Source: Alphaproteobacteria bacterium (lineage in GTDB: Bacteria; Pseudomonadota; Alphaproteobacteria; Micropepsales; Micropepsaceae). From it: DNA of 64,000 bases. The notes below the pieces were generated by a model. It did not search any database. It was not told where the DNA came from and saw only the letters and a list, made by a program, of their open reading frames with translations. A program made the translations under genes and the position numbers. The DNA is taken from positions 62,001-126,000 of the forward strand of contig CANJJD010000003.1 in assembly GCA_947474645.1 (NCBI GenBank), read 5' to 3'. Positions 1 to 64,000 of the stretch are shown in pieces (position 1 is the first letter of the stretch; the number at the start of each line of letters is the position of its first letter).

Positions 1-1069
1 TGATCATGGTGCTGCGTGGATCCAGGCTCCCGGCCGGCAGCGCCGCCAGTCTTAAATAGGCCACCAGCTCGGTCAGGATGATCTTGATGCCGAGCAGCCC
101 GCCTGCCGCGCCCGCCTGGCTCCACGGTACGCCCAGCAGCCAGACAAAAGGCGCGAACAGCCAGCCCAGCATGCGCTCAAGCGTCAGCGGCGCGCCGCCC
201 ACCCCCGGCAGATGGCCCAAGATCACATTCGCCAGCGCCATCAGCGAGGTGGTCACGATCAGCATGGCCAGGACCTGGAGATAGATCTTCAGCCCGTCCT
301 CGGTGCCCTGCGCCATAGCATCCATGGTGGAGCGGTAATGCACCGCTTCCTGCTTTTCGGTCAGATCGGTCTGGGCCGGGCCCGGCACCATGATCCGCGC
401 CATCAGCACACCAGCCGGCAGCGACATCAGCGACGCGACCAAGAGATGTCCCAGCGCGCCGGGCAGCACGTCCTTCAGGATGGTGGCATAGAGCACGAAC
501 ACCGTGCCGGCGATCACCGACAGGCCCACCGTCATCAGGATGAAGAGCTCAGTGCGCGTCAGCCGCGCCAGATAGGGCCGGATCACCAATTGGCCCTCGA
601 TATTGCCCAGGAACACGGTGGCCGCCGCGCCCAACCCCACCGCGCCGCCCAGGCCCAGGCTGCGCTTCAGCACCAGCGCCAGGCCATGCACGATGGCGGG
701 CAGAATGCGCCAGTGCCACAGGATGGCTGACAGGGCGCTGATCACCATCAGCAGCGGCAGGATGCCAAAGGCCAGGTTGATCAGGTTACCCGGCTGGGTA
801 ACCGCGAACGGCGCCGGCCCGCCGCCCAGATAGCCGAAGATGAAACTGGTGCCCGCGCCCGTGGCGGTGGACAAGGCCGTGACCACGCCGTTGAGCTGAA
901 ACAATCCATCGCGCAGCACCGGCAGCTTGAGCAACGCCAGCGCCAGCGCCGCCTGCAGCAACAGCGTGCCGGTCACGGCGCGCCAGCGAAACTCCCGCCG
1001 ATCCTCCGACAGCGCCCAGCCCAGCGCGAGTATGACGCAAATCCCCAGCGCCGATTGCAGATGCGCCAC
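1..1069 (-). CDS. Concentrative nucleoside transporter (CNT/NupC family), 3' end cut by window edge
   Basis: This is an inner-membrane symporter expected to import nucleosides with H+ or Na+. About 356 codons are visible from a GTG at 1069, against roughly 400-420 for complete family members, so the C-terminus lies outside the window. The frame is closed by a stop just upstream (1097-1099), and this GTG is the only usable start. Many hydrophobic helices are present. The family core is recognisable in GTSFIFGYLGGGPAPF and in the segment GNIEGQLVIRPYL, which corresponds to the usual GQTEAPLLVRPYL. Those substitutions in the substrate-binding motif may change specificity. It is divergent from the acyltransferase gene that follows. 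Confidence 0.85.
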   Translation of the reverse strand, partial: MAHLQSALGICVILALGWALSEDRREFRWRAVTGTLLLQAALALALLKLPVLRDGLFQLNGVVTALSTATGAGTSFIFGYLGGGPAPFAVTQPGNLINLAFGILPLLMVISALSAILWHWRILPAIVHGLALVLKRSLGLGGAVGLGAAATVFLGNIEGQLVIRPYLARLTRTELFILMTVGLSVIAGTVFVLYATILKDVLPGALGHLLVASLMSLPAGVLMARIMVPGPAQTDLTEKQEAVHYRSTMDAMAQGTEDGLKIYLQVLAMLIVTTSLMALANVILGHLPGVGGAPLTLERMLGWLFAPFVWLLGVPWSQAGAAGGLLGIKIILTELVAYLRLAALPAGSLDPRSTMI

Positions 1070-1175
1070 CCACGGCCCCCGCCAAAAATCCCGCCGTCAC
1101 GCTACACGATTCCGCTCCCGCGTCCCATGACAGGCGGCCGCCCCAGGGCTAGTGTCGCGCCAGCGGGATGGGAAC

Positions 1176-2360
1176 GTGACCGGCAAAACTCTCAAGACTG
1201 GGACGATCGGCGCGCTGGCGGGCGCGCGGGGGATACCGCCCCTGATGATCATTCTCTATCACTTCAGCGAAGGTCATCATTACACCGGTCTGTTATGGTT
1301 CGACCGCATCGCGGCGCGCGGCTATCTGTGGGTCGAGTTCTTTTTCGCGCTGTCGGGCTTCATCCTGACCTATGCCTATGGCTACCGGCTGAAAGACCTT
1401 TTGCAGCGGCGGGGCTATGCCGACTTCCTGCGCGCCCGGCTGATCCGGCTTTATCCCTTGCACCTGTTCCTGCTGCTGCTGCTGCTGGCGATTGTGCTGA
1501 GCCTGCGCGCCCTGGCGGCCGCTGGCGGTTATGTCTCCATCTACGACCTGCCCTGGGCCCAGGATGTCAGCCCTAAGGGCTTCGCCCTGAGTATTTTCCT
1601 GGTGCATGCCTGGAACACCATGGACCGGCTGACCTGGAACGGCCTGTCCTGGTTCGTCAGTGTCGAGTTTGCGCTCTGCCTGCTGTTTCCGGTCCTGCTG
1701 TATCTGTCGAGCGGCAGGCTGTGGCGCGGCGCCGCGCTTATCGCGGCAGGCATCGCCGGATTGATGGCGATGCTGGCGGCTTCGCCGCACGGACTGGACA
1801 TCACCTTTCACAATGGCGTGCTGCGCGGCCTGTGCGATTTCACCGTCGGGGTCGGCATGGCGGTGCTGTTTCACCGCGTGAAGGACCAGCGCATTCCGGC
1901 CTGGATCCATTCGGCGGTGCAAGTCCTGCTGCTCCTGCTGCTGACCTATGCCGTCACCTCCACCGGCTGGTCGCACACCCGCAACGACATTTATACAGTG
2001 CTGCCGCTGATGGCGCTGGTGTTCGCGCTGGCCTTCGACAAGGGCATCCTGGCCCAGGCGCTGAAGACACGGGTGCCCCAGCTTCTGGGCGAATGGTCCT
2101 ATGCCATCTATCTCGGACAGAGCATCTGGCTGACGGCGATCCGGTTTTTCGAGCAGCGGCTGTACCCGGCGCCCGACGCGATGGTGCTGGGCACGCGCTT
2201 TTCAACCCTGATCTGGTGGCTGGAGCCGCTCGGCCTGGTCATCATCTGCGTGCTGTGGGGTGCATTGCTGGCGGAGCTGATCGAATTTCCCGCCGCCGCC
2301 AAGCTGCGCCGCATGTTCGGCCGCCGCCTTGACCCGCAAAGCATCCCAACGCCATCCTAG
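1176..2360 (+). CDS. Acyltransferase 3 family membrane protein (OafA-like)
   Basis: This is a multi-span inner-membrane O-acyltransferase of about 394 residues, of the type that acetylates or acylates surface sugars. The family's N-terminal signature is visible as ARGIPPLMIILYHF, followed by VEFFFALSGFILTYAYGY and about ten hydrophobic segments up to a short cytosolic tail. A GTG at 1176 preceded by GGGATGGGAAC was chosen; an in-frame GTG at 1152 would add eight residues. No neighbouring gene indicates the acceptor substrate, so only the family assignment is secure. Confidence 0.8.
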   Translation: MTGKTLKTGTIGALAGARGIPPLMIILYHFSEGHHYTGLLWFDRIAARGYLWVEFFFALSGFILTYAYGYRLKDLLQRRGYADFLRARLIRLYPLHLFLLLLLLAIVLSLRALAAAGGYVSIYDLPWAQDVSPKGFALSIFLVHAWNTMDRLTWNGLSWFVSVEFALCLLFPVLLYLSSGRLWRGAALIAAGIAGLMAMLAASPHGLDITFHNGVLRGLCDFTVGVGMAVLFHRVKDQRIPAWIHSAVQVLLLLLLTYAVTSTGWSHTRNDIYTVLPLMALVFALAFDKGILAQALKTRVPQLLGEWSYAIYLGQSIWLTAIRFFEQRLYPAPDAMVLGTRFSTLIWWLEPLGLVIICVLWGALLAELIEFPAAAKLRRMFGRRLDPQSIPTPS

Positions 2361-2384
2361 CCGGCAAAAGAACAGGAGTTCCCC

Positions 2385-3296
2385 ATGGCCATTTCCTTCA
2401 AGGACAAGGTCGCGATCATCACGGGCGCCGGCGGCGGGCTGGGCCGGGCGCATGCCCTGGCGCTGGCCAAGCTGGGCGCCAAGGTGGTGGTCAATGATTT
2501 GGGCGGGTCGCTGGACGGCAGCGGCGGCAGTTCCGCGGCGGCCGAAAAAGTCGTGGCCGAGATCGTCGCGGCCGGCGGCGAAGCCATCGCCAACGGCGCC
2601 TCGGTCAGCGATGACGCCGGTGTAGCGCATCTGGTCAAGCAGACCATGGACAAATGGGGCCGCATCGACGTCCTGATCGCCAATGCCGGCATCCTGCGCG
2701 ACAAGAGCTTCGGCAAGATGGAGCTGAAGGATTTCACCGCCGTGATGGACGTGCATCTGCTGGGCACCGTCAAGCCGTGCAAGGCGGTGTGGGACATCAT
2801 GAAGGCGCAAGGTTATGGCCGCATCGTGGTGACGACCTCGTCCACGGGCCTGTACGGCAATTTCGGCCAGACCAATTACGGCGCCGCCAAGCTGTCGCTG
2901 GTGGGTTTCATGAATTCACTGAAGCTGGAAGGCGCCAAGGACAATATCAAGGTCAATGCCGTCTGCCCGGTCGCCGCCACCCGCATGACCGAAGCCTTGA
3001 TGCCGCCGGCGGTGCTGGAAATGCTGAAACCCGAATTCGTCTCGCCCGCCGTGGTGTATCTGGCGTCTGAGGACGCGCCCACCGGCATGATTCTCACCGC
3101 CGCGGCCGGCGCCTTCGCCGCCGCCCAGATCATGGAGACGGACGGGATCAATCTGGGCCGCAACGCCAGCGCCGACGACATTGCGGCGCATTTTGGGCAG
3201 ATCGCCGACTGGACCACCGCCAGGCCTTATGGACAGGGCGGCGAGCAGAACGCGAAATTCCTCGCGCGTGTCCAGGACAAGCCGCTGCTCGGGTAG
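2385..3296 (+). CDS. SDR family oxidoreductase (MFE-2 hydroxyacyl-CoA dehydrogenase type)
   Basis: This is an NAD(P)-dependent short-chain dehydrogenase of 303 residues. The cofactor loop TGAGGGLG lies at residues 13-20, NAG at 100-102, and the catalytic set is Ser152, Tyr165 and Lys169 (motif YGAAK). The early NDLGG segment and the C-terminal extension beyond a basic 250-residue SDR resemble the (3R)-hydroxyacyl-CoA dehydrogenase domain of peroxisomal-type multifunctional enzymes. A role in fatty acid or steroid-like beta-oxidation is therefore likely but not proven. It starts 24 bases after the acyltransferase stop and may share its transcript. Confidence 0.82.
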   Translation: MAISFKDKVAIITGAGGGLGRAHALALAKLGAKVVVNDLGGSLDGSGGSSAAAEKVVAEIVAAGGEAIANGASVSDDAGVAHLVKQTMDKWGRIDVLIANAGILRDKSFGKMELKDFTAVMDVHLLGTVKPCKAVWDIMKAQGYGRIVVTTSSTGLYGNFGQTNYGAAKLSLVGFMNSLKLEGAKDNIKVNAVCPVAATRMTEALMPPAVLEMLKPEFVSPAVVYLASEDAPTGMILTAAAGAFAAAQIMETDGINLGRNASADDIAAHFGQIADWTTARPYGQGGEQNAKFLARVQDKPLLG

Positions 3297-3389
3297 CGGC
3301 TGCTTCGTTGAAACATCAAGTCATAAATTTTTCGACTTGCGGCGAAATGACTCTTGCGAGGTCGGATGCTTTGCCTCACGCTTGTGGTC

Positions 3390-3938
3390 ATGAACGACCT
3401 CGCGCTGAGTGTTCGTACCGCGCGGCCTGAAGACGCCGCAGACCTGGCGCGCATCTATATCGAATCCTGGCAGGACACTTATGCAGGCGTGATTTCCCAC
3501 GCCCTGCTCGCCGCCATGTCGCACAAGAGCCATACCGCGCGCTGGCAGAACACCATCAAGGGGCCGGGCACGGTGCTGGTGGCGGAAGACGCGCATTTCG
3601 GGCCCATCGGCTTGTGCAGCCTGGGCCCGGCGCGCGACGGCGGCGCCGGCTTTGAAGGCGAAATCTATACCCTCTATGTCGATCCGGCCTTTCTGGGGCG
3701 CGGCACCGGGCGCACCTTGCTGGACGGCGCCTTTGATGTGTTCAAGGAGCGCAAGCTGCGCTCCTGCCTGATCTGGGCGCATGCGCGCAACAATGCCTGC
3801 TTCTTCTACGAGGCGATGGGTGGCCAGCGTGTCGCCACCCGCACCACGCGGCTGATGGGCGAATTGACGCCCGAGATCGGCTTTGGCTGGAAGCGGCTGG
3901 CCACCAAGAAGCAGGCGCGGACTATCCAGTCCGACTAG
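3390..3938 (+). CDS. GNAT family N-acetyltransferase
   Basis: This is a cytosolic acetyl-CoA-dependent N-acetyltransferase of about 182 residues. The opening LSVRTARPEDAADLARIY is the usual first strand and helix of the fold. The acetyl-CoA pyrophosphate loop is FLGRGTGRTLL, preceded by the strand IYTLYVDP, and the C-terminal NACFFYEAMGG is typical of the family. The ATG at 3390 gives the normal family start. An ATG at 3366 has a better ribosome-binding sequence (GAGG) and would add eight residues. The substrate cannot be deduced. Confidence 0.8.
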   Translation: MNDLALSVRTARPEDAADLARIYIESWQDTYAGVISHALLAAMSHKSHTARWQNTIKGPGTVLVAEDAHFGPIGLCSLGPARDGGAGFEGEIYTLYVDPAFLGRGTGRTLLDGAFDVFKERKLRSCLIWAHARNNACFFYEAMGGQRVATRTTRLMGELTPEIGFGWKRLATKKQARTIQSD

Positions 3939-3969
3939 TCGTGGACGGCGCTGGATCTTAATTCTAGCA

Positions 3970-4488
3970 TTAGAGATCTTTCGGTCTGACGAATTCGGCC
4001 AGTTTGCCGGACCCCTGCGCCACATCGCGCCAGCGCCCGACATCGAAATCCAGCACCGCCAGGGCGCAGGTGGGGAATTTTTCCTCCAGCGCCTCATGCC
4101 GCGCCCGCTCCTTGCGGCGCACCGGCTCGCGCGCCAACTGGGTGGCGGTGGCTTCCAGGCCGGGATTGTGGCCCACGATCATCAGCGCCGATACCGAGAC
4201 GGGGGCGCCGCGCACCGCCGCCACGATCTTGGCGGCATCGGCCAGGTACAGCGCCTCTCGATACTCGATCTCGCTTTCCAGTTCGTGCAGCACCAGCTCC
4301 GCCGTCTGGGTGGTGCGGACCGCGGAGGAACACAGGATCAAATCCGCTTTGTAATCGCTCTTGCGCATATAGCGCGCCATGGCGCCGGCATCCTGCATGC
4401 CGGTCAGCATCAGGGTGCGGTCGAAATCCTCGATACCGCCATCCTGCGGCTGGGCCTTGGCGTGACGCAGCAGAAACAGGCGTTTCAT
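3970..4488 (-). CDS. sixA: Phosphohistidine phosphatase SixA-like (histidine phosphatase superfamily)
   Basis: This small phosphatase of 172 residues removes phosphate from histidine in phosphorelay proteins in its characterised homologues. The RHG-type motif is LLRHAKA with Arg8 and the phosphorylated His9. Arg58 lies in SSAVRTTQTAE and the second histidine, His107, in VGHNPG, so the four-residue active site is complete. The short length without extra domains fits SixA rather than the larger phosphoglycerate mutases. It is convergent with the GNAT gene and divergent from metZ. Its target phosphotransferase is not evident here. Confidence 0.82.
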   Translation of the reverse strand: MKRLFLLRHAKAQPQDGGIEDFDRTLMLTGMQDAGAMARYMRKSDYKADLILCSSAVRTTQTAELVLHELESEIEYREALYLADAAKIVAAVRGAPVSVSALMIVGHNPGLEATATQLAREPVRRKERARHEALEEKFPTCALAVLDFDVGRWRDVAQGSGKLAEFVRPKDL

Positions 4489-4607
4489 GTCGCAAATACC
4501 CGCATTTTACCCTGGTCCCGGACCCCTGCGAATCCTGCATAAAGCTTATGTTCTTGACCCTTTAGGGGCAACCGCGCGACAAAACAGACCAACAGGGACA
4601 AGAGCTT

Positions 4608-5801
4608 ATGGCGACCAACAAGAAATGCGGAAAATGGCGCAAACGCACGCTGGCGGTGCGCGGCGGGGAAATGCGCACGCCCTTCCAGGAGACGTCAGAA
4701 GCCCTGTTCATGACCTCCGGCTATGCCTATGAGAATGCCGAGGAGGCCGAGGCCCGCTTCAAGGGCGAGATCGGCGGCTATCAATATTCCCGCTTCGGCA
4801 ATCCCACCGTCTCGATGTTCGAGGAGCGCATGGCGCTGCTGGAAGGCGCCCCCGTCGGCCGCGCCACCGCCACCGGCATGGCGGCGGTGACGGCCGTGTT
4901 CCTGTCCGCCCTTCGCACCGGCGACCATGTCGTGGCGGCGCGGGCCATGTTCGGCTCCTGCCTGCATGTGGTGGAGCAGATCCTGCCGCGCTTCGGCATC
5001 GGCTTCACCCTGGTGGACGGCGCCGATACCAGCGCCTGGGAAGCGGCGATGAAGCCCAACACCAGGATGCTGTTCCTGGAAACCCCGTCCAACCCGACCC
5101 TGTCGCTGGTGGACATCGCCGCCGTGGCCCAGATCGCCAACAAGCACGGCGCGCGCCTGGCGGTGGACAATGCCTTTGCCAGCCCCGCCCTGCAGCGGCC
5201 GATGGAGTTCGGCGCCCATATCGTGATCCATTCCTCGACCAAATATATTGACGGCCAGGGCCGCGCCCTGGGCGGGGTCATTCTCTGCCACCAGGATTTC
5301 CTGGACGATCATCTGCAGGTGTTCATCCGCAACACCGGTCCCAGCATCAGCCCGTTCAATGCCTGGCTGCATCTCAAGAGCCTGGAGACGCTGGAGCTGC
5401 GCATGAAGCAGCATTGTGAAAACGCCCAGCGCGTGGCGGACTTCCTGTCCGGCCACAAGAAAGTGACGCGGGCGCTGTATCCCTTCTCGCCCGACCATCC
5501 CCAGCACAACCTGGCCAAGGCGCAGATGGATGGCGGCGGCGGCTTGGTGGCGTTCGAAGTGGCGGGCGGCAAGGCCGCGGCCTTCAAGCTGGCCAATGCG
5601 CTGAAGATCATCGACATCTCCAACAATCTGGGCGACGCCAAGAGCCTGCTCACCCATCCCGAAACCACCACCCATTCCAAGGTGGCGCCCGAAGAGCGCG
5701 CCGCCTTGGGGATCACGCCGGGCATGATGCGGATTTCGGTGGGGCTTGAAGACGCCGACGATCTTTGCGAGGACCTGGACCAGGCGCTGAAAGTGGCATG
5801 A
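4608..5801 (+). CDS. metZ: O-succinylhomoserine sulfhydrylase
   Basis: This PLP enzyme of 397 residues belongs to the Cys/Met metabolism family and makes homocysteine from O-succinylhomoserine and sulfide in methionine biosynthesis. YSRFGNPT lies at residues 60-67, and the Schiff-base lysine is Lys212 in HSSTKYIDGQGRALGG. The N-terminus TLAVRGGEMRTPFQETSEAL is typical of MetZ rather than cystathionine synthases. It overlaps the following osmC-like gene by four bases (ATGA), so the two are probably translated together. No convincing SAM riboswitch was found in the 118-base upstream gap. Confidence 0.88.
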   Translation: MATNKKCGKWRKRTLAVRGGEMRTPFQETSEALFMTSGYAYENAEEAEARFKGEIGGYQYSRFGNPTVSMFEERMALLEGAPVGRATATGMAAVTAVFLSALRTGDHVVAARAMFGSCLHVVEQILPRFGIGFTLVDGADTSAWEAAMKPNTRMLFLETPSNPTLSLVDIAAVAQIANKHGARLAVDNAFASPALQRPMEFGAHIVIHSSTKYIDGQGRALGGVILCHQDFLDDHLQVFIRNTGPSISPFNAWLHLKSLETLELRMKQHCENAQRVADFLSGHKKVTRALYPFSPDHPQHNLAKAQMDGGGGLVAFEVAGGKAAAFKLANALKIIDISNNLGDAKSLLTHPETTTHSKVAPEERAALGITPGMMRISVGLEDADDLCEDLDQALKVA

Positions 5802-6235
5802 GCGAACATCGCATCACACTCAATTGGGAAAAGGGCGAGCCGCCCTTCACCTACCAGACCTATACCCGCAACCACATGCTGGGATTCAAGAACGGCCAGG
5901 AGAAGATCACCGCTTCCGCCTCGCCCAGCTATCTCGGCGACGGCTCAAAAGCCGATCCCGAAGACCTGCTGGTGGCGGCGCTGTCCTCCTGTCACATGCT
6001 GAGTTTCCTGGCCATCGCCGCCAAGAAAAAGCTGACGGTGAAATCCTATGAAGACGATGCCGTAGGGTTTCTCGAAAACGACAATGGCAGGCTATGGATC
6101 ACGCGCGTGATCTTAAGGCCCAAAGTGGTGATGGATGCCGATGCCGCGACGCTCGACCAGATTCACCATCTGGCCCATGACGCCTGTTTCATCGCCAGTT
6201 CCGTGAAGACGGAAGTGTCTATAGAGCCGCGCTAA
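5798..6235 (+). CDS. OsmC family peroxiredoxin-like protein
   Basis: This cytosolic protein of 145 residues belongs to the OsmC/Ohr superfamily, which reduces organic hydroperoxides with a cysteine pair. Both expected cysteines are visible: Cys65 in SSCHML on the central helix and Cys130 in DACFIASS. The ATG at 5798 overlaps the metZ stop as ATGA. The coupling to a methionine-sulfur gene may reflect sulfur or redox stress, but that is inference. Whether it acts on lipid, alkyl or other peroxides cannot be told from the sequence. Confidence 0.82.
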   Translation: MSEHRITLNWEKGEPPFTYQTYTRNHMLGFKNGQEKITASASPSYLGDGSKADPEDLLVAALSSCHMLSFLAIAAKKKLTVKSYEDDAVGFLENDNGRLWITRVILRPKVVMDADAATLDQIHHLAHDACFIASSVKTEVSIEPR

Positions 6236-6324
6236 ACCGCGGCATCGCTGACATTTCCAGCCGCGCTAACCATTGCGCGCAAATGCCGCTTGCGCCGCCC
6301 ATCCCGCGCCCCGATACTCCGCCC

Positions 6325-6756
6325 ATGTTTGGACTGGAAAACAGCGAATTGGACATGGGCCTGCAATATGAGCAGGAAACGCGCGCCATCCGCGTGGCGG
6401 TGAAGCCGGCCTATCTGGACGACCAGTCCGATCCGGAAGACGACCGCTATGTCTGGTCCTACACCGTCACCATCGAGAACCGCGGCAAGGAACCGGTGCA
6501 GCTTCTGTCCCGGAGCTGGAGCATCATGGACGGCGCCGGCCGGGTGCAGGAAGAATGCGGCCCCGGCGTGGTCGGAGCCCAGCCGGTGATCGCGCCGGGC
6601 GAAGTCTTCCAGTACATCTCCGGCTGTCCGCTGGAGACTGCCTCCGGCTCGATGAGCGGGCGCTACCAGATGATGAGCGCGTCGGGCGAAAGCTTCGAGG
6701 CGGAAATTCCCGCTTTCCTGCTGGAAAGCCCCTACGAGCGTAGGCAGATTCACTAA
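6325..6756 (+). CDS. apaG: ApaG family protein (DUF525)
   Basis: This single immunoglobulin-like domain protein has the characteristic ApaG pattern: TRAIRVAVKPAYLDDQS, then YVWSYTVTIENRG and LLSRSW near residue 60, and the glycine-rich C-terminal half GEVFQYISGCPLE with SGSMSGRYQM. Loss of ApaG in enterobacteria affects cobalt and magnesium handling, but its molecular role is not settled. Three in-frame ATGs (6283, 6325, 6355) lack a clear ribosome-binding site. 6325 was chosen; 6355 would match the shortest family members. Confidence 0.85.
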   Translation: MFGLENSELDMGLQYEQETRAIRVAVKPAYLDDQSDPEDDRYVWSYTVTIENRGKEPVQLLSRSWSIMDGAGRVQEECGPGVVGAQPVIAPGEVFQYISGCPLETASGSMSGRYQMMSASGESFEAEIPAFLLESPYERRQIH

Positions 6757-6808
6757 GTCCCTATTTTCTTGTGGTTGAAACGCGGCCGTTGCGCTGCAAA
6801 ACTCCATC

Positions 6809-7399
6809 ATGAGCAAGCCAACCCGCGAGGAAGCCGAAAAGGCCGTCCACACCCTGCTGCGCTGGGCCGGCGACGACCCGTCGCGTGAAGGACTTGTGGA
6901 CACGCCCGCCCGTGTCGCCAAGGCGTTCGAGGACTGGTTCTCCGGCTATGGCCAGGACCCGGAAGAATATCTGGCGCGCACCTTCGAGGAAGTCGCCGGC
7001 TATGACGACATGGTGATCCTGCGCGACATCCGCTTCGAGAGCCATTGCGAGCATCACCTGGCGCCCATCATCGGCCGCGCCCATGTCGGCTACCTGCCCA
7101 CCAACAAGGTGGTGGGTATCTCCAAGCTGGCGCGGGTGGTGGAAGCCTTTGCCCGCCGGTTGCAGGTGCAGGAAAAAATGAATGCCCAGATCGCCCATTG
7201 CATCCAGAAGGTGCTGGAGCCCAAGGGCGTGGCGGTGGTGATCGAGGCGGCGCATCAGTGCATGACCACCCGCGGCGTGCACAAGACCGGCGTCACCATG
7301 GTGACCTCCTCCATGCTGGGCGCGTTCCGCGACAATTCCGATACGCGGCGCGAATTCCTCAACATCATCGGCAACCCGGTTTCCCGCGAAGACCGATGA
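6809..7399 (+). CDS. folE: GTP cyclohydrolase I
   Basis: This 196-residue enzyme converts GTP to dihydroneopterin triphosphate, the first step of folate (or pterin) synthesis. The zinc ligands are visible as Cys80 and His83 in SHCEHHLAP and Cys151 in CMTTRGVHK. The domain spans essentially the whole protein, including the C-terminal TRREFLNII. It overlaps argE by four bases (ATGA), an arrangement that implies translational coupling although the two pathways are unrelated. Confidence 0.93.
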
Positions 7400-8538
7400 G
7401 CGCACTCGATCTCGTCAAGGAGCTGATCAGCTTCGACACCACCAGCCGGGATTCCAACCTGGCGCTGATTGATCACGCGCAAGCCTTGCTGGAGAAATCC
7501 GGTGCACGCTGCCGGCGCACCTATGACGAGACGGGACAGAAGGCCAACCTGTTCGCCAGCTTCGGGCCGGACGGCGATGGCGGCTATGTGCTGTCGGGCC
7601 ATACCGATGTGGTGCCGGTGGACGGCCAGGACTGGTCGTCTGATCCCTTCAAGCCGGACGTGCGCGGCAGCAAGCTTTACGGCCGCGGCGCCTGCGACAT
7701 GAAGGGCTTTGTCGGCACCGCCCTGGCGCTGGCGAGCGACATCGGCAAGGCCAAGCTGAAGAAGCCCATCCATTTTGCATTGTCTTACGACGAGGAAGTG
7801 GGCTGCGCCGGGGTGAAGGGCCTGCTGGACGACCTGAAGGCGCAAAATCTCAAGCCCGCGCTGGCAATCATCGGCGAGCCGACCCTGATGAAGATCGTGG
7901 GCGCCCACAAGGGCGGCGCCAAGCTGATCACGACATGTTGCGGGCGGGAGCATCATTCCAGCGGCCCGGAAAAAGGCGCCAATGCCGTGATGATGGCAGG
8001 CGAGTTCGTCACCCTTCTGGGCAGCGTGTGGGACGAATTGCGCGCCGATGCCGATCCGCGCTTCGATCCGCCCCATTCCACGGTGCAGGCCAATGTGATC
8101 CATGGCGGCACGGCGGTGAACATATTGGCGCGCGAAGCCGAAGTGACCTGGGAATATCGCGCCCTGCCCGACCGCGATCCGTCAAAGATCATCGCGCGGA
8201 TCAAGCAACGCGCCGAGGCCGAGGTCTTGCCCAAATATCGCGCCCGCGCCCCCGAAGCGGCGCTGAACACCGTAATGCATGCCCAGTATCCGGGCCTGGT
8301 GATGGACGAAGACTCCGCCGCCATCCGTCTGGCGCGCGAGCTGACCGGCGCCAACCAGGTAGAGGCGGTTGCCTATGGTACCGAGGCGGGGCATTTCCAG
8401 GCTTACGGCATTCCCGCGGTGATCTGCGGTCCCGGCTCCATCGACCAGGCGCACCGGCCGGACGAGTTCTGCGAACTCAGCGAGCTGGAAGCCTGCGAGG
8501 CCTTCCTGCGCAAGGTTATCGCAAAAGCTTGCGGCTGA
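7396..8538 (+). CDS. argE: Acetylornithine deacetylase (M20 peptidase family)
   Basis: This 380-residue cytosolic metalloenzyme removes the acetyl group from N-acetylornithine in arginine biosynthesis. The M20 dimetal site is complete: His69 and Asp71 in GHTDVVPVD, Asp101 in GACDMKG, and Glu133/Glu134 in YDEEVGC. The overall length and the dimerisation-domain insert fit ArgE rather than carboxypeptidase G2 relatives. The ATG at 7396 overlaps the folE stop, so earlier in-frame starts inside folE are not credible. argF and argD lie a few kilobases downstream on the other strand. Confidence 0.88.
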
Positions 8539-8797
8539 TCGCGGCCTGACCGCTTTTCGCGGCCTTCTTTGCGAGCTGCGTCTGCAGCAACGCCATCAAC
8601 CAGGCCCAGCGCTTCTGACGCCGCGATGCCAGGTCCATGCCGAACACGCGGCCATCGCCCGCCAGGGCGCGGCGCACCAGCATGGTGGCGAGAAAGCCCA
8701 TCGGATTGCGGCGCAGGGTTCGCAGCAGCACCCCCTGCACCAGCAGGCGCGCGAACGGCTTGTCCAGAAGGGCGCGCAGCCTTTGTTCCGTGATCAT
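8516..8797 (-). CDS. Small hypothetical protein
   Basis: I do not recognise this 93-residue protein. It is basic and mostly helical in appearance, with arginine-rich runs such as LLRTLRRNPMG and RRQKRWAWL, and has no signal peptide or clear membrane span. It shares four bases with the hslO stop region (8794-8797) and so looks like the last gene of the argD-argF-hslO transcript. Its 3' end overlaps the convergent argE by 23 bases. Confidence 0.5.
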   Translation of the reverse strand: MITEQRLRALLDKPFARLLVQGVLLRTLRRNPMGFLATMLVRRALAGDGRVFGMDLASRRQKRWAWLMALLQTQLAKKAAKSGQAAISRKLLR

Positions 8798-9720
8798 GCC
8801 AACGAATCCGGTGTGATCTCATGCGTCTTGCCGCAGAACTCGCAGCGGGCGCGGATGATGCCGTCGGGATCGGCCAGTCCGGCGCGATCCTGGGGGGCAT
8901 AGGACTTCAGTACCGTGGTGATGCGCTCCGCGTCGCAGTCACAGCGAAACACCACCGGCTCGGGCGGCTGCACCCGCACTTCGTCTTCGTTGAACAGACG
9001 CCACAACAGGGTCTCGGGCGCCAACGACGTATCCACCAGCTCCAGGTCTTCCACAGTCTTGAGCAGGATCGACAGCCGGTCCCAGTCGTCGGAACGGCTT
9101 TCCACGCCCGCCTTGGCCGTTTCCGGCGTCATCTGCAGCATGATGCCGCCGGCACGCCAGTGCGGCGCCTTATCGCCCGCCACATAGAGCGGCGCGGCCG
9201 CCAGCTTGATCACGGTGGGCAGTTGTTCGGACTGGGCGAAATAGGTTTCCGCCGAAGCGCCGATGCCCGCAGGTGAAAGCTCGACAATGCCCTGATAGGT
9301 CTTGCCGCCGACCCGGGGCTCGATGGTGATGGCCAGCGCGCCCTTGCCCGCCAGGGCGGCGAAATCCTTGTCGGCCAGACCGGCAAAGCGCTCATTGTTC
9401 AGCCGGGCATAGCCGCGCACGCCCCGCGCCCGCACTTCGTCGGCGCCATAATAGTCGGCGGTGACCAGGTCCAGCGGCCCATCGCCCTTGGTCTGGATGG
9501 TCAGCCGTCCGTCCAGCTTGAGCGCGGTTCCCAGCAGCGCCCCCAGCGCCACCACCTCGCCCGCCACCCGCGCGGCGGGTTCCGGCAGGGCATGGGCGCT
9601 CAGGGCGCGGGCGGAACTGGCATCCAACCGCACCAGGCGGCCGCGCACGCCCGCCTTGGCGATATCGAACGGCAGAATGAAGTCGCCATAGGGCGACGCG
9701 GGTTCCATCTTGTCAGGCAT
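8794..9720 (-). CDS. hslO: Redox-regulated molecular chaperone Hsp33
   Basis: Hsp33 is a cytosolic holdase that becomes active when its zinc centre is oxidised. This 308-residue protein has the N-terminal substrate-binding domain and the C-terminal zinc domain with the required four cysteines: FRCDCD and, about 35 residues later, CEFCGK near the end. The spacing C-x-C then C-x2-C is canonical. It lies directly downstream of argF in the argD-argF-hslO order found in several alphaproteobacteria. Confidence 0.92.
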   Translation of the reverse strand: MPDKMEPASPYGDFILPFDIAKAGVRGRLVRLDASSARALSAHALPEPAARVAGEVVALGALLGTALKLDGRLTIQTKGDGPLDLVTADYYGADEVRARGVRGYARLNNERFAGLADKDFAALAGKGALAITIEPRVGGKTYQGIVELSPAGIGASAETYFAQSEQLPTVIKLAAAPLYVAGDKAPHWRAGGIMLQMTPETAKAGVESRSDDWDRLSILLKTVEDLELVDTSLAPETLLWRLFNEDEVRVQPPEPVVFRCDCDAERITTVLKSYAPQDRAGLADPDGIIRARCEFCGKTHEITPDSLA

Positions 9721-9766
9721 GAACCGCTATATGGCGCTGCCCCAGCCGCTTTTCAAGAAAGCGTCT

Positions 9767-10705
9767 TCAGGAAAGCGCCCAGGCCAGGATCGCCTTCTGG
9801 GCGTGGAGGCGGTTTTCCGCCTCGTCGAACACCACCGATTGCGGCCCGTCAATCACCGCATCGGTGACCTCGTCGCCGCGATGGGCCGGCAGGCAATGCA
9901 TGAAGATGGCGTCCTTCTTGGCGCGCGCCATCAGCCCGGCATTGACCTGGAACGGCTTGAGCAGGTTCTGGCGCTTGGTGGCATTGTCGTCGCCCATCGA
10001 CACCCAGGTGTCGGTGACCACGCAATCGGCGCCTTCGGCGGCCGCCTCGGCGTCGGTGGTGAAATGCACCAGGCCGCTGGAGGCGGACCAATCACGGGTT
10101 TCCTGGTCCACCGTCAGCTCGCGCGGCGATGCCACGTTCAGGGTGAAGCCGAACTTCACCGCCGCATGGACCCACGACGTCAGCACATTGTTGCCGTCGC
10201 CGCTCCAGCAAACCTTGGCGCCGGCGATGGAACCCTTGTGCTCCTCGTATGTCAAAATATCCGCCATGATCTGGCAGGGATGCGACCACTTGGTCAGGCC
10301 GTTGATGACGGGAACGGTGGCATGCGCCGCCAGATCCTCCACCATCTCATGATCCAGCAGGCGGATCATCACCGCATCCACATAGCGCGAGATCACCCTT
10401 GCGGTGTCGGCAATGGTTTCCTCGCGCGCCAACTGCATCTCGTTGCCGGTCAGCATCAGGGCGTTGCCGCCCAACTGCCGCGCCGCCATGTCGAAGGAAA
10501 TGCGGGTGCGGGTGGACTGCTTGTCGAAGATCATCGCCAGCACCTTGCCGTTCAGCGGCTGGTCCTTGTCGGGCATGCCCTTGGGGGCAAGCCCGCGCGC
10601 CAGCTTGCGCACCTTGGCGTCGGCGATGATGGCCTTCAGGGTGGCGCTGTCATGGTCGGACAGGTCCAGGAAATGCTTGGGCTTTGCTTTCAGGGGCGCG
10701 TTCAT
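9767..10705 (-). CDS. argF: Ornithine carbamoyltransferase
   Basis: This 312-residue enzyme condenses ornithine with carbamoyl phosphate to give citrulline. The carbamoyl-phosphate loop STRTR lies at residues 64-68, HPCQ at 142-145, and the ornithine-binding [11 protein letters not shown] near residue 275. It overlaps argD by four bases (10702-10705), so argD-argF are probably translationally coupled. It is followed 46 bases later by hslO. Confidence 0.94.
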
Positions 10706-11892
10706 TGGGCGGCTGCTTTCTGCGCTTCAACCTGCGAAGCGGTCTTGTTCAACAATTCCAGGCCCTCGCGGGCCTCGGCTTCGGAAAGAGTCAGGGGCGG
10801 GAGAAGTCGCACCACATTGTCGCCGGCCGGCAATACCACCAACCCGTTGGCGCGGGCCGCGGCGATGAAGGCAGGCGCGTCTGTCTTCATCTTCAGCCCG
10901 ATCATCAGTCCCTGGCCGCGCACAGACTCGAACACGCCCGGATGCGCCGCGGTCAGCGCGCCGAGCTGCTGGTGCAGGTAATTGGCGATCTTGTTGACGT
11001 GATCCAGGAAGCCCGGCTCCAGGATCATGTCGATGGCTTCATTGCCCACCGCCATGGCCAGCGGATTGCCGCCATAAGTCGTGCCATGGGTGCCCACGGT
11101 CATGCCCTTGGCGGCCTCGGCGGTGGCCAGTACGGCGCCGACGGGAAAACCGCCGCCCAGCGCCTTGGCCACGGTCATGATGTCTGGCGCGATGCGCAGG
11201 TCTTCATAGGCGAAGAACTTGCCGGTGCGGCCCAGGCCCGTCTGGATCTCGTCAAAGATCAGCAGCAACCCGTTATCGTCGCACAGCTTGCGCAAGTTCC
11301 GCAGGAAATCGGGGCCGGCAGGTTTGACGCCGCTTTCGCCCTGCAACGGCTCGATGATGATGGCGGCGGTCTGCGGGCCGATGACCTTCTTTACCGCCTC
11401 CAGGTCACCCAGCGCCACCTGGTCGAAACCGGGCATGCGCGGGCCGAAGCCTTCGAGGTATTTTTCGTTGCCGCCGGCATTGATGGCGGCATAGGTGCGG
11501 CCGTGAAAGGCGCCCTCAAAGCTGACGATGTGGAAGCGTTCGGGATTGCCGTTCGCGAAATGGTGGCGCCGCGCCATCTTGATGGCGAGCTCGATCGCCT
11601 CGGTGCCCGAATTGGTGAAGAACACCGTGTCGGCAAAGGTGTTGTCCACCAGCTTGCGGGACAGGCTTTCCTGGCCCGGCACCCGGTAGAGGTTGGAGGT
11701 GTGCCACAGCGTCTGGGCCTGCTTGGTCAGGGCCCCCACCAGCCGCGCATTGGCATGGCCGAAGGCGTTGACGGCGATGCCCGCCCCGAAGTCCAGGTAT
11801 CGCTTGCCATCCTCGGCGAAAAGGTAGGAACCCTCGCCACGGACGAAGGCGACATCCGTCCGGTTATAGGTGGGAAGCAAAGCCGGGAACAC
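10702..11892 (-). CDS. argD: Acetylornithine aminotransferase
   Basis: This class-III PLP aminotransferase of 396 residues transfers an amino group to N-acetylglutamate semialdehyde in arginine synthesis. The PLP lysine is in [15 protein letters not shown], the [11 protein letters not shown] aspartate motif precedes it, and the N-terminus reads [15 protein letters not shown]. The GTG at 11892, eight bases after AGAAGGA, was chosen over an upstream ATG at 11964 because conserved sequence begins at PALLPTYNR. It heads the argD-argF-hslO operon. The divergent 293-base gap to gcrA holds the promoter region. Confidence 0.9.
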
Positions 11893-12068
11893 GATGGGAA
11901 TCCTTCTTAGTGGGCGGTCCGGCTCTCGCCTAACGCCTCGGTACGGGTTGAAATAAAAATACAAATCAAGGCTGGGAAGCCCCGTTTATCGGACTTCCAT
12001 GACGCTCCTACAACCCCGCGGCGGCCCGGCATGGGCGGTATGCGGCCCTGTAGGACCCACCGGATTCA

Positions 12069-12097
12069 TGTGGACAAGGACTGGCGGGTTATCCGCA
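12069..12097. promoter_or_regulatory. Pair of DnaA-box-like 9-mers upstream of gcrA
   Basis: TGTGGACAA at 12069-12077 (reverse complement TTGTCCACA) and TTATCCGCA at 12089-12097 each differ from the consensus TTATCCACA at one position. They lie about 90-115 bases before the gcrA start. A GATTC (a GANTC methylation site) sits just before them at 12063-12067. In Caulobacter, DnaA activates gcrA transcription, so the location makes sense, but each site is imperfect. Confidence 0.4.
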
Positions 12098-12185
12098 AGA
12101 CTTGTGCGCCGCAAGGCCAAGGCTACTGTATCTAGTGACCGGGGGGCTCCAGAACGCCTGCCTTGGCCAACCAGGAGCAAGCGCC

Positions 12186-12656
12186 ATGACACAGGCAAAT
12201 TGGTCGGAAGACCGGGTCGAGCAGCTCAAGACATTGTGGACCGAGGGCCTGTCGGCCAGCCAGATCGCCCGCGCCCTGGGCGGGGTCACCCGCAACGCCG
12301 TGATCGGCAAGGTCCATCGCCTGGGCCTGGCCGGCCGCGCCAGCCCGTCCCGCTCGGAACGCCCCCGCCTGCCCATGGCGCCCAAGGTGCCATCCGTCCG
12401 CAGCCACACCCCGCCCGCCCCGGTGGTGGAGGAAGATCCCCTGCAACTGGAAGACGGCAGCCACGCCACGGTGCTGACCATCAGCGACCGCATGTGCCGC
12501 TGGCCGATCGGCGATCCCGCCGCGTCCGAATTCCACTTTTGCGGCCACAACCCCAAGGCCGGCTCGCCCTATTGCGAAGCCCATGCCCGCAAGGCCTATC
12601 AGCCGCAACAGGCCCGCCGCGACGTCAAGGACAACAAGGGCAGAATGACGGGGTGA
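12186..12656 (+). CDS. gcrA: Cell cycle regulator GcrA
   Basis: GcrA works with RNA polymerase sigma-70 at promoters carrying methylated GANTC sites and drives S-phase genes in alphaproteobacteria. The 156-residue protein has the diagnostic N-terminal helix-turn-helix (residues about 4-45: WSEDRVEQLKTLWTEGLSAS, then GGVTRNAVIGKVHRLGL). After a proline-rich linker comes the C-terminal segment with MCRWPIGDP, FHFCGHN and SPYCEAH. The ATG at 12186 starts right at the conserved N-terminus. The CcrM methylase partner is not in this window. Confidence 0.95.
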   Translation: MTQANWSEDRVEQLKTLWTEGLSASQIARALGGVTRNAVIGKVHRLGLAGRASPSRSERPRLPMAPKVPSVRSHTPPAPVVEEDPLQLEDGSHATVLTISDRMCRWPIGDPAASEFHFCGHNPKAGSPYCEAHARKAYQPQQARRDVKDNKGRMTG

Positions 12657-12677
12657 GGCGCGACCGGCGTAGCCGGG

Positions 12678-12702
12678 CAAATCGATCCAGTGGATCGATT
12701 TG
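12678..12702. repeat. Perfect 11-bp inverted repeat downstream of gcrA
   Basis: CAAATCGATCC (12678-12688) and GGATCGATTTG (12692-12702) form a perfect 11-bp stem around the loop AGT, 22 bases after the gcrA stop. A smaller hairpin, CCGGC-GTA-GCCGG, lies just before it. There is no U-run, so it is not a standard intrinsic terminator. A dispersed palindromic repeat or RNA 3'-end stabiliser is possible. Confidence 0.6.
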
Positions 12703-12799
12703 AGCACCGAACGCCGCGAGCTTGGGCGAGCGGCCGGGCCAGCGGTTCCGCTAGGCTGGGACTAGCGTCTGTCGCCTGTGTAATGGCAAAGTCGCATCC

Positions 12800-13272
12800 A
12801 TGAATGTCTATGAGTTTTCCGCCCCCCTGCTGAACGGCGAGAGAGTGTCGCTGGACAAGTGGCGCGGTCGCGTCCTGTTGATCGTCAACACCGCCAGCGC
12901 CTGCGGGCTGACGCCGCAATATGCCGGACTGCAGAAGCTGCATGAAAAGCTGGAGCGCGACGGCCTGACGGTGCTGGGCTTTCCCTGCAACCAGTTCATG
13001 TCCCAGGAGATCGGCAGCGAGAGCGAGATCACCCGCTTCTGCCGCGAGAATTTCGGTGTCACCTTCCCCATGTTCTCGAAGGTGAACGTCAATGGCGGCA
13101 AGGCCCATCCCCTGTTCCGCCATCTCAAGACAAAGAAGCGCGGCTTTCTGGGCACGCCCATGATCAAGTGGAATTTCACCAAGTTCCTGGTGAACCGCGA
13201 AGGCCAGACCGTGGCGCGCTATGCGCCCAAGGTCGTGCCCGAGAGCCTGGAAGGGCACATCAGAAGGTTGCT

Positions 13273-13276
<4 letters not shown>
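12800..13276 (+). CDS. Glutathione peroxidase family protein
   Basis: This thiol peroxidase of 158 residues reduces hydroperoxides, probably with thioredoxin since it uses cysteine rather than selenocysteine. The peroxidatic Cys35 is in NTASACGLTPQY, the second cysteine in FPCNQF, and the tetrad Trp/Asn in WNFTKF near residue 125. No signal peptide is present, so it is cytosolic. It stands alone, convergent with phoB, whose stop overlaps it by four bases. Confidence 0.9.
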
Positions 13277-13979
<703 letters not shown>

Positions 13980-13983
<4 letters not shown>

Positions 13984-14696
13984 GCGTGGGTCTCGTAGGG
14001 GACAGAGGTTTCGCTGGTGGTGTCCGCCTTGGGGCGGTTGTTGGCCAGGTGGCCGGCGCGCACCATGTGGTACACGACCTCGGCAATGTTGGTGCAATGG
14101 TCGCCGCAGCGTTCGATATTCTTGGCGACGAACAACAGATGCGTGCCCATCCCGATGGTGCGCGGATCTTCCATCATGTAGGTCAAGAGTTCGCGGAACA
14201 GGCTGTTGTAGATCTCGTCAATCTCGCCATCGCGGTTCCACACCGCTTCGGCTTCCTCGGCGTCGCGGTTGGAGAAGGCGTCCAGCACCTGCTTGAGCTG
14301 GTTCTGCGCCGCCTTGCCCATGCGGGCGAGGGACTGGGTCAGGCGGATGGGCGGTTCGCGGTTCAGCACCATGGCGCGCTTGGCGATATTCTTGGCCAGG
14401 TCGCCGATGCGTTCCAGCTCCGCCGCCGTCTTGATCGCGGCCAGCGTCTCGCGCAGGTCCACCGCCATGGGCTGGCGCAGGGCCAGGAGCTTCAAGGCGC
14501 GTTCCTCGATCTCGATCTGGATTTCGTCGATGCGGGCATCGCCGCCCACGGCGCGTTCCGCCGCGGTCGAATCGCGCCGGGCAATGGCTTCGATGGCCGA
14601 GGCGAGCTGGGCTTCCGCCAGGCCACCCATCTGGGCGACCAGCGCGGACAGGGCCTCCAACTGTTCTCCGAAGGACTTGACGGTATGCTCGGTCAT
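13980..14696 (-). CDS. phoU: Phosphate signalling complex protein PhoU
   Basis: PhoU is a cytosolic negative modulator linking the PstSCAB transporter to PhoR. This 238-residue all-helical protein shows the two repeated three-helix bundles with their metal-binding motifs (ELERIGDLAKNIAKRA near residue 90 and NIERCGDHCTNIAEVV near residue 195). It is coupled to phoB by a four-base overlap. A candidate Pho box lies 55-83 bases upstream, at the 3' end of phoR. The pst genes that often separate phoR and phoU are absent here. Confidence 0.93.
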
Positions 14697-14750
14697 CGCG
14701 CGGTTTCCATCTGGTGTGACGTCCGCTTAAGCGGTTCACGCCACTCCTAT

Positions 14751-14779
14751 GCGACACTTTTATAACATTTCCGTGACGG
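14751..14779 (-). promoter_or_regulatory. Candidate Pho box upstream of phoU-phoB
   Basis: Read on the minus strand, three 7-mers recur exactly every 11 bases: CCGTCAC (14779-14773), ATGTTAT (14768-14762) and GTGTCGC (14757-14751). The spacers are GGAA and AAAA. This matches the architecture of PhoB-binding direct repeats (consensus CTGTCAT/C). The first repeat fits at six of seven positions and the others at about five. It overlaps the last codons of phoR and would give phoU-phoB its own autoregulated promoter. Confidence 0.42.
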
Positions 14780-16034
14780 CCTCGGCAGATGGCGCTTTTG
14801 CTGGGGTTTCTATGGGCGCGGCCGGCAAAATGACTGTGAATGTGCTGCCCTCGCCCAGCTTGCTCTCGATGCTGAGCCGGCCCTGGTGGCGGTTAACGAT
14901 GTGCTTGACGATGGCCAGCCCCAGCCCCGTGCCGCCCCGCTCGCGGGAGCGTTTGACGTCCACCCGGTAGAATCGCTCGGTCAGGCGGGGAATGACGCTG
15001 GGAGCGATGCCTTCGCCTTCGTCGCGCACCGCTGCAAGCACCTGGCCGTCCGCCTGGCCGATCTGGACCTGCACCTTGCCATTCTCGCGGCCATACTTGA
15101 TGGCGTTGTGGATCAGGTTCTGGAACAGTTGCACCAACTCGTCCTGGTCGCCCATCACATCGCAAACACCGGCCTCGGCCTCCACCGTCACGGTAATGCC
15201 GTCCTGGGCGGCCAGAGGCTTGAGCGCGGCCGCCGCCTGGCGCACCACGCTTTCCACGCCCACACGCCCTTCCGGCTTCACATGCTCGTTCATCTCGATG
15301 CGGGTCAGCGACAACAGGTCGTTGATCAGGCGGCGCATGCGCGCGGTTTCCGTCGCCATGATTTCCAGGAACTGCTCGCGCGCCACGGCATCGTCCTTGG
15401 CATGGCCGCGCAAGGTCTCGATGAAGCCGGTCACCGCCGCCAGCGGGGTGCGCAGCTCATGGCTGGCATTGGCGACAAAGTCGGCGCGCATCTGCTCGCT
15501 GCGCCGCACGGTGGTGAGGTCATGCAGCAGCAGCACCGTCACCGGCGGCGCCACGCTGATGCGCGCGGCATAGGCCTGGAAGTGCCGCTCCACCGGCACC
15601 GGCAACGTGAAAGGCACGTCGGAGGATTCGCCGCGCCCGGCGCCGGCGATCGCCGCCAGCACCTCGGGATTGCGCAGCACCGAAGAAGCGCGCTTGCGGT
15701 CCAGCCCCGGTCCCAGCACCTCGCGCATGGAATGATTGACGAACAGCACCCGCTCATCGTCGTCCAGCAGCATCACCGGCATGGGCAACCGCTCGAGCAA
15801 CAACCGGGTCAGCGGCGGCAACAGCGCCAGCGGTTCATCGGGGTCCTGTTCGGCGGGCCGCAGAATCGGTTCCTGGAAACCTACAAACTGGACGATCAGC
15901 AGAACCGCCAGGGCCAGGGCCACCAGCCCCCAGAACAGGCCGGGGCCGCCGAACACCACCACAGCGCCACCCGCGGTCATGCCGATCACCAGGGGCCAGG
16001 CGTGGCTGCGAAGGCGTGCGAGCAATTTCACCAT
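14760..16034 (-). CDS. phoR: Phosphate regulon sensor histidine kinase PhoR
   Basis: PhoR is the membrane kinase that phosphorylates PhoB under phosphate limitation. The 424-residue protein has two N-terminal membrane helices (about residues 12-30 and 33-52), a PAS-like region (about 80-170), and the HisKA box ANASHELRTPLAAV with His192. The ATPase domain follows, with N-box NLIHNAIKYG, G1 RDEGEGI and G2 GTGLGLAIVKHI. It lies 63 bases upstream of phoU in the same direction. Confidence 0.92.
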   Translation of the reverse strand: MVKLLARLRSHAWPLVIGMTAGGAVVVFGGPGLFWGLVALALAVLLIVQFVGFQEPILRPAEQDPDEPLALLPPLTRLLLERLPMPVMLLDDDERVLFVNHSMREVLGPGLDRKRASSVLRNPEVLAAIAGAGRGESSDVPFTLPVPVERHFQAYAARISVAPPVTVLLLHDLTTVRRSEQMRADFVANASHELRTPLAAVTGFIETLRGHAKDDAVAREQFLEIMATETARMRRLINDLLSLTRIEMNEHVKPEGRVGVESVVRQAAAALKPLAAQDGITVTVEAEAGVCDVMGDQDELVQLFQNLIHNAIKYGRENGKVQVQIGQADGQVLAAVRDEGEGIAPSVIPRLTERFYRVDVKRSRERGGTGLGLAIVKHIVNRHQGRLSIESKLGEGSTFTVILPAAPIETPAKAPSAEAVTEML

Positions 16035-16075
16035 CGGGGCATCATAGCCCCGATTGCGACGATCAGGTAACGCGA

Positions 16076-16139
16076 GGCCGGCGGCCCGCCGGCCGTCCGT
16101 ACACGCAGCGACCGGGGTGTCTCCAGGGTGCCACCCTGG
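16076..16139. repeat. Two perfect hairpins between phoR and the single-domain regulator
   Basis: GGCCGGCG-GCC-CGCCGGCC (16076-16094) and CCAGGGT-GCC-ACCCTGG (16123-16139) are both perfect stems with three-base GCC loops. They lie in the 188-base gap between two divergently oriented regulators. Neither is followed by a T-run. They may be protein-binding dyads or part of a 5' leader; no function can be assigned. Confidence 0.5.
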
Positions 16140-16222
16140 CCCACAAAAGCCTGTCCCCGTGCCTGCCGGGCTGGAGTTGACGGCGCAAACCCGGTGAACG
16201 TGTGTTTCGGGAAGAGGACAGC

Positions 16223-16588
16223 ATGAGCCAGGTGATCCTTGCAGAAGACGAAGCGCAGTTGCGCGGGCTGATCGCGTCCCTGCTGACAGCCAAGGGCGTG
16301 ACCGTCGCCCAGGCCGCTGACGGGGTCGAGGCGCTGGAACTGGTGAAGAAGGATCCCGGCGCGGCCCTGCTTCTGTCCGACATCGTGATGCCCAACATGG
16401 ACGGCTATGAACTGGTGGAGGCGTCGCTGACCTTGCGCCCCGAACTCAAGGTGCTGCTGATGACCGCCTATGCCGCCGACCGGCCGCCGCCTTCTGCGCT
16501 CAGGGCGCGGGAAATCCGCACCCTGGTCAAGCCATTCGATCCCGACCGGATGTGCGACCTGGTGGTGGACATGCTGTCGCGTCCTTAA
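16223..16588 (+). CDS. Single-domain response regulator, CpdR-like
   Basis: This 121-residue receiver-only protein has the acidic pair Glu8/Asp9, phosphoacceptor Asp53 in LLSDIVMPNMDG, switch Thr81 and Lys103 in VKPF. CpdR, the closest type by pattern, controls ClpXP-dependent proteolysis of CtrA and PdeA in Caulobacter after dephosphorylation through the CckA-ChpT route. That specific identity is inferred from the receiver-only form and the ILAEDE / LLSDIVMPNMDG / VKPF motifs. The ATG at 16223 follows GAAGAGGACAGC. Confidence 0.72.
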   Translation: MSQVILAEDEAQLRGLIASLLTAKGVTVAQAADGVEALELVKKDPGAALLLSDIVMPNMDGYELVEASLTLRPELKVLLMTAYAADRPPPSALRAREIRTLVKPFDPDRMCDLVVDMLSRP

Positions 16589-16995
16589 TCTATCTGGCTG
16601 CGGCCGCGCTTGATCTCGGCGCGGTGCTTCTTGCCCTCCAGGCGTTTTTTCTTGCTCGACTTCGGCACCTTGGTCGCCCGCCGCGGCTTTGGCGGCGTGG
16701 CGGCTTTGCGAATGATCTCCACCAGCCGGACACGCGCATCGGCGCGGTTGCGCTCCTGTTCGCGAAAACGCTGGGCAGTGATCACCAGCACGCCGTCGCG
16801 CGTCAGCTTGCCGCCGCGCAGCAGGGCTTCACGCGCCGCATCGGTGAGATTTAGGGAATTGCGCACATCGAAGCGAAGCTGCACCGCGCTCGACACCTTG
16901 TTGACGTTCTGGCCGCCCGGCCCCGAACTGCGGATGAAGCTTTCCTCAAGTTCGCTGTCAGGAATGACGATGCGGTGGGTGACGAAAAGACTCAT
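16585..16995 (-). CDS. arfB: Peptidyl-tRNA hydrolase ArfB (ribosome rescue factor)
   Basis: ArfB enters stalled ribosomes that lack a stop codon and hydrolyses the peptidyl-tRNA. This 136-residue protein has the GGQ loop in RSSGPGGQNVNK near residue 30 and the lysine/arginine-rich C-terminal tail (for example KKRLEGKKH) that binds the empty mRNA channel. It lacks the codon-recognition domains of RF1 and RF2, as expected. The ATG at 16995 overlaps the upstream acyl-CoA ligase stop by four bases. Confidence 0.88.
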   Translation of the reverse strand: MSLFVTHRIVIPDSELEESFIRSSGPGGQNVNKVSSAVQLRFDVRNSLNLTDAAREALLRGGKLTRDGVLVITAQRFREQERNRADARVRLVEIIRKAATPPKPRRATKVPKSSKKKRLEGKKHRAEIKRGRSQID

Positions 16996-18686
16996 GCGCC
17001 GAACAACCGTCGCAGGACGTGCCGGAGAAGCTTGCCGCCTTCGTTGCGCGGCAGCATCTCCCCGCTGATCCGGACCTGCGCCGGCACCTTGAAGGCGGCC
17101 AGGCGCGCGGCGGCGAATTCCCTGAGCTCGCCTTCGCTGACCGCGGCGCCCGGGCGCGTCTGCACCAAGGCTGCCGGTACTTCGCCCAATATGGGATGGG
17201 GCAACCCGATCAGCGCCGCATCGGCCACCGCCGGATGCTGGACCAGGACATTCTCCACTTCGATGCAATAGATGTTCTCGCCGCCGCGAATCAGCATGTC
17301 CTCGCCGCGATCCAGGATGGTGCAGAAGCCTTCTTCATCCAGCACCGCCAGGTCGCCCGTCTTCAGCCAGCCATCGTGGAAAATAGCGGCTGTGGCGTCC
17401 GGGCGATTCCAATAGCCCTTCACGATATTGGGACCAAAGGCCCAAAGCTCGCCCGCCATGCCGGGCGGCTGCTCCACACCGTCCTTCATCACCTTGAGCC
17501 GGCTGACCGGCAGCGCAGGCCCGCAGCTTCCCGGCCGGTTCAGATAGTCTTCCGCCGAATGGGTGGTGCAGGTGGCCGAGGTTTCGGTCATGCCCCAGCC
17601 CTGCCCCGGCATGGCGCCCAATGTTTCGCGGATGCGCTCCGCCAGGGAAAGCGGCGGCGGCGCCCCGCCGAAGGTGATCAACTCCAACGAGGAAAGATCG
17701 CGGCCCTGAGCCTGTTCCAGAAGTGCCAGCGGCACGGCAGGCACCCCGCCTGTCACCGTCACGCGCTCCTGTTCGATCAGGTCCAAAGCCTCGGCGGGTT
17801 CGAACTTGCGCATCAGCACCAGCTTGCCGCCCGCCGCCATGTTGGGCAGCAACACCGACAGGCTGCCGATGACATGGAAGAAGGGCACCGCCAACAAGGT
17901 GATGCGCTGCTTCGTCGCCGGTGTCGGTTCTTGCCCACGGCGCAAGGCGTTGCGCGCCTCGGAAAAAGCCGCCGCGAAAATGTTGGTGGTCAGCGAACGA
18001 TGGGTGCCCAGCGCGCCCTTGGGGGCGCCGGTGGTGCCGGAGGTATAAAAGATGGTGGCGTCGTCTTCTGGCTCCAGCGCGACGGCGGGCATCTGTCCTT
18101 GCGGCAAATCCTGCCAATGGCCGGGCGCGCCGATGACATCTTCCAGCACCGTCACGCCGGGCGGCGGATTGGCGGCGCGGGTGACAAAGATTTGCGCCGG
18201 CGGCAGGTCGGCCAGCCGGGCCAGCCGCTCGGCATCGGTGAAGACAAAGCGGGCGCCGGAATCCAGGATGGCATAGGCCAGCTCGGTGCCGGTCCACCAG
18301 GCATTCAGCGGCACGGCGATGGCGCCGGCCAGCAGCGCGCCCATGAATATCACCGGCCATTCCGGCAGGTTGCGCATGACCAGCACCACCCGGTCGCCCT
18401 TTTTCAGTCCGCGTTCAGCCAGCAGCGCCGCCACCGCCAATGCCGCGCGGGAAAAACCGTCATAGCTGACGCGCTCGTTCTGATAGACCAGGAATTCCCG
18501 CGCGCCATGGCCTCTCGCCCGTTCAAAGGCCTGCGCCGCCGTGGCGGGGACATGCTTCCAGACCTCCATTTCCACGCCGCGCACCGTTACGGGCACCGTC
18601 TCGAACGGCGCCCCCGGCGCGGTCAGGCGGGCATGCGCCTGTTGCAACGTCATTGCGGGCCAGTTTTTGGGCCTGTCATTCATCAT
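16992..18686 (-). CDS. AMP-dependent acyl-CoA synthetase/ligase
   Basis: This ANL-superfamily enzyme of about 564 residues adenylates a carboxylate and transfers it to CoA. The P-loop is IFYTSGTTGAPKGALGTHRS, the A5-type motif GWGMTETSATC, the hinge region WLKTGDLAVLDEEGF, and a catalytic-lysine-like segment NEGGKLLRHVL lies at the C-terminus. The N-terminus and length resemble medium- or long-chain fatty acid:CoA ligases, but the substrate is unknown. Two adjacent ATGs (18686, 18683) are possible. It is divergent from the serine hydrolase gene only 22 bases away. Confidence 0.85.
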   Translation of the reverse strand: MMNDRPKNWPAMTLQQAHARLTAPGAPFETVPVTVRGVEMEVWKHVPATAAQAFERARGHGAREFLVYQNERVSYDGFSRAALAVAALLAERGLKKGDRVVLVMRNLPEWPVIFMGALLAGAIAVPLNAWWTGTELAYAILDSGARFVFTDAERLARLADLPPAQIFVTRAANPPPGVTVLEDVIGAPGHWQDLPQGQMPAVALEPEDDATIFYTSGTTGAPKGALGTHRSLTTNIFAAAFSEARNALRRGQEPTPATKQRITLLAVPFFHVIGSLSVLLPNMAAGGKLVLMRKFEPAEALDLIEQERVTVTGGVPAVPLALLEQAQGRDLSSLELITFGGAPPPLSLAERIRETLGAMPGQGWGMTETSATCTTHSAEDYLNRPGSCGPALPVSRLKVMKDGVEQPPGMAGELWAFGPNIVKGYWNRPDATAAIFHDGWLKTGDLAVLDEEGFCTILDRGEDMLIRGGENIYCIEVENVLVQHPAVADAALIGLPHPILGEVPAALVQTRPGAAVSEGELREFAAARLAAFKVPAQVRISGEMLPRNEGGKLLRHVLRRLFGA

Positions 18687-18708
18687 GGGGCTTAGTATAA
18701 CCGCTGCC

Positions 18709-19911
18709 ATGACCACGGCATCGGGTTTTTCAGAGCAAAAGCTGGCGCGCATCCCGCAGATGCTGGAAGGCCAGATCGCGGCCGGCGCGCTGCCCGGCGC
18801 CCTCACCCTGATCTGGCGGCACGGGGCCATCGCGCATCTCAGCCTGGTGGGCGAGATCGACCGCGAACGCCATACACCCGCGCGCGAGGACGCGATCTTC
18901 CGGCTCTATTCCATGACCAAACCGGTCACCAGCGTGGCGCTTCTGATGCTGGTCGAACAGGGCCGCATCGGGCTGGACGACAAGGTGGCGCAGTATATTC
19001 CACAGTTCGCCGACTTGAAGCTCGCCGACGGAAGTGCACCAAGCCGCGCCATGACCGTGCTGGACCTGATGCGCCATACGTCCGGCCTGACCTATGGCTT
19101 TCACAACCGCACGCTGATCGATGCCGCCTACCGCGCCGCGCGCATCACCGAGATGGACACCGAAGGCGGCCTGCCGGCGATGATCGCCCAACTGGCAAGC
19201 CTGCCGCTGGAATATTCGCCGGGCGAACACTGGATCTATTCGGCGGCCACCGATGTGGTGGGCTATCTGGTCGAGATCGTCTCCGGCCAGGGTTATGCCG
19301 ATTTTGTGCGCCAACACATTCTTGGCCCGCTGCAAATGCGCGATACCGACTTCGTGGTGGCGCGGGAAAAGCAGGACCGCTTCGCCGCCTGCTATGTCCA
19401 GGGCAAGACCGGACTGGAGTTGTTCACCGCCTATCCCAACGAGAATTATTTTCTGCCACCCAAGCTGGAATCGGGCGGCGGCGGACTGGCGGGCACCGCC
19501 GCCGATTACCTGCGCTTCTGCCGCATGCTGCTGAACAAGGGCGAACTGGACGGGGTGCGGCTGCTGAAGCCTGAAACCATCGCCCTGATGACCCGCAACC
19601 AATTGCCGAGGGCCGCGGAAATCGCCGACCTGTCGCCATCGGCCGATGCCTTCAATGAAAGCGGTTATCGCGGCATCGGCTTCGGCCTGGGGGTGGCGGT
19701 GACATTGGACCCGGCGCGGGTTGGCATTCCCGGCAGGAGCGGCGAATATGCCTGGGGCGGCATGGCCTCCACTGCCTTCTTTGTCGATCCCGCCGAAGAC
19801 ATGATCGTGATATTCATGACCCAGGTGATCACCGATACGGCGCGCCGCGTGAAGCTGCGCCGCGACTTGCGCACCCTGATCTATGAGGCGATGACGGACC
19901 GCAATGCTTGA
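18709..19911 (+). CDS. Serine hydrolase of the beta-lactamase/esterase (class C-like) family
   Basis: This 400-residue protein has the SxxK nucleophile motif FRLYSMTKPVTS, the Tyr motif as YSAAT, and a late glycine-rich strand WGGMASTAFFVDP, all typical of penicillin-binding-protein-like esterases such as EstB. HTSGLTYGF is also characteristic. No signal peptide is visible, which points to a cytosolic esterase or peptidase rather than a periplasmic beta-lactamase. Its 3' end overlaps the Kdo hydroxylase gene by eight bases. Confidence 0.82.
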   Translation: MTTASGFSEQKLARIPQMLEGQIAAGALPGALTLIWRHGAIAHLSLVGEIDRERHTPAREDAIFRLYSMTKPVTSVALLMLVEQGRIGLDDKVAQYIPQFADLKLADGSAPSRAMTVLDLMRHTSGLTYGFHNRTLIDAAYRAARITEMDTEGGLPAMIAQLASLPLEYSPGEHWIYSAATDVVGYLVEIVSGQGYADFVRQHILGPLQMRDTDFVVAREKQDRFAACYVQGKTGLELFTAYPNENYFLPPKLESGGGGLAGTAADYLRFCRMLLNKGELDGVRLLKPETIALMTRNQLPRAAEIADLSPSADAFNESGYRGIGFGLGVAVTLDPARVGIPGRSGEYAWGGMASTAFFVDPAEDMIVIFMTQVITDTARRVKLRRDLRTLIYEAMTDRNA

Positions 19912-20764
19912 GACCCTGCCCATTGCGAGCTGGACCGGACCCTATGCCCCGGAGATGAAGGCGCGCGCGCTTGCAGGCCTGGAAAGCGGCGCGGTGCTGT
20001 TTTTTCCCAATCTGGCTTTCGCGCTGGCGGAAAAGGAAAAGCAGTTCCTGGATGCGCGCGTCTCCGACGGCAAGGCCAAGAACATCAGCCGCGACCCCAG
20101 CGGCAAGCTGCAATCCACCGCCCTGACCGGCAAACCCGCCAAGGACCTGGCGGCGATGATGGCGCGCTTTGCCGACAGCACCTCCTCACTGATCACGGAC
20201 CTGCTGCCCTATCGCGACGTGGAGCGCGCGCGCACCAGCTTTCGCCCGGTGCAGGTCAAGGGCCGCAGCCAGTCCAAGATCAGCGACGACCGGCTGCTGC
20301 ACATAGACGCCTTTCCCTCCCGTCCCATGCGGGGACGGCGCATCCTGCGTTTCTTCGCCAATGTTGCACCCGCCTCGCCACGTCACTGGCATGTCGGCCA
20401 GCCGTTCGAGGATTTCGCGCGCGGCTTCCTTCCCAGGATCGGCCCCGACCTGCCGGGCAAGTCCTGGCTGTATGAAAAACTGGGTGTCACGCGCGGGCGG
20501 CGCAGCCTGTATGACGAGATGATGCTATCGCTGCACGACACGGCCAAGCGCGACGACTCCTTCCAGGCAAACAGCCCGCATCAGAAAGTGGATTTTCCGC
20601 CGCAAAGCTGCTGGCTGGTGTTTACCGACATGGTGCTGCATGCCGCGCTGGGCGGCGAGTTCGCGCTGGAGCAGACCTTCCACCTGGATATTGACCAGAT
20701 GGCCGAACCGAACCTTGCGCCCATCCGAGTTTTGGAGCGCCTAAGTGGCCGCTCGCTCAGCTAG
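19904..20764 (+). CDS. Kdo hydroxylase family protein (KdoO-like dioxygenase)
   Basis: The family hydroxylates the 3-deoxy-D-manno-oct-2-ulosonic acid of lipopolysaccharide inner core, using Fe(II) and 2-oxoglutarate in the characterised members. This 286-residue protein shows the expected core LLHIDAFPSRPMRGRRILR, with the metal-binding His-x-Asp as HID, then WHVGQPFEDF and a late histidine in DMVLHAALGGEFALEQTF. It is cytosolic or peripheral, with no signal peptide. It overlaps the preceding serine hydrolase gene, so the two form a small operon. Confidence 0.75.
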   Translation: MLETLPIASWTGPYAPEMKARALAGLESGAVLFFPNLAFALAEKEKQFLDARVSDGKAKNISRDPSGKLQSTALTGKPAKDLAAMMARFADSTSSLITDLLPYRDVERARTSFRPVQVKGRSQSKISDDRLLHIDAFPSRPMRGRRILRFFANVAPASPRHWHVGQPFEDFARGFLPRIGPDLPGKSWLYEKLGVTRGRRSLYDEMMLSLHDTAKRDDSFQANSPHQKVDFPPQSCWLVFTDMVLHAALGGEFALEQTFHLDIDQMAEPNLAPIRVLERLSGRSLS

Positions 20765-20865
20765 CGCGAGGAATTTTGTCACCTGAGCAGGAGCGAGGAG
20801 CGAAGTGGACACTTGAGTCCATGAGCGACGAGCGACGCACTCAGGGGGCAAAAGGCCCGCGCTAG
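20761..20865. repeat. Structured palindromic element, copy A (105 bp)
   Basis: The outer stem CTAGCGCG (20761-20768) pairs with CGCGCTAG (20858-20865). Inside, TTTTGTCACCTGAG (20774-20787) pairs with CTCAGGGGGCAAAA (20840-20853) with one wobble and one mismatch. The centre is TGGAC-ACTTGA-GTCCA (20806-20821). The element begins at the stop of the Kdo hydroxylase gene and lies between it and the convergent cheR. Copy B at 46681-46786 has the same plan with different stem sequences. Confidence 0.8.
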
Positions 20866-20905
20866 GGCGCCTATCAAGGTGCTGGAGCGGTCGAGCGGAA
20901 AAGCG

Positions 20906-21727
20906 CTAGCCTAGGCGCAGGATCGTGGCGCGGGACTTGGCATAGAAACCCGGCCCATCTGCGCTGGGCGAAAAGCCGGCCCGGTCCAGTGTGTCATTCT
21001 CGCCCAGGATCAACAGCCCGTCCGGCGCCATGGTGTCGGCGATCCGGTCCAGCACATCCATCCTTGTGGCGGTATCGAAATACATCAGCACATTGCGGCA
21101 AAAGACGATGTCCATGTCGTCCAGCCAGCCGAAGGAATCCAGCAGGTTGAAGCGCTTGAACGTCACCATGCGGCGCAAGGCAGCATCCACCACCCATTCG
21201 GAACGCTCGCGGCGGAAATAGCGCATGGCATGCGGGTCCAGCCCGCGCTCGATCTCGCAGGCGGCATAACGCCCGGCCTCGGCGCGCGCGATGGCTTCGC
21301 CGGACAGGTCGGTGGCGATCAGGTCTATGTTCCAGCCCTCGCGGGTCAGGCCCATCTGCGACAGGAAGATGGCGATGGAATAGGGCTCCTGGCCCGCGGC
21401 GCAGGCCGCCGACCAGATGCGCAAGCGCTTGCTTTGCGCCCGCGCCGCCACCAGGCGCGGCAGCACCGTCTCGCGCAGCGTGCGGAACATGGCGGTGTCG
21501 CGGAAGAAGCTGCTCTCATTGACCGTCATCGCCTCGGTCACCGCTTCCGCCAGCGCTTCGCGCCCCAGCCGCAGCTCGCCGATCAGGCCGTCCATGTCCT
21601 TGAAATCGAAACGGCGCATCACCGGCTCCAGCCGGCGCATGGCCAATGCTTTCTTGTCGAGAGTCAGCGACAGGCCGGAACGGCGGCGCAAAAGACGGGC
21701 AAGAAAGGCAAAATCGTCAGGCGCCAT
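20906..21727 (-). CDS. CheR-type protein-glutamate methyltransferase
   Basis: CheR uses S-adenosylmethionine to methylate glutamates of chemoreceptors. The 273-residue protein has the helical N-terminal CheR domain (FLARLLRRRSGLSL) and the Rossmann methyltransferase domain with RIWSAACAAGQEPYSIAI, LIATDLSGEAI and DIVFCRNVLMYFD. It sits eight bases after a CheY-like gene that follows chpT in the same direction. No other chemotaxis genes are nearby, so it may serve a dedicated signalling module rather than the main flagellar pathway. Confidence 0.88.
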   Translation of the reverse strand: MAPDDFAFLARLLRRRSGLSLTLDKKALAMRRLEPVMRRFDFKDMDGLIGELRLGREALAEAVTEAMTVNESSFFRDTAMFRTLRETVLPRLVAARAQSKRLRIWSAACAAGQEPYSIAIFLSQMGLTREGWNIDLIATDLSGEAIARAEAGRYAACEIERGLDPHAMRYFRRERSEWVVDAALRRMVTFKRFNLLDSFGWLDDMDIVFCRNVLMYFDTATRMDVLDRIADTMAPDGLLILGENDTLDRAGFSPSADGPGFYAKSRATILRLG

Positions 21728-21735
21728 GGGCGCGC

Positions 21736-22104
21736 TCAGATGGTAACGCCGATATCGGCGAGCTTGGCGCGAACGCCGTCGCCGTCGAACGGCTTCATGA
21801 CATATTCATTGGCCCCGGCCGCCATGGCGTTGGCGATTTCACTCGCGTCGCTTTCGGTGGTGCAGAACAGGATGACCGGATGGCCGCCTTCCTGCTGGCC
21901 GCGCACGCTCTTGACGAAGTCCACGCCCTTCATGGTGGGCAGGTTCCAGTCCAGGAAAATCAGGTCGGGCATTTTTTCGCGCACGGCGCGCAGGCCCGTC
22001 ATGCCGTCCTCGGCTTCTTCCACCGAATAATCCAGGCCTTCCATGATGCGGCGCGCGACCGTGCGGATCACGCGGCTGTCGTCCACGACCAGGCAATGTT
22101 TCAT
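21736..22104 (-). CDS. CheY-like single-domain response regulator
   Basis: This 122-residue receiver domain has the acidic pair Asp8/Asp9 (VVDDS), phosphoacceptor Asp52 in IFLDWNLPTMKG, the switch threonine in FCTTES and the MKPF lysine. There is no output domain. The ATG at 22104 was chosen because conserved sequence starts at KHCLVVDD; upstream codons add only an unlikely leader. Being between chpT and cheR, it could receive phosphate from ChpT or act with CheR. Both possibilities are inference. Confidence 0.85.
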   Translation of the reverse strand: MKHCLVVDDSRVIRTVARRIMEGLDYSVEEAEDGMTGLRAVREKMPDLIFLDWNLPTMKGVDFVKSVRGQQEGGHPVILFCTTESDASEIANAMAAGANEYVMKPFDGDGVRAKLADIGVTI

Positions 22105-22176
22105 GGCAGGCGCCCCGACAAGCCCCAAAAATGGCGGCTTTGAGCGGAAATGTACGGTATCAGAGTAAAGATTGCC

Positions 22177-22803
22177 TTACCCGGCGACGATCTCGACGGC
22201 GCCTTCCAGCGGCGTAATCGTCAAGGCGGCATTGACGGTGCGCGACAGCTTGTAGGTCAGGAAGGGCTGCACGTGGCGGGCGTCCACATTCAGCGCCTCG
22301 CCCTTGATCGCATGGTCCACTTCCTCGGTGACACGGGCGTTCAACCCTTGCGCCCGGATATGGAAAGACGGGGCCTGCGGATCGGCGCTGGCGTCCACCG
22401 TCACCATCCCGCCGCGCGGCAGGCAATCGGCGGCCAGAAGCGTGGCGTTCATCAACAGCTTGGCCCAGTCCTTGCCCCAATAAGCCCGGGGCGCGTTCCA
22501 TACCAGTTGCACCTTGCCGCCTTCCAAAAGGCCCGTCACCAGCCGGCCGATTTCGCCCAGATCCAGCTCGGCTCCGGCCGAACCGGCGGCGCCGAAGGCG
22601 ATGCGCATGAACTGGATGCGGGCCAGGGCCTGGTCGGCGCTCATGGTCACCAGCTTGATGGCGTCGGCCCGCATGGCGGGGTCGCGCTCGTCTTCCAGCA
22701 CTTCCATGCCGTTGACCACGGCGCCCAAAGGCCCGACAAGGTCGTGACACACGCGGCTGACCATCAGGGCGGCGAATTCGATCTCGGTCATGACGGACTC
22801 CAT
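22177..22803 (-). CDS. chpT: Histidine phosphotransferase ChpT
   Basis: ChpT relays phosphate from the hybrid kinase CckA to CtrA and CpdR in alphaproteobacteria. The 208-residue protein has the dimerisation helix with the phosphorylatable His20 in VSRVCHDLVGPLGAVVNG, followed by the degenerate ATPase-like fold that no longer binds ATP. The pattern FMRIAFGAAGS is typical. An ATG at 22791 would shorten it by four residues. Two CtrA-box-like sequences lie directly upstream, suggesting feedback control. It heads a chpT-cheY-cheR operon. Confidence 0.9.
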   Translation of the reverse strand: MESVMTEIEFAALMVSRVCHDLVGPLGAVVNGMEVLEDERDPAMRADAIKLVTMSADQALARIQFMRIAFGAAGSAGAELDLGEIGRLVTGLLEGGKVQLVWNAPRAYWGKDWAKLLMNATLLAADCLPRGGMVTVDASADPQAPSFHIRAQGLNARVTEEVDHAIKGEALNVDARHVQPFLTYKLSRTVNAALTITPLEGAVEIVAG

Positions 22804-22816
22804 GCGGCCCCAATGG

Positions 22817-22860
22817 TTAGCAATTGGTTAATTTGTCCGAGGCTCTTAAGGAATCCTTAA
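22817..22860. promoter_or_regulatory. Two CtrA-box-like sites between chpT and cysQ
   Basis: TTAA-GGAATCC-TTAA (22846-22860) is an exact TTAA-N7-TTAA CtrA recognition sequence, and its spacer contains GAATC, a GANTC methylation site. A second site, TTAG-CAATTGG-TTAA (22817-22831), differs at one base. They lie 14-57 bases upstream of chpT. The AAGGA inside the first site could also act as the cysQ ribosome-binding site, so part of the match may be coincidental. Confidence 0.6.
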
Positions 22861-22861
22861 C

Positions 22862-23623
22862 ATGAGCGCAACGCTCTCCCCGCACCTCCAAACTCTGGTG
22901 CGCATCGCCCAAGCGGCCGGCGTGGTGGTCATGCACCACTATGAGGCGGGCGTGGCGGCGCGGGTGAAGGCCGACCGTTCGCCGGTGACGGACGCCGATG
23001 AGGAAGCCGAAAAGCTGATCCTGGCCGAATTGTCCACCGCCTTCCCCGGCGTGCCGGTGGTGGCGGAAGAAGAAGCCGCGGCAGGCCGGATCGCGGCGGT
23101 GGGGTCACGTTTTTTTTTGGTGGATCCGGTAGACGGCACCAAGGAGTTCGTGCGGCGCGGCGGCGAGTTCACGGTGAACATCGGGGAGATCGTGGATGGC
23201 GTGCCGGTCTCGGGCGTGGTGTTCGCGCCGGCCATCGGGCGATTGTTCGTGGGCGCAGGTGGCGAAGGCGCCTTCGAAATTTCAAATGGCGTCACACGCG
23301 CCATCGCGGCGCGCGCGCCCGCGGCCGACGGGCTGGTGGCGGTGTCCAGCCGTTCGCATCCCGATGCCAAGACCGATGAATTGCTGAAAACCCTGAAGAT
23401 CAAGGGCCAAACCAATGCCGGCTCGTCGCTGAAATTCTGCCTGGTGGCGGCGGGCGAGGCCGACATCTATCCCCGCGCTGGGCACACCATGGAGTGGGAC
23501 ACGGCGGCGGGCGATGCGGTGCTGCGCGCGGCGGGCGGGCGGATGACCATGTGGGACGGCGCGGCCTTCATCTATGGCAAGCAGGGATTCCACAACGGAC
23601 CGTTCATCGCCCGCGGGCGCTAA
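22862..23623 (+). CDS. cysQ: 3'(2'),5'-bisphosphate nucleotidase CysQ
   Basis: CysQ hydrolyses 3'-phosphoadenosine 5'-phosphate, a by-product of sulfate assimilation, to AMP. This 253-residue inositol-monophosphatase-superfamily protein has the metal-binding Glu cluster AEEEAA near residue 70 and DPVDGTKEF at residues 88-96, with the second metal motif WDTAAGDAVLRAAGG near the C-terminus. The KEF after DGT is typical of CysQ rather than SuhB. Its start lies one base after a CtrA-like site; AAGGA nine bases upstream can serve as ribosome-binding site. Confidence 0.88.
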   Translation: MSATLSPHLQTLVRIAQAAGVVVMHHYEAGVAARVKADRSPVTDADEEAEKLILAELSTAFPGVPVVAEEEAAAGRIAAVGSRFFLVDPVDGTKEFVRRGGEFTVNIGEIVDGVPVSGVVFAPAIGRLFVGAGGEGAFEISNGVTRAIAARAPAADGLVAVSSRSHPDAKTDELLKTLKIKGQTNAGSSLKFCLVAAGEADIYPRAGHTMEWDTAAGDAVLRAAGGRMTMWDGAAFIYGKQGFHNGPFIARGR

Positions 23624-23871
23624 CGATCCATATCGTGGCGTGCAGAGTAGAACACCAAGGCCATCAGGCCCGCGCCCAAGGCGATGGTGACCACGATGCC
23701 CAAGCCCAGGAACGTCCACCCCCAGCCGCTCATCTGGACGCCTTCCATGGCGGTCCACACCTTCACCGCATACCAGAGCGAGACGCAGAACAGGCCCGCC
23801 AGGACGGCCAGGGTGATCCAGCCGGCGGCGGAAAGAGGCGATTTGGTGTTGTCGTCGGGGTTTGTCGGCAT
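23620..23871 (-). CDS. Small two-span membrane protein, hypothetical
   Basis: I do not recognise this 83-residue protein. It has a short polar N-terminus, a first membrane helix (about residues 16-36, WITLAVLAGLFCVSLWYAV) and a second (about 50-75), ending with the polar ARHDMDR. The 3' end overlaps cysQ by four bases, and it is divergent from eipA. Its gene is short but the two-helix pattern and clean start support it being real. Confidence 0.6.
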   Translation of the reverse strand: MPTNPDDNTKSPLSAAGWITLAVLAGLFCVSLWYAVKVWTAMEGVQMSGWGWTFLGLGIVVTIALGAGLMALVFYSARHDMDR

Positions 23872-24006
23872 GGTTCGGCCAAACCCTAGACCTATTGCGG
23901 GTGTAAAAAAGCCCCAATTTGCGTAAAGATTCGCGGCGCTGGGACGAGTGATTCGGCGCGTTCGCGCGAGCGAGAGCGCCCAACGTAAAGTCGAAGGAGC
24001 CGCGCC

Positions 24007-24630
24007 ATGAACCGCAAGAAATTCATCTCCGGATTGGTGGCGCTGGGCGCTGTCCCCGCCGCGACGGGCTCGCTGCTTTCCGTGCTGCCGGCCCATGCCG
24101 CCGACGGCCAGGCCAACACGCCGGAAGCCAGAGAACGCGCCTCGACGCTGGAATACACCGCCGACGAAATCACCGAAGCCGGCGCCAACTTCTTTGGCAT
24201 CACCACCGAGGCGATGGCCAAGGGCGTGCAGCATGTGTTCGAGGACCTTGGCCGGCCGGACGCCTATATCAAGGGCGATGAAGGCGGCGGCGCCTTTGTG
24301 GTGGGCTTCCGCTATGGCTCGGGCTGGCTGATCCGCAAGACCCGCGAGCCGCTGCAGACCTATTGGCGCGGCCCCTCGGTCGGGTTCGATGCCGGCGCCA
24401 ACGCCTCCAAGGTCTTTGCCCTGGTATACAATTTGCGCGACGACCGGCGCCTGTTCCAGCGCTTTCCCGGCGTGGAAGGCAGCATCTATGTCGTGGCGGG
24501 ACTGGGTATCAATTACCTGCGCAGCGGCGGCGTCACCCTGGCGCCGATGCGCACCGGCGTGGGCCTGCGCGCCGGCGTGAACGCGCATTACCAGGTCTAT
24601 TCCGACCGCCGGGACTGGTTTCCTCTTTGA
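24007..24630 (+). CDS. eipA: EipA family (DUF1134) cell-envelope protein
   Basis: EipA is a periplasmic protein needed for envelope integrity in Brucella. The 207-residue protein has an export signal (about residues 1-31, ending LPAHAAD) and a small beta-barrel domain. The domain is recognised by RGPSVGFDAGANASKVFALV, then RFPGVEGSIYVVAGLG and VTLAPMRTGVGLRAG. A ribosome-binding site GAAGGAG precedes the ATG. It is coupled to a tiny downstream gene through a TTGA start/stop overlap. Confidence 0.85.
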   Translation: MNRKKFISGLVALGAVPAATGSLLSVLPAHAADGQANTPEARERASTLEYTADEITEAGANFFGITTEAMAKGVQHVFEDLGRPDAYIKGDEGGGAFVVGFRYGSGWLIRKTREPLQTYWRGPSVGFDAGANASKVFALVYNLRDDRRLFQRFPGVEGSIYVVAGLGINYLRSGGVTLAPMRTGVGLRAGVNAHYQVYSDRRDWFPL

Positions 24631-24812
24631 AGCAGCGCCCGGTCGCGCTGCCGGCGCTTGCGCTGGGCGCTTTCGCGCTTGGTGCTTTTGCCGTCGGCGC
24701 GCTGGCGATCGGCGCCGTCGCGATCGGGCGCCTGGCCGTGAAGCGCGCCGTGATCAAGCGCCTGGAAATCGACGAGCTGGTCGTGCGCCGTATCCGGCGG
24801 CCTAAGCCGTAG
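24627..24812 (+). CDS. Small glycine/alanine repeat protein
   Basis: This predicted 61-residue product starts with TTG overlapping the eipA stop as TTGA. It consists of short repeats of the form (L/F/V)(A)(I/L/V)GA, for example LALGAFALGAFAVGALAIGA, followed by a basic tail with RLEIDELVVRRIRR. Such five-residue periodicity suggests a membrane hairpin or a small beta-solenoid. I have seen similar small proteins described only as hypothetical. Its end overlaps convergent secF by 11 bases. Confidence 0.5.
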   Translation: MKQRPVALPALALGAFALGAFAVGALAIGAVAIGRLAVKRAVIKRLEIDELVVRRIRRPKP

Positions 24813-25764
24813 CTTCCTCAGCTTTGCCTTCCACATTGCCGCCGCCGACGGCAGGCATGTAGAGCAGCAGCATGGCCGCGACATAGGTGGACGAGAAGGT
24901 GCCCACCACGATGCCGAACAGGATCGCGACGCTGAAATTGTGAAGCACCGGCCCGCCGAACAGCAGCGGGATCACCGACATGGCGGTGGCGGCCGACACC
25001 AGGGTGGTTCGGGTGGCGATCTGGTTGGTGCTGAGGTTGATCATGTCGATCAGCGACATGCGCTTGTACTTGCGCCGATTCTCGCGGATGCGGTCGAACA
25101 CCACCACTGTATCGTTGATCGAATAGCCCGCCAGCAGCAGCAGCGCGGCCACGGTGTTGATGTTGAAATCCAGTCCCACCACCGAAAAGAATCCGGCGGT
25201 AACAAAGACGTCATGGCCGGTGGCGATAAGTGCGCCCACGCCATACTGCCATTCAAAGCGCACCGCGACATAGATCGAGATCATCGCCACTGCGAGAATC
25301 GTGGCCAGGATGCCGTCATTCAAAAGCTCGCCCGATACCTTGGGGCCCACCACCTCGGTGCGGCGGTATTGGTAGCTGGATCCCAGCTTGCCCTTGATGG
25401 CGTTGACCACCGCCTGGTCGGCGTCGTTCTGGTCGCCGCCGGCCTTGATGTCCTTGGGTTGGACGCGGATCATCACGCAACTGTTGATGGGCTTGTCGCA
25501 CTCGCCATTGCCGAAATACTGAAGCTGGGATTCGGGAAAGCCCAGGCTGTCGATGTCGTGCCGCATCTTGCCGATGTCGATCACCTGCGCCGACTTCACT
25601 TCCATCAGCACGCCGCCGGTGAAATCGATGCCGAGATTGAAGCCGTACCAGAAGATCGAGATTACCGAGACGACCATCAGGAGCCCGTCAATGGCGAAGG
25701 CCCATAAGCGGTACTTGACGAAATTGACGTTGGTCGTTTCAGGAATAAACCGCAGCAACGGCAT
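24802..25764 (-). CDS. secF: Protein translocase subunit SecF
   Basis: SecF is an inner-membrane partner of SecD that uses the proton gradient to complete Sec-dependent export. This 320-residue protein has six membrane helices, the large first periplasmic loop, NLGIDFTGGVLMEV near residue 45, and the conserved GYSINDTVVVFDRIRENRR near residue 230. The ATG at 25764 was chosen over 25824 because the leader would be unusually long. Unusually for alphaproteobacteria, secD and yajC are not next to it; the next gene upstream is an exported cupin on the other strand. Confidence 0.92.
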   Translation of the reverse strand: MPLLRFIPETTNVNFVKYRLWAFAIDGLLMVVSVISIFWYGFNLGIDFTGGVLMEVKSAQVIDIGKMRHDIDSLGFPESQLQYFGNGECDKPINSCVMIRVQPKDIKAGGDQNDADQAVVNAIKGKLGSSYQYRRTEVVGPKVSGELLNDGILATILAVAMISIYVAVRFEWQYGVGALIATGHDVFVTAGFFSVVGLDFNINTVAALLLLAGYSINDTVVVFDRIRENRRKYKRMSLIDMINLSTNQIATRTTLVSAATAMSVIPLLFGGPVLHNFSVAILFGIVVGTFSSTYVAAMLLLYMPAVGGGNVEGKAEEATA

Positions 25765-25893
25765 GATCGGGCGCTCTTGATCGGAAAACCGGGCGAACCT
25801 ACAGGGCGCGGCCACCCCAAACAAGCCGCCCCCAAAACTGGCCTAAATGCCCCGTTCTGCTAGAGTTTCGCCGGAAAAAACAGGGAAACGCCC

Positions 25894-26547
25894 ATGACCC
25901 GAATCCTGCTTGGCGCGGTAATGCTGACGGCCCTGCCGCTGGCCGCGCTCCCTTTGAATGCTTGGGCCCAGATACAAGCCCCGGTGATCGACAATGCGCG
26001 GGTGACGGTGCGCGACGTGGCGCTGGAGCCGGGCAAGCCCGCGCCCGCGATTGAACATGCCGGCGATTACATCATTCTCTACCGCAAGGGCGGCCGCATC
26101 CGCAGCGCGGACGGCAAGATCATGCGCCACGCCGATGGCAGCGCCCTCTGGGGACATGGCGGCGTCACCAGCGATACGGCGGTGGGTGCGCCGGCGCATG
26201 AAATCATCGTCGAGCTGAAGGACGCGCCGTCCAACACCGTGGCCAATACCACCGGATTGCCACCGGCCTTCCCGCGTCCCGGCTCCAAAAAAGTTTTCGA
26301 GAACGGCAAGGTGCGGGTGTGGAACTATGCCTGGGTGCCGGGCAAGCCCACCGCCATGCATTTCCACGACACCGAGGTGGTGGTGACCTACCTGCAGGAC
26401 GGCGACATGTCCTCCACCACGCCCGACGGCAAGACCAGCGTCAATCACCGCAATCCCGGCGACATCACCTACAACCTCGCCAACCGCAGCCATTCCGAGC
26501 AGGTGGTCAAGGGCGCCCAGTCGGGCATCATGCTGGAGTTGAAATAG
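25894..26547 (+). CDS. Exported double cupin-like protein
   Basis: This 217-residue protein has a signal peptide (about residues 1-26, ending AWAQ) and two cupin-like halves. The C-terminal half carries the metal-type histidines in TAMHFHDTEVVVTYLQDG and the second motif NRSHSEQ; the N-terminal half (VALEPGKPAPAIEHAGDYI) is degenerate. A periplasmic sugar- or amine-related role is possible but not shown. It opens an accessory catabolic region and is divergent from secF. Confidence 0.65.
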   Translation: MTRILLGAVMLTALPLAALPLNAWAQIQAPVIDNARVTVRDVALEPGKPAPAIEHAGDYIILYRKGGRIRSADGKIMRHADGSALWGHGGVTSDTAVGAPAHEIIVELKDAPSNTVANTTGLPPAFPRPGSKKVFENGKVRVWNYAWVPGKPTAMHFHDTEVVVTYLQDGDMSSTTPDGKTSVNHRNPGDITYNLANRSHSEQVVKGAQSGIMLELK

Positions 26548-26625
26548 CGCCAGTTTACGCAGACGCAATATGGAAAGCGGCGCGGGCCGGGACTAGGCTT
26601 GCCGCCAAACCACCGGGGGACATTC

Positions 26626-27081
26626 ATGGTCAAGACGCTGCTTTTGGCATCGGCATTCCTGGGCGCCATCACGCCGGCCTTCGCCGCCGCCACCATCGAT
26701 CCCAACAACGCCATCGCCCTGACGCCGGACCAGATTCAATGGACCAAGGGCGAAGCCAGCGACCAGGCCTGGCCGATCGGCGCCCGGGACAAAGCCGGTC
26801 CCTGCCTGGAGCTGATCAAGTGGCACGCCGGCCATTTCAGCCGCCCGCATTATCACAGCCGTGCGCGCTATGCGGTGGTGATGGAAGGCACCTGGTGGGT
26901 TTCCACCAGCACGACCTATGACCCCGCCAATCTCACCCTGCCCTTCCCCAAGGGCTCGGTGCTGACCGACCTGGTCAAGGGCACGCATTATGACGGCGCC
27001 AAGCCCGAGACCGGCGACGCCACCATCGCCATCTTCATGGAATGCCCGCTGGACGCGACGAGCACCGAGGTCAAGAAGTAA
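26626..27081 (+). CDS. Exported cupin domain protein
   Basis: This 151-residue protein has a cleavable signal peptide (about residues 1-21, ending FAAA). A single cupin barrel follows, whose first motif WHAGHFSRPHYHSRARYAVV supplies the metal-binding histidines and a glutamate in MEGTWW. The second motif ends with HYDGAKPETGDATIAIFM. Cupins of this type bind small ligands or are isomerases; function is unknown. It follows the other cupin by 78 bases, and its 3' end overlaps the convergent MFS gene by 11 bases. Confidence 0.68.
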   Translation: MVKTLLLASAFLGAITPAFAAATIDPNNAIALTPDQIQWTKGEASDQAWPIGARDKAGPCLELIKWHAGHFSRPHYHSRARYAVVMEGTWWVSTSTTYDPANLTLPFPKGSVLTDLVKGTHYDGAKPETGDATIAIFMECPLDATSTEVKK

Positions 27082-28321
27082 CGATCCTGGGCACCTGCTT
27101 CGCCGGTGCGGGCGCAAGATAGGTGAGCAGGGCGGAAACGATCAGCGCCGCCGCCATCATCAGGAACGACATGCCCGACGAACCAGTATAGCCGTTCAGC
27201 AAGCCCACGCCGTAAGCGCCGACAAAAGAACCCAGCGCGCCCATGCTGTTGATCATGGCGATGGCGCCGCCCGCGACATTGGTGGGCAGCACTTCGGACA
27301 GATAGGCAAAGAAGGGGCCATAGGGCGCATACATCATGGCGCCGGCGATGGTCAGCAGCGCGAAGCTGGCCCAGAAATGGGTGGTTCCCAGAAGATAGGA
27401 ACCGTAAAAGGCCAGCGCCGCCAGCACGAAACAGGGCCAGACCAGGCCCATGCGCTTGCCGCTGATGTCCGACCAGGTGGCGACCGAGATTTCCGCGATC
27501 ACCGCCGCCAGATAAGGCACCGACGACAGCAGCCCCACCTCGGCCATGCCCATGTCCGAGGTCTTGAGCATGGAGGGCAGCCAGATCACGAAACCATAAA
27601 CGCCGATGCTCCAGAGGAAATATTGCGCCGACAGCAGGATCACGCGCGGGCTCTTGAAGGCGGCGGCATAGTTGGCGATGGGCGCGATGTCGCGCTGCTC
27701 TTCCGCCAGCTTGTTTTCCAGCGTGATGCGGTCAGCCTCGGGAAGCCAGGCCGCTTCGCGCGGACGGTCGGCCACCAGCCGCCACCACACAAAGGCCCAA
27801 ATGATCGGCGGCAGGCCCTCGATGATGAACATCCAGCGCCAGCCGAACCCAGCCGCCAGATAGCCCGACAGCAGCGACATCCACAGCATGGTGGCGGGAT
27901 TGCCCAGCACCAGGAAGGCATTGGCGCGGGCCCGTTCGCTCCTGGTGTACCAGCGCGCCTGCAGCACCAGCATGGCGGGCAGCACCGCGCTTTCCACGAT
28001 GCCCAGCAGGAAGCGGTCGAGATACAGCAGGCGGATGTCGGAGATCAGACCGGTGGCGCTGGCCAGTGCGCCCCAGCCGATCAGGCCGACGAAGATCAGC
28101 TTCTTGACGCTGTAGCGCTGGGCATAAATGGCGCCGGGGATCTGGAAGCAGAAATAGCCCAGGAAGAACAGCGAGCCCAGCAGCGAGGATTGCGCGGCGG
28201 TGATGTGCAGGTCGTCCGCCATGCCGGCCGCGGCGCCGAAGCTGAAATTGGCGCGGTCCAGATAGGACAGGCTGTAGCTGACGAAGATGACCGGCAGCAG
28301 CATGGTCCAGCGGCGATTCAT
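27071..28321 (-). CDS. MFS transporter, anion:cation symporter-like
   Basis: This is a 12-span major facilitator permease of 416 residues. The N-terminal SYLDRANFSFGAAAGMADD and the signature RFLLGIVESAVLPAMLVL resemble the ACS group (hexuronate, galactonate, phthalate and 4-hydroxyphenylacetate carriers). A cytosolic loop between helices 6 and 7 holds WLPEADRITLENKL, as in sugar-acid permeases. Import of a sugar acid or aromatic acid is thus plausible and would suit the neighbouring GMC oxidoreductase operon. The start is preceded by GGGGGAA. Confidence 0.83.
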   Translation of the reverse strand: MNRRWTMLLPVIFVSYSLSYLDRANFSFGAAAGMADDLHITAAQSSLLGSLFFLGYFCFQIPGAIYAQRYSVKKLIFVGLIGWGALASATGLISDIRLLYLDRFLLGIVESAVLPAMLVLQARWYTRSERARANAFLVLGNPATMLWMSLLSGYLAAGFGWRWMFIIEGLPPIIWAFVWWRLVADRPREAAWLPEADRITLENKLAEEQRDIAPIANYAAAFKSPRVILLSAQYFLWSIGVYGFVIWLPSMLKTSDMGMAEVGLLSSVPYLAAVIAEISVATWSDISGKRMGLVWPCFVLAALAFYGSYLLGTTHFWASFALLTIAGAMMYAPYGPFFAYLSEVLPTNVAGGAIAMINSMGALGSFVGAYGVGLLNGYTGSSGMSFLMMAAALIVSALLTYLAPAPAKQVPRIVTS

Positions 28322-28390
28322 CTGATTCCCCCGGTTGCGGGCCTTACCGGCCTCGTCTAGCCTTATCTCAACAACAAGATGGGGGACGCT

Positions 28391-28807
28391 ATGCTGGAAT
28401 TCCTATCCGCTGCAATCCTTCTGGCCATGACGGGCGGCGCCTGGGCCGGCGCCGACACCAAGGTGCTGGACCATCACGTCGCCAACATGAAGACCGGCGA
28501 CCTGAACGCGGTCCTTTCCGACTATTCGCCCGATGTCGTGGTCGTAACCCCCGCCGGCGTCTTTTCGCCCGACGGCGTGTTCACGGGTTCGGACATCCGC
28601 AAGCTGTTCACCATGCTGACCGCCAAGGACAGCCTGCCCGGCAACAAGACCATGCAGACCAAGTACCAGAATGCCGGGGCCGACACCTCGATCATGCAGT
28701 GGGTGCAGTTCAAGGGCACACCCAAGGAAATTTCCGGCTATGACGTCTTCGTGACCCGCGGCGGCAAGATCGTGTTCCAGACTGTCACGATCAACGCCAA
28801 AAAGTGA
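28391..28807 (+). CDS. Exported SnoaL/NTF2-like protein
   Basis: This 138-residue protein has a short signal peptide (about residues 1-20, ending AWAG) followed by a SnoaL-like cone-shaped fold: VLDHHVANMKTGDLNAVLSD then VVVVTPAGVF and a C-terminal strand GKIVFQTVTINAKK. Such domains act as small-molecule isomerases or binding proteins. It is translationally coupled to the amidase (GTGA overlap), so it probably serves the same pathway. An in-frame ATG at 28379 would add four residues. Confidence 0.62.
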   Translation: MLEFLSAAILLAMTGGAWAGADTKVLDHHVANMKTGDLNAVLSDYSPDVVVVTPAGVFSPDGVFTGSDIRKLFTMLTAKDSLPGNKTMQTKYQNAGADTSIMQWVQFKGTPKEISGYDVFVTRGGKIVFQTVTINAKK

Positions 28808-30324
28808 GCGGAATTGACCGTCGCACCATGCTGGAGATTGCCACAGGTGCCGCCTTGCTAGCCTCATCGCAGGCCGCCCAGGCGGCCATCCCTGAAATCG
28901 TGCGCATGGATGCGCGCAGCCTGGCCGCCGCCATCGCGGCGAAAAAACTGTCCTGCGTCGAGGTGATGGCCGCTTACCTGGATCACATCGGCAAATTCAA
29001 TCCCAAGGTCAACGCAATCGTCGCGCTGCAGGATCGTGACGGGCTGATGGCCCAGGCGCGCGAACGCGATGCGCAACTGGCGCGCGGCCAGGTTATGGGA
29101 CCGCTGCACGGCTTTCCCCATGCGGTGAAGGACCTGATCGCGGTGAAGGGGATCAAGTTCACCTCCGGTTCGCCCATCATGAAGGATTTCGTGCCCACCC
29201 AGGACGCGCTGGTGGCCGAACGCATGCGCGCCGCGGGCGCCATCTTCATCGGCAAGACCAATGTGCCGGAGTTCGGATTGGGCTCGCACACCATCAATCC
29301 GGTCTATGGCCCCACGCTTAATCCCTACAACCTGACCAAGTCGGCCGGCGGCAGCAGCGGCGGCGCCGCAGTGGCGCTGGCGCTGCGCATGCTGCCGGTG
29401 GCGGACGGCACCGATTATGGCGGGTCGCTGCGCAACCCGGCGGGGTGGAACAATGTCTTCGGCTTCCGCACCAGCTTCGGGGTGGTGCCGGCCACAGGTG
29501 ACGAAGTCTGGCTTGCGGGGCAAAGCGTGGCCGGGCCGATGGCCCGCACCGTGGATGACCTTGCCCTGCTGCTGTCGGTGCAGGCCGGTCATGACCAGCG
29601 CGCGCCCTTGTCGGATACCGGCAGCGGCAAGCGGTTTGCGGCGGCGCTGGAAAGCAGCGTCAAAGGCAAGCGCATCGCCTGGCTGGGCGACCTGAAGGGC
29701 TTTGCTCCTTATGAGCCGGGCGTGCTGGACACCTGCCGCGCCGCGCTCAAGAGCTTTGAGTCCCTCGGCTGCGTGGTGGAAGAGGCGGTGCCCAACCATC
29801 CCTTCGAGCCGGTGTGGCAGGCCTTCATCAAGATCCGCCAATGGCAAAGCGGCGGCGGCTTCCGCGTCCACTACAATGATCCGGCCAGGCGCGCCTTGCT
29901 CAAGCCCGAAGCGGTCTGGGAAGTCGAGAACGGGGCGAAGCTGTCGGCATTCGAGGTGCTGGATGCCTCGATCGTGCGCACCGCCTGGTCCAATGCCGTG
30001 CAGCGGCTGTTTGGCAAGTATGATTACCTGTTGATGCCGACGGCGCAGACCTTCCCCTTCGACATCAACGAGACCTGGCCGCACCAGATCGCCGGCCAGA
30101 CCATGCGCACCTATCATGAATGGATGAAGGCGATCTGCCTGATCACCATGTCGGGCTGCCCGTCGCTGGCGGTGCCCGCCGGCTTCGGCCCGCAAGGGTT
30201 GCCCATGGGTCTTCAGATCATCGCGCCCGTCCATCACGAGATGGACTGCCTGAAGCTGGCGCATGCCTATGAGATGGCGACGCACTGGACCTCGCGCCAT
30301 CTGCCGCCGCTGCTCACGGCCTGA
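28804..30324 (+). CDS. Amidase signature family enzyme with Tat-like leader
   Basis: This 506-residue hydrolase belongs to the amidase signature family, which cleaves C-N amide bonds. The catalytic triad is Lys109 (HAVKD), a cis-serine in GGSSGG (residues 182-187) and nucleophile Ser208 in DYGGSLRNPA. The N-terminus RRTMLEIATGAALLASSQAA looks like a twin-arginine leader, implying periplasmic action. Start GTG overlaps the preceding stop as GTGA; the next gene overlaps at TGATG. The natural amide substrate is unknown. Confidence 0.85.
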   Translation: MSGIDRRTMLEIATGAALLASSQAAQAAIPEIVRMDARSLAAAIAAKKLSCVEVMAAYLDHIGKFNPKVNAIVALQDRDGLMAQARERDAQLARGQVMGPLHGFPHAVKDLIAVKGIKFTSGSPIMKDFVPTQDALVAERMRAAGAIFIGKTNVPEFGLGSHTINPVYGPTLNPYNLTKSAGGSSGGAAVALALRMLPVADGTDYGGSLRNPAGWNNVFGFRTSFGVVPATGDEVWLAGQSVAGPMARTVDDLALLLSVQAGHDQRAPLSDTGSGKRFAAALESSVKGKRIAWLGDLKGFAPYEPGVLDTCRAALKSFESLGCVVEEAVPNHPFEPVWQAFIKIRQWQSGGGFRVHYNDPARRALLKPEAVWEVENGAKLSAFEVLDASIVRTAWSNAVQRLFGKYDYLLMPTAQTFPFDINETWPHQIAGQTMRTYHEWMKAICLITMSGCPSLAVPAGFGPQGLPMGLQIIAPVHHEMDCLKLAHAYEMATHWTSRHLPPLLTA

Positions 30325-32528
30325 TGCGCCGGCGCACCCTGCTGGAGGCAGGCAGCCTACTTCCCTTGATGCGCATACCTGCGGCGCGCGCCGCCACATC
30401 CGGCATGGCGGCCAAGGTCACGATGCACCAGGGCCGCGCCACCCTGTTCATTGACGGCAAGCCCGTGCAGCCCGTGATCTATGCCCTGACCGATACGCCG
30501 GGCGGGCGCTGGACCTGGGAAGAAATACCCCGCGAGAATATCGAGAACTTTACCAAGGCCGGCATCGCGCTGGTGCAGGTGGATATCTGGTTGGAATATA
30601 TCTGGAAGGGCGATGCGCCGCTGGAGATGGATCTGGTGCGGCGCCAGATCCGCGGCGTGCTGGATGTGAACCCCCAGGCCGCCATATCCATCCGCCTGCA
30701 TGTCAACGCGCCCCCTTGGTGGAATGACGCGAACCCGGACGAAATCACCCAGTATGCCGATGGTCCGGTGGCCGACATTCCCGAGCGCGGCCTGCACCGG
30801 CCCCTGGAACATGATCTGGACCGCACGCCCCGCGCCAGCATGGCGTCCCTGAAATGGCGCGTGGAGTCCGGCGCGCGGCTGAAGGAATTTTGCCAACGCC
30901 TGTCCACCACGCCGGAAGGCGCAAGCGTCTATGCCATCCACCCGTCCGCGGGCGTCTATCACGAATGGCATTATTGGGGCTTCATCGAGCACGATCCCGA
31001 CACCGGCCCCTGCATGACGCGTTATTTCCGCCAGTGGCTGGCGGAAAAATACAGGACAGACGAAAAACTGCGTGCCGCCTGGAACAATCCATCCGCGTCC
31101 CTGGCCACCGCCGCCGTTCCGCTGACAGAGCAGCGCCGCGCCACCTCCGACGGACTGTTCCGCGATCCGCAGAAGGAACGGCAGGTCAGCGATTATTTCG
31201 AATGCCAGCACCAGGCGGTGGCGGACTCCATCATCCATTTCTGCCGCATCGCCAAGGAAAGCTGGAACCGGCCCTTGGTGACCGGTGTCTTCTACGGCTA
31301 TTTCTTCATCCTGTTCGGCCGGCCCCAGACCGGCGGTCACCTGGCGCTGCAACGTTTGCTGAACTCGCCATGGGTGGATTATCTCAGCGCGCCGCAAGCC
31401 TATGCCACCCAGTTCCGCGGCATCGGCGGATCGGGCCAGGCGCGCGGCCTCGCCGAATCCTTGCGCCTGCACGGCAAACTCCTGCTGGACGAGATGGACC
31501 AGGAGCCGGCCAGCTATCGCAAGACCGGCAAGGAGGCGCCCGCGCTGCTGGCCGACAGCGTCGCCATCCTGCGGCGCAATGTGATCCAGACCCACACCCA
31601 GGGACATGGCTTCTGGTATTACGATTTCGGACCGGGACGCGACGCCAAGGGCTGGTGGGACGATCCCGTGCTGATGCACGAGATCGGGAACCTGCGCGGC
31701 GTGCTGGCGCCTTATTATGACAAGCCGTATGTGCCGCAGGCCGATGTGGCATTGGTCTATGACACCGACTCTTTCTATTACACCGCCGCCTATCCCGATC
31801 AGGATCCGGTGATCTCACCCCAATTGGTGGACCGCATGGCGCCGCACGCCTATCGCAGCGGCACCGGCTTGGACATCTTCCATCTGGGCGACCTGGAGCG
31901 CGCGGAATGGGACCGCTACAAGGCGGTGGTCTTCGCCAACACCTTCCTGCTGACCGATGCGCAAAAGCGTTTCATCCGGCGCAAGGTGGCCGCGAACGGC
32001 CGACACCTGTTATGGACCATGGCGCCGGGCATCACCGATGGCGCGCGCAAAAATGACGCCTGGATCAGCGAAGTGACCGGGATGACGGTGGCGCGACGCG
32101 AACTGACCGGGCCGCCGCAAGCCACCTTGCGCTTTGCCGGGCAGACCCGCGCGCTTGGCATGCCCAAGAGCTTCAAGCCCTTCTTTGCCGTGACCGACCC
32201 AGCGGCCACGCCGCTCGGCACCCTGGATGGCGCCGGCGCGGTCATCCTGGCGCGAAAAAATCGCCCGACGCACACGAGCTGGTTTTGCAGCCTGCCGCCC
32301 AATGATGACCAGTTGCTCAGCCATGTATTCCGCCAAGCGGGTGCGCATATGTATCTGCCGCCGGGGACTGTGGTTCATGCCGGCGGCGGCGTGGTCTGCA
32401 TCCACAGCCTGGATGGCGGTTCGCACGAGCTTGTGCTGAAGAACGGCAAGCGGGTCGCGCTGTCGCTGCCGCCGCGCTCCACCAGTCTTTATGACGCGCA
32501 AAGCGGCGCCACCCTGATCGCCGGATGA
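30324..32528 (+). CDS. GH42-like glycoside hydrolase (putative beta-galactosidase) with Tat leader
   Basis: This 734-residue protein begins with a twin-arginine-type signal (MRRRTLLEAGSLLP). A clan GH-A TIM barrel follows, of beta-galactosidase type. The likely acid/base Glu214 is in YHEWHYWGF and the likely nucleophile Glu390 in LLLDEMDQEP. A trimerisation-like domain (about 465-600) and a C-terminal beta domain follow. The residue before Glu214 is His, where classical GH42 enzymes have Asn, so specificity may differ. It is coupled to the upstream amidase gene by a TGATG junction. Confidence 0.68.
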   Translation: MRRRTLLEAGSLLPLMRIPAARAATSGMAAKVTMHQGRATLFIDGKPVQPVIYALTDTPGGRWTWEEIPRENIENFTKAGIALVQVDIWLEYIWKGDAPLEMDLVRRQIRGVLDVNPQAAISIRLHVNAPPWWNDANPDEITQYADGPVADIPERGLHRPLEHDLDRTPRASMASLKWRVESGARLKEFCQRLSTTPEGASVYAIHPSAGVYHEWHYWGFIEHDPDTGPCMTRYFRQWLAEKYRTDEKLRAAWNNPSASLATAAVPLTEQRRATSDGLFRDPQKERQVSDYFECQHQAVADSIIHFCRIAKESWNRPLVTGVFYGYFFILFGRPQTGGHLALQRLLNSPWVDYLSAPQAYATQFRGIGGSGQARGLAESLRLHGKLLLDEMDQEPASYRKTGKEAPALLADSVAILRRNVIQTHTQGHGFWYYDFGPGRDAKGWWDDPVLMHEIGNLRGVLAPYYDKPYVPQADVALVYDTDSFYYTAAYPDQDPVISPQLVDRMAPHAYRSGTGLDIFHLGDLERAEWDRYKAVVFANTFLLTDAQKRFIRRKVAANGRHLLWTMAPGITDGARKNDAWISEVTGMTVARRELTGPPQATLRFAGQTRALGMPKSFKPFFAVTDPAATPLGTLDGAGAVILARKNRPTHTSWFCSLPPNDDQLLSHVFRQAGAHMYLPPGTVVHAGGGVVCIHSLDGGSHELVLKNGKRVALSLPPRSTSLYDAQSGATLIAG

Positions 32529-32622
32529 CGCGGCGCAGCAATCTTTTCGCAGGATAAGACGCGCATTCCACTGGCCTTGATCCGGAATCGCGGGGCACAC
32601 TGCGGGCGGGCGCGGGGATAAA

Positions 32623-34383
32623 ATGGCAAAAACTCTTCCCAAAAAAGACGTGGTCATCATGGGCCTGGGCTGGACCGGGTCCATCATCGCCCAGGAGCTG
32701 ACCGAGGCGGGGCTGAATGTGGTCGCCATCGAGCGCGGTCCCTGGCGCGACACCGCCACAGATTTCAACATCGGCTATATGCCCGACGAGCTGCGCTATG
32801 CGGTGCGCCGCGACCTGTTCCTGCAGCCTGCCCAGGAAGCCATGACCATGCGCAACACAGCAGACCAGACCGCGCTGCCGATGCGCGATTACGGCTCCTT
32901 CCTGCCGGGCCATGGCGTGGGCGGCGCCGGCGTGCACTGGAACGGATTTACCTGGCGCTATTACCCGTCCGACTTTGAATGCAAGAGCCACCTGACCAAG
33001 CGCTATGGCGCCAGGAAGATCGCCGGCCTGCAATTGCAGGATTGGGGCGTCACCTATGACGAGGTCGAGCATTGCTACGACCGTTTCGAATACCTCTGCG
33101 GCGTCTCAGGAAAAGCCGGGGTGATCAACGGCCAGGTGCAACCGGGCGGCAATCCGTTCGAAGGCAATCGCGCCCGCGAATATCCCAACCCGCCGCTGAA
33201 GATGCCCTATTCCTCCACCCTGTTCGGGGAGGCGGCGCGCAACATGGGCTTGCATCCCTTCCCCGCCCCGTCCGCCAACATGTCGCGCGCCTATATCAAC
33301 CCGCTGGGCATCGCCATGGGCGAATGCACCTATTGCGGCTTCTGCGAGCGCTTCGGCTGCGGCAACTATTCCAAGTCCAGCCCCCAGACCACCGTGCTGC
33401 CGGTCCTGATGAAGAAGCCGAACTTCGAGGTCCGCACCGAATGCGAGGTCTTGAAGATCAACCTGCGCCCGGACGGCAAGACCGCCAAGTCCATCACCTA
33501 TGTGGACAAGGCGGGCGCTCAGTTCGAGCAGCCGGGTGATATCATCGTGCTGTGCGGCTATGGGTTGATGAATGTGCGCATGATGTTCCTGTCGAACATC
33601 GGCAAGCCTTATGATCCCAAGACCGGTGAAGGCGTGGTGGGGCGCAACTACTGCTACCAGACCGGCGGCGGCGGCGCCTCGATGATTTTCAACGACAAGC
33701 GCTTTAATCCATTCGTCGGCGCCGGCGCGCTCTCCATGCAGGCGCATGACTTTAATGGCGACGCCTTCGATCATTCCAACCTGGATTTCGTCGGCGGCGC
33801 CACCATCGGGTCGGGCGAAAGCAACGGCCGGCCGATCAATTCGCGTCCCACCCCGCCGGGCACGCCGCGCTGGGGATCGAAATGGAAAGCAGCCACCGCC
33901 AAGACGTACGGCCATGTGATGGGCATCGGCGGCTCGGGCTCCAGCTATGCCATCCGCGAGAATTACCTGGACCTGGATCCTACTTATACCGACCGCTTCG
34001 GCCGGCCCTTGCTGCGCATCACCTTTGAATTCCCCGACAATGATTTGCGCATGCAGAATTATGTCAGCAAGCAGGTGGAGAAGATCGCCCGCTCGCTCAA
34101 TCCCGACATCCTGACCTTGGGCAAGGTGCGCAGCGGGTGGAACGCGGTGCCCTACCAGTCCACCCATAATACCGGCGGCGCGGTGATGGGCAGCGATCCC
34201 AAGACCAGCGCCCTGAACAAATACCTGCAGAGCTGGGACGTCTCCAACCTGTTCGTGGTGGGCGCTTCGGCCTTCCCGCAGAACGCGGCGCAGAATCCCA
34301 CTGGCACCGTGGGGGCGCTGGCTTTCTGGGCGGCCGAAGCCATTCGCGACCGCTATATCAAGGCGCCGGGTGCGCTGAACTAG
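32623..34383 (+). CDS. GMC family FAD-dependent oxidoreductase (gluconate 2-dehydrogenase large-subunit type)
   Basis: This 586-residue flavoenzyme oxidises sugars, polyols or sugar acids in its family. The FAD site GLGWTG lies at residues 14-19, with MRDYGSFLPGHGVGGAGVHW near residue 95. A cysteine cluster Cys235, Cys238, Cys241 and Cys246 (ECTYCGFCERFGC) could ligate an iron-sulfur centre. The C-terminal histidine is in YQSTHNTGG and the asparagine in QNPTGT. It has no signal peptide; homologues are exported with a Tat-bearing small subunit, which is absent here. Confidence 0.82.
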   Translation: MAKTLPKKDVVIMGLGWTGSIIAQELTEAGLNVVAIERGPWRDTATDFNIGYMPDELRYAVRRDLFLQPAQEAMTMRNTADQTALPMRDYGSFLPGHGVGGAGVHWNGFTWRYYPSDFECKSHLTKRYGARKIAGLQLQDWGVTYDEVEHCYDRFEYLCGVSGKAGVINGQVQPGGNPFEGNRAREYPNPPLKMPYSSTLFGEAARNMGLHPFPAPSANMSRAYINPLGIAMGECTYCGFCERFGCGNYSKSSPQTTVLPVLMKKPNFEVRTECEVLKINLRPDGKTAKSITYVDKAGAQFEQPGDIIVLCGYGLMNVRMMFLSNIGKPYDPKTGEGVVGRNYCYQTGGGGASMIFNDKRFNPFVGAGALSMQAHDFNGDAFDHSNLDFVGGATIGSGESNGRPINSRPTPPGTPRWGSKWKAATAKTYGHVMGIGGSGSSYAIRENYLDLDPTYTDRFGRPLLRITFEFPDNDLRMQNYVSKQVEKIARSLNPDILTLGKVRSGWNAVPYQSTHNTGGAVMGSDPKTSALNKYLQSWDVSNLFVVGASAFPQNAAQNPTGTVGALAFWAAEAIRDRYIKAPGALN

Positions 34384-34482
34384 GGCCGCCAGGGGTACCG
34401 CGGCGCGGGTTTTTGGCGTAAAACTCCAGGGCGAAGCGATTGCGACGGCGCAAGGCCCGGACAAATCGCGGCAGGGAACGTC

Positions 34483-35931
34483 ATGATCCTGAAACAGCGC
34501 CTGATGGTTTGCGCCAGTGTCGGCCTGATGGCCGGCGCGACCGTGCCGGCCGACGCGGCGCCCTGGGTGCGCGGCTATGTCGTGGGCCAGTATGAATATG
34601 CCTTCCGCTATGGCGGACGCCCCGACTATTCCAAAGGCGCCTATGTCGAGCCGGGGGTGGATTGCCCGCGCGGCAGCACGGTGCACCTGGCCAGTCCCGA
34701 ACAGACAAAGATCGCGATCTCGCGCCAGAAGTGGCGCTCGAGCCAAGAGATCGACTGGATCACTGCGCCGCCGGGCGTGGAAAAGGTCAGCACGCCGGGC
34801 CTGACCCGCCGCCATATCTGGGCGCGGGCGATGTCGTATCGCGGCTATGCCCGCGGCATCGAGACCTATGTGAATCCCTGGGCCACCGACGATCCCGGCC
34901 AGCCGCAAGTCACAAGCCGGATCGGCGACGGCTTCAACCTGGACGGCAAGATCAAGGATAACGACTTCATCAGCCCCGACGGCGAGAAGGGTATCGACAA
35001 CGCCCTGTACCGCGCCTGGGGCTGCGACGCGCCCTGGCGGGGCGGCGGCAACGCCACCTTGGACCTGCGCGCCAACGACAAGATGCAGGAAGGCCTTTAC
35101 ACCATGGTGGTGCGGGTCTCCGGCAACAAAGACCCATTGAACGACGATGACGCGGTGCTGGAGATCGGCTATTCGCCCGACAATATCGTCAAGGATGCGC
35201 GCGGCGGCATCGCGGCGGATTATTCCTATCGGATTCTCAAGTCGGCGCAGTACACCAAGCTGAAAGCCAAGATCAAAAACGGCGTGGTGGAGACCGAACA
35301 GGCCGAACTGCATTCCCCGCGCATCGCCTGGTTCTATGACCAGACCGGCGACACCAATTTCGCCCAGGGCAAAGTTCGCTTGAACATGTCGCCGGACGGT
35401 CTTTCCGCCACCGGCATGCTGGGCGGCTACCGCAACTGGCGCGACCTTTATGCCGAAAACACCTTCGCCCAGGATGGCGGCCAGCAGGGCACGCGCGAGC
35501 ACGAAGATGCCGTGTCGCTCTATTACGCCCTGCGCCGCAATGCCGACGGCATGTTGAACCCCAAGACCGGCCGCTATGACGGCATTTCCTCGGCCTATCG
35601 CCTCAAGCTGTCCGGCGCCTATGTGGTGGACCCCGACCGGCCGATGGAGATTCCCAAGCTGGCCCAGGAAGAAGCGCGCAAGGCCGCCTTCGAGGGCATC
35701 AAGCAGGCCGTGATCCGGGGCGCCGACAGCCGCATTCCGCAGGACGTGCCCCCCGGCACCACCGAAGCCTCCTATCCGGCGCTGGAACATGAAATGGACG
35801 GGCTGGTCAGCCGGGAATATTTCCTCAAGATCCTGGACCGGCCGCATTATGCCGATGAAGACAAGAAACAGGCGGCACCCAAGCAACAGGTGCGCAACGA
35901 CGCGCCCGTGATCCTGGCGCAGGATCCGTAA
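34483..35931 (+). CDS. Exported protein of unknown function
   Basis: I do not recognise this 482-residue protein. It has a signal peptide (about residues 1-26, ending ADAAP). The mature part is rich in Tyr, Asp, Gly and Pro, without membrane helices or heme motifs. Recognisable blocks include DALYRAWGCDAPWRGGGN, VVRVSGNKDPLNDDDAVLEI and HEDAVSLYYALRRNADG. It lies between the GMC oxidoreductase and the PLP enzyme in the same direction, so it may be a periplasmic partner of that pathway. Confidence 0.6.
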   Translation: MILKQRLMVCASVGLMAGATVPADAAPWVRGYVVGQYEYAFRYGGRPDYSKGAYVEPGVDCPRGSTVHLASPEQTKIAISRQKWRSSQEIDWITAPPGVEKVSTPGLTRRHIWARAMSYRGYARGIETYVNPWATDDPGQPQVTSRIGDGFNLDGKIKDNDFISPDGEKGIDNALYRAWGCDAPWRGGGNATLDLRANDKMQEGLYTMVVRVSGNKDPLNDDDAVLEIGYSPDNIVKDARGGIAADYSYRILKSAQYTKLKAKIKNGVVETEQAELHSPRIAWFYDQTGDTNFAQGKVRLNMSPDGLSATGMLGGYRNWRDLYAENTFAQDGGQQGTREHEDAVSLYYALRRNADGMLNPKTGRYDGISSAYRLKLSGAYVVDPDRPMEIPKLAQEEARKAAFEGIKQAVIRGADSRIPQDVPPGTTEASYPALEHEMDGLVSREYFLKILDRPHYADEDKKQAAPKQQVRNDAPVILAQDP

Positions 35932-35972
35932 CGCATTTCACAAAACACAGTTCACCAATCTGGGAGGGGCAT

Positions 35973-37172
35973 ATGACGACACGCCGCAGGAGTTTTCTGG
36001 AAGGGGCCGTTGGCCTGCCCGCCGCCCTGGTGGCTTTGGTTGGCGGCGGCGCGCCCGCCGCGGCGGCGGCGCCCAAGCGCGACCTGCTGGCCGAACTGAA
36101 GGTGCGGCCCTTCATCAATGCGGCGGGCACCTACACCACCCATTCCGGTTCGCTGATGCGCCCCGAGGTGATGGAAACGATCAACTATGCCTCGCAATAT
36201 TTTGTCGAGGTGGAAGAGCTGCACAATGCGGTGGGCAAGCGCATCGCCGAGCTGACCGGCTCGGAAGCCGCCATGGTGACCTGCGGCGCGGCCTCCGCAC
36301 TGACCCTGGCCACAGCGGGGGTGCTGACCGGCACAGACCGCCAAAAGGTCAACCAGATTCCCGACCTGACGGGAATGAAGAACGAAGTCATCGTCCAGAA
36401 AGCCCATCGCTTTCCCTATGACCATGGCATCCGCAACACCGGCGTCAAGATGGTGGAAGTGACGACGCGCGCCGAACTGGAACGCGCCGTCAACGAAAAG
36501 ACCGCCATGATGTTCTTCCTGAATTACGCCAACAACCATGGCGAGATAAAGGACGCCGAATTCGTCGAGATCGGCAAGAAGCTCAACATCCCCACCTTCA
36601 ACGATGCCGCCGCCGACGTGCATCCGGTGGAGAATGTCACCAAGTGGGTCAAGATGGGCTTCGACCTGGTGTGTTTTTCCGGCGGCAAGGCGCTGATGGC
36701 GCCACAATCCTCCGGGCTGCTGCTGGGCCGCGCCGACTTGATCGCCGGCGCCCGCGCCAACAACAGCCCGAGCTCCGGCACCATCGGACGCGGCATGAAG
36801 GTCAACAAGGAAGAGATGCTGGGCATCCTGGTCGCCCTGGAATCCTTCCTCAGCCGCGATCACGACAAGGAATGGAAGGAATGGGAACGGCGCGCCAATG
36901 TGATCATCGCCGCCGCGACCTCTGTGCCCGGGGTGACCGCGGAAATGTATCTGCCCGAAATATACAACCGCTGGCCCCATATCCGGGTGAGCTGGGACGA
37001 AGCCAAGACCGGCATCAACAAGGCCGATGTGGTGCGCAAGCTGCGGGCGGGAGAGCCTTCGATCTTCATCCTGTCCAACCAGCATGGGCTGGACCTGGGC
37101 GCCATCACCTTGCGGCCGGGCGAGGAACGCATTGTCGCGCGCCGGCTGAAGCAGGAATTGACGGCCGTTTAG
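35973..37172 (+). CDS. SelA-like PLP-dependent enzyme with Tat signal
   Basis: This 399-residue fold-type I PLP protein resembles selenocysteine synthase and D-glucosaminate-6-phosphate ammonia-lyase-type enzymes. The PLP lysine is Lys239 in CFSGGKALMAPQSSG, and the ring-stacking aspartate region is NDAAADVHP. The N-terminus TTRRRSFLEGAVG followed by a hydrophobic stretch to AAAAAPK is a strong twin-arginine signal, unusual for a PLP enzyme. An exported deamination or elimination on an amino acid or amino sugar acid is a reasonable inference given the RidA encoded two genes downstream. Confidence 0.75.
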   Translation: MTTRRRSFLEGAVGLPAALVALVGGGAPAAAAAPKRDLLAELKVRPFINAAGTYTTHSGSLMRPEVMETINYASQYFVEVEELHNAVGKRIAELTGSEAAMVTCGAASALTLATAGVLTGTDRQKVNQIPDLTGMKNEVIVQKAHRFPYDHGIRNTGVKMVEVTTRAELERAVNEKTAMMFFLNYANNHGEIKDAEFVEIGKKLNIPTFNDAAADVHPVENVTKWVKMGFDLVCFSGGKALMAPQSSGLLLGRADLIAGARANNSPSSGTIGRGMKVNKEEMLGILVALESFLSRDHDKEWKEWERRANVIIAAATSVPGVTAEMYLPEIYNRWPHIRVSWDEAKTGINKADVVRKLRAGEPSIFILSNQHGLDLGAITLRPGEERIVARRLKQELTAV

Positions 37173-37217
37173 AAACATTCCCCTATGCTGCCGCAAATCC
37201 CGGCAGTGAAGGCGATC

Positions 37218-38189
37218 ATGTCCAAGCTTCTGACATCGGTGGTGGAGGCCATCGGCAACACGCCGCTGGTCCGGCTGGACCGGTTGACGGCGCAGGCGGG
37301 GGTGAAAGGCACGATCCTGGCCAAGCTGGAATATCTCAATCCCGGCTTTTCGAAAAAGGATCGCGCCGCCCAAGGCATCATCGCCGAAGCGATGCGCGAC
37401 GGCTCGCTCAAGCCCGGCCAGACAGTGGTCGAGCTGACGTCGGGCAATACCGGTACCGGCCTTGCCATCATCTGCGCCGTGCGCGGCCATCCCTTTGTGG
37501 CGGTGATGTCCAAGGGCAACTCCCCGGAACGGGCACAGATGATACGGGCGCTCGGCGGCGAGGTCTTGTTGGTGGACCAGTTGCCGGATTCGCAGGTTGG
37601 CGAAGTTTCCGGCGGCGATCTGGAATTGGTGGAACAGGCGGCGGCCAGGCTGACGGCCGAGCGCAACGCCTTCCGCGCCGACCAGTTCAAGCGCGACGGC
37701 AACTGGCTTTCGCACTATCACGGCACCGGACCGGAGATCTGGGACGCGGCCGGCGGCAAGCTGGATGGCTTTGTGGATTTCATCGGCACCGGCGGTACCT
37801 ATGCCGGCGTCACCAAAGCGCTGAAGGAACGCGATCCTTCGATCCAGTGTTTTGTGGTGGAGCCGCGAGGCGCCGCCGCTGCCGCCGGTGAAGCCATCAC
37901 CCTGCCCCAGCATACCATCCAGGGCGGCGGCTATGCGATTGCTGACCTGGCCTTCCTGAAAGACGTACCGGTGGACGGCTATCTGCAGGTGTCGGGCGAA
38001 CAGGCCCGCGACGCGGCCCGTCTCCTGGCGCGCAGCGAGGGCATCTTTGGCGGCTTTTCCTCGGGCGCCAATGTCGCCGCGGCGCTTGGGCTGCTGGGCG
38101 GGGCGCTTGCGGGCAAGACCATCGCCCTGGTGATCTGCGATTCCGGCCTGAAATACCTTTCCACCGATCTTTGGAACGGATTAAGCTGA
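37218..38189 (+). CDS. Cysteine synthase family PLP enzyme
   Basis: This fold-type II PLP enzyme of 323 residues belongs to the CysK/cystathionine beta-synthase group. The PLP lysine is probably Lys47 in FSKKDRAA (usually SVKDR), the phosphate/substrate loop SGNTGT at 75-80, and FIGTGGTYAGV near residue 185. The C-terminal half has GIFGGFSSGANVAA. No signal peptide is present, unlike its neighbours. It may be a true O-acetylserine sulfhydrylase or a beta-eliminating relative adapted to the local pathway. An ATG at 37185 would add 11 residues. Confidence 0.78.
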   Translation: MSKLLTSVVEAIGNTPLVRLDRLTAQAGVKGTILAKLEYLNPGFSKKDRAAQGIIAEAMRDGSLKPGQTVVELTSGNTGTGLAIICAVRGHPFVAVMSKGNSPERAQMIRALGGEVLLVDQLPDSQVGEVSGGDLELVEQAAARLTAERNAFRADQFKRDGNWLSHYHGTGPEIWDAAGGKLDGFVDFIGTGGTYAGVTKALKERDPSIQCFVVEPRGAAAAAGEAITLPQHTIQGGGYAIADLAFLKDVPVDGYLQVSGEQARDAARLLARSEGIFGGFSSGANVAAALGLLGGALAGKTIALVICDSGLKYLSTDLWNGLS

Positions 38190-38253
38190 CCGTCGCGTGG
38201 GCCGGTCGCGGTACAAACCGGTTTCGATCATTTTCCCAACAGGAGAGACATTA

Positions 38254-38715
38254 ATGACGGCTTCTTGGAAATTCGCTTGTATGGCCGCAGGCCTTGCCCT
38301 TTGCGCCTCGGTCCTGCCGGCCAGCGCCCAGCGCGTCGTGCCGCCGGGCCAGACCATCTTCTTTTTCAGCGGCACCACCGCCGACCCGCTCAATGCCGCC
38401 ATCCCCGCCGGCAGCCCCGGCCGCATGGGCGACAGCGTCCAGCAGACCGACAGCATCCTGAACAAGCTGCAGGGCATGCTGGCCGCCAAGGGCCTGAACT
38501 TCGGCGATGTGGTCAAGGCAACGGTCTTCCTGGTGGCCGATCCGGCCAAGGGCGGCAAGATGGATTTCGCCGGCCTGAACGGCGAATGGGCCAAGCGTTT
38601 CGGCACCACCGATCAGCCCAACCGGCCGTCCCGCTCGGCGTTCCAGATCACGGAGCTGCCGCTGGCGGGCGCCCTGGTTGAAGTCGAGCTGATCGCCGCC
38701 AAGCAGATGCCGTAA
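38254..38715 (+). CDS. Exported RidA (YjgF/UK114) family protein
   Basis: RidA proteins hydrolyse reactive enamines and imines produced by PLP-dependent dehydratases. This 153-residue version has a signal peptide (about residues 1-27, ending ASAQ) and then the RidA trimer fold: ILNKLQGMLAAKGLNFGDVV, KATVFLVADP and the C-terminal PNRPSRSAFQITELPLAGAL, VEVELIAAK. The usual arginine of the active site is in RPSRSAF. Secretion is unusual for housekeeping RidA and matches the exported PLP enzyme upstream. Confidence 0.82.
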   Translation: MTASWKFACMAAGLALCASVLPASAQRVVPPGQTIFFFSGTTADPLNAAIPAGSPGRMGDSVQQTDSILNKLQGMLAAKGLNFGDVVKATVFLVADPAKGGKMDFAGLNGEWAKRFGTTDQPNRPSRSAFQITELPLAGALVEVELIAAKQMP

Positions 38716-38731
38716 GCACGGCCTACCGACA

Positions 38732-39700
38732 TCACTCCTTCGCCTTCAGCGCCTGGTTCATCTGGTATTGAATCTCGCGGCGCTGACCGGCGAAGGTGGT
38801 GGTGGCGGTGATCTTGTAGAGACCCCGCAAATAGGCCACGTCGGCGGAGGTCAGCGCATCGCCGCTGCACCCCGGCGCCAGCAGGTTCAAAATGCTGGGT
38901 AGTGGCTGGCAGGCATCCGGCGGCTGGATCTGGGCCAGCGCCAGCACGGCGATGTAATCGCTAATGCTGCCGATATCACGGCCGATCAGCTTTCTGGTAT
39001 CAGCGATGATCATCACATTGTTGAGGGCGCTGGAAACCCCGTCGCCCAGCCGGTTGCCGGTCACGTTGGTCACCGTGGCATCGGGCATGTACATTTCCAT
39101 GATGCTCGGCGGGCCAGCAGGTCCGCCAAAGTCGGCTTGCGGAATGGCAATGCTCAAATGCACGCCGCCCTTGCGCCCGCCATCCACCACCGGGTTGCCG
39201 CGCAGATCCACCGTCGCGGTGCTGTACCAGGACTGGATGGGGCCGGTGGCCGTCGCCAGTTTGTCCGCCTGGGCGCTGTTTTGATAATAACCCAGCAGCA
39301 CCGGATGCATGATGCGGATATTGTCCAGCAGGGCCTGGGGCTGGGCGGTGAAGATGATTTCGATATTGCCGGGACAGGGGTCCTTGTCGTTCACCGGGGC
39401 GCCCACTTCGGCGGCGAGGGCCCGCACCTTTTTTGTCAGGATGCTGGCCGATTCCGGCGGCAGGCCCACGGTGATGGGACATATGCCGTTCTTCCAGCGC
39501 GCCAGCTTGCCCGCGATCCGCGTCGGCACCGTCATGCCGTCCACGAATTTGCCGATGGCGGCTTCCCCTTCCTTGATGACGGTGACGGTGACGCTTTCGG
39601 TGGGTAGCGGAGCGCTTGGTGGCGGCGCCTCCTGGGCGAACGCATCGCCGCCCAGCATCAAGACGGCACAGAACAGGCAGGACCGGACGCTCAATGGCAC
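38732..39700 (-). CDS. Exported hypothetical protein downstream of the small four-cysteine protein
   Basis: This 322-residue protein has a signal peptide (ending GGDAFAQ) and a proline-rich start. A conserved block follows: ARWKNGICPITVGLPPESA, VRALAAEVGAPVNDKDPCPG and IEIIFTAQPQALLDNI. I recognise this as a pattern found in uncharacterised secreted proteins of alphaproteobacteria. Later segments include DVAYLRGLYKITATTTF. The GTG at 39700 overlaps the end of the upstream small gene by ten bases, so the two are coupled. Probable control is by BlaI through the shared intergenic operator. Confidence 0.62.
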   Translation of the reverse strand: MPLSVRSCLFCAVLMLGGDAFAQEAPPPSAPLPTESVTVTVIKEGEAAIGKFVDGMTVPTRIAGKLARWKNGICPITVGLPPESASILTKKVRALAAEVGAPVNDKDPCPGNIEIIFTAQPQALLDNIRIMHPVLLGYYQNSAQADKLATATGPIQSWYSTATVDLRGNPVVDGGRKGGVHLSIAIPQADFGGPAGPPSIMEMYMPDATVTNVTGNRLGDGVSSALNNVMIIADTRKLIGRDIGSISDYIAVLALAQIQPPDACQPLPSILNLLAPGCSGDALTSADVAYLRGLYKITATTTFAGQRREIQYQMNQALKAKE

Positions 39701-40017
39701 ACCGTCATGCCGCCGCCGTTCGATGCGCCGCCGCCCGTGGACGTACAATTCATTGTCGCGCCGGCGCTCTTGTCGGGAATGATCTCGCTGCCATCGGAGC
39801 TGATGTCCTGGTTGTTCTTGCGCAACAGGGCCCATTGGCTGTTGGTCTTGCAGACTTTCGGCCCCAGTACGCGCGCGCCCGGCAGGGGTTGGGGCGGGCG
39901 GCAGGTGGTGGCGTCAGGATCGCCCGTGCCGTCCGGCCGTCGCGAGCTGGCCTGGTCCTCGCCCCAAGCGGCGGTGACGGCGAACAAGGCGGCAAAAAGA
40001 AGGGTTTTGCAGGTCAT
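39691..40017 (-). CDS. Small exported four-cysteine protein related to the M56 sensor C-terminus
   Basis: This 108-residue protein has a signal peptide (about residues 1-19). Its mature domain carries Cys39, Cys56, Cys91 and Cys107, and the block CRPPQPLPGARVLGPKVCKT resembles CRAPQPLQNSRLLGPEVCMT in the C-terminal domain of the divergent M56 protease (residues 391-410). The spacing between the first two cysteines is identical (17). Its ATG is preceded by AAAGGAG. A regulator of, or ligand-binding counterpart to, the sensor is an inference. Confidence 0.68.
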   Translation of the reverse strand: MTCKTLLFAALFAVTAAWGEDQASSRRPDGTGDPDATTCRPPQPLPGARVLGPKVCKTNSQWALLRKNNQDISSDGSEIIPDKSAGATMNCTSTGGGASNGGGMTVCH

Positions 40018-40038
40018 GGGCGCTCCTTTGATCGAAGA

Positions 40039-40066
40039 TTACCACGGATGTAGTAACAGTTACCAC
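40039..40066. promoter_or_regulatory. BlaI/MecI-type operator between divergent genes
   Basis: TTACCAC-GGAT-GTAGTAA (40039-40056) is an inverted repeat with one mismatch and resembles the TACTACA/TGTAGTA core of BlaI/MecI operators. A second overlapping dyad, GTAGTAAC-A-GTTACCAC (40050-40066), also has one mismatch. The site lies just upstream of a TTGACC (40073-40078) / TAGGCT (40097-40102) promoter for the blaI-like gene and within the promoter region of the 40017 minus-strand gene, so it could control both directions. Confidence 0.65.
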
Positions 40067-40128
40067 TAACCCTTGACCAAGGGCAAGCGCCCGCCCTAGG
40101 CTTGGCCATCCGCTGGTGAGGATTGTCC

Positions 40129-40512
40129 ATGGCGCCGCCAAAGCTCGGCAAACTTGAACTCAAGGTGATGGACGCGCTGTGGGCCCATGGCGCTTCCTCG
40201 ATCCGCGAGATCCAGGAACGTTTCCCCGCCAAGACCCGGCCCGCCTATACCACTGTGCAGACCACCGTCAGCCGGCTGGAAGCCAAGAAGGCGGTCGGCC
40301 GGATCAAGAAAATCGGCGGCGCCTTCATCTATGATGCGCTGGTATCTCGCGAAAATGCCCAAAGCCGGCTGATCGACGATTTCCTGGCGCTGTTCGGCGG
40401 CCGCACCCAGCCCATCATGGCGCACTTTGTCGAAGCCGGAAAATTGACCCTGGATGACGTCCAGCGGGTGGAACGGCATTTGCGCGAACTGGCCAGGGAC
40501 AAAAAGCCGTGA
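40129..40512 (+). CDS. BlaI/MecI family transcriptional repressor
   Basis: This 127-residue winged-helix repressor is the type cleaved when its M56 sensor protease is activated. The N-terminal DNA-binding domain reads KLELKVMDALWAHGASSIRE, then AYTTVQTTVSRLEAKKAVGR with the recognition helix. The C-terminal dimerisation helix bundle (residues about 80-127) includes the region normally cut by the protease. The ATG at 40129 was preferred to a TTG at 40123. It overlaps the M56 gene by four bases (GTGA). Confidence 0.9.
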   Translation: MAPPKLGKLELKVMDALWAHGASSIREIQERFPAKTRPAYTTVQTTVSRLEAKKAVGRIKKIGGAFIYDALVSRENAQSRLIDDFLALFGGRTQPIMAHFVEAGKLTLDDVQRVERHLRELARDKKP

Positions 40513-41906
40513 CTGTCTTCGACCATCTTTGGCAATCCACCTTGTTCGGGGGGCTGGTCTTTCTCCTGACCCTGATGCTGCGCAAGAACAGCGCCACGAT
40601 CCGCTACCGGCTGTGGCTGGCGGCGTCGCTGAAATTCTTGACTCCTTTTTCCCTGCTGGCCGCGCTGGGAGAAAAGACCTTTGTCCATACCGTCCCGGCC
40701 GAATCCATGCTGGTCCTCGCCAGGCTGCGCCCCGTGGTCGTGCCGTTTTCGTCGGCCGCTCCGGCCCCGGATCATTTGCCGTGGCTCACTATCCTGACGG
40801 CGATCTGGGCGCTGGGCGCGGTTGCTATCGCCGTGGTCTGGCTGGTGCGCTGGCATCGCCTCTCGGCCATCGCGCGCGCGGGCCGCACGCTGCCCTTCGA
40901 TCTTCCCGTCCCCGTCCGCGCCACGCCCCTGATGCTGGAGCCGGGACTGGTGGGCATCCGCCGGCCGGTCATTCTTTTGCCCGAGGGCATTTGCGATCAG
41001 CTCTCGCGCAGCGAGATGGACGCCATCCTGCGCCATGAACTGTGCCACCACGCCCGCCGCGACAATCTGCTGGCGGCGCTGCACATGCTGGTGGAAGCGG
41101 TGTTCTGGTTTCACCCGCTGGTCTGGCTGATCGGCGCGCGCCTGATCGAGGAATGCGAAGCGGCCTGCGATGAAAGCGTGCTGGCGGGCGGACAGAACCC
41201 GCTGGAATATGCCCAGGCGATCCTCAGGGTCTGCCGCCTTTATCTGCGCTCGCCGCTGCCTTGCGCCTCCGGCGTCGCGGGCGCCGATCTGGGCCGGCGC
41301 GTGGACGCCATCATGGCCGGGCGCGACGTGGAAGACCTCGATTCGGCCCGCAAATTCCTGCTGGCGGGCCTGTTGCTCGCCACCCTCCTTGCGCCCTTTG
41401 TGGGCGGCGGCCTGAAATCGGCGCCGTCCGCTTTGTTGATGCAAAGACTGGCCACCGCATTGATGCCGGCACCCGCGCCGGAGGTGACGCAGCCGGCTGC
41501 GGTTGCCATGCTGACCGTGATGCCCCGGCCACGCCAGCACCCAGCCCCGCGAGACATCCTGGCGGAAGTGGAAGCCCGCACCCTTCAGGAGCGGGCGCTG
41601 CCCGCCGCCGCCTCGGTGATCGTCATTGCCATGCCGTCTTTATCCGACGTGCAAGCGGACACGGGCGAGATCAATGTCTGCCGCGCGCCGCAGCCGTTGC
41701 AGAACTCCCGCCTGTTGGGCCCGGAGGTCTGCATGACTCAAAGCGAATGGGACAGTCTCGCAAAGCGCAACCTGGTGCTGATGCCGGACGGCCGCACGCT
41801 GGCCGCCAATTATGAAACAGAACGTTCCAAGGCCCCCGGCACCTGCAATCCAACAGGCAATGGGGCCAGTGCAACCCAGCTGCGTTATGTGGGCGATTGC
41901 TTCTGA
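40509..41906 (+). CDS. M56 family (BlaR1-like) sensor metalloprotease with novel C-terminal four-cysteine domain
   Basis: This 465-residue membrane protein has N-terminal helices (about 12-25, 38-52 and 92-113), then the zinc protease domain with His176-Glu177-x-x-His180 in ILRHELCHHARRDN and the third-ligand helix IEECEAACDES. Another membrane helix (about 284-299) follows. Instead of a penicillin-binding sensor it ends with a Pro/Ala linker and a small domain with Cys391, Cys408, Cys446 and Cys464, similar to the divergent secreted protein. It should cleave the BlaI-type repressor when its ligand binds; the ligand is unlikely to be a beta-lactam. Confidence 0.85.
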   Translation: MTVFDHLWQSTLFGGLVFLLTLMLRKNSATIRYRLWLAASLKFLTPFSLLAALGEKTFVHTVPAESMLVLARLRPVVVPFSSAAPAPDHLPWLTILTAIWALGAVAIAVVWLVRWHRLSAIARAGRTLPFDLPVPVRATPLMLEPGLVGIRRPVILLPEGICDQLSRSEMDAILRHELCHHARRDNLLAALHMLVEAVFWFHPLVWLIGARLIEECEAACDESVLAGGQNPLEYAQAILRVCRLYLRSPLPCASGVAGADLGRRVDAIMAGRDVEDLDSARKFLLAGLLLATLLAPFVGGGLKSAPSALLMQRLATALMPAPAPEVTQPAAVAMLTVMPRPRQHPAPRDILAEVEARTLQERALPAAASVIVIAMPSLSDVQADTGEINVCRAPQPLQNSRLLGPEVCMTQSEWDSLAKRNLVLMPDGRTLAANYETERSKAPGTCNPTGNGASATQLRYVGDCF

Positions 41907-41951
41907 ATTGGCGCCAAGGAAATCGGCGCACGACAAGCGATTCAACCCCGC

Positions 41952-42596
41952 TTAAACGCCGTAATCCACCATCTTCTTTTCGACATCCGAATAGGACGCC
42001 CGCTGGGTGGTGAGCGCCGGAATCTGGCTGCAGAAGCGGTCATTGACCTGCAACTGCTTCCACATGATGTCGCAACGGAAAAGGATGTCGGCCGCCTCGC
42101 GCGCCGGTGACGGAATATTCCTGGTCCGGTTCTGCATTTCGGCGGAACGGAAAAATATTTCCATCAATCGGGACGCGTAGAGCCGGCCGACCAGATAGGC
42201 CGAGGTGGTCTGGGCGTGGATCACGCGAAAGACATCCGCCATCGGCGTGCGCGCGATGGGAACGGCCGCATTGTGGGCCAGGAGGAACACATCCCAGAAT
42301 CCCGACTGGTTGATGGCCGCTTCCAGGGCAGCGAGAAAATCGGCGCCCGCGCGAATGGTGAAATCATCTTCCAGCACCAGCAGGAACGGCTTGTCGTCGG
42401 CAAACAGGAAGTCGGCGATCGCCGCACCATGGCTCAGCGCGCAGCCGCGGCCGGGCGAATCGGGCATCTGCCGGGCGGTGAAAAAACTGTAATCGGCTTC
42501 GCTCCAGCCGATCGCCGCCATCTCCTTGCGGCACTCGTCCTTGCGATCCTGCCGGTGGGCCAGGTTGATGATTTTGACGCTGAGGCGGTCTTTCAT
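41952..42596 (-). CDS. Glycosyltransferase family 25 protein
   Basis: GT25 enzymes add sugars, often galactose, to lipooligosaccharide. This 214-residue protein has the characteristic start SVKIINLAHRQDRKDEC, the GRGCALSHGAAI motif, and the metal/nucleotide-binding VLEDDFTIR near residue 98. It is shorter than many members (about 240-270) but has the core. There are no other polysaccharide genes beside it. The gene is the nearest one downstream of the tRNA-Glu on the same strand. Confidence 0.78.
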   Translation of the reverse strand: MKDRLSVKIINLAHRQDRKDECRKEMAAIGWSEADYSFFTARQMPDSPGRGCALSHGAAIADFLFADDKPFLLVLEDDFTIRAGADFLAALEAAINQSGFWDVFLLAHNAAVPIARTPMADVFRVIHAQTTSAYLVGRLYASRLMEIFFRSAEMQNRTRNIPSPAREAADILFRCDIMWKQLQVNDRFCSQIPALTTQRASYSDVEKKMVDYGV

Positions 42597-42612
42597 CGCA
42601 TTGAGCCCATGT

Positions 42613-42687
42613 TGGTGCCCCCAAGGGGAATCGAACCCCTGTTTCAGCCTTGAGAGGGCCGCGTCCTGACCGCTAGACGATGGGGGC
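42613..42687 (-). tRNA. tRNA-Glu (anticodon CTC)
   Basis: The minus strand folds as a standard tRNA. The acceptor stem is GCCCCCA/TGGGGGC with discriminator A and an encoded CCA end. The D-arm region is GTCTAGCGGTCAGGAC, the anticodon stem CGGCC/GGCTG surrounds loop CTCTCAA (anticodon CTC), and the T-arm is CAGGGGTTCGATTCCCCTT. The sequence matches bacterial tRNA-Glu closely and decodes GAG. Confidence 0.96.
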
Positions 42688-42701
42688 CAGCGGGACGGCG
42701 C

Positions 42702-42730
42702 TTATAGCGGGGCAAACCCGCCACCCGCAA
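42702..42730 (-). promoter_or_regulatory. Promoter for tRNA-Glu
   Basis: On the minus strand TTGCGG (42730-42725) and CTATAA (42707-42702) are separated by exactly 17 bases. The -10 element lies 14 bases before the mature tRNA 5' end. The adjacent GC-rich sequence resembles a stringent-control discriminator. Confidence 0.55.
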
Positions 42731-42809
42731 GTTCCCCAAAGCAATGATCGGGACTGGAACGCCAGCGGTTTTCGGGTGTTAGGGTCTTGAATCATCAAGC
42801 GAACCCGCC

Positions 42810-43109
42810 ATGCCCCAGTATTTCTTTCATGTCCGCGAAGGCGACACACTCCACCGCGATACCGAAGGCCAGGAACTGGCCAATGCGCAGGAAGCCCGGC
42901 GCGAAGCCGTCAGCGCCGGCCGCGAGTTGTTGGGCGAGAAGCTGCTGCATGGCGGCGAGCTCAACGGACGCATCATCGAGATTGCCGATGAAAAGGGTAA
43001 CGTGCTGGACCGGGTCACCTCCAAGGATGTGCTGTTCCGGGACGGCGAGTTCCGCAGTTACTCCGATGACGTCACCCAGTCGGCGCCGGTGAATACCCCG
43101 CGCGAATAG
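42810..43109 (+). CDS. DUF6894 family protein
   Basis: This 99-residue cytosolic protein starts with the diagnostic MPQYFFHVREGDTLHRDTEG and continues with ELANAQEARREAVSAGREL and GRIIEIADEKGNVL. This is the DUF6894 pattern common in rhizobia and relatives, of unknown function. Its 3' end overlaps the convergent JAMM protease gene by 52 bases. It stands alone, 123 bases after the tRNA-Glu on the other strand. Confidence 0.8.
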   Translation: MPQYFFHVREGDTLHRDTEGQELANAQEARREAVSAGRELLGEKLLHGGELNGRIIEIADEKGNVLDRVTSKDVLFRDGEFRSYSDDVTQSAPVNTPRE

Positions 43110-43462
43110 ACGAAGGCGTTCAGGCTTTCGCCGCCGGCGATCAGCCAGAGAAAATCGTCCTCGCCCGCGCCGGCCCGGTCGGCGATGGAGGGCAGCGCCT
43201 GGCCATTGGGATGGGAATGATAGCAGCCGATCACACGGGTCCCCTGTTCGCGCGCCCGCTTTTGCGCCGCGATCCGTTCGCGCGGATCGATCTCGAAACG
43301 GTGGGGATCGGTGCTGAGATTGCGCGCCGGATGCAGTGCGATGACGCGAAAGCGCCCGCCCTCTCGCGCGCCTTCCAGCAGGCCGCAACATTCGGCGGGA
43401 TGGGCGGCGCGCGCCTCGTCCAGAATCTGGCGCCGCAAGCCTTCCGCCATCGCCACGGTCAT
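43058..43462 (-). CDS. JAMM/M67 family metallopeptidase
   Basis: This 134-residue protein is a minimal JAB1/MPN domain. The catalytic glutamate is in HPAECCGLLEG, and the zinc motif H-S-H-P-N-G-x5-S-x2-D is complete in YHSHPNGQALPSIAD. Prokaryotic relatives cut sulfur-carrier-type or ubiquitin-like proteins, or cysteine adducts. No ubiquitin-like partner is visible nearby. It overlaps the upstream hypothetical gene by four bases. Confidence 0.85.
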   Translation of the reverse strand: MTVAMAEGLRRQILDEARAAHPAECCGLLEGAREGGRFRVIALHPARNLSTDPHRFEIDPRERIAAQKRAREQGTRVIGCYHSHPNGQALPSIADRAGAGEDDFLWLIAGGESLNAFVYSRGVFTGADWVTSSE

Positions 43463-43800
43463 GGCGCGGTCTTGACCTGACTGACGAGCCGCCCGGTGGC
43501 CAGGTCAATAATCTCGACTTCGGCGCCGTCCTTGGTCTGGACGTGCAGCACCAGCTTGCCGGCATCCGTTGAAGCCGAGACGATACGCGCGCCGGGCGCC
43601 AGGGTGACCGTCGCGGCCGCGCCTTGTGCCGGCGCCGCAGCCGGGGACGATCCGGCGCGGCCCGCCATCAGGACCTGGCTCTGGCGGACAAAGCCCCAGA
43701 TCACCCCCAAAAGAGCCAGCACAAGCAGCCCACTCATGATAATGACGATGACCCATGCGGTCCGGCGGCTGGTCGCCGGACGCGAAGACGGTTCAGGCAT
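43459..43800 (-). CDS. Single-span membrane protein, DUF6476-like
   Basis: This 113-residue protein has a cytosolic N-terminus, one membrane helix (about residues 19-42, WVIVIIMSGLLVLALLGVIW) and a periplasmic part with VTLAPGARIVSASTDAGKLV and IIDLATGRLVSQV. The shape recalls the DUF6476 family often encoded beside rluD; this match is from memory of the pattern and moderate at best. Its start codon overlaps the divergent rluD start in the sequence CATG (43798-43801). Confidence 0.6.
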   Translation of the reverse strand: MPEPSSRPATSRRTAWVIVIIMSGLLVLALLGVIWGFVRQSQVLMAGRAGSSPAAAPAQGAAATVTLAPGARIVSASTDAGKLVLHVQTKDGAEVEIIDLATGRLVSQVKTAP

Positions 43801-44821
43801 GTCTGAGACGGAATCCGGCACGAAACTCTCCCAGGATGCGCGCGCCGCGCAGGCGGAGGATGCGCATGCGGGCTGGCGGCTGGACCGATTCCTGGCCGCC
43901 GCCCTGCCCGATTTTTCCCGCTCGCGTCTCCAGCAATTGCTGGAAGGCGGGGCGGTGTTGTTGGGCGAGCGGACAGTAAAAGACGCCAACCACCGGGTCA
44001 AACCGGGCGACCAGTTCACCGTAACGGTGCCGCCAACCGCGCCCGCCATCCCGCAAGGCCAGGACATCCCGCTGGAGGTGATCTACGAGGACAAGGAACT
44101 GATCGTCATCAACAAGCCGGCCGGCCTGGTGGTGCATCCCGCCGCCGGCAATCCGGATGGCACCCTGGTGAATGCTCTGATCGCCCATTGCGGGCCCGGC
44201 ATGCTGTCCATCGGCGGCGAGGCGCGGCCCGGCATCGTCCATCGGCTTGATAAAGACACATCGGGCCTTCTGGTCGCCGCCAAGACCGAACGCGCCATGG
44301 CATCGCTGGCCAAGCAATTCGCCAACCACACCATCGAGCGCGCCTATAACGCGGTGGTGTGGGGCGCGCCGCGCGATTCATCGGGGCGGATCGAAGGCCA
44401 GATCGGCCGCAGCCCGTTCGACCGCAAGCGCATGAGCGTGCTGCGCGCCGGCGGCAAGAAGGCCGCGACACGCTACCAGGTGCTGGAAAAATTCGGCCCG
44501 GTGGAGCGCCCCTTCGCCGCCCTGATCGAATGCCGCCTGGAAACCGGGCGCACCCACCAGATCCGCGTCCACCTCACCCATCTGGGCCATCCCCTGATCG
44601 GCGATCCCCAATATGGCCGCGCCCGCACCGCGCCCAAGGGCAAATCCGACGCCGAAACCCATGCGTTTACAGTGGCCGCTGATTTTACCCGCCAGGCGCT
44701 GCATGCTTTTGTGCTGGGATTCCAGCATCCTAGCCTGCACAAGACCTTGCGTTTCGAGGCTCCCTGGCCTGCGGATTTTGCGGAACTTGTGGGAGCCCTC
44801 AGGGGATTGAATAAGCCTTAA
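43799..44821 (+). CDS. rluD: RluA-family 23S rRNA pseudouridine synthase (RluD-type)
   Basis: RluD isomerises uridines of 23S rRNA helix 69. The 340-residue protein has an N-terminal S4 RNA-binding domain (about residues 26-75, WRLDRFLAAALPDFSRSRLQ) and the catalytic domain with HRLDKDTSGLLV, in which Asp151 is the nucleophile. The C-terminal RTHQIRVHLTHLGHPLIGD is also diagnostic. The ATG at 43799 places the S4 domain normally. It is followed by a hairpin that contains its stop codon. Confidence 0.9.
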   Translation: MSETESGTKLSQDARAAQAEDAHAGWRLDRFLAAALPDFSRSRLQQLLEGGAVLLGERTVKDANHRVKPGDQFTVTVPPTAPAIPQGQDIPLEVIYEDKELIVINKPAGLVVHPAAGNPDGTLVNALIAHCGPGMLSIGGEARPGIVHRLDKDTSGLLVAAKTERAMASLAKQFANHTIERAYNAVVWGAPRDSSGRIEGQIGRSPFDRKRMSVLRAGGKKAATRYQVLEKFGPVERPFAALIECRLETGRTHQIRVHLTHLGHPLIGDPQYGRARTAPKGKSDAETHAFTVAADFTRQALHAFVLGFQHPSLHKTLRFEAPWPADFAELVGALRGLNKP

Positions 44822-44832
44822 GCAGGCTTATT
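44810..44832 (+). terminator. Terminator-like hairpin overlapping the rluD stop
   Basis: AATAAGCCT (44810-44818) and AGGCTTATT (44824-44832) form a perfect 9-bp stem with a five-base loop that holds the rluD stop codon TAA. The downstream strand has only a short T tract (TTATTT), so termination may be weak. Confidence 0.5.
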
Positions 44833-44850
44833 TCCTAAACCGTCGGGCCC

Positions 44851-44879
44851 GTTCAGGCGTTCTCGTTACGCACCTGAAC
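44851..44879 (+). promoter_or_regulatory. Hairpin in the rpoH 5' region
   Basis: GTTCAGG (44851-44857) and CCTGAAC (44873-44879) form a perfect 7-bp stem with a 15-base loop, 27 bases before the rpoH start and upstream of its GAAGGGGGA ribosome-binding site. rpoH is often controlled by mRNA structure in proteobacteria, but this stem alone does not sequester the ribosome-binding site. The role is unproven. Confidence 0.35.
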
Positions 44880-44905
44880 TTCAGCCCGGTCTTGAAGGGG
44901 GAATT

Positions 44906-45793
44906 ATGAGTGGTCGTGGCCTTCCCGCCCTGTCGGGCGAAGCCGGTCTTTCGCGGTATCTCACCGAGATCCGCAAGTTTCCGCTTCTGACGCCGGAAGA
45001 CGAATACATGTTCGCCAAGCGCTGGAAGGAACATGAAGACCCCGAGGCCGCGCGGCGCCTGGTCACCTCCCATCTGCGCCTGGTCGCCAAGATCGCCATG
45101 GGCTATCGCGGCTACGGCCTGCCGGTGTCCGAAATCGTCTCCGAAGGCAATGTCGGGTTGATGCAGGCGGTCAAGCGTTTCGAGCCCGATCGCGGCTTCC
45201 GTCTCGCCACCTATGCGATGTGGTGGATCCGCGCCTCGATCCAGGAATATGTGCTGCGCTCCTGGTCGATGGTGAAGATGGGCACCACCGCGGCGCAGAA
45301 GAAGCTGTTCTTCAACCTGCGCAAGGCCAAGAACAATATCGGCGCCATCGAAGAGGGCGATCTCACGCCCGAGCATGTCGCCACCTTGTCGGACCAGCTT
45401 GGTGTCACGCCCACCGAGGTGACGGACATGAACCGCCGCCTGTCGGGCGGCGACGCCTCGCTGAACGCGCCGCTGCGCGCCGATGGCGAAAGCGAATGGC
45501 AGGACTGGCTGGCCGACGATACCATCGACCAGGAAACCCGCCTGGCCGAGCGCGAGGAGATGGGCAACCGCCATGAGCTCTTGACCGGCGCCATGAAGGA
45601 CCTGACCGACCGCGAGCGCGACATCATCCAGGCCCGCAGGCTGCAGGACGAGCCCGCCACCCTGGAGGAGCTGTCGCAGAAATACGGCGTCTCCCGCGAA
45701 CGGGTGCGCCAGATCGAGGTGCGGGCCTTCGAAAAGCTCCAGCGCGGCATGAAGGCGGCGATGAACACGGCGGCCTTGCCCGCGCCTGCATAG
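44906..45793 (+). CDS. rpoH: RNA polymerase heat-shock sigma factor RpoH (sigma-32)
   Basis: RpoH directs transcription of chaperone and protease genes. The 295-residue protein has region 2 with LRLVAKIAMGYRGYGLPVSE and the core and -10 binding segment FRLATYAMWWIRASIQEYVL. The RpoH-specific box is QKKLFFNLRKAK near residue 132, and region 4 has EELSQKYGVSRERVRQIEV. The RpoH box separates it from RpoD and RpoS. The ATG is preceded by a strong GAAGGGGGA. Confidence 0.95.
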   Translation: MSGRGLPALSGEAGLSRYLTEIRKFPLLTPEDEYMFAKRWKEHEDPEAARRLVTSHLRLVAKIAMGYRGYGLPVSEIVSEGNVGLMQAVKRFEPDRGFRLATYAMWWIRASIQEYVLRSWSMVKMGTTAAQKKLFFNLRKAKNNIGAIEEGDLTPEHVATLSDQLGVTPTEVTDMNRRLSGGDASLNAPLRADGESEWQDWLADDTIDQETRLAEREEMGNRHELLTGAMKDLTDRERDIIQARRLQDEPATLEELSQKYGVSRERVRQIEVRAFEKLQRGMKAAMNTAALPAPA

Positions 45794-45864
45794 CAGCTTC
45801 CCGCAGGCGCCACTTTCCAGCGTAGCCAGATGCGATAGGCTTTTCGCCTGATGAGGGGAAAGCC

Positions 45865-46677
45865 ATGAAGCTGAAGATCTGGCAGGTGGACGCGTTCGCC
45901 AGCAAAGCGCTGGAAGGCAATCCCGCGGCCATCGTGCCGCTGGACGCCTGGCTGTCCGACGAGCTGATGCAGCGCATCGCCGGGGAGAACAATGTCTCCG
46001 AAACCGCCTTTTTCGTGCGCACTGCGCCCAGTGCCTATGACCTGCGCTGGTTCACGCCCACGGCCGAGATAGATTTGTGCGGCCACGCCACCCTGGCCAG
46101 CGGCCATGTCGTGTCCCACATTCTGGAGCCCGATGTTCAAACGGTGCGCTTCCAGACGCGCTCGGGCGAGTTGACCGTCACGCGGCAACCGGACGGGACC
46201 GGGCGTATGTCGCTGCCGGCCGATCCTGTGGTCCCCTATGACGGCCCGTCCGATGCGGCAGACAGGATCGGCGCGGCGTTGGGCGTGATTGCGCCCCATA
46301 CGCTGCTGAAAGGACAGAAGTTCATGGCGGTGTGGGACGATGCCGCCATCATTCGCGGCCTGGCCGGGCCCGGCGATCTTGCGCCGGTGCTGGAATCGCT
46401 GGGTCTCTGGAGCGTGATCGTCACGGCGCCCGGCGATCAGGATTATGACTTCGTCTCGCGCTTCTTTTCCATCGGCTATGGCATACCCGAGGATCCCGTC
46501 ACCGGCTCAGCGCATTGCGCCCTGACGCCCTGGTGGGCGAAGCGGCTGGGAAAGAAGGCTTTGAAGGCCCGCCAGGTCAGCCCGCGCGGCGGCGATCTTG
46601 TCTGCACCGACGATGGCGCTCGCACCATCATTCACGGCACTTGCGCGCTGTACCTGACCGGCGAAATTGAGATTTGA
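45865..46677 (+). CDS. PhzF family isomerase-like protein
   Basis: This 270-residue protein has the diaminopimelate-epimerase-like fold of PhzF. The opening IWQVDAFASKALEGNPAAIV is characteristic, with the catalytic-type glutamate in NNVSETAFFV, then IDLCGHATLASGHVV and the C-terminal GSAHCALTPWWAKRLGKK. Without phenazine genes nearby it is probably a general isomerase of unknown substrate. A GAGGGGAAA ribosome-binding site precedes the ATG. The structured element copy B follows the stop by three bases. Confidence 0.86.
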   Translation: MKLKIWQVDAFASKALEGNPAAIVPLDAWLSDELMQRIAGENNVSETAFFVRTAPSAYDLRWFTPTAEIDLCGHATLASGHVVSHILEPDVQTVRFQTRSGELTVTRQPDGTGRMSLPADPVVPYDGPSDAADRIGAALGVIAPHTLLKGQKFMAVWDDAAIIRGLAGPGDLAPVLESLGLWSVIVTAPGDQDYDFVSRFFSIGYGIPEDPVTGSAHCALTPWWAKRLGKKALKARQVSPRGGDLVCTDDGARTIIHGTCALYLTGEIEI

Positions 46678-46680
46678 CCT

Positions 46681-46786
46681 TCAGCGCCAGGGATTTTGTG
46701 GCGTGAGCAGGAGCGCTGAGCGACGCGTACACTTGAGTACGCGAGCGATAGCGCGACGAACTCACGACGCAAAAGAACGGCGCTGA
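46681..46786. repeat. Structured palindromic element, copy B (106 bp)
   Basis: Outer stem TCAGCGCC (46681-46688) with GGCGCTGA (46779-46786). Second stem TTTTGTGGCGTGAG (46694-46707) with CTCACGACGCAAAA (46761-46774), with the wobble and mismatch at the same positions as in copy A. Centre CGCGTAC-ACTTGA-GTACGCG (46724-46743). The left-hand block TGAGCAGGAGCG is shared with copy A. It exactly fills the gap between the convergent phzF-like and DUF3775 genes. Confidence 0.8.
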
Positions 46787-47314
46787 TTACTGCCGGGCCG
46801 GCTTGTCTTGCATATTGCCCAGCGGTTCGTTCTCGCCGTCGACACCTTCGGTCCGGTCGGCATCATCCACAATGCCTTCATCGAACATGGCGAGCCCATC
46901 TTCCAGGTAATCGCCCAGCAGCGGCAGGCCCAGCAGATATTCCGCCGTGCGGCGGGAATGTTCGCTGCGCGCGGTGGTGACCGCGTCCTTCCATTCGTCC
47001 AGGCCATAGGTGCCACGACCCAACCAGGCCAGCGCCACCAGCCGCATACGCTCATCCTCGTTCAGCGAACGGATGGCGCCCAGCAATTCCTCACGCACCG
47101 GATCGTCCGCCTTGTTGATCAGCACATCGGTCTGGCCGTCATCGGCGGCGTTGGAGCCGGTATCCGGATCGCTGTCTTCTTCCTTCACGTCATATTCGCG
47201 CGCCTTCATGATGATGAAGGCGATTCTATCCAGCGGCAGGTTGAGCGCGGGCTGGGTCTTGCGCGGCTGGGCAGCATTGTCCTGGGTGAGCGAAGCCATG
47301 GAAGTTCCTGACAT
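46787..47314 (-). CDS. DUF3775 family protein
   Basis: This 175-residue protein matches the uncharacterised alphaproteobacterial DUF3775 family: LPLDRIAFIIMKAREYDVKE, DPDTGSNAADDG, LNEDERMRLVALAWLGRGTY and TAEYLLGLPLLGDYLEDGL. It is acidic and has no signal or membrane segment. An ATG at 47299 would remove five residues. It is divergent from serC, whose promoter and leader lie in the 155-base gap. Confidence 0.82.
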   Translation of the reverse strand: MSGTSMASLTQDNAAQPRKTQPALNLPLDRIAFIIMKAREYDVKEEDSDPDTGSNAADDGQTDVLINKADDPVREELLGAIRSLNEDERMRLVALAWLGRGTYGLDEWKDAVTTARSEHSRRTAEYLLGLPLLGDYLEDGLAMFDEGIVDDADRTEGVDGENEPLGNMQDKPARQ

Positions 47315-47383
47315 TTTCTTGCTTTACCAGAACGCATCAACAGCCCGCCCTGTTCCCTTGCGCCGTCTTTGCGAATCTTTGCG

Positions 47384-47412
47384 TTGACGGGGGCGCCCCT
47401 CGCGCCTATATC
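47384..47412 (+). promoter_or_regulatory. serC promoter
   Basis: TTGACG (47384-47389) and TATATC (47407-47412) are separated by exactly 17 bases. The predicted transcription start, about 47419, falls directly before the first hairpin of the serC leader, which supports both calls. Confidence 0.72.
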
Positions 47413-47418
47413 GGCGGC

Positions 47419-47469
47419 GGGCCACACCTCCCCAACGAGGTGCTATCATTCTGGAAGGAATGAACCGCG
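47419..47469 (+). ncRNA. serC leader (structured 5' UTR)
   Basis: The leader contains a first hairpin CACCTC-CCCAAC-GAGGTG (47425-47442). A second hairpin TCATTC-TGGAAG-GAATGA (47446-47463) has a loop and 3' arm holding the serC ribosome-binding site GGAAGGA. A serC leader motif upstream of serC-serA operons in alphaproteobacteria, with its last stem over the ribosome-binding site, is described in RNA family collections, and this sequence fits that description. The regulating signal is not known. Confidence 0.75.
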
Positions 47470-48627
<1,158 letters not shown>

Positions 48628-48646
48628 TACAGCAACGGGAGTTCTC

Positions 48647-49396
48647 ATGCCGTTCATTTCCGAAAACGAACTGGAAAAGGCGCTGGTCAGGGCGGTGAAG
48701 AATCCCGACGCCGCGCCCGACTTCTATCGCCTGCTGCTGGAAAGCAACCTGCTGGTGATGGGCACGGCGCAAGGCCAGGAATATGCGTCCGAGGAATTTT
48801 CCCTCTCCCCCGGCGGCAAGCTGAACCTGGTCACCGCCGTCAAGAACGGCGCTCCATATCTTCCGATCTTCTCCTCCCAGCCGCGCATGCAGGAATTCGT
48901 GGACAAGCAAACCAAGTATCTGACCATCAAAGGCCGCGACCTGCTGGATATCACCCGCGGCGCCCTGGTGATCCTCAACCCGGCTTCCGAGTTCGGCAAG
49001 GAATTGTCGGCGGCCGAGGTGCTGCGGCTGCTGGACGGCCCCGGCGGCGATGTTCCCCATTACAACCTGGAAGAAGCCTATCCCGCCGCGCTGGTGGATG
49101 CCCTGACAGCGGTATTCGAGACGCGCCCCGAAGTCATCGCCGCCTGGATGGTCAAGGTCGGTATCGGCGGCGCCGGGGACCGTCATCCCCTGGTCGGCAT
49201 CGATCTGGATCCGGGCAGCGACACCTGGCCGTCGCTGATTTCGGCCATCGAAGAGGCCGCCCAGGAAAAAGTCCCCGGCATGGTGTTCGACCTGCATCGC
49301 ATGGACCGCGACAATCCGGCGGTCGGCCTGACCGGAGCCTTGCTGAAGGCCAATCCCTTTTATGCGCGTCCCGTCGCCGCCTCGTCCCTCAACTAA
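48647..49396 (+). CDS. SseB family protein between serC and serA
   Basis: The E. coli SseB protein was named for an effect on serine sensitivity. This 249-residue relative has the N-terminal SseB domain (LVTAVKNGAPYLPIFSS, then DLLDITRGALVILNPASEFG) and the C-terminal domain (LVDALTAVFETRPEVIAAW to NPFYARP). No catalytic motif is visible, and it is cytosolic. Its position inside the serine operon supports a role in serine physiology. AGCAACGGGAG precedes the start. Confidence 0.8.
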   Translation: MPFISENELEKALVRAVKNPDAAPDFYRLLLESNLLVMGTAQGQEYASEEFSLSPGGKLNLVTAVKNGAPYLPIFSSQPRMQEFVDKQTKYLTIKGRDLLDITRGALVILNPASEFGKELSAAEVLRLLDGPGGDVPHYNLEEAYPAALVDALTAVFETRPEVIAAWMVKVGIGGAGDRHPLVGIDLDPGSDTWPSLISAIEEAAQEKVPGMVFDLHRMDRDNPAVGLTGALLKANPFYARPVAASSLN

Positions 49397-49408
49397 GGAA
49401 CTACCCCC

Positions 49409-51001
49409 ATGCCCAAGGTCCTGATCGCCGACAAGCTCAGCCCCGCTGCCGTCGCCATCTTCAAGGAGCGCGGCGTGGACGCCGATGTGAAGACCGGCCT
49501 TTCCAAGGAAGAGCTGATCAAGATCGTGGACCAGTATGACGGCATCGCCATCCGTTCGGCCACCAAGCTGACCGCCGATGTGCTGAAGGCCGCCAAGAAG
49601 CTGAAAGTGGTGGGCCGCGCCGGCATCGGCGTGGACAATGTGGACATTCCCGCCGCCACCGCCGCCGGCGTGATCGTGATGAACACCCCTTTCGGCAATT
49701 CCATCACCACCGCCGAACATGCCATCTCGCTGATGCTGGCGCTGGCGCGCGAGCTGCCGGCCGCAAACGCCTCGACCCAGGCCGGCAAGTGGGAGAAGAA
49801 CCGCTTCATGGGCGTGGAGATCACCGGCAAGGTGCTGGGCCTGATCGGCGCCGGCAATATCGGAAGCATCGTGGCGGACCGCGCCAAGGGCCTGAAGATG
49901 CGGGTGGTGGCCTATGATCCCTATCTGTCGCAGGAACGCGCCAACGATCTGGGCATCGAGAAGGTGGAGTTGAACGACCTGCTCGCCCGCGCCGATTTCA
50001 TCACCCTGCACGTGCCGATGACGCCGGAAACCAAGAACATCCTGTCGGCCGATGCCCTGGCCAAGACCAAGAAGGGCGTGCGCATCATCAATTGCGCCCG
50101 CGGCGGACTGGTCGACGAAAATGCCCTGAAGGCGGCGATCGACAATGGCCATGTCGCCGGCGCGGCGCTGGACGTGTTCGAGACCGAACCGGCCAAGGAG
50201 AATATCCTGTTCGGCAACGAGAAGGTCGTGGCCACGCCGCATTTGGGCGCCTCCACCACCGAAGCGCAGGAAAATGTCGCCCTGCAGGTGGCCGAGCAGA
50301 TTTCCGACTACCTGTTGACCGGCGCCATCACCAATGCGCTGAACATGCCGTCCATCTCGGCCAGCGAGGCGCAGAAAGTGAGGCCCTGGATTTCGCTGTC
50401 CGAAAAGCTGGGCTCCTTCGCCGGCCAGCTCACCGGCACCAGCATGACGGGGGTGGAGATCGTCTATGAAGGCACGCCCAGCATGCTTAACACCCGCGCC
50501 TTGACCCAGGCGGCGCTGAACGGCCTGCTCAAGCCCATGCTGTCGGAAGTCAACATGGTCAACGCCCCGGTGATCGCCAAGGAACGCGGCATCCAGGTCA
50601 GCGAGACCCGCCGTGACGCGCAGGGCGTCTATGAAGGCTATATCAAGCTGGTGGTGACCATGAGCGACGGCCAGGGTGGCGTCACCACCCGCCGCGTCGC
50701 CGGCACCGTCTTTTCCGACGGCCGCCCGCGCCTGATCCAGATCAAGGACATCAACCTGGACGCCGAGTTCGCGCCGCACATGTTCTATATCGTGAACGAG
50801 GATAAGCCGGGCTTCATCGGCAAGCTGGGCACCATCCTGGGCGATGCCAAGGTCAATATCGCCAACTTCACCCTTGGCCGCAGCGCCCCGGGCCAGGACG
50901 CCATCGCCCTGATCGAAGTGGACGGGCGGGTGCCGGACGCGGTGGCGGATGCCGTCTCCAAGCTGCCGCAAGTGAAGCACGCCAAAGCACTGGCGTTCTG
51001 A
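49409..51001 (+). CDS. serA: D-3-phosphoglycerate dehydrogenase
   Basis: SerA oxidises 3-phosphoglycerate to start serine synthesis. The 530-residue protein is the long form. It has a substrate/NAD domain with the GIGVDNVDIPAAT helix and LIGAGNIGSIVADRA dinucleotide loop, and the catalytic Arg-Glu-His set around INCARGGLVDE and ATPHLGASTTEAQ. An intervening domain (about residues 320-450) and a C-terminal ACT domain (DKPGFIGKLGTILGDAKVNI) suggest allosteric control. A strong bidirectional terminator follows 20 bases after the stop. Confidence 0.95.
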   Translation: MPKVLIADKLSPAAVAIFKERGVDADVKTGLSKEELIKIVDQYDGIAIRSATKLTADVLKAAKKLKVVGRAGIGVDNVDIPAATAAGVIVMNTPFGNSITTAEHAISLMLALARELPAANASTQAGKWEKNRFMGVEITGKVLGLIGAGNIGSIVADRAKGLKMRVVAYDPYLSQERANDLGIEKVELNDLLARADFITLHVPMTPETKNILSADALAKTKKGVRIINCARGGLVDENALKAAIDNGHVAGAALDVFETEPAKENILFGNEKVVATPHLGASTTEAQENVALQVAEQISDYLLTGAITNALNMPSISASEAQKVRPWISLSEKLGSFAGQLTGTSMTGVEIVYEGTPSMLNTRALTQAALNGLLKPMLSEVNMVNAPVIAKERGIQVSETRRDAQGVYEGYIKLVVTMSDGQGGVTTRRVAGTVFSDGRPRLIQIKDINLDAEFAPHMFYIVNEDKPGFIGKLGTILGDAKVNIANFTLGRSAPGQDAIALIEVDGRVPDAVADAVSKLPQVKHAKALAF

Positions 51002-51020
51002 TCGACCAAGGGCATCAAGG

Positions 51021-51047
51021 AAAAGGCGCCTCGCGGCGCCTTTTTTT
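51021..51047 (+). terminator. Intrinsic terminator of the serC-sseB-serA operon
   Basis: AAAAGGCGCC (51021-51030), loop TCGC, GGCGCC (51035-51040) then seven Ts form a classical terminator. Read on the other strand the same stem is followed by TTTT, so it can also end the convergent YCII-like transcript. Confidence 0.92.
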
Positions 51048-51050
51048 ATG

Positions 51051-51386
51051 TCACGGCAAGGACGGGATCGGCAGGCACTCCATCACCTCGACACTGTCGC
51101 CGGGAAAGATGGAAAAGTGCGGATGGCCCTCGAAAAGTTTCGCGGCCGCCTCGTGGGTCTCTGCTTGCACGATGATATATCCGCTCATGCGATTGCGAAT
51201 ATCGGCGATACCGTCCTTTCCGGTCTTCTTGGTCTTGCCCAAGGGTCCACCGGTAGTCACTACTGACGCGGCATGGTCGTCCATCCATTTGTGCCAGGCC
51301 GCCATGCCCCGCGCTATCGTTGCCGGATCGGGCCGCTCACCGGCCGGATTTTCCTGGCCCATATAAATTCCCAGAAAATTCTTCAT
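51051..51386 (-). CDS. YCII-related (YciI-like) domain protein
   Basis: This 111-residue cytosolic protein has the ferredoxin-like fold expected for YCII-related proteins: MKNFLGIYMGQENPAG at the start, then WHKWMDDHAASVVTTGGPLG, GYIIVQAETHEAAAKLFEGH and the C-terminal VEVMECLPIP. The exact role is unknown; related proteins are small enzymes or accessory domains. It shares the terminator with serA, and its gene lies 11 bases downstream of the chorismate mutase gene. Confidence 0.72.
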   Translation of the reverse strand: MKNFLGIYMGQENPAGERPDPATIARGMAAWHKWMDDHAASVVTTGGPLGKTKKTGKDGIADIRNRMSGYIIVQAETHEAAAKLFEGHPHFSIFPGDSVEVMECLPIPSLP

Positions 51387-51397
51387 CGAGACCTCCG

Positions 51398-51691
51398 TTA
51401 AACAGCCCTGCCGGCCTTGGCGATCGCTTCGTGATGTCGGATCACTTCCTTGACGATGAAGCCAAGGAACTTCTCCGCAAAGTCTGGGTCCAGCTTGGCG
51501 TCTTCGGCCAGGCGGCGCAGGCGCGCGATCTGGGCGCCCTCGCGCGCCGGATCGGCCGGCGGCAGGCTGTGGGTGGCCTTGAACTCGCCCACCGCCTGGG
51601 TGCATTTGAAGCGCTCCGCCAAAAGGTGAATCAGCGCAGCATCGATATTGTCAATGCTGTCTCGCAGGCGCAGCAGTTCGGGGTGGCTCAT
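51398..51691 (-). CDS. Chorismate mutase (AroQ class)
   Basis: This enzyme rearranges chorismate to prephenate for phenylalanine and tyrosine synthesis. The 97-residue all-helical protein has LLRLRDSIDNIDAALIHLLA followed by ERFKCTQAVGEFK, with the AroQ basic residues, and then DPAREGAQIARLRRLAEDA. It is a stand-alone AroQ domain. The ATG at 51691 is used; earlier codons encode an improbable leader. It is divergent from hpnN. Confidence 0.85.
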   Translation of the reverse strand: MSHPELLRLRDSIDNIDAALIHLLAERFKCTQAVGEFKATHSLPPADPAREGAQIARLRRLAEDAKLDPDFAEKFLGFIVKEVIRHHEAIAKAGRAV

Positions 51692-51796
51692 GGCGGGATC
51701 TCCAGTTGCCCATTGTTTAAGCCATGCCGGCCCTGCGGCCAAGACCACAGCAAAACCTGTCTTTTATAGCGGCGCGGAAAATGCTCTAAACCGGCC

Positions 51797-54397
51797 ATGA
51801 CAATCGTGGAGCGCATTGTCGCTTTTTGCTGCCGCTGGCCCTGGGCCGTGATCGCCGGATGCCTGCTGCTGGCGGGCGGTACGGCCTGGTACACCTACGA
51901 CAATTTCGCCATGAACACCGACAGCGAGCAGCTGATCGATGCCAAGGTGGGCTGGCGCATGCGCCAGGCGCGCTTCGACGCCGCTTTCCCGCAGCAGAGC
52001 AACCTGACCTTGGTGGTGATTGACGGCAAGACGCCGGAGCTGGCGGAATCCGCCGCCGCGCGGCTGACCGAAAAGCTGGTTGCCAACAAAACCCTGTTCA
52101 ACCATGTCCACCGCCCCGATGGCGCCTTCTTCAACCAGAACGGCCTTCTGTTCCTGTCGTTGAAGGAAGTGCAGGACACCACCCAGCAGATGATCAGGGC
52201 CCAGCCCTTCCTGGGCGGCCTCGCCGCCGATCCGAGCCTGCGCGGGATCATGACCAACCTGAACACGGTGCTGCTGGGTGTCGGCGCCGGCCAGGCCAAG
52301 CTGGCGGACATTGACGGCGCCATGGTGCGCTTCGCCGATGTGCTCGAGGCCGCCAGCCACGGCAAGACCGAATTCCTCTCCTGGCGCGCGCTGATCACCG
52401 GCGCCGCGCCCCGGCCGGAGGAAATCCGCCGCTTCATCGAGGTCAAGCCGCGGCTGGACTTCAATGCGCTGGAACCGGGCAAGGAAGCCAATGACCGCAT
52501 CCGCGCCGACGCCCGCGCGCTGGGCATTGCCCCTGAACATGGCGTGCAGGTGCGCCTGACCGGACCGGTGCCGCTGTCGGACGAGGAATTCGCCACCCTG
52601 ACCGACCGCGCCGGCCTGATGGTGGGCGCCATGATGGGCGGGGTGCTTCTGACCCTGTGGCTGGCGCTGCGCAGCTTCAAGATCATCTTCGCCATCCTGG
52701 TCACTCTGTTCGTCGGCCTGGCCATCACCATGGGCGTGGGGCTGAAGGCGGTGGGCGTGTTCAACATCATCTCCATCGCCTTCATCGCGCTGTTTGTCGG
52801 ACTGGGGGTGGATTTCGGCATCCAGTTCTCGGTGCGCTATCGCAGCGAACGGCACCGTGACGAAAACCTGATGCGCGCGCTGGCCGCCACCGGGCGCGGG
52901 GTGGGCATTCCCCTGGCGCTGGCCGCCGCCGCCACCGCCGCGGGCTTCTTTTCCTTCCTGCCCACCACCTATACGGGCGTGGCAGAGCTCGGAAAGGTCG
53001 CCGGCATCGGCATGATCGTGGCGTTCCTTTTGTCCATCACCATGCTGCCCGCCATGCTGATGCTGCTCAATCCCCCCGGCGAGGACGAGGATGTCGGCTT
53101 CAAGAGCCTGGCGCCGCTGGACGACTTTATGACAAAGCATCGCCGCAACGTGCTGCGCATCGCGGCGGGCGCCGGCATCGTCTCGCTGGGATTGATGGCC
53201 TTTGTGCGCTTCAATTCCAATCCGCTGGATCTTCGCAGCCCCGAGGTGGAATCGGTGTCCACCCTGCTGGACCTGATGAAGAATCCCATGACATCGCCCA
53301 ACACCATCGATGTGCAGGCCTTGTCTTCGCGTGACGCCGATTCCGTCGCCGCCCGCATCCGCCAGGAACCGCTGGTGGGCCAGACCCTGACCATCTCCAG
53401 CTTCGTGCCCGAGCAGCAGGCGCAAAAGCTGGCGCTGATCGCCGACGCCAACAACCTGCTGGACGCCACCCTCAATCCCTTCGAAGTCCTGCCCGCGCCC
53501 GGCGAGGCCGACGAGATCGCCGCCTTCAAAAGCACGGCGGAAAAGCTGCGCGCCGCCGCCGGCAATGGACAGGACAAGCCGGCGCGCGATGCCCGCCGCT
53601 TGGCCGATGCGCTGGACGCAGGTGTGAAAGCCGGCAAGCCCGCCATCGCCCGCGCGCGCGAGGCAATGGTGCCGGGCCTCAAGACCATGCTGGGCCAGGT
53701 GTCGGATTCGCTGAAGGCAGCCCCCGTCAGCCTGGAGACCATGCCCGCCGATTTTCGCGCCGGCTGGGTCGCCACCGACGGCACCGCCCGCATCCAGGTC
53801 TTCCCCAAGAATACCAGCGACGATCCCGCCGCATTGTCGGCCTTTTCCGATCAGGTGCTGAGCGTGGCGCCGCAGGCCACCGGCGCGCCCATCTCGATCC
53901 GCGAATCCGGCAAGACCATCGTGGGGGCCTTTGCCGAAGCGGGCGTGCTGTCCTTCATCGTCATCATCGTGCTTCTGGTGCTGGTGCTGCGCAGCGTCCA
54001 TGACGTGCTGATGACCCTGGCGCCGCTGGTGCTGTCGGGCCTGCTGACGCTGGCGACCTGCGTGGTGCTGGATTTGCCGCTGAACTTCGCCAATGTCATC
54101 GCCCTGCCGCTGCTGCTCGGCATCGGCGTGGCGTTCAACATCTATTTCGTGGTCGCCTGGCGTCACGGCCAGCGCTGCCTCCTGGCGTCCAGCCTCACAC
54201 GGGCGGTGATCTTCTCCGCCGCCACCACCGCGTCAGGCTTCGGCACCCTGTGGCTCAGCATTCATCCGGGCACCGCCAGCATGGGCGAGTTGCTGATGAT
54301 TTCGCTGGGCTGGGTGCTGGCGACGACCCTGTTCCTGTCGCCCGCCCTGCTGGGCGCGCCGGAGCACTCGCTCCAGCTCAACGATCCCGAAGTCTAG
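51797..54397 (+). CDS. hpnN: Hopanoid transporter HpnN (RND/MMPL superfamily)
   Basis: HpnN moves hopanoids from the inner to the outer membrane in Rhodopseudomonas. This 866-residue protein has the RND layout: a first helix at residues 13-32, a long periplasmic loop (about 33-270), a helix bundle (about 275-430), a second periplasmic loop and a final bundle (about 710-850). The start RWPWAVIAGCLLLAGGTAWY and NTDSEQLIDAKVGWR are typical of HpnN. Its stop codon shares the palindrome CTAG (54394-54397) with convergent hpnM. Confidence 0.88.
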   Translation: MTIVERIVAFCCRWPWAVIAGCLLLAGGTAWYTYDNFAMNTDSEQLIDAKVGWRMRQARFDAAFPQQSNLTLVVIDGKTPELAESAAARLTEKLVANKTLFNHVHRPDGAFFNQNGLLFLSLKEVQDTTQQMIRAQPFLGGLAADPSLRGIMTNLNTVLLGVGAGQAKLADIDGAMVRFADVLEAASHGKTEFLSWRALITGAAPRPEEIRRFIEVKPRLDFNALEPGKEANDRIRADARALGIAPEHGVQVRLTGPVPLSDEEFATLTDRAGLMVGAMMGGVLLTLWLALRSFKIIFAILVTLFVGLAITMGVGLKAVGVFNIISIAFIALFVGLGVDFGIQFSVRYRSERHRDENLMRALAATGRGVGIPLALAAAATAAGFFSFLPTTYTGVAELGKVAGIGMIVAFLLSITMLPAMLMLLNPPGEDEDVGFKSLAPLDDFMTKHRRNVLRIAAGAGIVSLGLMAFVRFNSNPLDLRSPEVESVSTLLDLMKNPMTSPNTIDVQALSSRDADSVAARIRQEPLVGQTLTISSFVPEQQAQKLALIADANNLLDATLNPFEVLPAPGEADEIAAFKSTAEKLRAAAGNGQDKPARDARRLADALDAGVKAGKPAIARAREAMVPGLKTMLGQVSDSLKAAPVSLETMPADFRAGWVATDGTARIQVFPKNTSDDPAALSAFSDQVLSVAPQATGAPISIRESGKTIVGAFAEAGVLSFIVIIVLLVLVLRSVHDVLMTLAPLVLSGLLTLATCVVLDLPLNFANVIALPLLLGIGVAFNIYFVVAWRHGQRCLLASSLTRAVIFSAATTASGFGTLWLSIHPGTASMGELLMISLGWVLATTLFLSPALLGAPEHSLQLNDPEV

Positions 54398-55014
54398 CCT
54401 AACATCTGGTCAGCCAACGCATTAATGCGCTTGGCCAAGGCCTGCGGTCCGCCCGAGGCGAGCGTGGAGGCGAAGTCGGACCGCTTTTGCGCCATCTGGC
54501 TGATATTGCCCGCCAGATAGACGTCGGTGATCTTCCAGTCCGATCCCGCCTGGTGCAGGCGATAATTGAAGGCGATGGTTTCGCCCGAGGTCTTCATCGT
54601 GCTCTTGACGAAATGGTCGCTGCCGCGCGTCACCGAAGCCGGCTCCACGGTGAACTTCTCGCCGCCATAGGAATCGAAGCTCTTGGCATAATTGGCGATG
54701 GTCATGCGGCTGAAGGCATCGGTCAGCGCCTTCTTGTCGGCGTCCGACAGCGCGGCCCAGCCGGGGCCGATGGCGGTGGCGGTCATGGCCGGCAGGTCGA
54801 AGGCCTTGTCCACCGCCGGCTTCAGCCGGTCATAGCGCGACTTGGCCGTGCCACCCGATTTCATCGCGGCCGTCAGGGCGTCGTAAAAGCCCTGCACCTG
54901 CGCCACCGAGGGATCGGCGGCCTGCGCCTGCACGGCCTGGGTCTGCAGCACGGTCAGGGCGGGAGCGGCGGTCAGCATCAGGCCCAAGGAAACGGACTTG
55001 AAAATGCGGTTCAT
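54394..55014 (-). CDS. hpnM: HpnM / MlaC family periplasmic lipid carrier
   Basis: This 206-residue protein has a signal peptide (about residues 1-30, ending QAQA) and the MlaC/Ttg2D fold that carries lipids across the periplasm. Visible parts are FDLPAMTATAIGPGWAALSD, FSRMTIANYAKSFDSYGGEK and WKITDVYLAGNISQMAQKRS. In hopanoid loci this gene is called hpnM. The ATG at 55014 is chosen, following a GGAG-type ribosome-binding sequence. It shares overlapping stop codons with hpnN. Confidence 0.85.
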   Translation of the reverse strand: MNRIFKSVSLGLMLTAAPALTVLQTQAVQAQAADPSVAQVQGFYDALTAAMKSGGTAKSRYDRLKPAVDKAFDLPAMTATAIGPGWAALSDADKKALTDAFSRMTIANYAKSFDSYGGEKFTVEPASVTRGSDHFVKSTMKTSGETIAFNYRLHQAGSDWKITDVYLAGNISQMAQKRSDFASTLASGGPQALAKRINALADQMLG

Positions 55015-55132
55015 GGAAATCTCCTCTGGTACCGGTCTAACGCGCGAAAAGTGAATGGGACCCGAACAACCGGGCAAAAATCCGGCATATTCTTGGCGTT
55101 CCCGGCGACGCCGGTCCAGCGGTCAGTTGTCG

Positions 55133-56053
55133 CTAAGCGTCGCGGTCCAAGAGGAAAAACGGCAGCGCCGACAGCTCGGGTGCCTTGGCGGCATAGGGGC
55201 CCAGCGCCTCGACGGCGCGGGCCGCGCGCTTTTCGGCCTCGGCCCGCGCCCCGTCCAGCCCGAGCAGGGTGACCAGGGTCTGCTTGCCCATATCGGCATC
55301 CTTGCCCACCGCCTTGCCGGTTTTTTCGGCGGTGGACGTCACGTCCAGCAGATCGTCGGTGATCTGGAACACCACGCCCATATCCTCGGCATAGGCCTTG
55401 AGGCGGGCGCGGGTCTCGGCATCGGCCTGTCCCAGGATGGGGCCGGCCTCGCAGGAGAATTCAAAAAGCTGGCCGGTCTTGCGGCGCTGCAGGTCGATCA
55501 CATCGTCCACGCCGAAGCTCTTGTCGGCCAGCATGTCGATGATCTGGCCGCCGATCATGCCCGAATGGCCCGACGCTTCCGCCAGCCGCGCGATCAGCGC
55601 ACAGCGCACGTCGGCGGATGGATGGGTGCGGGCATCGGACAGGATCTCAAACACGATGGTCAGCAGCGCATCGCCGGCCAGCACCGCCGTCATTTCGTCA
55701 AAGGCGATATGGGTGGTGGGACGGCCGCGGCGCAGATCGTCATCGTCCATGCAGGGCAGATCGTCATGCACCAGGGAGTAGGTGTGCAGCGCCTCGATCG
55801 CCGCGCCCACCCGCAAGGACCGCGAATCATCCACCCCGAACAGCCGCGCCGAATGCAGCACCAGGAAGGGGCGAAGCCGCTTGCCGCCCGCCAGGATGGC
55901 ATAGCGCATGGCCTCTTGGACCCGGGCCTGGCGCCCGCCGGGCTGGGGCAGGACCGCGTCCAGGGCCCCGTCCACCAGCTTGGCGCTGGCGGCTATGGCA
56001 GGGGCCAACTGGGGAACAGCCCCTTTGGCGGCCTGGATAACGCTGTCTGACAC
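55133..56053 (-). CDS. ispA: Farnesyl diphosphate synthase (polyprenyl synthetase)
   Basis: IspA condenses IPP and DMAPP to farnesyl diphosphate, the direct precursor for squalene synthesis. The 306-residue protein has the first aspartate-rich motif in SLVHDDLPCMDDDDLRRG, GGQIIDM, and the second motif FQITDDLLDV. GKRLRPFLVLHSARLFG gives the substrate-binding arginine. The bulky residue pattern before the first motif fits a C15-type enzyme. The neighbouring hopanoid genes support this role. Confidence 0.9.
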   Translation of the reverse strand: MSDSVIQAAKGAVPQLAPAIAASAKLVDGALDAVLPQPGGRQARVQEAMRYAILAGGKRLRPFLVLHSARLFGVDDSRSLRVGAAIEALHTYSLVHDDLPCMDDDDLRRGRPTTHIAFDEMTAVLAGDALLTIVFEILSDARTHPSADVRCALIARLAEASGHSGMIGGQIIDMLADKSFGVDDVIDLQRRKTGQLFEFSCEAGPILGQADAETRARLKAYAEDMGVVFQITDDLLDVTSTAEKTGKAVGKDADMGKQTLVTLLGLDGARAEAEKRAARAVEALGPYAAKAPELSALPFFLLDRDA

Positions 56054-56277
56054 GATTTCCCCCCGGTATGGACCGCTTGTAACCCTGAAACTGCCCGCCT
56101 TGCCAGCCGGTTTCCGGCAGGTTCCCGTGCCATTTCACCACCCCCTCCGGGCGGGCCTGTTACCCCTGTATTGGAAGGGGTTGCACCCCCTATCCCGAAA
56201 GGCGAAAATGGCTATGTTGCAGCGCCGTAAAGGTGGCCGGGGGCGGCCATCCTTCCAACCCTGAATTAGGGACCGAC

Positions 56278-57201
56278 ATGCGAGTCATTCTTGCCCAGCC
56301 GCGCGGCTTCTGTGCCGGGGTCGTGCGCGCCATCGATATCGTGGAAAAGGCGCTCGTGAAATATGGCGAGCCCGTCTATGTCCGCCATGAGATCGTGCAC
56401 AACAAGCATGTCGTGGACACGCTCAAGAACAAGGGCGCCCGCTTTGTCGAAGAACTGGACGAAGTGCCGGAAGGCGCCGTCACCGTGTTCAGCGCCCATG
56501 GCGTGCCCCAGTCGGTGGTGAAAACCGCCGCGGCCCGCGGCCTGCCGGTGCTGGACGCCACCTGCCCGCTGGTTTCCAAGGTCCACAACCAGGGCAAGCG
56601 TTACGTCGCCCATGGCCGCACCCTGATCCTGATCGGCCATGCCGGCCATCCCGAAGTCGAAGGCACCATGGGCCAGGTCGGCGCACCGGTGACCCTGGTG
56701 CAGAACGAAGCCGACGTCGCCACCATGGAAATCCCGCCGGAGACCCCGGTCGCCTATATCACCCAGACCACGCTTTCGATCGACGACACCAAGGGCATCA
56801 TCGTCGCCTTGAAGAAGCGCTTCTCCGATATCGTCGGCCCCGAAACCTCCGACATCTGCTACGCCACCCAGAACCGCCAGACGAGCGTGCGCGAACTGGC
56901 CAAGATCGCCGATGTGATCCTGGTGGTGGGCGCGGCCAACAGCTCCAATTCCAACCGGCTGCGCGAGATCGGCATCGAGGAGGGTGTGCCTTCCTACCTG
57001 ATCAATGACGGCAGCGAGCTGAAGGCCGAGTGGGTGCGTGGCAAGGAAGTGGTCGGCCTGACCGCCGGCGCCTCCGCTCCCGAAGAACTGGTGCGTCATG
57101 TGATCGAAGCCCTGGGCGAGATCGAAGACGTGGAAGTGGAACAGATGGACGGCAAGAAGGAACATATCGAGTTCCGCCTTCCCGCCGAGTTGAGGGCTTA
57201 A
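56278..57201 (+). CDS. ispH: 4-hydroxy-3-methylbut-2-enyl diphosphate reductase
   Basis: IspH carries out the last step of the non-mevalonate isoprenoid pathway. This 307-residue iron-sulfur enzyme has the three conserved cysteines: Cys12 in [12 protein letters not shown], Cys96 in [11 protein letters not shown] and a third in [10 protein letters not shown] near residue 195. EIVHNKHVV and AHGVP are also present. The ATG at 56278 gives the canonical N-terminus. It is followed three bases later by hpnH. Confidence 0.95.
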
Positions 57202-57204
57202 GTC

Positions 57205-58350
57205 ATGGGACTTCCGTTTCGCCAGGCCGCCAAGATCGGCGCGTATGTCGTCAAGAAGCAGCTCTCGGGCAAGAAGTACCCGCTGGTGCTGATGCTGGAG
57301 CCGCTGTTCCGCTGCAACCTGGCCTGCGCCGGCTGCGGCAAGATCGATTATCCCGACGAGATCCTCAACCAGCGCATGACCTATGAGCAGTGCATGCAGG
57401 CGATCGACGATTGCGGCGCCCCCGCCGTGTCCATCGCCGGCGGCGAGCCCCTGCTCCACCGCGACATGGCCAAGATCGTGGAAGGCTATATCGCGCGCGA
57501 CAAGTTCGTCATCCTGTGCACCAACGCGCTGCTGCTGGCCAAGAAGATCGACCAGTACAAGCCGCACCCCAATTTCACCTGGTCCATCCACCTGGACGGC
57601 GACAAGGGCATGCACGACAAGTCGGTCTGCCAGGACGGCACCTATGACCGCGCCATCGCCGCCATCAAGCTGGCCAAGTCCAAGGGCTTCCGCACCCAGA
57701 TCAACTGCACCCTGTTCGACGGCACCGATCCGGAACGCACCGCCAAGTTCTTCGACGAGATGATGGCGATGGGCGTGGACGGCATGACCGTGTCGCCGGG
57801 CTATGCCTATGAGCGCGCGCCCGACCAGCAGCACTTCCTCAATCGCGAACGCACCAAGAAGATGTTCCGCGATATTCTGTCCCGCGGTAACGGCGGCAAG
57901 AATTGGGAGTTCACCAATTCCTCGCTGTTCATGGATTTCCTGGCGGGCAACCAGACCTATGAATGCACTCCCTGGTCCATGCCGCTGCTGACCGTGTTCG
58001 GCTGGCAGAAGCCCTGCTACCTGCTCGGCGAAGGCTATGCCGCGACCTTCACCGAATTGATGGAAGGCACCGAGTGGGAAAAGTACGGCGTCGGCAAGTA
58101 TGAGAAATGCGCCAACTGCATGGTCCATTGCGGTTTCGAAGGCACTGCCGCCACCGACGCCATCAAGCACCCGCTGAAGATGCTGCCGATCCTGATGAAG
58201 GGCATCAGGACCGACGGCCCGATGGCGTCCGAAATCGACCTGTCAAACCAGCGGCCGGCCGAGTTCACCTTCTCGCGTCATGTCGAGCACAAGATGTCAC
58301 AGATCAAGGCCGGCAATTCCAACACCACAGAGATCGAGGCAGCGGAGTAG
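57205..58350 (+). CDS. hpnH: Adenosyl-hopene transferase HpnH (radical SAM)
   Basis: HpnH joins the 5'-deoxyadenosyl group of SAM to diploptene, giving adenosylhopane, the first C35 hopanoid. The 381-residue protein has the radical-SAM cluster motif C-x3-C-x2-C (Cys37, Cys41, Cys44 in RCNLACAGCGK), SIAGGEPLLH, and a C-terminal cysteine region KYEKCANCMVHCGFEG. It forms a two-gene unit with ispH. Its 3' end overlaps the convergent hpnG by 54 bases. Confidence 0.93.
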   Translation: MGLPFRQAAKIGAYVVKKQLSGKKYPLVLMLEPLFRCNLACAGCGKIDYPDEILNQRMTYEQCMQAIDDCGAPAVSIAGGEPLLHRDMAKIVEGYIARDKFVILCTNALLLAKKIDQYKPHPNFTWSIHLDGDKGMHDKSVCQDGTYDRAIAAIKLAKSKGFRTQINCTLFDGTDPERTAKFFDEMMAMGVDGMTVSPGYAYERAPDQQHFLNRERTKKMFRDILSRGNGGKNWEFTNSSLFMDFLAGNQTYECTPWSMPLLTVFGWQKPCYLLGEGYAATFTELMEGTEWEKYGVGKYEKCANCMVHCGFEGTAATDAIKHPLKMLPILMKGIRTDGPMASEIDLSNQRPAEFTFSRHVEHKMSQIKAGNSNTTEIEAAE

Positions 58351-58959
58351 TTCCGCGAACGCCTTGTTCGACGCCCGCGCCGTGCGGATCAGCGCCGGCA
58401 CCTGTGTGGGCCTTCTGAGCAGCGACCCCAGCACCCGTCCCAGCGCGATGCCGCCATCCGGCTTCATCGCCACCAGCGCCGCCGGCGGCAGCACGTGGCT
58501 GGCATCGTCGGAAATCACCCGAAGCCCCGCCAGCGGCAGGTTGCGCGCCATCGCAAAGCGGGCGGCGACCTGACTTTCCATGTCCACCGCCGCTGCGCCA
58601 GTTGCGTCAAACAATCCCGATTTGGTATCGGCGTTGTGGATGATGACGTCGCTGCCGAACAATTGGCCCTGATGGGCGTTCGCCAGCCGCGACATCAGCC
58701 GCACCCGCCAGCCTTCATGGCAATCCCATTTTTCCGTGCCAGTGATGATCTGGTCGGCAATGACGCAATCGCCCACTTTGAGATGCGGCGACAGCGCGCC
58801 CGCGAGCCCAATGGAGATCACGCCGCTGATATCGCCGTGCAAGGCCCGGAGCTTGGACGCCAGACCCTCGGCGTCGCCGCCGCCCGCCACTGCGATCACC
58901 CCTGCCACGCCGACGATACCGGCTTCCTTGGCAAGGCCGGTAACGGCGAGAATTGTCAC
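58297..58959 (-). CDS. hpnG: Hopanoid-associated phosphorylase HpnG
   Basis: HpnG removes adenine from adenosylhopane in the pathway to bacteriohopanetetrol. This 220-residue protein has the nucleoside phosphorylase fold: VTILAVTGLAKEAGI, ISIGLAGALSPHLKVGDCVI, the active-site region AAAVDMESQVAARFA and GLRVISDDASHVLP. The GTG at 58959 overlaps the shc stop as GTGA, so it is translated from the hpn operon. Confidence 0.88.
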   Translation of the reverse strand: MTILAVTGLAKEAGIVGVAGVIAVAGGGDAEGLASKLRALHGDISGVISIGLAGALSPHLKVGDCVIADQIITGTEKWDCHEGWRVRLMSRLANAHQGQLFGSDVIIHNADTKSGLFDATGAAAVDMESQVAARFAMARNLPLAGLRVISDDASHVLPPAALVAMKPDGGIALGRVLGSLLRRPTQVPALIRTARASNKAFAELLRCLDLCGVGIAGLDL

Positions 58960-60884
58960 AGCCCGAATTCCACGCGCCGCGAATTGCCGGTCTTGAGATT
59001 GCGGTAGCGCGCCAGGGCCCAGAGCGGGAAGAATTTCGGATAGCCGTGATAGTTCAGGTAGAACACGCGCGGAAAGCCGCCGCCGGTGTAATGCGGCTGG
59101 CTCCACAAGCCATCGCCTTCCTGCGTGGCTTTCAGGTAATTGACGCCCCGCGCCACGGCAGGATGATCCACTTCGCCCGCCGCCATCAGGCCCAGCAGCG
59201 CCCAGGCGGTCTGTGACGCGGTCGAGGGCGCGGGCTCATAACCCTTGTAATCCAGCTTGTAGCTGTCGCAATTTTCACCCCAGCCGCCATCGGTATTCTG
59301 AATGGCGATCAGCCAGTCGGCGCCCTTTTTCATGGTGGCGTGATCGGGACCGAGCCCCGCACCGTTCAATCCCGCCAGCGCTGACCAGGTGCCATAGATG
59401 TAATTGACGCCCCAGCGGCCCCACCACGAACCGTCATCGCGCTGGGTCTTGATCAGGTACTCAATACCGGCCTTCAGGCGCGGATCGTCATTCTTCGCGC
59501 CCAACTGCGCCAGCATGCCGACACAGCGGCCCGAAACATCCTCGGTGGGCGGGTCGAGCAGGGCGCCATGATCGGCGAAGGGAATGTTGTTGAGGTAATA
59601 ATAGCTGTTGTCGGCATCGAAGGCGCCCCAGCCGCCGTCGCGGCACTGCAAGCCCTCCACCCATTCCGCGCCGCGGGCGATGGAATCCTTATATAGGTCG
59701 CGCTCCTTGGCGCGGTCCATCGCCATCACCACCACGGCGGTATCGTCCAGGTCGGGGTAGTAGTCGTTGCGATACTGGAAAGCCCAACCGCCCGGGCGCA
59801 CATCGGGTTTTTCCCCGGCCCAGTCGCCCTTCACGTCCAGAACTTGCAGCGGCTTCAACCATTCCAGCCCGCGCGCCACCGCGGCTTCCGCTGCCGCATC
59901 CTTGGTTTCCAGCAGGGCATGCGCCACCAAAGCAGTGTCCCACACCGGCGAGACGCAAGGCTGGCAATAGGCCTCGTCCGCCTTGATGACCAGCAGCTTC
60001 TCCACCGACAGCCTCGCGATGGCGCGGTCGGGATGATTTTCGGGATAGCCCAGCACGTCATACATCATCACGCTGTTGGCCATGGCCGGATAGATCGCGC
60101 CCAGCCCGTCCTCGCCGTTCAACCGCTCAGTGGTCCAGGCGCGGCATTTTTCAATGGCCTTGTCGCGCGCGCCCTTGGGCCAGGGCACGACTTTCAGCAC
60201 CCGGTCCAGCGCGCCGAAGAAGGCCGACCAGCCGGCGCTCTGGTGCGGGGCGCGGGGGCTGGCAGCGGGCACGCCTTCCACGAAAAGCTCGCGCACATGC
60301 ACGCCGCGCGGGTTGCGCGCCAACGGCTTCCTGGCACACAGCACCAGCAGCGGCACGATCACGGTGCGCGCCCAATAGCTCATCTTGGACAGATGCACCG
60401 GGAACCAGCGCGGCAGCAGGATCAGCTCCGGCGGCACGGTGGGGACATCGTTCCAGGAACATTCGCCATAGAGGGCGAGCAGGACGCGGGTGAAGACATT
60501 GGCCTTGATGGCGCCACCGCGCGCGTGCAGCGCCTCGCGGGCGCGGACCATGTGGGCTGCGTTGATGTCGTCACCGATCATCTTGAGGGCGAAATAGGCC
60601 TTCACCGTCGCGGAAATGTCGAAGGCGCCGTCGTGATACAGCGGCCAGCCGCCATGCGCGCCCTGGATACGGCGCAAATAGACGCCGATCTTCTTTTCCA
60701 GCTCCAGGTTCGGCGTCTCGGCCAGGTAATGCACCAGGAGGACATATTCGGCCGGGATGGTGGCGTCGGCCTCCAGCTCATAGACCCAGTGTCCGTCCGG
60801 CTTCTGCTGCGCCAGGATCGCAGCCGTGGCGGCGCGAACTGCGCCCTCTACCTCCACGAAATCGCGCGCGTTCAACTGGTTCAT
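58956..60884 (-). CDS. shc: Squalene-hopene cyclase
   Basis: Shc (HpnF) cyclises squalene to hopene and hopanol at the membrane. The 642-residue protein has the acid motif DLDDTAVVVMA (Asp-x-Asp-Asp), repeated QW motifs such as QNTDGGWGENCDSYK and CRDGGWGAFDADNS, and YLLVHYLAE-type N-terminal helices. Length is normal for the bacterial enzyme. The ATG at 60884 starts the conserved region; it lies seven bases after the hpnE stop. Confidence 0.95.
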   Translation of the reverse strand: MNQLNARDFVEVEGAVRAATAAILAQQKPDGHWVYELEADATIPAEYVLLVHYLAETPNLELEKKIGVYLRRIQGAHGGWPLYHDGAFDISATVKAYFALKMIGDDINAAHMVRAREALHARGGAIKANVFTRVLLALYGECSWNDVPTVPPELILLPRWFPVHLSKMSYWARTVIVPLLVLCARKPLARNPRGVHVRELFVEGVPAASPRAPHQSAGWSAFFGALDRVLKVVPWPKGARDKAIEKCRAWTTERLNGEDGLGAIYPAMANSVMMYDVLGYPENHPDRAIARLSVEKLLVIKADEAYCQPCVSPVWDTALVAHALLETKDAAAEAAVARGLEWLKPLQVLDVKGDWAGEKPDVRPGGWAFQYRNDYYPDLDDTAVVVMAMDRAKERDLYKDSIARGAEWVEGLQCRDGGWGAFDADNSYYYLNNIPFADHGALLDPPTEDVSGRCVGMLAQLGAKNDDPRLKAGIEYLIKTQRDDGSWWGRWGVNYIYGTWSALAGLNGAGLGPDHATMKKGADWLIAIQNTDGGWGENCDSYKLDYKGYEPAPSTASQTAWALLGLMAAGEVDHPAVARGVNYLKATQEGDGLWSQPHYTGGGFPRVFYLNYHGYPKFFPLWALARYRNLKTGNSRRVEFGL

Positions 60885-60891
60885 GGCGCCA

Positions 60892-62145
60892 CTATAAAGA
60901 CAGATGGCGCAGCGCCAAAGCCGCCGCCCGCTCGCCCGACCACAGGGCGCCCTCGATGGTGGCGGGCAGGCCCGTCTGGGTCCAGTCGCCGGCCACAAAC
61001 AGGTTGCGCCACTTGGTCTGGGCGCCCGGCCGGCGGGCATCTTGGGCCGGGGTGGCGGCAAAGGTGGCGCGCTTTTCCTTGACGATCTGCCATTGGGGCA
61101 TGGGCGCACTGATGTTCAGCGCCTTGGCGACGTCAGCCCATATCCGTGCGGCCAAGACTTCGCGATCCTGGTCCACGATGGCGTCGGCGCCCGACACCGT
61201 CACTGAAATGCGGTCGGGGAAGGTGAAGATCCATTCGGCGGTGCCGCCGATCACCCCCAGCATGGGCGATGCGCCCGTCGGGCCGGGCATCTTGAAATGG
61301 GCGTTGACGATGGCGCGGAAATCATCGGGCGCGGAGATGCCGGGCACCATATCGGTGGCCACCCAGGGCGGCACCGCCAGCACCACCGCGTCGCCACTGC
61401 CCAGCGGCACCGCCGCCTCGCCCAGGTCCAGCGCCATGGCGTTGTGGCCGTTCAGGGTCAACCCGCGCAGCCGCGTGCCCAGTTGCACAGCAGCGCCGTG
61501 GCTTTCCAGATAGGCCAGGGCCGGATCGGTGAAGGCCGCCGCCAAAGTGGGGTGGGCGATGCGGGTGCGATAGGCATTGCCGCCGCGCAGGAAAGTGCGG
61601 CGCACCAGCGCGCCGGCCAGCCGGGCGGAGGCTTCTTCCGGCTGAGTGTTCAACGCGCCCAGGAAAAAGGGATGCAGCAGTTTCTCCCACAGCGGGCCCT
61701 TGCAGGACAGCACATCGCAGATGCGCTGGTCGGGCGGCGCCACCAGCAACCGCGCCAGCGCCAGGTAGTCGGTGGGCCGCGCGCCGGGCACATTGCGGCG
61801 CGCATCGAACAGCCAGGCGGGAAAGCGGCCCGGATCGGGCCGGATGGTCCAACGCGCCCCCGTCCTGATATCGATGAAATCCTTTTCCGGCAGGTCCGCG
61901 CCCTGCATCGCGTCCGCCGCGCCGATGCGCTCCAGATAGTCGAAGACGGTCTGGTTGCTGGTCAGGACGAAATGATTGCCGTTGTCGATCACCCCGCCGA
62001 ACGCCGGATCGAAATAGGAGCGGCAGCGCCCGCCGGCCTGCGGCGCCGTCTCGATCAGGGTGACGGAGGCCCCGCGCGAGGCCAGCAGGGTGGCCGCCGA
62101 CAAGCCGGCCAGCCCGGCGCCGATTACGTAGGCCTTCCCCGTCAT
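60892..62145 (-). CDS. hpnE: Hydroxysqualene dehydroxylase HpnE
   Basis: HpnE reduces hydroxysqualene to squalene using FAD. This 417-residue amine-oxidase-fold protein has the dinucleotide motif AYVIGAGLAGLSAATLLAS, GGRCRSYFD and the C-terminal FAD motif NLFVAGDWTQTGLPATIEGA. It follows hpnD with a four-base overlap, so HpnC-D-E, the three-enzyme squalene route, are made together. Confidence 0.92.
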   Translation of the reverse strand: MTGKAYVIGAGLAGLSAATLLASRGASVTLIETAPQAGGRCRSYFDPAFGGVIDNGNHFVLTSNQTVFDYLERIGAADAMQGADLPEKDFIDIRTGARWTIRPDPGRFPAWLFDARRNVPGARPTDYLALARLLVAPPDQRICDVLSCKGPLWEKLLHPFFLGALNTQPEEASARLAGALVRRTFLRGGNAYRTRIAHPTLAAAFTDPALAYLESHGAAVQLGTRLRGLTLNGHNAMALDLGEAAVPLGSGDAVVLAVPPWVATDMVPGISAPDDFRAIVNAHFKMPGPTGASPMLGVIGGTAEWIFTFPDRISVTVSGADAIVDQDREVLAARIWADVAKALNISAPMPQWQIVKEKRATFAATPAQDARRPGAQTKWRNLFVAGDWTQTGLPATIEGALWSGERAAALALRHLSL

Positions 62146-62999
62146 CCGAACAGGCCCTGGCGCAACACCAGCGACAACAGCCGCGACCTGGGCAGCGACA
62201 CGCGATGGCGCGGCGGGGCAAAGCCCTGCGCCTCACTGGCAGACAGGATTTCCGAATAGACCGCGCCCATCAGCCGCGGCGTCTTGATGCGCCCCTTGGG
62301 CCGCGCCGACAGGATGCGCTGGGCTTCGTCATAATGATGATGCGCCACCTGCGCCACCTTGCGGCAGACCGCGTCAATCTCGGGCTTGTTGACGATGGTG
62401 GTGACGTCCAGCGAGCGGCAGCAATCCATCTCCTGCAGATATTCCCGCGGCAGATAAAGCCGGCCGATGGCGGCGTCCTCGTCAATGTCGCGCAGGATGT
62501 TGGTGAGTTGCAGCGCCCGGCCCAGGTGATGCGCCAGTTCGAACCCCGGCTCCTCCTCCATGCCGAACACCTTGATGGACAGGCGCCCCACCGCGCTGGC
62601 CACCCGGTCGCAATAAAGGTCGAGGGTGGCAAGATCCGGCGCGACAATGTCCTCGGCCACGTCCATGTCCATGCCGTCCAGCACAGCCAGGAAATCTTCC
62701 AGCCGCAGGCCATATTGCGCGATGGCAGGCGCAAGGAAACGCACCTGCGGCGCGGGCGTGCCGGCATACAGCCCGCGCAAATCGGCGCGCCACTGTTCCA
62801 GCTTTTCATGGCGCTGGCTGCGCGTGCCCACGCCGTCATCGGCGATATCGTCCACCTTGCGGCAAAAGGCATAGATCGCGAACATGGCGTCGCGTTCTTC
62901 CGCCGGCATCAGCCGCATGGCGAGATAAAAAGAGCTGCTCTTGGCCTTTTTCTGCACCGCCTTGGCGGCACCGGCGCCGATATTTTCTGCGTTGGTCAT
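62142..62999 (-). CDS. hpnD: Presqualene diphosphate synthase HpnD
   Basis: HpnD joins two farnesyl diphosphates to presqualene diphosphate. The 285-residue protein has the trans-prenyl-transferase aspartate motifs FCRKVDDIADD (near residue 48) and LRDIDEDAAIGRLYLP (near residue 165). FYLAMRLMPAEERDAMFAIY opens the fold. It overlaps hpnC and hpnE by four bases on each side. Confidence 0.92.
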   Translation of the reverse strand: MTNAENIGAGAAKAVQKKAKSSSFYLAMRLMPAEERDAMFAIYAFCRKVDDIADDGVGTRSQRHEKLEQWRADLRGLYAGTPAPQVRFLAPAIAQYGLRLEDFLAVLDGMDMDVAEDIVAPDLATLDLYCDRVASAVGRLSIKVFGMEEEPGFELAHHLGRALQLTNILRDIDEDAAIGRLYLPREYLQEMDCCRSLDVTTIVNKPEIDAVCRKVAQVAHHHYDEAQRILSARPKGRIKTPRLMGAVYSEILSASEAQGFAPPRHRVSLPRSRLLSLVLRQGLFG

Positions 63000-63841
63000 T
63001 TGGGGCGTCTCAGGCGCATGAGGGCGAAAGCAGGAAAGCGTTTCAGGAACAGGGCGGCCACGTCCATCTTGGAATGATGCACGGGCTGCGACAGCGGATC
63101 GCGGTTCATCAGCATGGTGTTCAAATCGTCGGCCAAGGTCTGGATGAGATCGACTTCCAGCGCAAGCCGGCCGTCTTTTATCCCACGGGCGAAGGGCCGC
63201 GAGGTTTCCAGCAGTTCGGCGTTCTGCCGCGCCAAGCCGGCGATCACCGCCACCAGGCCCGGATTCGCCTTATCCTGGCCCAACGCCTCGACCCCGATCC
63301 CCGCCAGCAGCGGCTCGGGAATATAGACCCGGTTCAGCTCGCGGTAATCCTTGGCGCAATCCTGCAAATGGTTGATCACCTGCAGCGCGGCGCACAGGGC
63401 GTCATTGGCCGGCCACAGGCTTTGGCTTTCGCCATGCACATCCAGCACGAAGCGGCCGACCGGCATGGCGCTGTAGCGGCAATAATCAATCAGGTCGTCC
63501 CAGTCGCGGTAACGCAGCTTGGTGCAGTCGCGGCGGAAGGCTTCCAGCAGATCGAGCGCGTGAACGGGCGATAATCCATGTTGCTTCAGTACTTCGCGCA
63601 GCTTGACGCCTTCCGGTACCGCATCGCTTTCGCCCGCCAGGCTGGCGCGCATTTGTTCCAGCAGCGCCAGCTTTTCCTCGGGCGCGGCGGTGACGTGATC
63701 GGCCACGTCATCGGCGGCGCGCACGAAATTGTAGAAAGCCAGTACCGGCGGGCGGTGCTTGGGCGCGATCAGGAACGAGGCGACGGGAAAATTCTCGTCC
63801 TTGTGGCCCTTGCCCGACTGTAATTCAGCGACGCTGCTCAT
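62996..63841 (-). CDS. hpnC: Hydroxysqualene synthase HpnC
   Basis: HpnC converts presqualene diphosphate to hydroxysqualene. The 281-residue protein has the motifs YNFVRAADDVADH near residue 44 and LQDCAKDYRELNRVYIP near residue 160. ENFPVASFLIAPKHR at the N-terminus is typical of HpnC. The ATG at 63841 overlaps the stop of the preceding glycosyltransferase-like gene as ATGA. Confidence 0.92.
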   Translation of the reverse strand: MSSVAELQSGKGHKDENFPVASFLIAPKHRPPVLAFYNFVRAADDVADHVTAAPEEKLALLEQMRASLAGESDAVPEGVKLREVLKQHGLSPVHALDLLEAFRRDCTKLRYRDWDDLIDYCRYSAMPVGRFVLDVHGESQSLWPANDALCAALQVINHLQDCAKDYRELNRVYIPEPLLAGIGVEALGQDKANPGLVAVIAGLARQNAELLETSRPFARGIKDGRLALEVDLIQTLADDLNTMLMNRDPLSQPVHHSKMDVAALFLKRFPAFALMRLRRPK

Positions 63842-64000
63842 GCCGCGCCCTTCCCGGCATCGGCCTTATGGGCGGCAGCTTGCGCCCGGCCCTTCCACAT
63901 CCCCCCGCGCCCCGACCAATGCTGGATGGCCGATTGCACCGTGAAGACCGCATAGAAAATGCCGATCAACGGCAGCGCCAGGCCCCACAAGGGCGACAGG
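63838..64000 (-). CDS. hpnB: C-terminal end of hopene-associated glycosyltransferase HpnB (truncated by window)
   Basis: Only the last 53 codons are visible. They encode a membrane helix (LWGLALPLIGIFYAVFTVQS) and then IQHWSGRGGMWKGRAQA, a C-terminal tail I associate with HpnB, the glycosyltransferase-like protein usually preceding hpnC. The four-base ATGA overlap with hpnC supports the same operon. The catalytic part lies outside the window. Confidence 0.7.
   Translation of the reverse strand, partial: LSPLWGLALPLIGIFYAVFTVQSAIQHWSGRGGMWKGRAQAAAHKADAGKGAA

Follow-up and report, generated by a model that had tools for sequence, protein, structure and literature searches.

What could an M56 sensor protease recognize if it carries no penicillin-binding domain, and what would it mean if its neighbor were a secreted copy of its own sensor domain? 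Sensors of the BlaR1 type are familiar mainly as receptors for beta-lactams, and M56-BlaI pairs with other ectodomains exist. Both questions are raised by a locus from a poorly known group of Alphaproteobacteria (Micropepsales; Micropepsaceae), located in a stretch of 64,000 nt of contig CANJJD010000003.1, which we call the window. On the sequence evidence, the locus appears to be a variant of the BlaI/BlaR1 kind with a non-beta-lactam sensor. It comprises the following features.

38732-39700, minus strand: third gene, termed p323, second in the divergent unit; secreted product of 322 aa, GTG start at 39700 as read from the sequence
39691-40017, minus strand: protein of 108 aa, predicted to be secreted, that is a free copy of the four-Cys sensor domain; BLASTP E 5e-13 to the M56 tail
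40040-40055, no strand: predicted BlaI-type palindromic operator TACCACGGATGTAGTA; upstream of both genes, 22 nt from the ATG of the free copy and 73 nt from that of blaI
40129-40512, plus strand: BlaI-family repressor; 127 aa, Penicillinase_R, Pfam PF03965, E 1e-27
40509-41906, plus strand: M56 (BlaR1-type) membrane metalloprotease with a four-Cys ectodomain; 465 aa, PF05569, E 7.5e-33
41670-41903, plus strand: four-Cys sensor domain, approximately residues 388-465 of the M56 protein

The GTG start of the M56 gene and the stop of blaI overlap by 4 nt.

An M56 protease without a penicillin-binding sensor

The M56 protein matched Peptidase_M56 in Pfam with 114 bits against a cut-off of 31. It has an intact HExxH motif (HELCH, residues 176-180) and is a multi-pass protein with several hydrophobic stretches, the one at 284-302 being followed by the ectodomain. 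A hydrophobic stretch at 363-381, scoring 1.63, lies directly before the four-Cys domain; a membrane-spanning role for this stretch would put the domain on the inside. Penicillin-binding and transpeptidase families were absent at E ≤ 1 in Pfam, bearing out the earlier note, which had described a BlaR1-like protein without a penicillin-binding sensor. The NCBIfam entry NF000326 reached 70 bits against a cut-off of 400 and covered residues 127-248 only. The identity as a beta-lactam sensor was ruled out because Pfam and NCBIfam revealed no penicillin-binding domain in the M56 protein. Neither of the divergent genes, for the free domain and p323, matched a beta-lactamase or PBP family in the two libraries, and a single-sequence search of the M56 protein against the PDB gave no match at E ≤ 0.01.

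The sensor domain as a free, exported protein

The 108-residue product of the divergent gene is similar to the M56 tail (27 of 68 positions identical), and chance is excluded as the source of this similarity. The resemblance between the C-terminal domain and an exported product, which the earlier note had claimed, was thereby confirmed. The cysteines stand where it had placed them, at 391, 408, 446, and 464 of the M56 protein and at 39, 56, 91, and 107 of the free copy, which has an additional Cys3 within its signal peptide. The CRxPQPL and R-x-LGP-x-VC blocks, the Trp, and the late Cys all align. The likeness is strong over the first ~50 residues, which run from the first cysteine to DG, whereas the Gly/Ser/Cys end shows only weak similarity. 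The N terminus of the free copy satisfies a crude signal-peptide rule, predicting export. In an alignment of 34 relatives, two Cys columns are invariant and the third and fourth are kept in at least 90% of the sequences, and all four columns are retained in both the free and the tethered form. Among His and the acidic residues, a single Asp is the one conserved position that stands out in this alignment.

The domain tree, several deep forks of which have poor support, requires three changes between the tethered and secreted labels compared with 11.6 in shuffles, and its starred branches force at least two. The tree thus indicates that the free and tethered copies separated long ago. It rules out that the pair arose by recent tandem duplication, except in genome G036, whose copy alone resembles a recent tandem duplicate. 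Two rows labelled secreted, L080 and L081, fall inside the tethered group, and L081 adjoins an M56 remnant. Between species, the free copies share 67-80% identity (four genomes) as opposed to 46-66% for the tails. Because the free copies are more conserved than the tails, one common ligand need not have been kept.

Co-location across genomes

Across 69 genomes of the genus, we counted 21 domain copies that are not part of an M56 protein, of which 12 have BlaI or M56 within 3 kb, compared with 0.15 expected; matches with E above 2e-8 were removed prior to counting. The 21 include two that form the end of a longer secreted protein (L078, L093), several interrupted by internal stops (G001 C114, G086 C72, G066 C223), and one short-family protein (G063). 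The 12 co-located copies come from seven genomes, and the other nine lie elsewhere. Chance is a very unlikely explanation for the co-location of free copy and sensor. An ectodomain homologue was present in the same locus for 7 of the 15 domain-bearing M56 frames as opposed to none of the 42 M56 frames without the domain, the latter including pieces of broken genes (L083, L104, L184) and the stretches read varying in length, with many stopping at contig ends. The co-occurrence of the pair, which the earlier note had proposed to survey, is therefore recurrent but not universal: eight of the 15 domain-bearing frames had no free copy in the stretch read, one of which (L092) begins at a contig end. 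The second domain-bearing M56 protein of this genome, on contig 17, is another of these eight.

The domain was found at E ≤ 1e-5 in two of 385 genomes of the class, both from this genus, when at most 13 candidates per genome were scored; an M56 match at E ≤ 1e-15 occurred in 15 of the 385. BlaI accompanies M56 in all 16 M56 loci taken from outside the genus, and the four-Cys domain is present in none of these 16. A scan of genome contigs for the domain returned 14 loci, all titled alphaproteobacterial MAGs, and the free copy had no match among plasmids. Among the matches listed from the open-access literature, none dealt with M56 sensors bearing a domain of this kind.

The domain could be linked to a family of short secreted CR..TGSRL..C..W proteins (hhalign 98.1%, E 1.3e-13, 46 columns), a family represented by our own alignment A6 of 13 rows rather than by a library entry. 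Like these CR-x(n)-TGSRL-x(n)-C-x(n)-W proteins, the domain occurs in secreted form and has the first Cys pair, with Cys-Arg and the second Cys, the Gly-Ser-Arg turn, and the Trp, whereas the short proteins have neither the 'DISPDG' strand nor the second Cys pair. The weak matches to the short family all lie in frames of at most 233 aa, which leaves none among them fused to M56. Pfam searches with the 34 domain rows gave 0.0089 at best (DUF6764, one of 34 rows), which we read as chance, as we do the top match of the sequence profile among solved structures, 1l0q (E 3.5e-4, 35 positions, with no stretch passing alone). Foldseek with the domain structure returned a best E of 4.6 and no convincing relative among solved structures.

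Predicted operator and BlaI-family repressor

We take a TAC...GTA palindrome at a promoter to be the consensus for BlaI binding. Such a BlaI-type operator between the two genes had been claimed in the earlier note, and the perfect palindrome at 40040-40055, as predicted from sequence, upholds the claim. It is the sole place in the window with fewer than three mismatches to TACNACNNNTGTNGTA, three-mismatch matches being at chance level. Over 509,606 bases, comprising the window and L070-L109, TACNACNNNNGTNGTA has four sites without mismatch, this palindrome among them, each just upstream of a blaI gene. The loci L070, L071, and L072, from three other genomes, contain a site with zero or one mismatch at the corresponding intergenic place. 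In L076 and L077, the free copy lies upstream of blaI on the same strand and the best site falls in the interval that separates the free copy from the divergent p323; this site has two mismatches and is thus weak evidence, as are two-mismatch sites in general. Throughout this genome, the operator pattern with at most one mismatch matched twice on the forward and three times on the reverse strand, compared with 37 and 21 matches for a backward control. There is thus no genome-wide enrichment of operator-like sites, a BlaI regulon beyond the locus is unsupported, and the site on contig 35 may be due to chance, as the genome has fewer matches than the control. A sigma-70 scan of the intergenic stretch found no promoter, which says little.

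The repressor matched PF03965 with 97 bits against a cut-off of 22.6 over residues 6-119. Its HFVE aligns with NFVE of MecI, whose Asn-Phe bond is presumably the same cleavage site as Asn101-Phe102 of Staphylococcus aureus BlaI. According to PMC9834060, S. aureus BlaR1 cleaves BlaI directly, between Asn101 and Phe102.

The third gene, p323

The gene at 38732-39700, missed by the earlier note, is the most regular companion of the four-Cys sensors. Its product probably adopts a matrixin-like fold without HExxH, as judged from an AlphaFold model (pLDDT 76.5; p323 was analyzed as 38735-39703, with one extra upstream codon). The best VIA-align rows were catalytic domains of matrixins (M10/MMP), with Z of 8.0-8.8, a level near that which a mere common arrangement can give, over ~137-153 residues at an rmsd of 3.1-4.3 and ~8-15% identity. 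In contrast to matrixins with their zinc motif HExxHxxGxxH, all 17 members of the p323 family examined lack HExxH. Foldseek gave no match to the model at E ≤ 0.001, NAD kinases ranking on top with TM-scores of 0.13. The p323 sequence had no match in Pfam, NCBIfam, or the PDB, and Pfam on the 17 rows of the family alignment gave 0.074 at best in one row, which we read as chance.

Both p323 and a retropepsin-like aspartyl protease also occur fused to other M56 proteins.

Proposed working of the locus

We give about an even chance to the reading, drawn from the sequences, that this is a bla-like divergon with an exchanged, non-beta-lactam sensor, in which the sensor and a secreted product share a binding module. 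The homology, the cross-genome association, the operator position, and the conserved features of protease and repressor are supported here. BlaI would repress a two-way promoter via the palindrome, and in the M56 protease the position of a penicillin-binding domain would be taken by the small four-Cys domain, located in the periplasm. Contact of this domain with its ligand or partner would lead the protease to cut BlaI, in the cytoplasm, at the His-Phe bond. Both units would then be turned on: blaI-M56 in one direction and, in the other, the secreted free domain with p323, the secreted pseudo-matrixin. The free and tethered domains may bind the same thing, in which case the output protein would use the recognition module of the sensor itself, by analogy to the BlaR1 sensor, which likewise resembles beta-lactamases. 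The free copy would probably remove or present the ligand and might thereby also damp the signal.

Alternative explanations

Small ligands might not be involved at all. The four-Cys domain could be a docking module for p323 or for an envelope target of p323, with the tethered copy reading out the occupancy of p323 and the free copy acting as either the soluble partner of p323 or a competitor of the sensor. The gene p323 is found in the locus of 12 of the 15 domain-bearing M56 frames versus three of the 42 others, one of the three being a fusion, and in the window the two genes share 10 nt, at the start of p323 and the end of the free-copy gene. An intact M56 frame in L160 has p323 itself as its ectodomain, a fusion of p323 with an M56 remnant lies next to blaI in L186, and p323 frames occur in tandem, five of them in L089. 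However, merging the match list by hand gave 70 p323 places in the genus, and for 40 of these the nearest BlaI match is over 9 kb away or the contig has none; neither BlaI nor M56 appears in any of nine loci (17-19 kb read) around p323 relatives outside the genus. We consider docking possible, though unlikely.

The high conservation of the cysteines and the predicted export of the free form would also suit a redox or metal sensor, whose four cysteines change state by disulfide formation or metal binding and trigger the protease, the secreted copy serving as an exported thiol or metal buffer. We see only a slight chance for this, as conserved Cys pairs in periplasmic proteins are ordinarily structural disulfides, and the alignment offers hardly any candidate His or acidic residues. 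Furthermore, the related two-module secreted proteins retain the first Cys pair alone in each module. The genus has 14 two-module proteins, and none of these 14 lies within 3 kb of BlaI/M56, which together with the relationship to the short secreted family favors a history of the family and nothing more: a common secreted module of the lineage, taken up by an M56 tail, with the neighboring free gene a paralogue without functional tie. This seems rather improbable, given that the co-location in seven genomes is far above chance, that the operator sits between the free-copy and sensor genes in several loci, and that the split is old with both members retained, G036 alone looking recent.

Relation to known systems and implications

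Returning to the bla-like divergon with an exchanged sensor, PMC9834060 and PMC5957439 describe, for BlaI-BlaR1 and MecI-MecR1 of staphylococci and bacilli, much of the same design: a BlaI-family repressor, an M56 HExxH protease whose last membrane stretch is followed by a C-terminal sensor, a divergent secreted output gene, a palindrome in between, the Phe context of the repressor cleavage site, and a sensor module resembling exported output proteins. The BlaR1 sensor is described in PMC5957439 as a structural homologue of class D beta-lactamases. Unlike these systems, the present locus has no penicillin-binding sensor, and its divergent unit contains no gene for a beta-lactamase or PBP; the ectodomain is a four-Cys module of ~78 aa, and the divergent products are the free copy and p323.

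More tentatively, and with some doubt, we suggest that M56 ectodomains of this lineage are tethered copies of exported proteins (four-Cys, pseudo-matrixin, and retropepsin-like) and that the BlaI operator governs the four-Cys twin. The result would be a self-referencing envelope circuit without a tie to beta-lactams, in which the twin sets the threshold of its own sensor. Through a membrane-bound copy, the cell would then monitor whatever ligand or partner its secreted proteins meet outside. The gene neighborhood names candidates for ligand binders or partners, namely p323 and the exported twin of the sensor domain that it accompanies. Should the twin bind the same ligand, the design of a sensor domain akin to an output protein would not be special to beta-lactamases.

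The four-cysteine domain and its locus

The earlier note held that the tail of an M56 membrane protease and a small secreted neighbour share a four-cysteine domain around a BlaI-type operator. This homology is real: the tail and the 108-residue protein aligned with an E value of 5e-13 and 27 of 68 residues identical, and the cysteine positions reported in the note matched exactly. The locus contains the following features.

40129-40512, + strand: blaI (Pfam PF03965, 1e-27)
40509-41906, + strand: M56 membrane protease (Pfam PF05569, 7.5e-33), overlapping blaI by 4 nt
39691-40017, - strand: 108-residue secreted protein, the free copy of the four-cysteine domain
38732-39700, - strand: p323, a second secreted protein (322 residues from a GTG start), downstream of the 108-residue gene and overlapping its end by 10 nt
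40040-40055, between the divergent units: palindrome TACCACGGATGTAGTA, matching the BlaI-type consensus

Pfam and NCBIfam assigned no family to the 108-residue protein, the M56 tail or p323. Among 34 aligned relatives of the domain, the first two cysteines, one proline, the tryptophan and one late glycine are invariant, and the last two cysteine columns are conserved in at least 90%. The domain was modelled with moderate confidence over about residues 21-70 (block means 82-87) and with low confidence in its glycine-rich end (residues 75-97); a fold search of the PDB with this model returned no relative. The weaker matches that were examined are short secreted proteins belonging to a wider family related to the domain (profile-profile 98.1%). 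Two fetched loci encode longer secreted proteins with two cysteine-containing repeats and a C-terminal four-cysteine domain (L078:8129-9472, - strand; L093:6813-8006, + strand), and the one in L078 shares its locus with a domain-bearing M56 protease.

Co-location of free copies and sensors

We surveyed 69 genomes placed in the genus and classified the 53 domain places that reached E <= 2e-8, excluding weaker matches: 17 were fused to M56, one adjoined an M56 remnant, 14 belonged to two-module secreted proteins and 21 were single copies unfused to M56. Co-occurrence of the pair across genomes, set beforehand as the check, was borne out, as 12 of the 21 single copies had a BlaI or M56 match no more than 3 kb away, against 0.15 expected if placement were even (P about 2e-21, which assumes independent copies; this is not quite so, the 12 representing 10 loci in 7 genomes, with five from genome G066). 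The two-module proteins served as a built-in control, and 0 of 14 lay within that distance.

The fetched loci held 59 M56 frames, 15 of which bear the domain. Seven of these 15 have a homologue of their ectodomain elsewhere in the same locus (the window, L071, L072, L075, L076, L077 and L078, the partner in L078 being the longer secreted protein with the domain at its end); the count was 0 of 42 for domain-less frames in which the core is followed by 40 residues or more. Because the stretches differ in length and many stop at contig ends, absences of partner copies make these counts lower bounds. In an eighth case, in genome G036, the M56 gene is split over two frames with a free copy directly behind. 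One relative, G066, shows an expansion: about 3.8 Mb hold 17 matches to the domain, 7 to M56 and 20 to p323 when fragments are counted separately (L070, L077, L078, L079, L089, L092 and others).

In a tree of the 34 domains, the labels tethered and secreted required 3 changes, against 11.6 when shuffled. One group (support 91/90) unites the free copy of the window with those of L070, L071 and L072, and another (100/99) joins the window's M56 tail to those of L071 and L092. The pair therefore predates these species; G036 contains one recent tandem copy (100/99). Between four genomes, free copies are 67-80% identical and tails 46-66%, and the free protein is the better-conserved member of the pair.

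The window's genome has two M56 genes, both domain-bearing. The second, on contig 17, sits behind its own blaI and ahead of a retropepsin-like aspartyl protease (PF13650, 2e-17) and two p323 genes; no free copy was found beside it. Adjoining that locus (L009:7712-10001, + strand) are genes that we take to be curlin-repeat-like and CsgG-type-lipoprotein-like.

A candidate operator

As the note had claimed, a candidate BlaI-type operator lies between the two genes. TACCACGGATGTAGTA is the window's sole match, at two mismatches or fewer, to the sequence that we take to be the BlaI-type consensus. The strict pattern occurred four times in 509,606 bases (the window plus loci L070-L109), each time directly preceding a blaI gene (in the window and in L070, L071 and L086). 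The site lies between blaI and a divergent free copy in the window, L070 and L071 (strict) and in L072 (one mismatch). The arrangement differs in L076 and L077: the free copy there precedes blaI on its strand, and the best match (two mismatches) lies between this copy and a divergent p323. The best site near 21 blaI genes had 0 mismatches in four, 1 in one, 2 in seven, 3 in seven and 4 in two, so that most lack a clear site of exactly this type. Operator-like sites were not enriched across the window's genome, and we restrict the operator claim to the locus. A near-perfect palindrome on contig 35 (9422-9437; L010 about 4923-4938) lies directly upstream of a gene for a small secreted cysteine-containing protein, presumably DUF6491-like; it may be a chance occurrence, since site counts were no higher than in the control.

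p323 and exchanged ectodomains

The predicted structure of p323 is fairly good, with a pLDDT of 76.5. Judging by their titles, the 50 VIA-align matches listed are matrix metalloproteinase catalytic domains, the best with Z 8.8 over 140 residues. Foldseek alone gave no match at E <= 0.001 and ranked NAD kinases first. Because of this null result, and since a Z near 8 can reflect a common arrangement, a matrixin-like fold is likely rather than proven. HExxH occurs in 0 of 17 family members; the segment taken as the zinc helix reads DYIAxLALxQ.

The chief rival to ligand sensing is that the four-cysteine domain docks on p323 rather than on a small ligand. p323 shares a locus with 12 of 15 domain-bearing M56 frames versus 3 of 42 others, one of these three being a fusion. 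It is present in 21 of 69 genus genomes at E <= 1e-10, and tandem copies occur (five frames in L089). Of its 70 places in the genus, 30 have a BlaI match no farther than 9 kb away, which speaks against a fixed tie, as do distant relatives in three other families, where nine loci read held no BlaI or M56.

Sensor tails are exchanged within the genus. An intact M56 frame carries the whole p323 domain as its ectodomain (L160:6553-8928, + strand), and an M56 remnant missing the protease core is fused to p323 beside blaI (L186:3040-4350, - strand). Two frames end in a retropepsin-like aspartyl protease domain (PF13650; L148:2294-4822 and L150:4519-7140, both - strand), the family encoded separately behind contig-17-type sensors. 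Together with the four-cysteine tails, all three kinds of secreted protein seen at these loci thus also occur tethered to M56 in the genus. Outside the genus, BlaI adjoined M56 in all of 16 further loci (14 genomes), and the four-cysteine domain was seen in none of them. In another family of the class, an M56 protease beside blaI has a tail that we take to be LytM/M23 peptidase-like (L213:1417-2838, + strand).

A sensor apparently built like BlaR1

The outer sensor domain of BlaR1 drives a cytoplasmic protease that cuts BlaI between Asn101 and Phe102, as described in PMC9834060, and the sensor of the bla system shares structural homology with class D beta-lactamases, according to PMC5957439. 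The window M56 is not BlaR1 in the strict sense, yet appears built like it as far as its sequence goes: the defining penicillin-binding sensor domain and a beta-lactamase or PBP gene in the divergent unit were looked for here and not found, the protease motif is intact, and the window BlaI has HFVE at the position of MecI's NFVE. A hydrophobic stretch (363-381) precedes the domain in the M56 protein and is a topology caveat for the sensor model.

From the earlier interpretation, the pairing and the shared control region are supported; the feedback and the ligand are putative. In the ligand-sensing model, which we favour, contact of a ligand with the four-cysteine domain would lead to BlaI cleavage and open both units, and the exported twin would next meet the same ligand, as we propose by likeness to the bla system, where beta-lactamase meets the ligand of the sensor.
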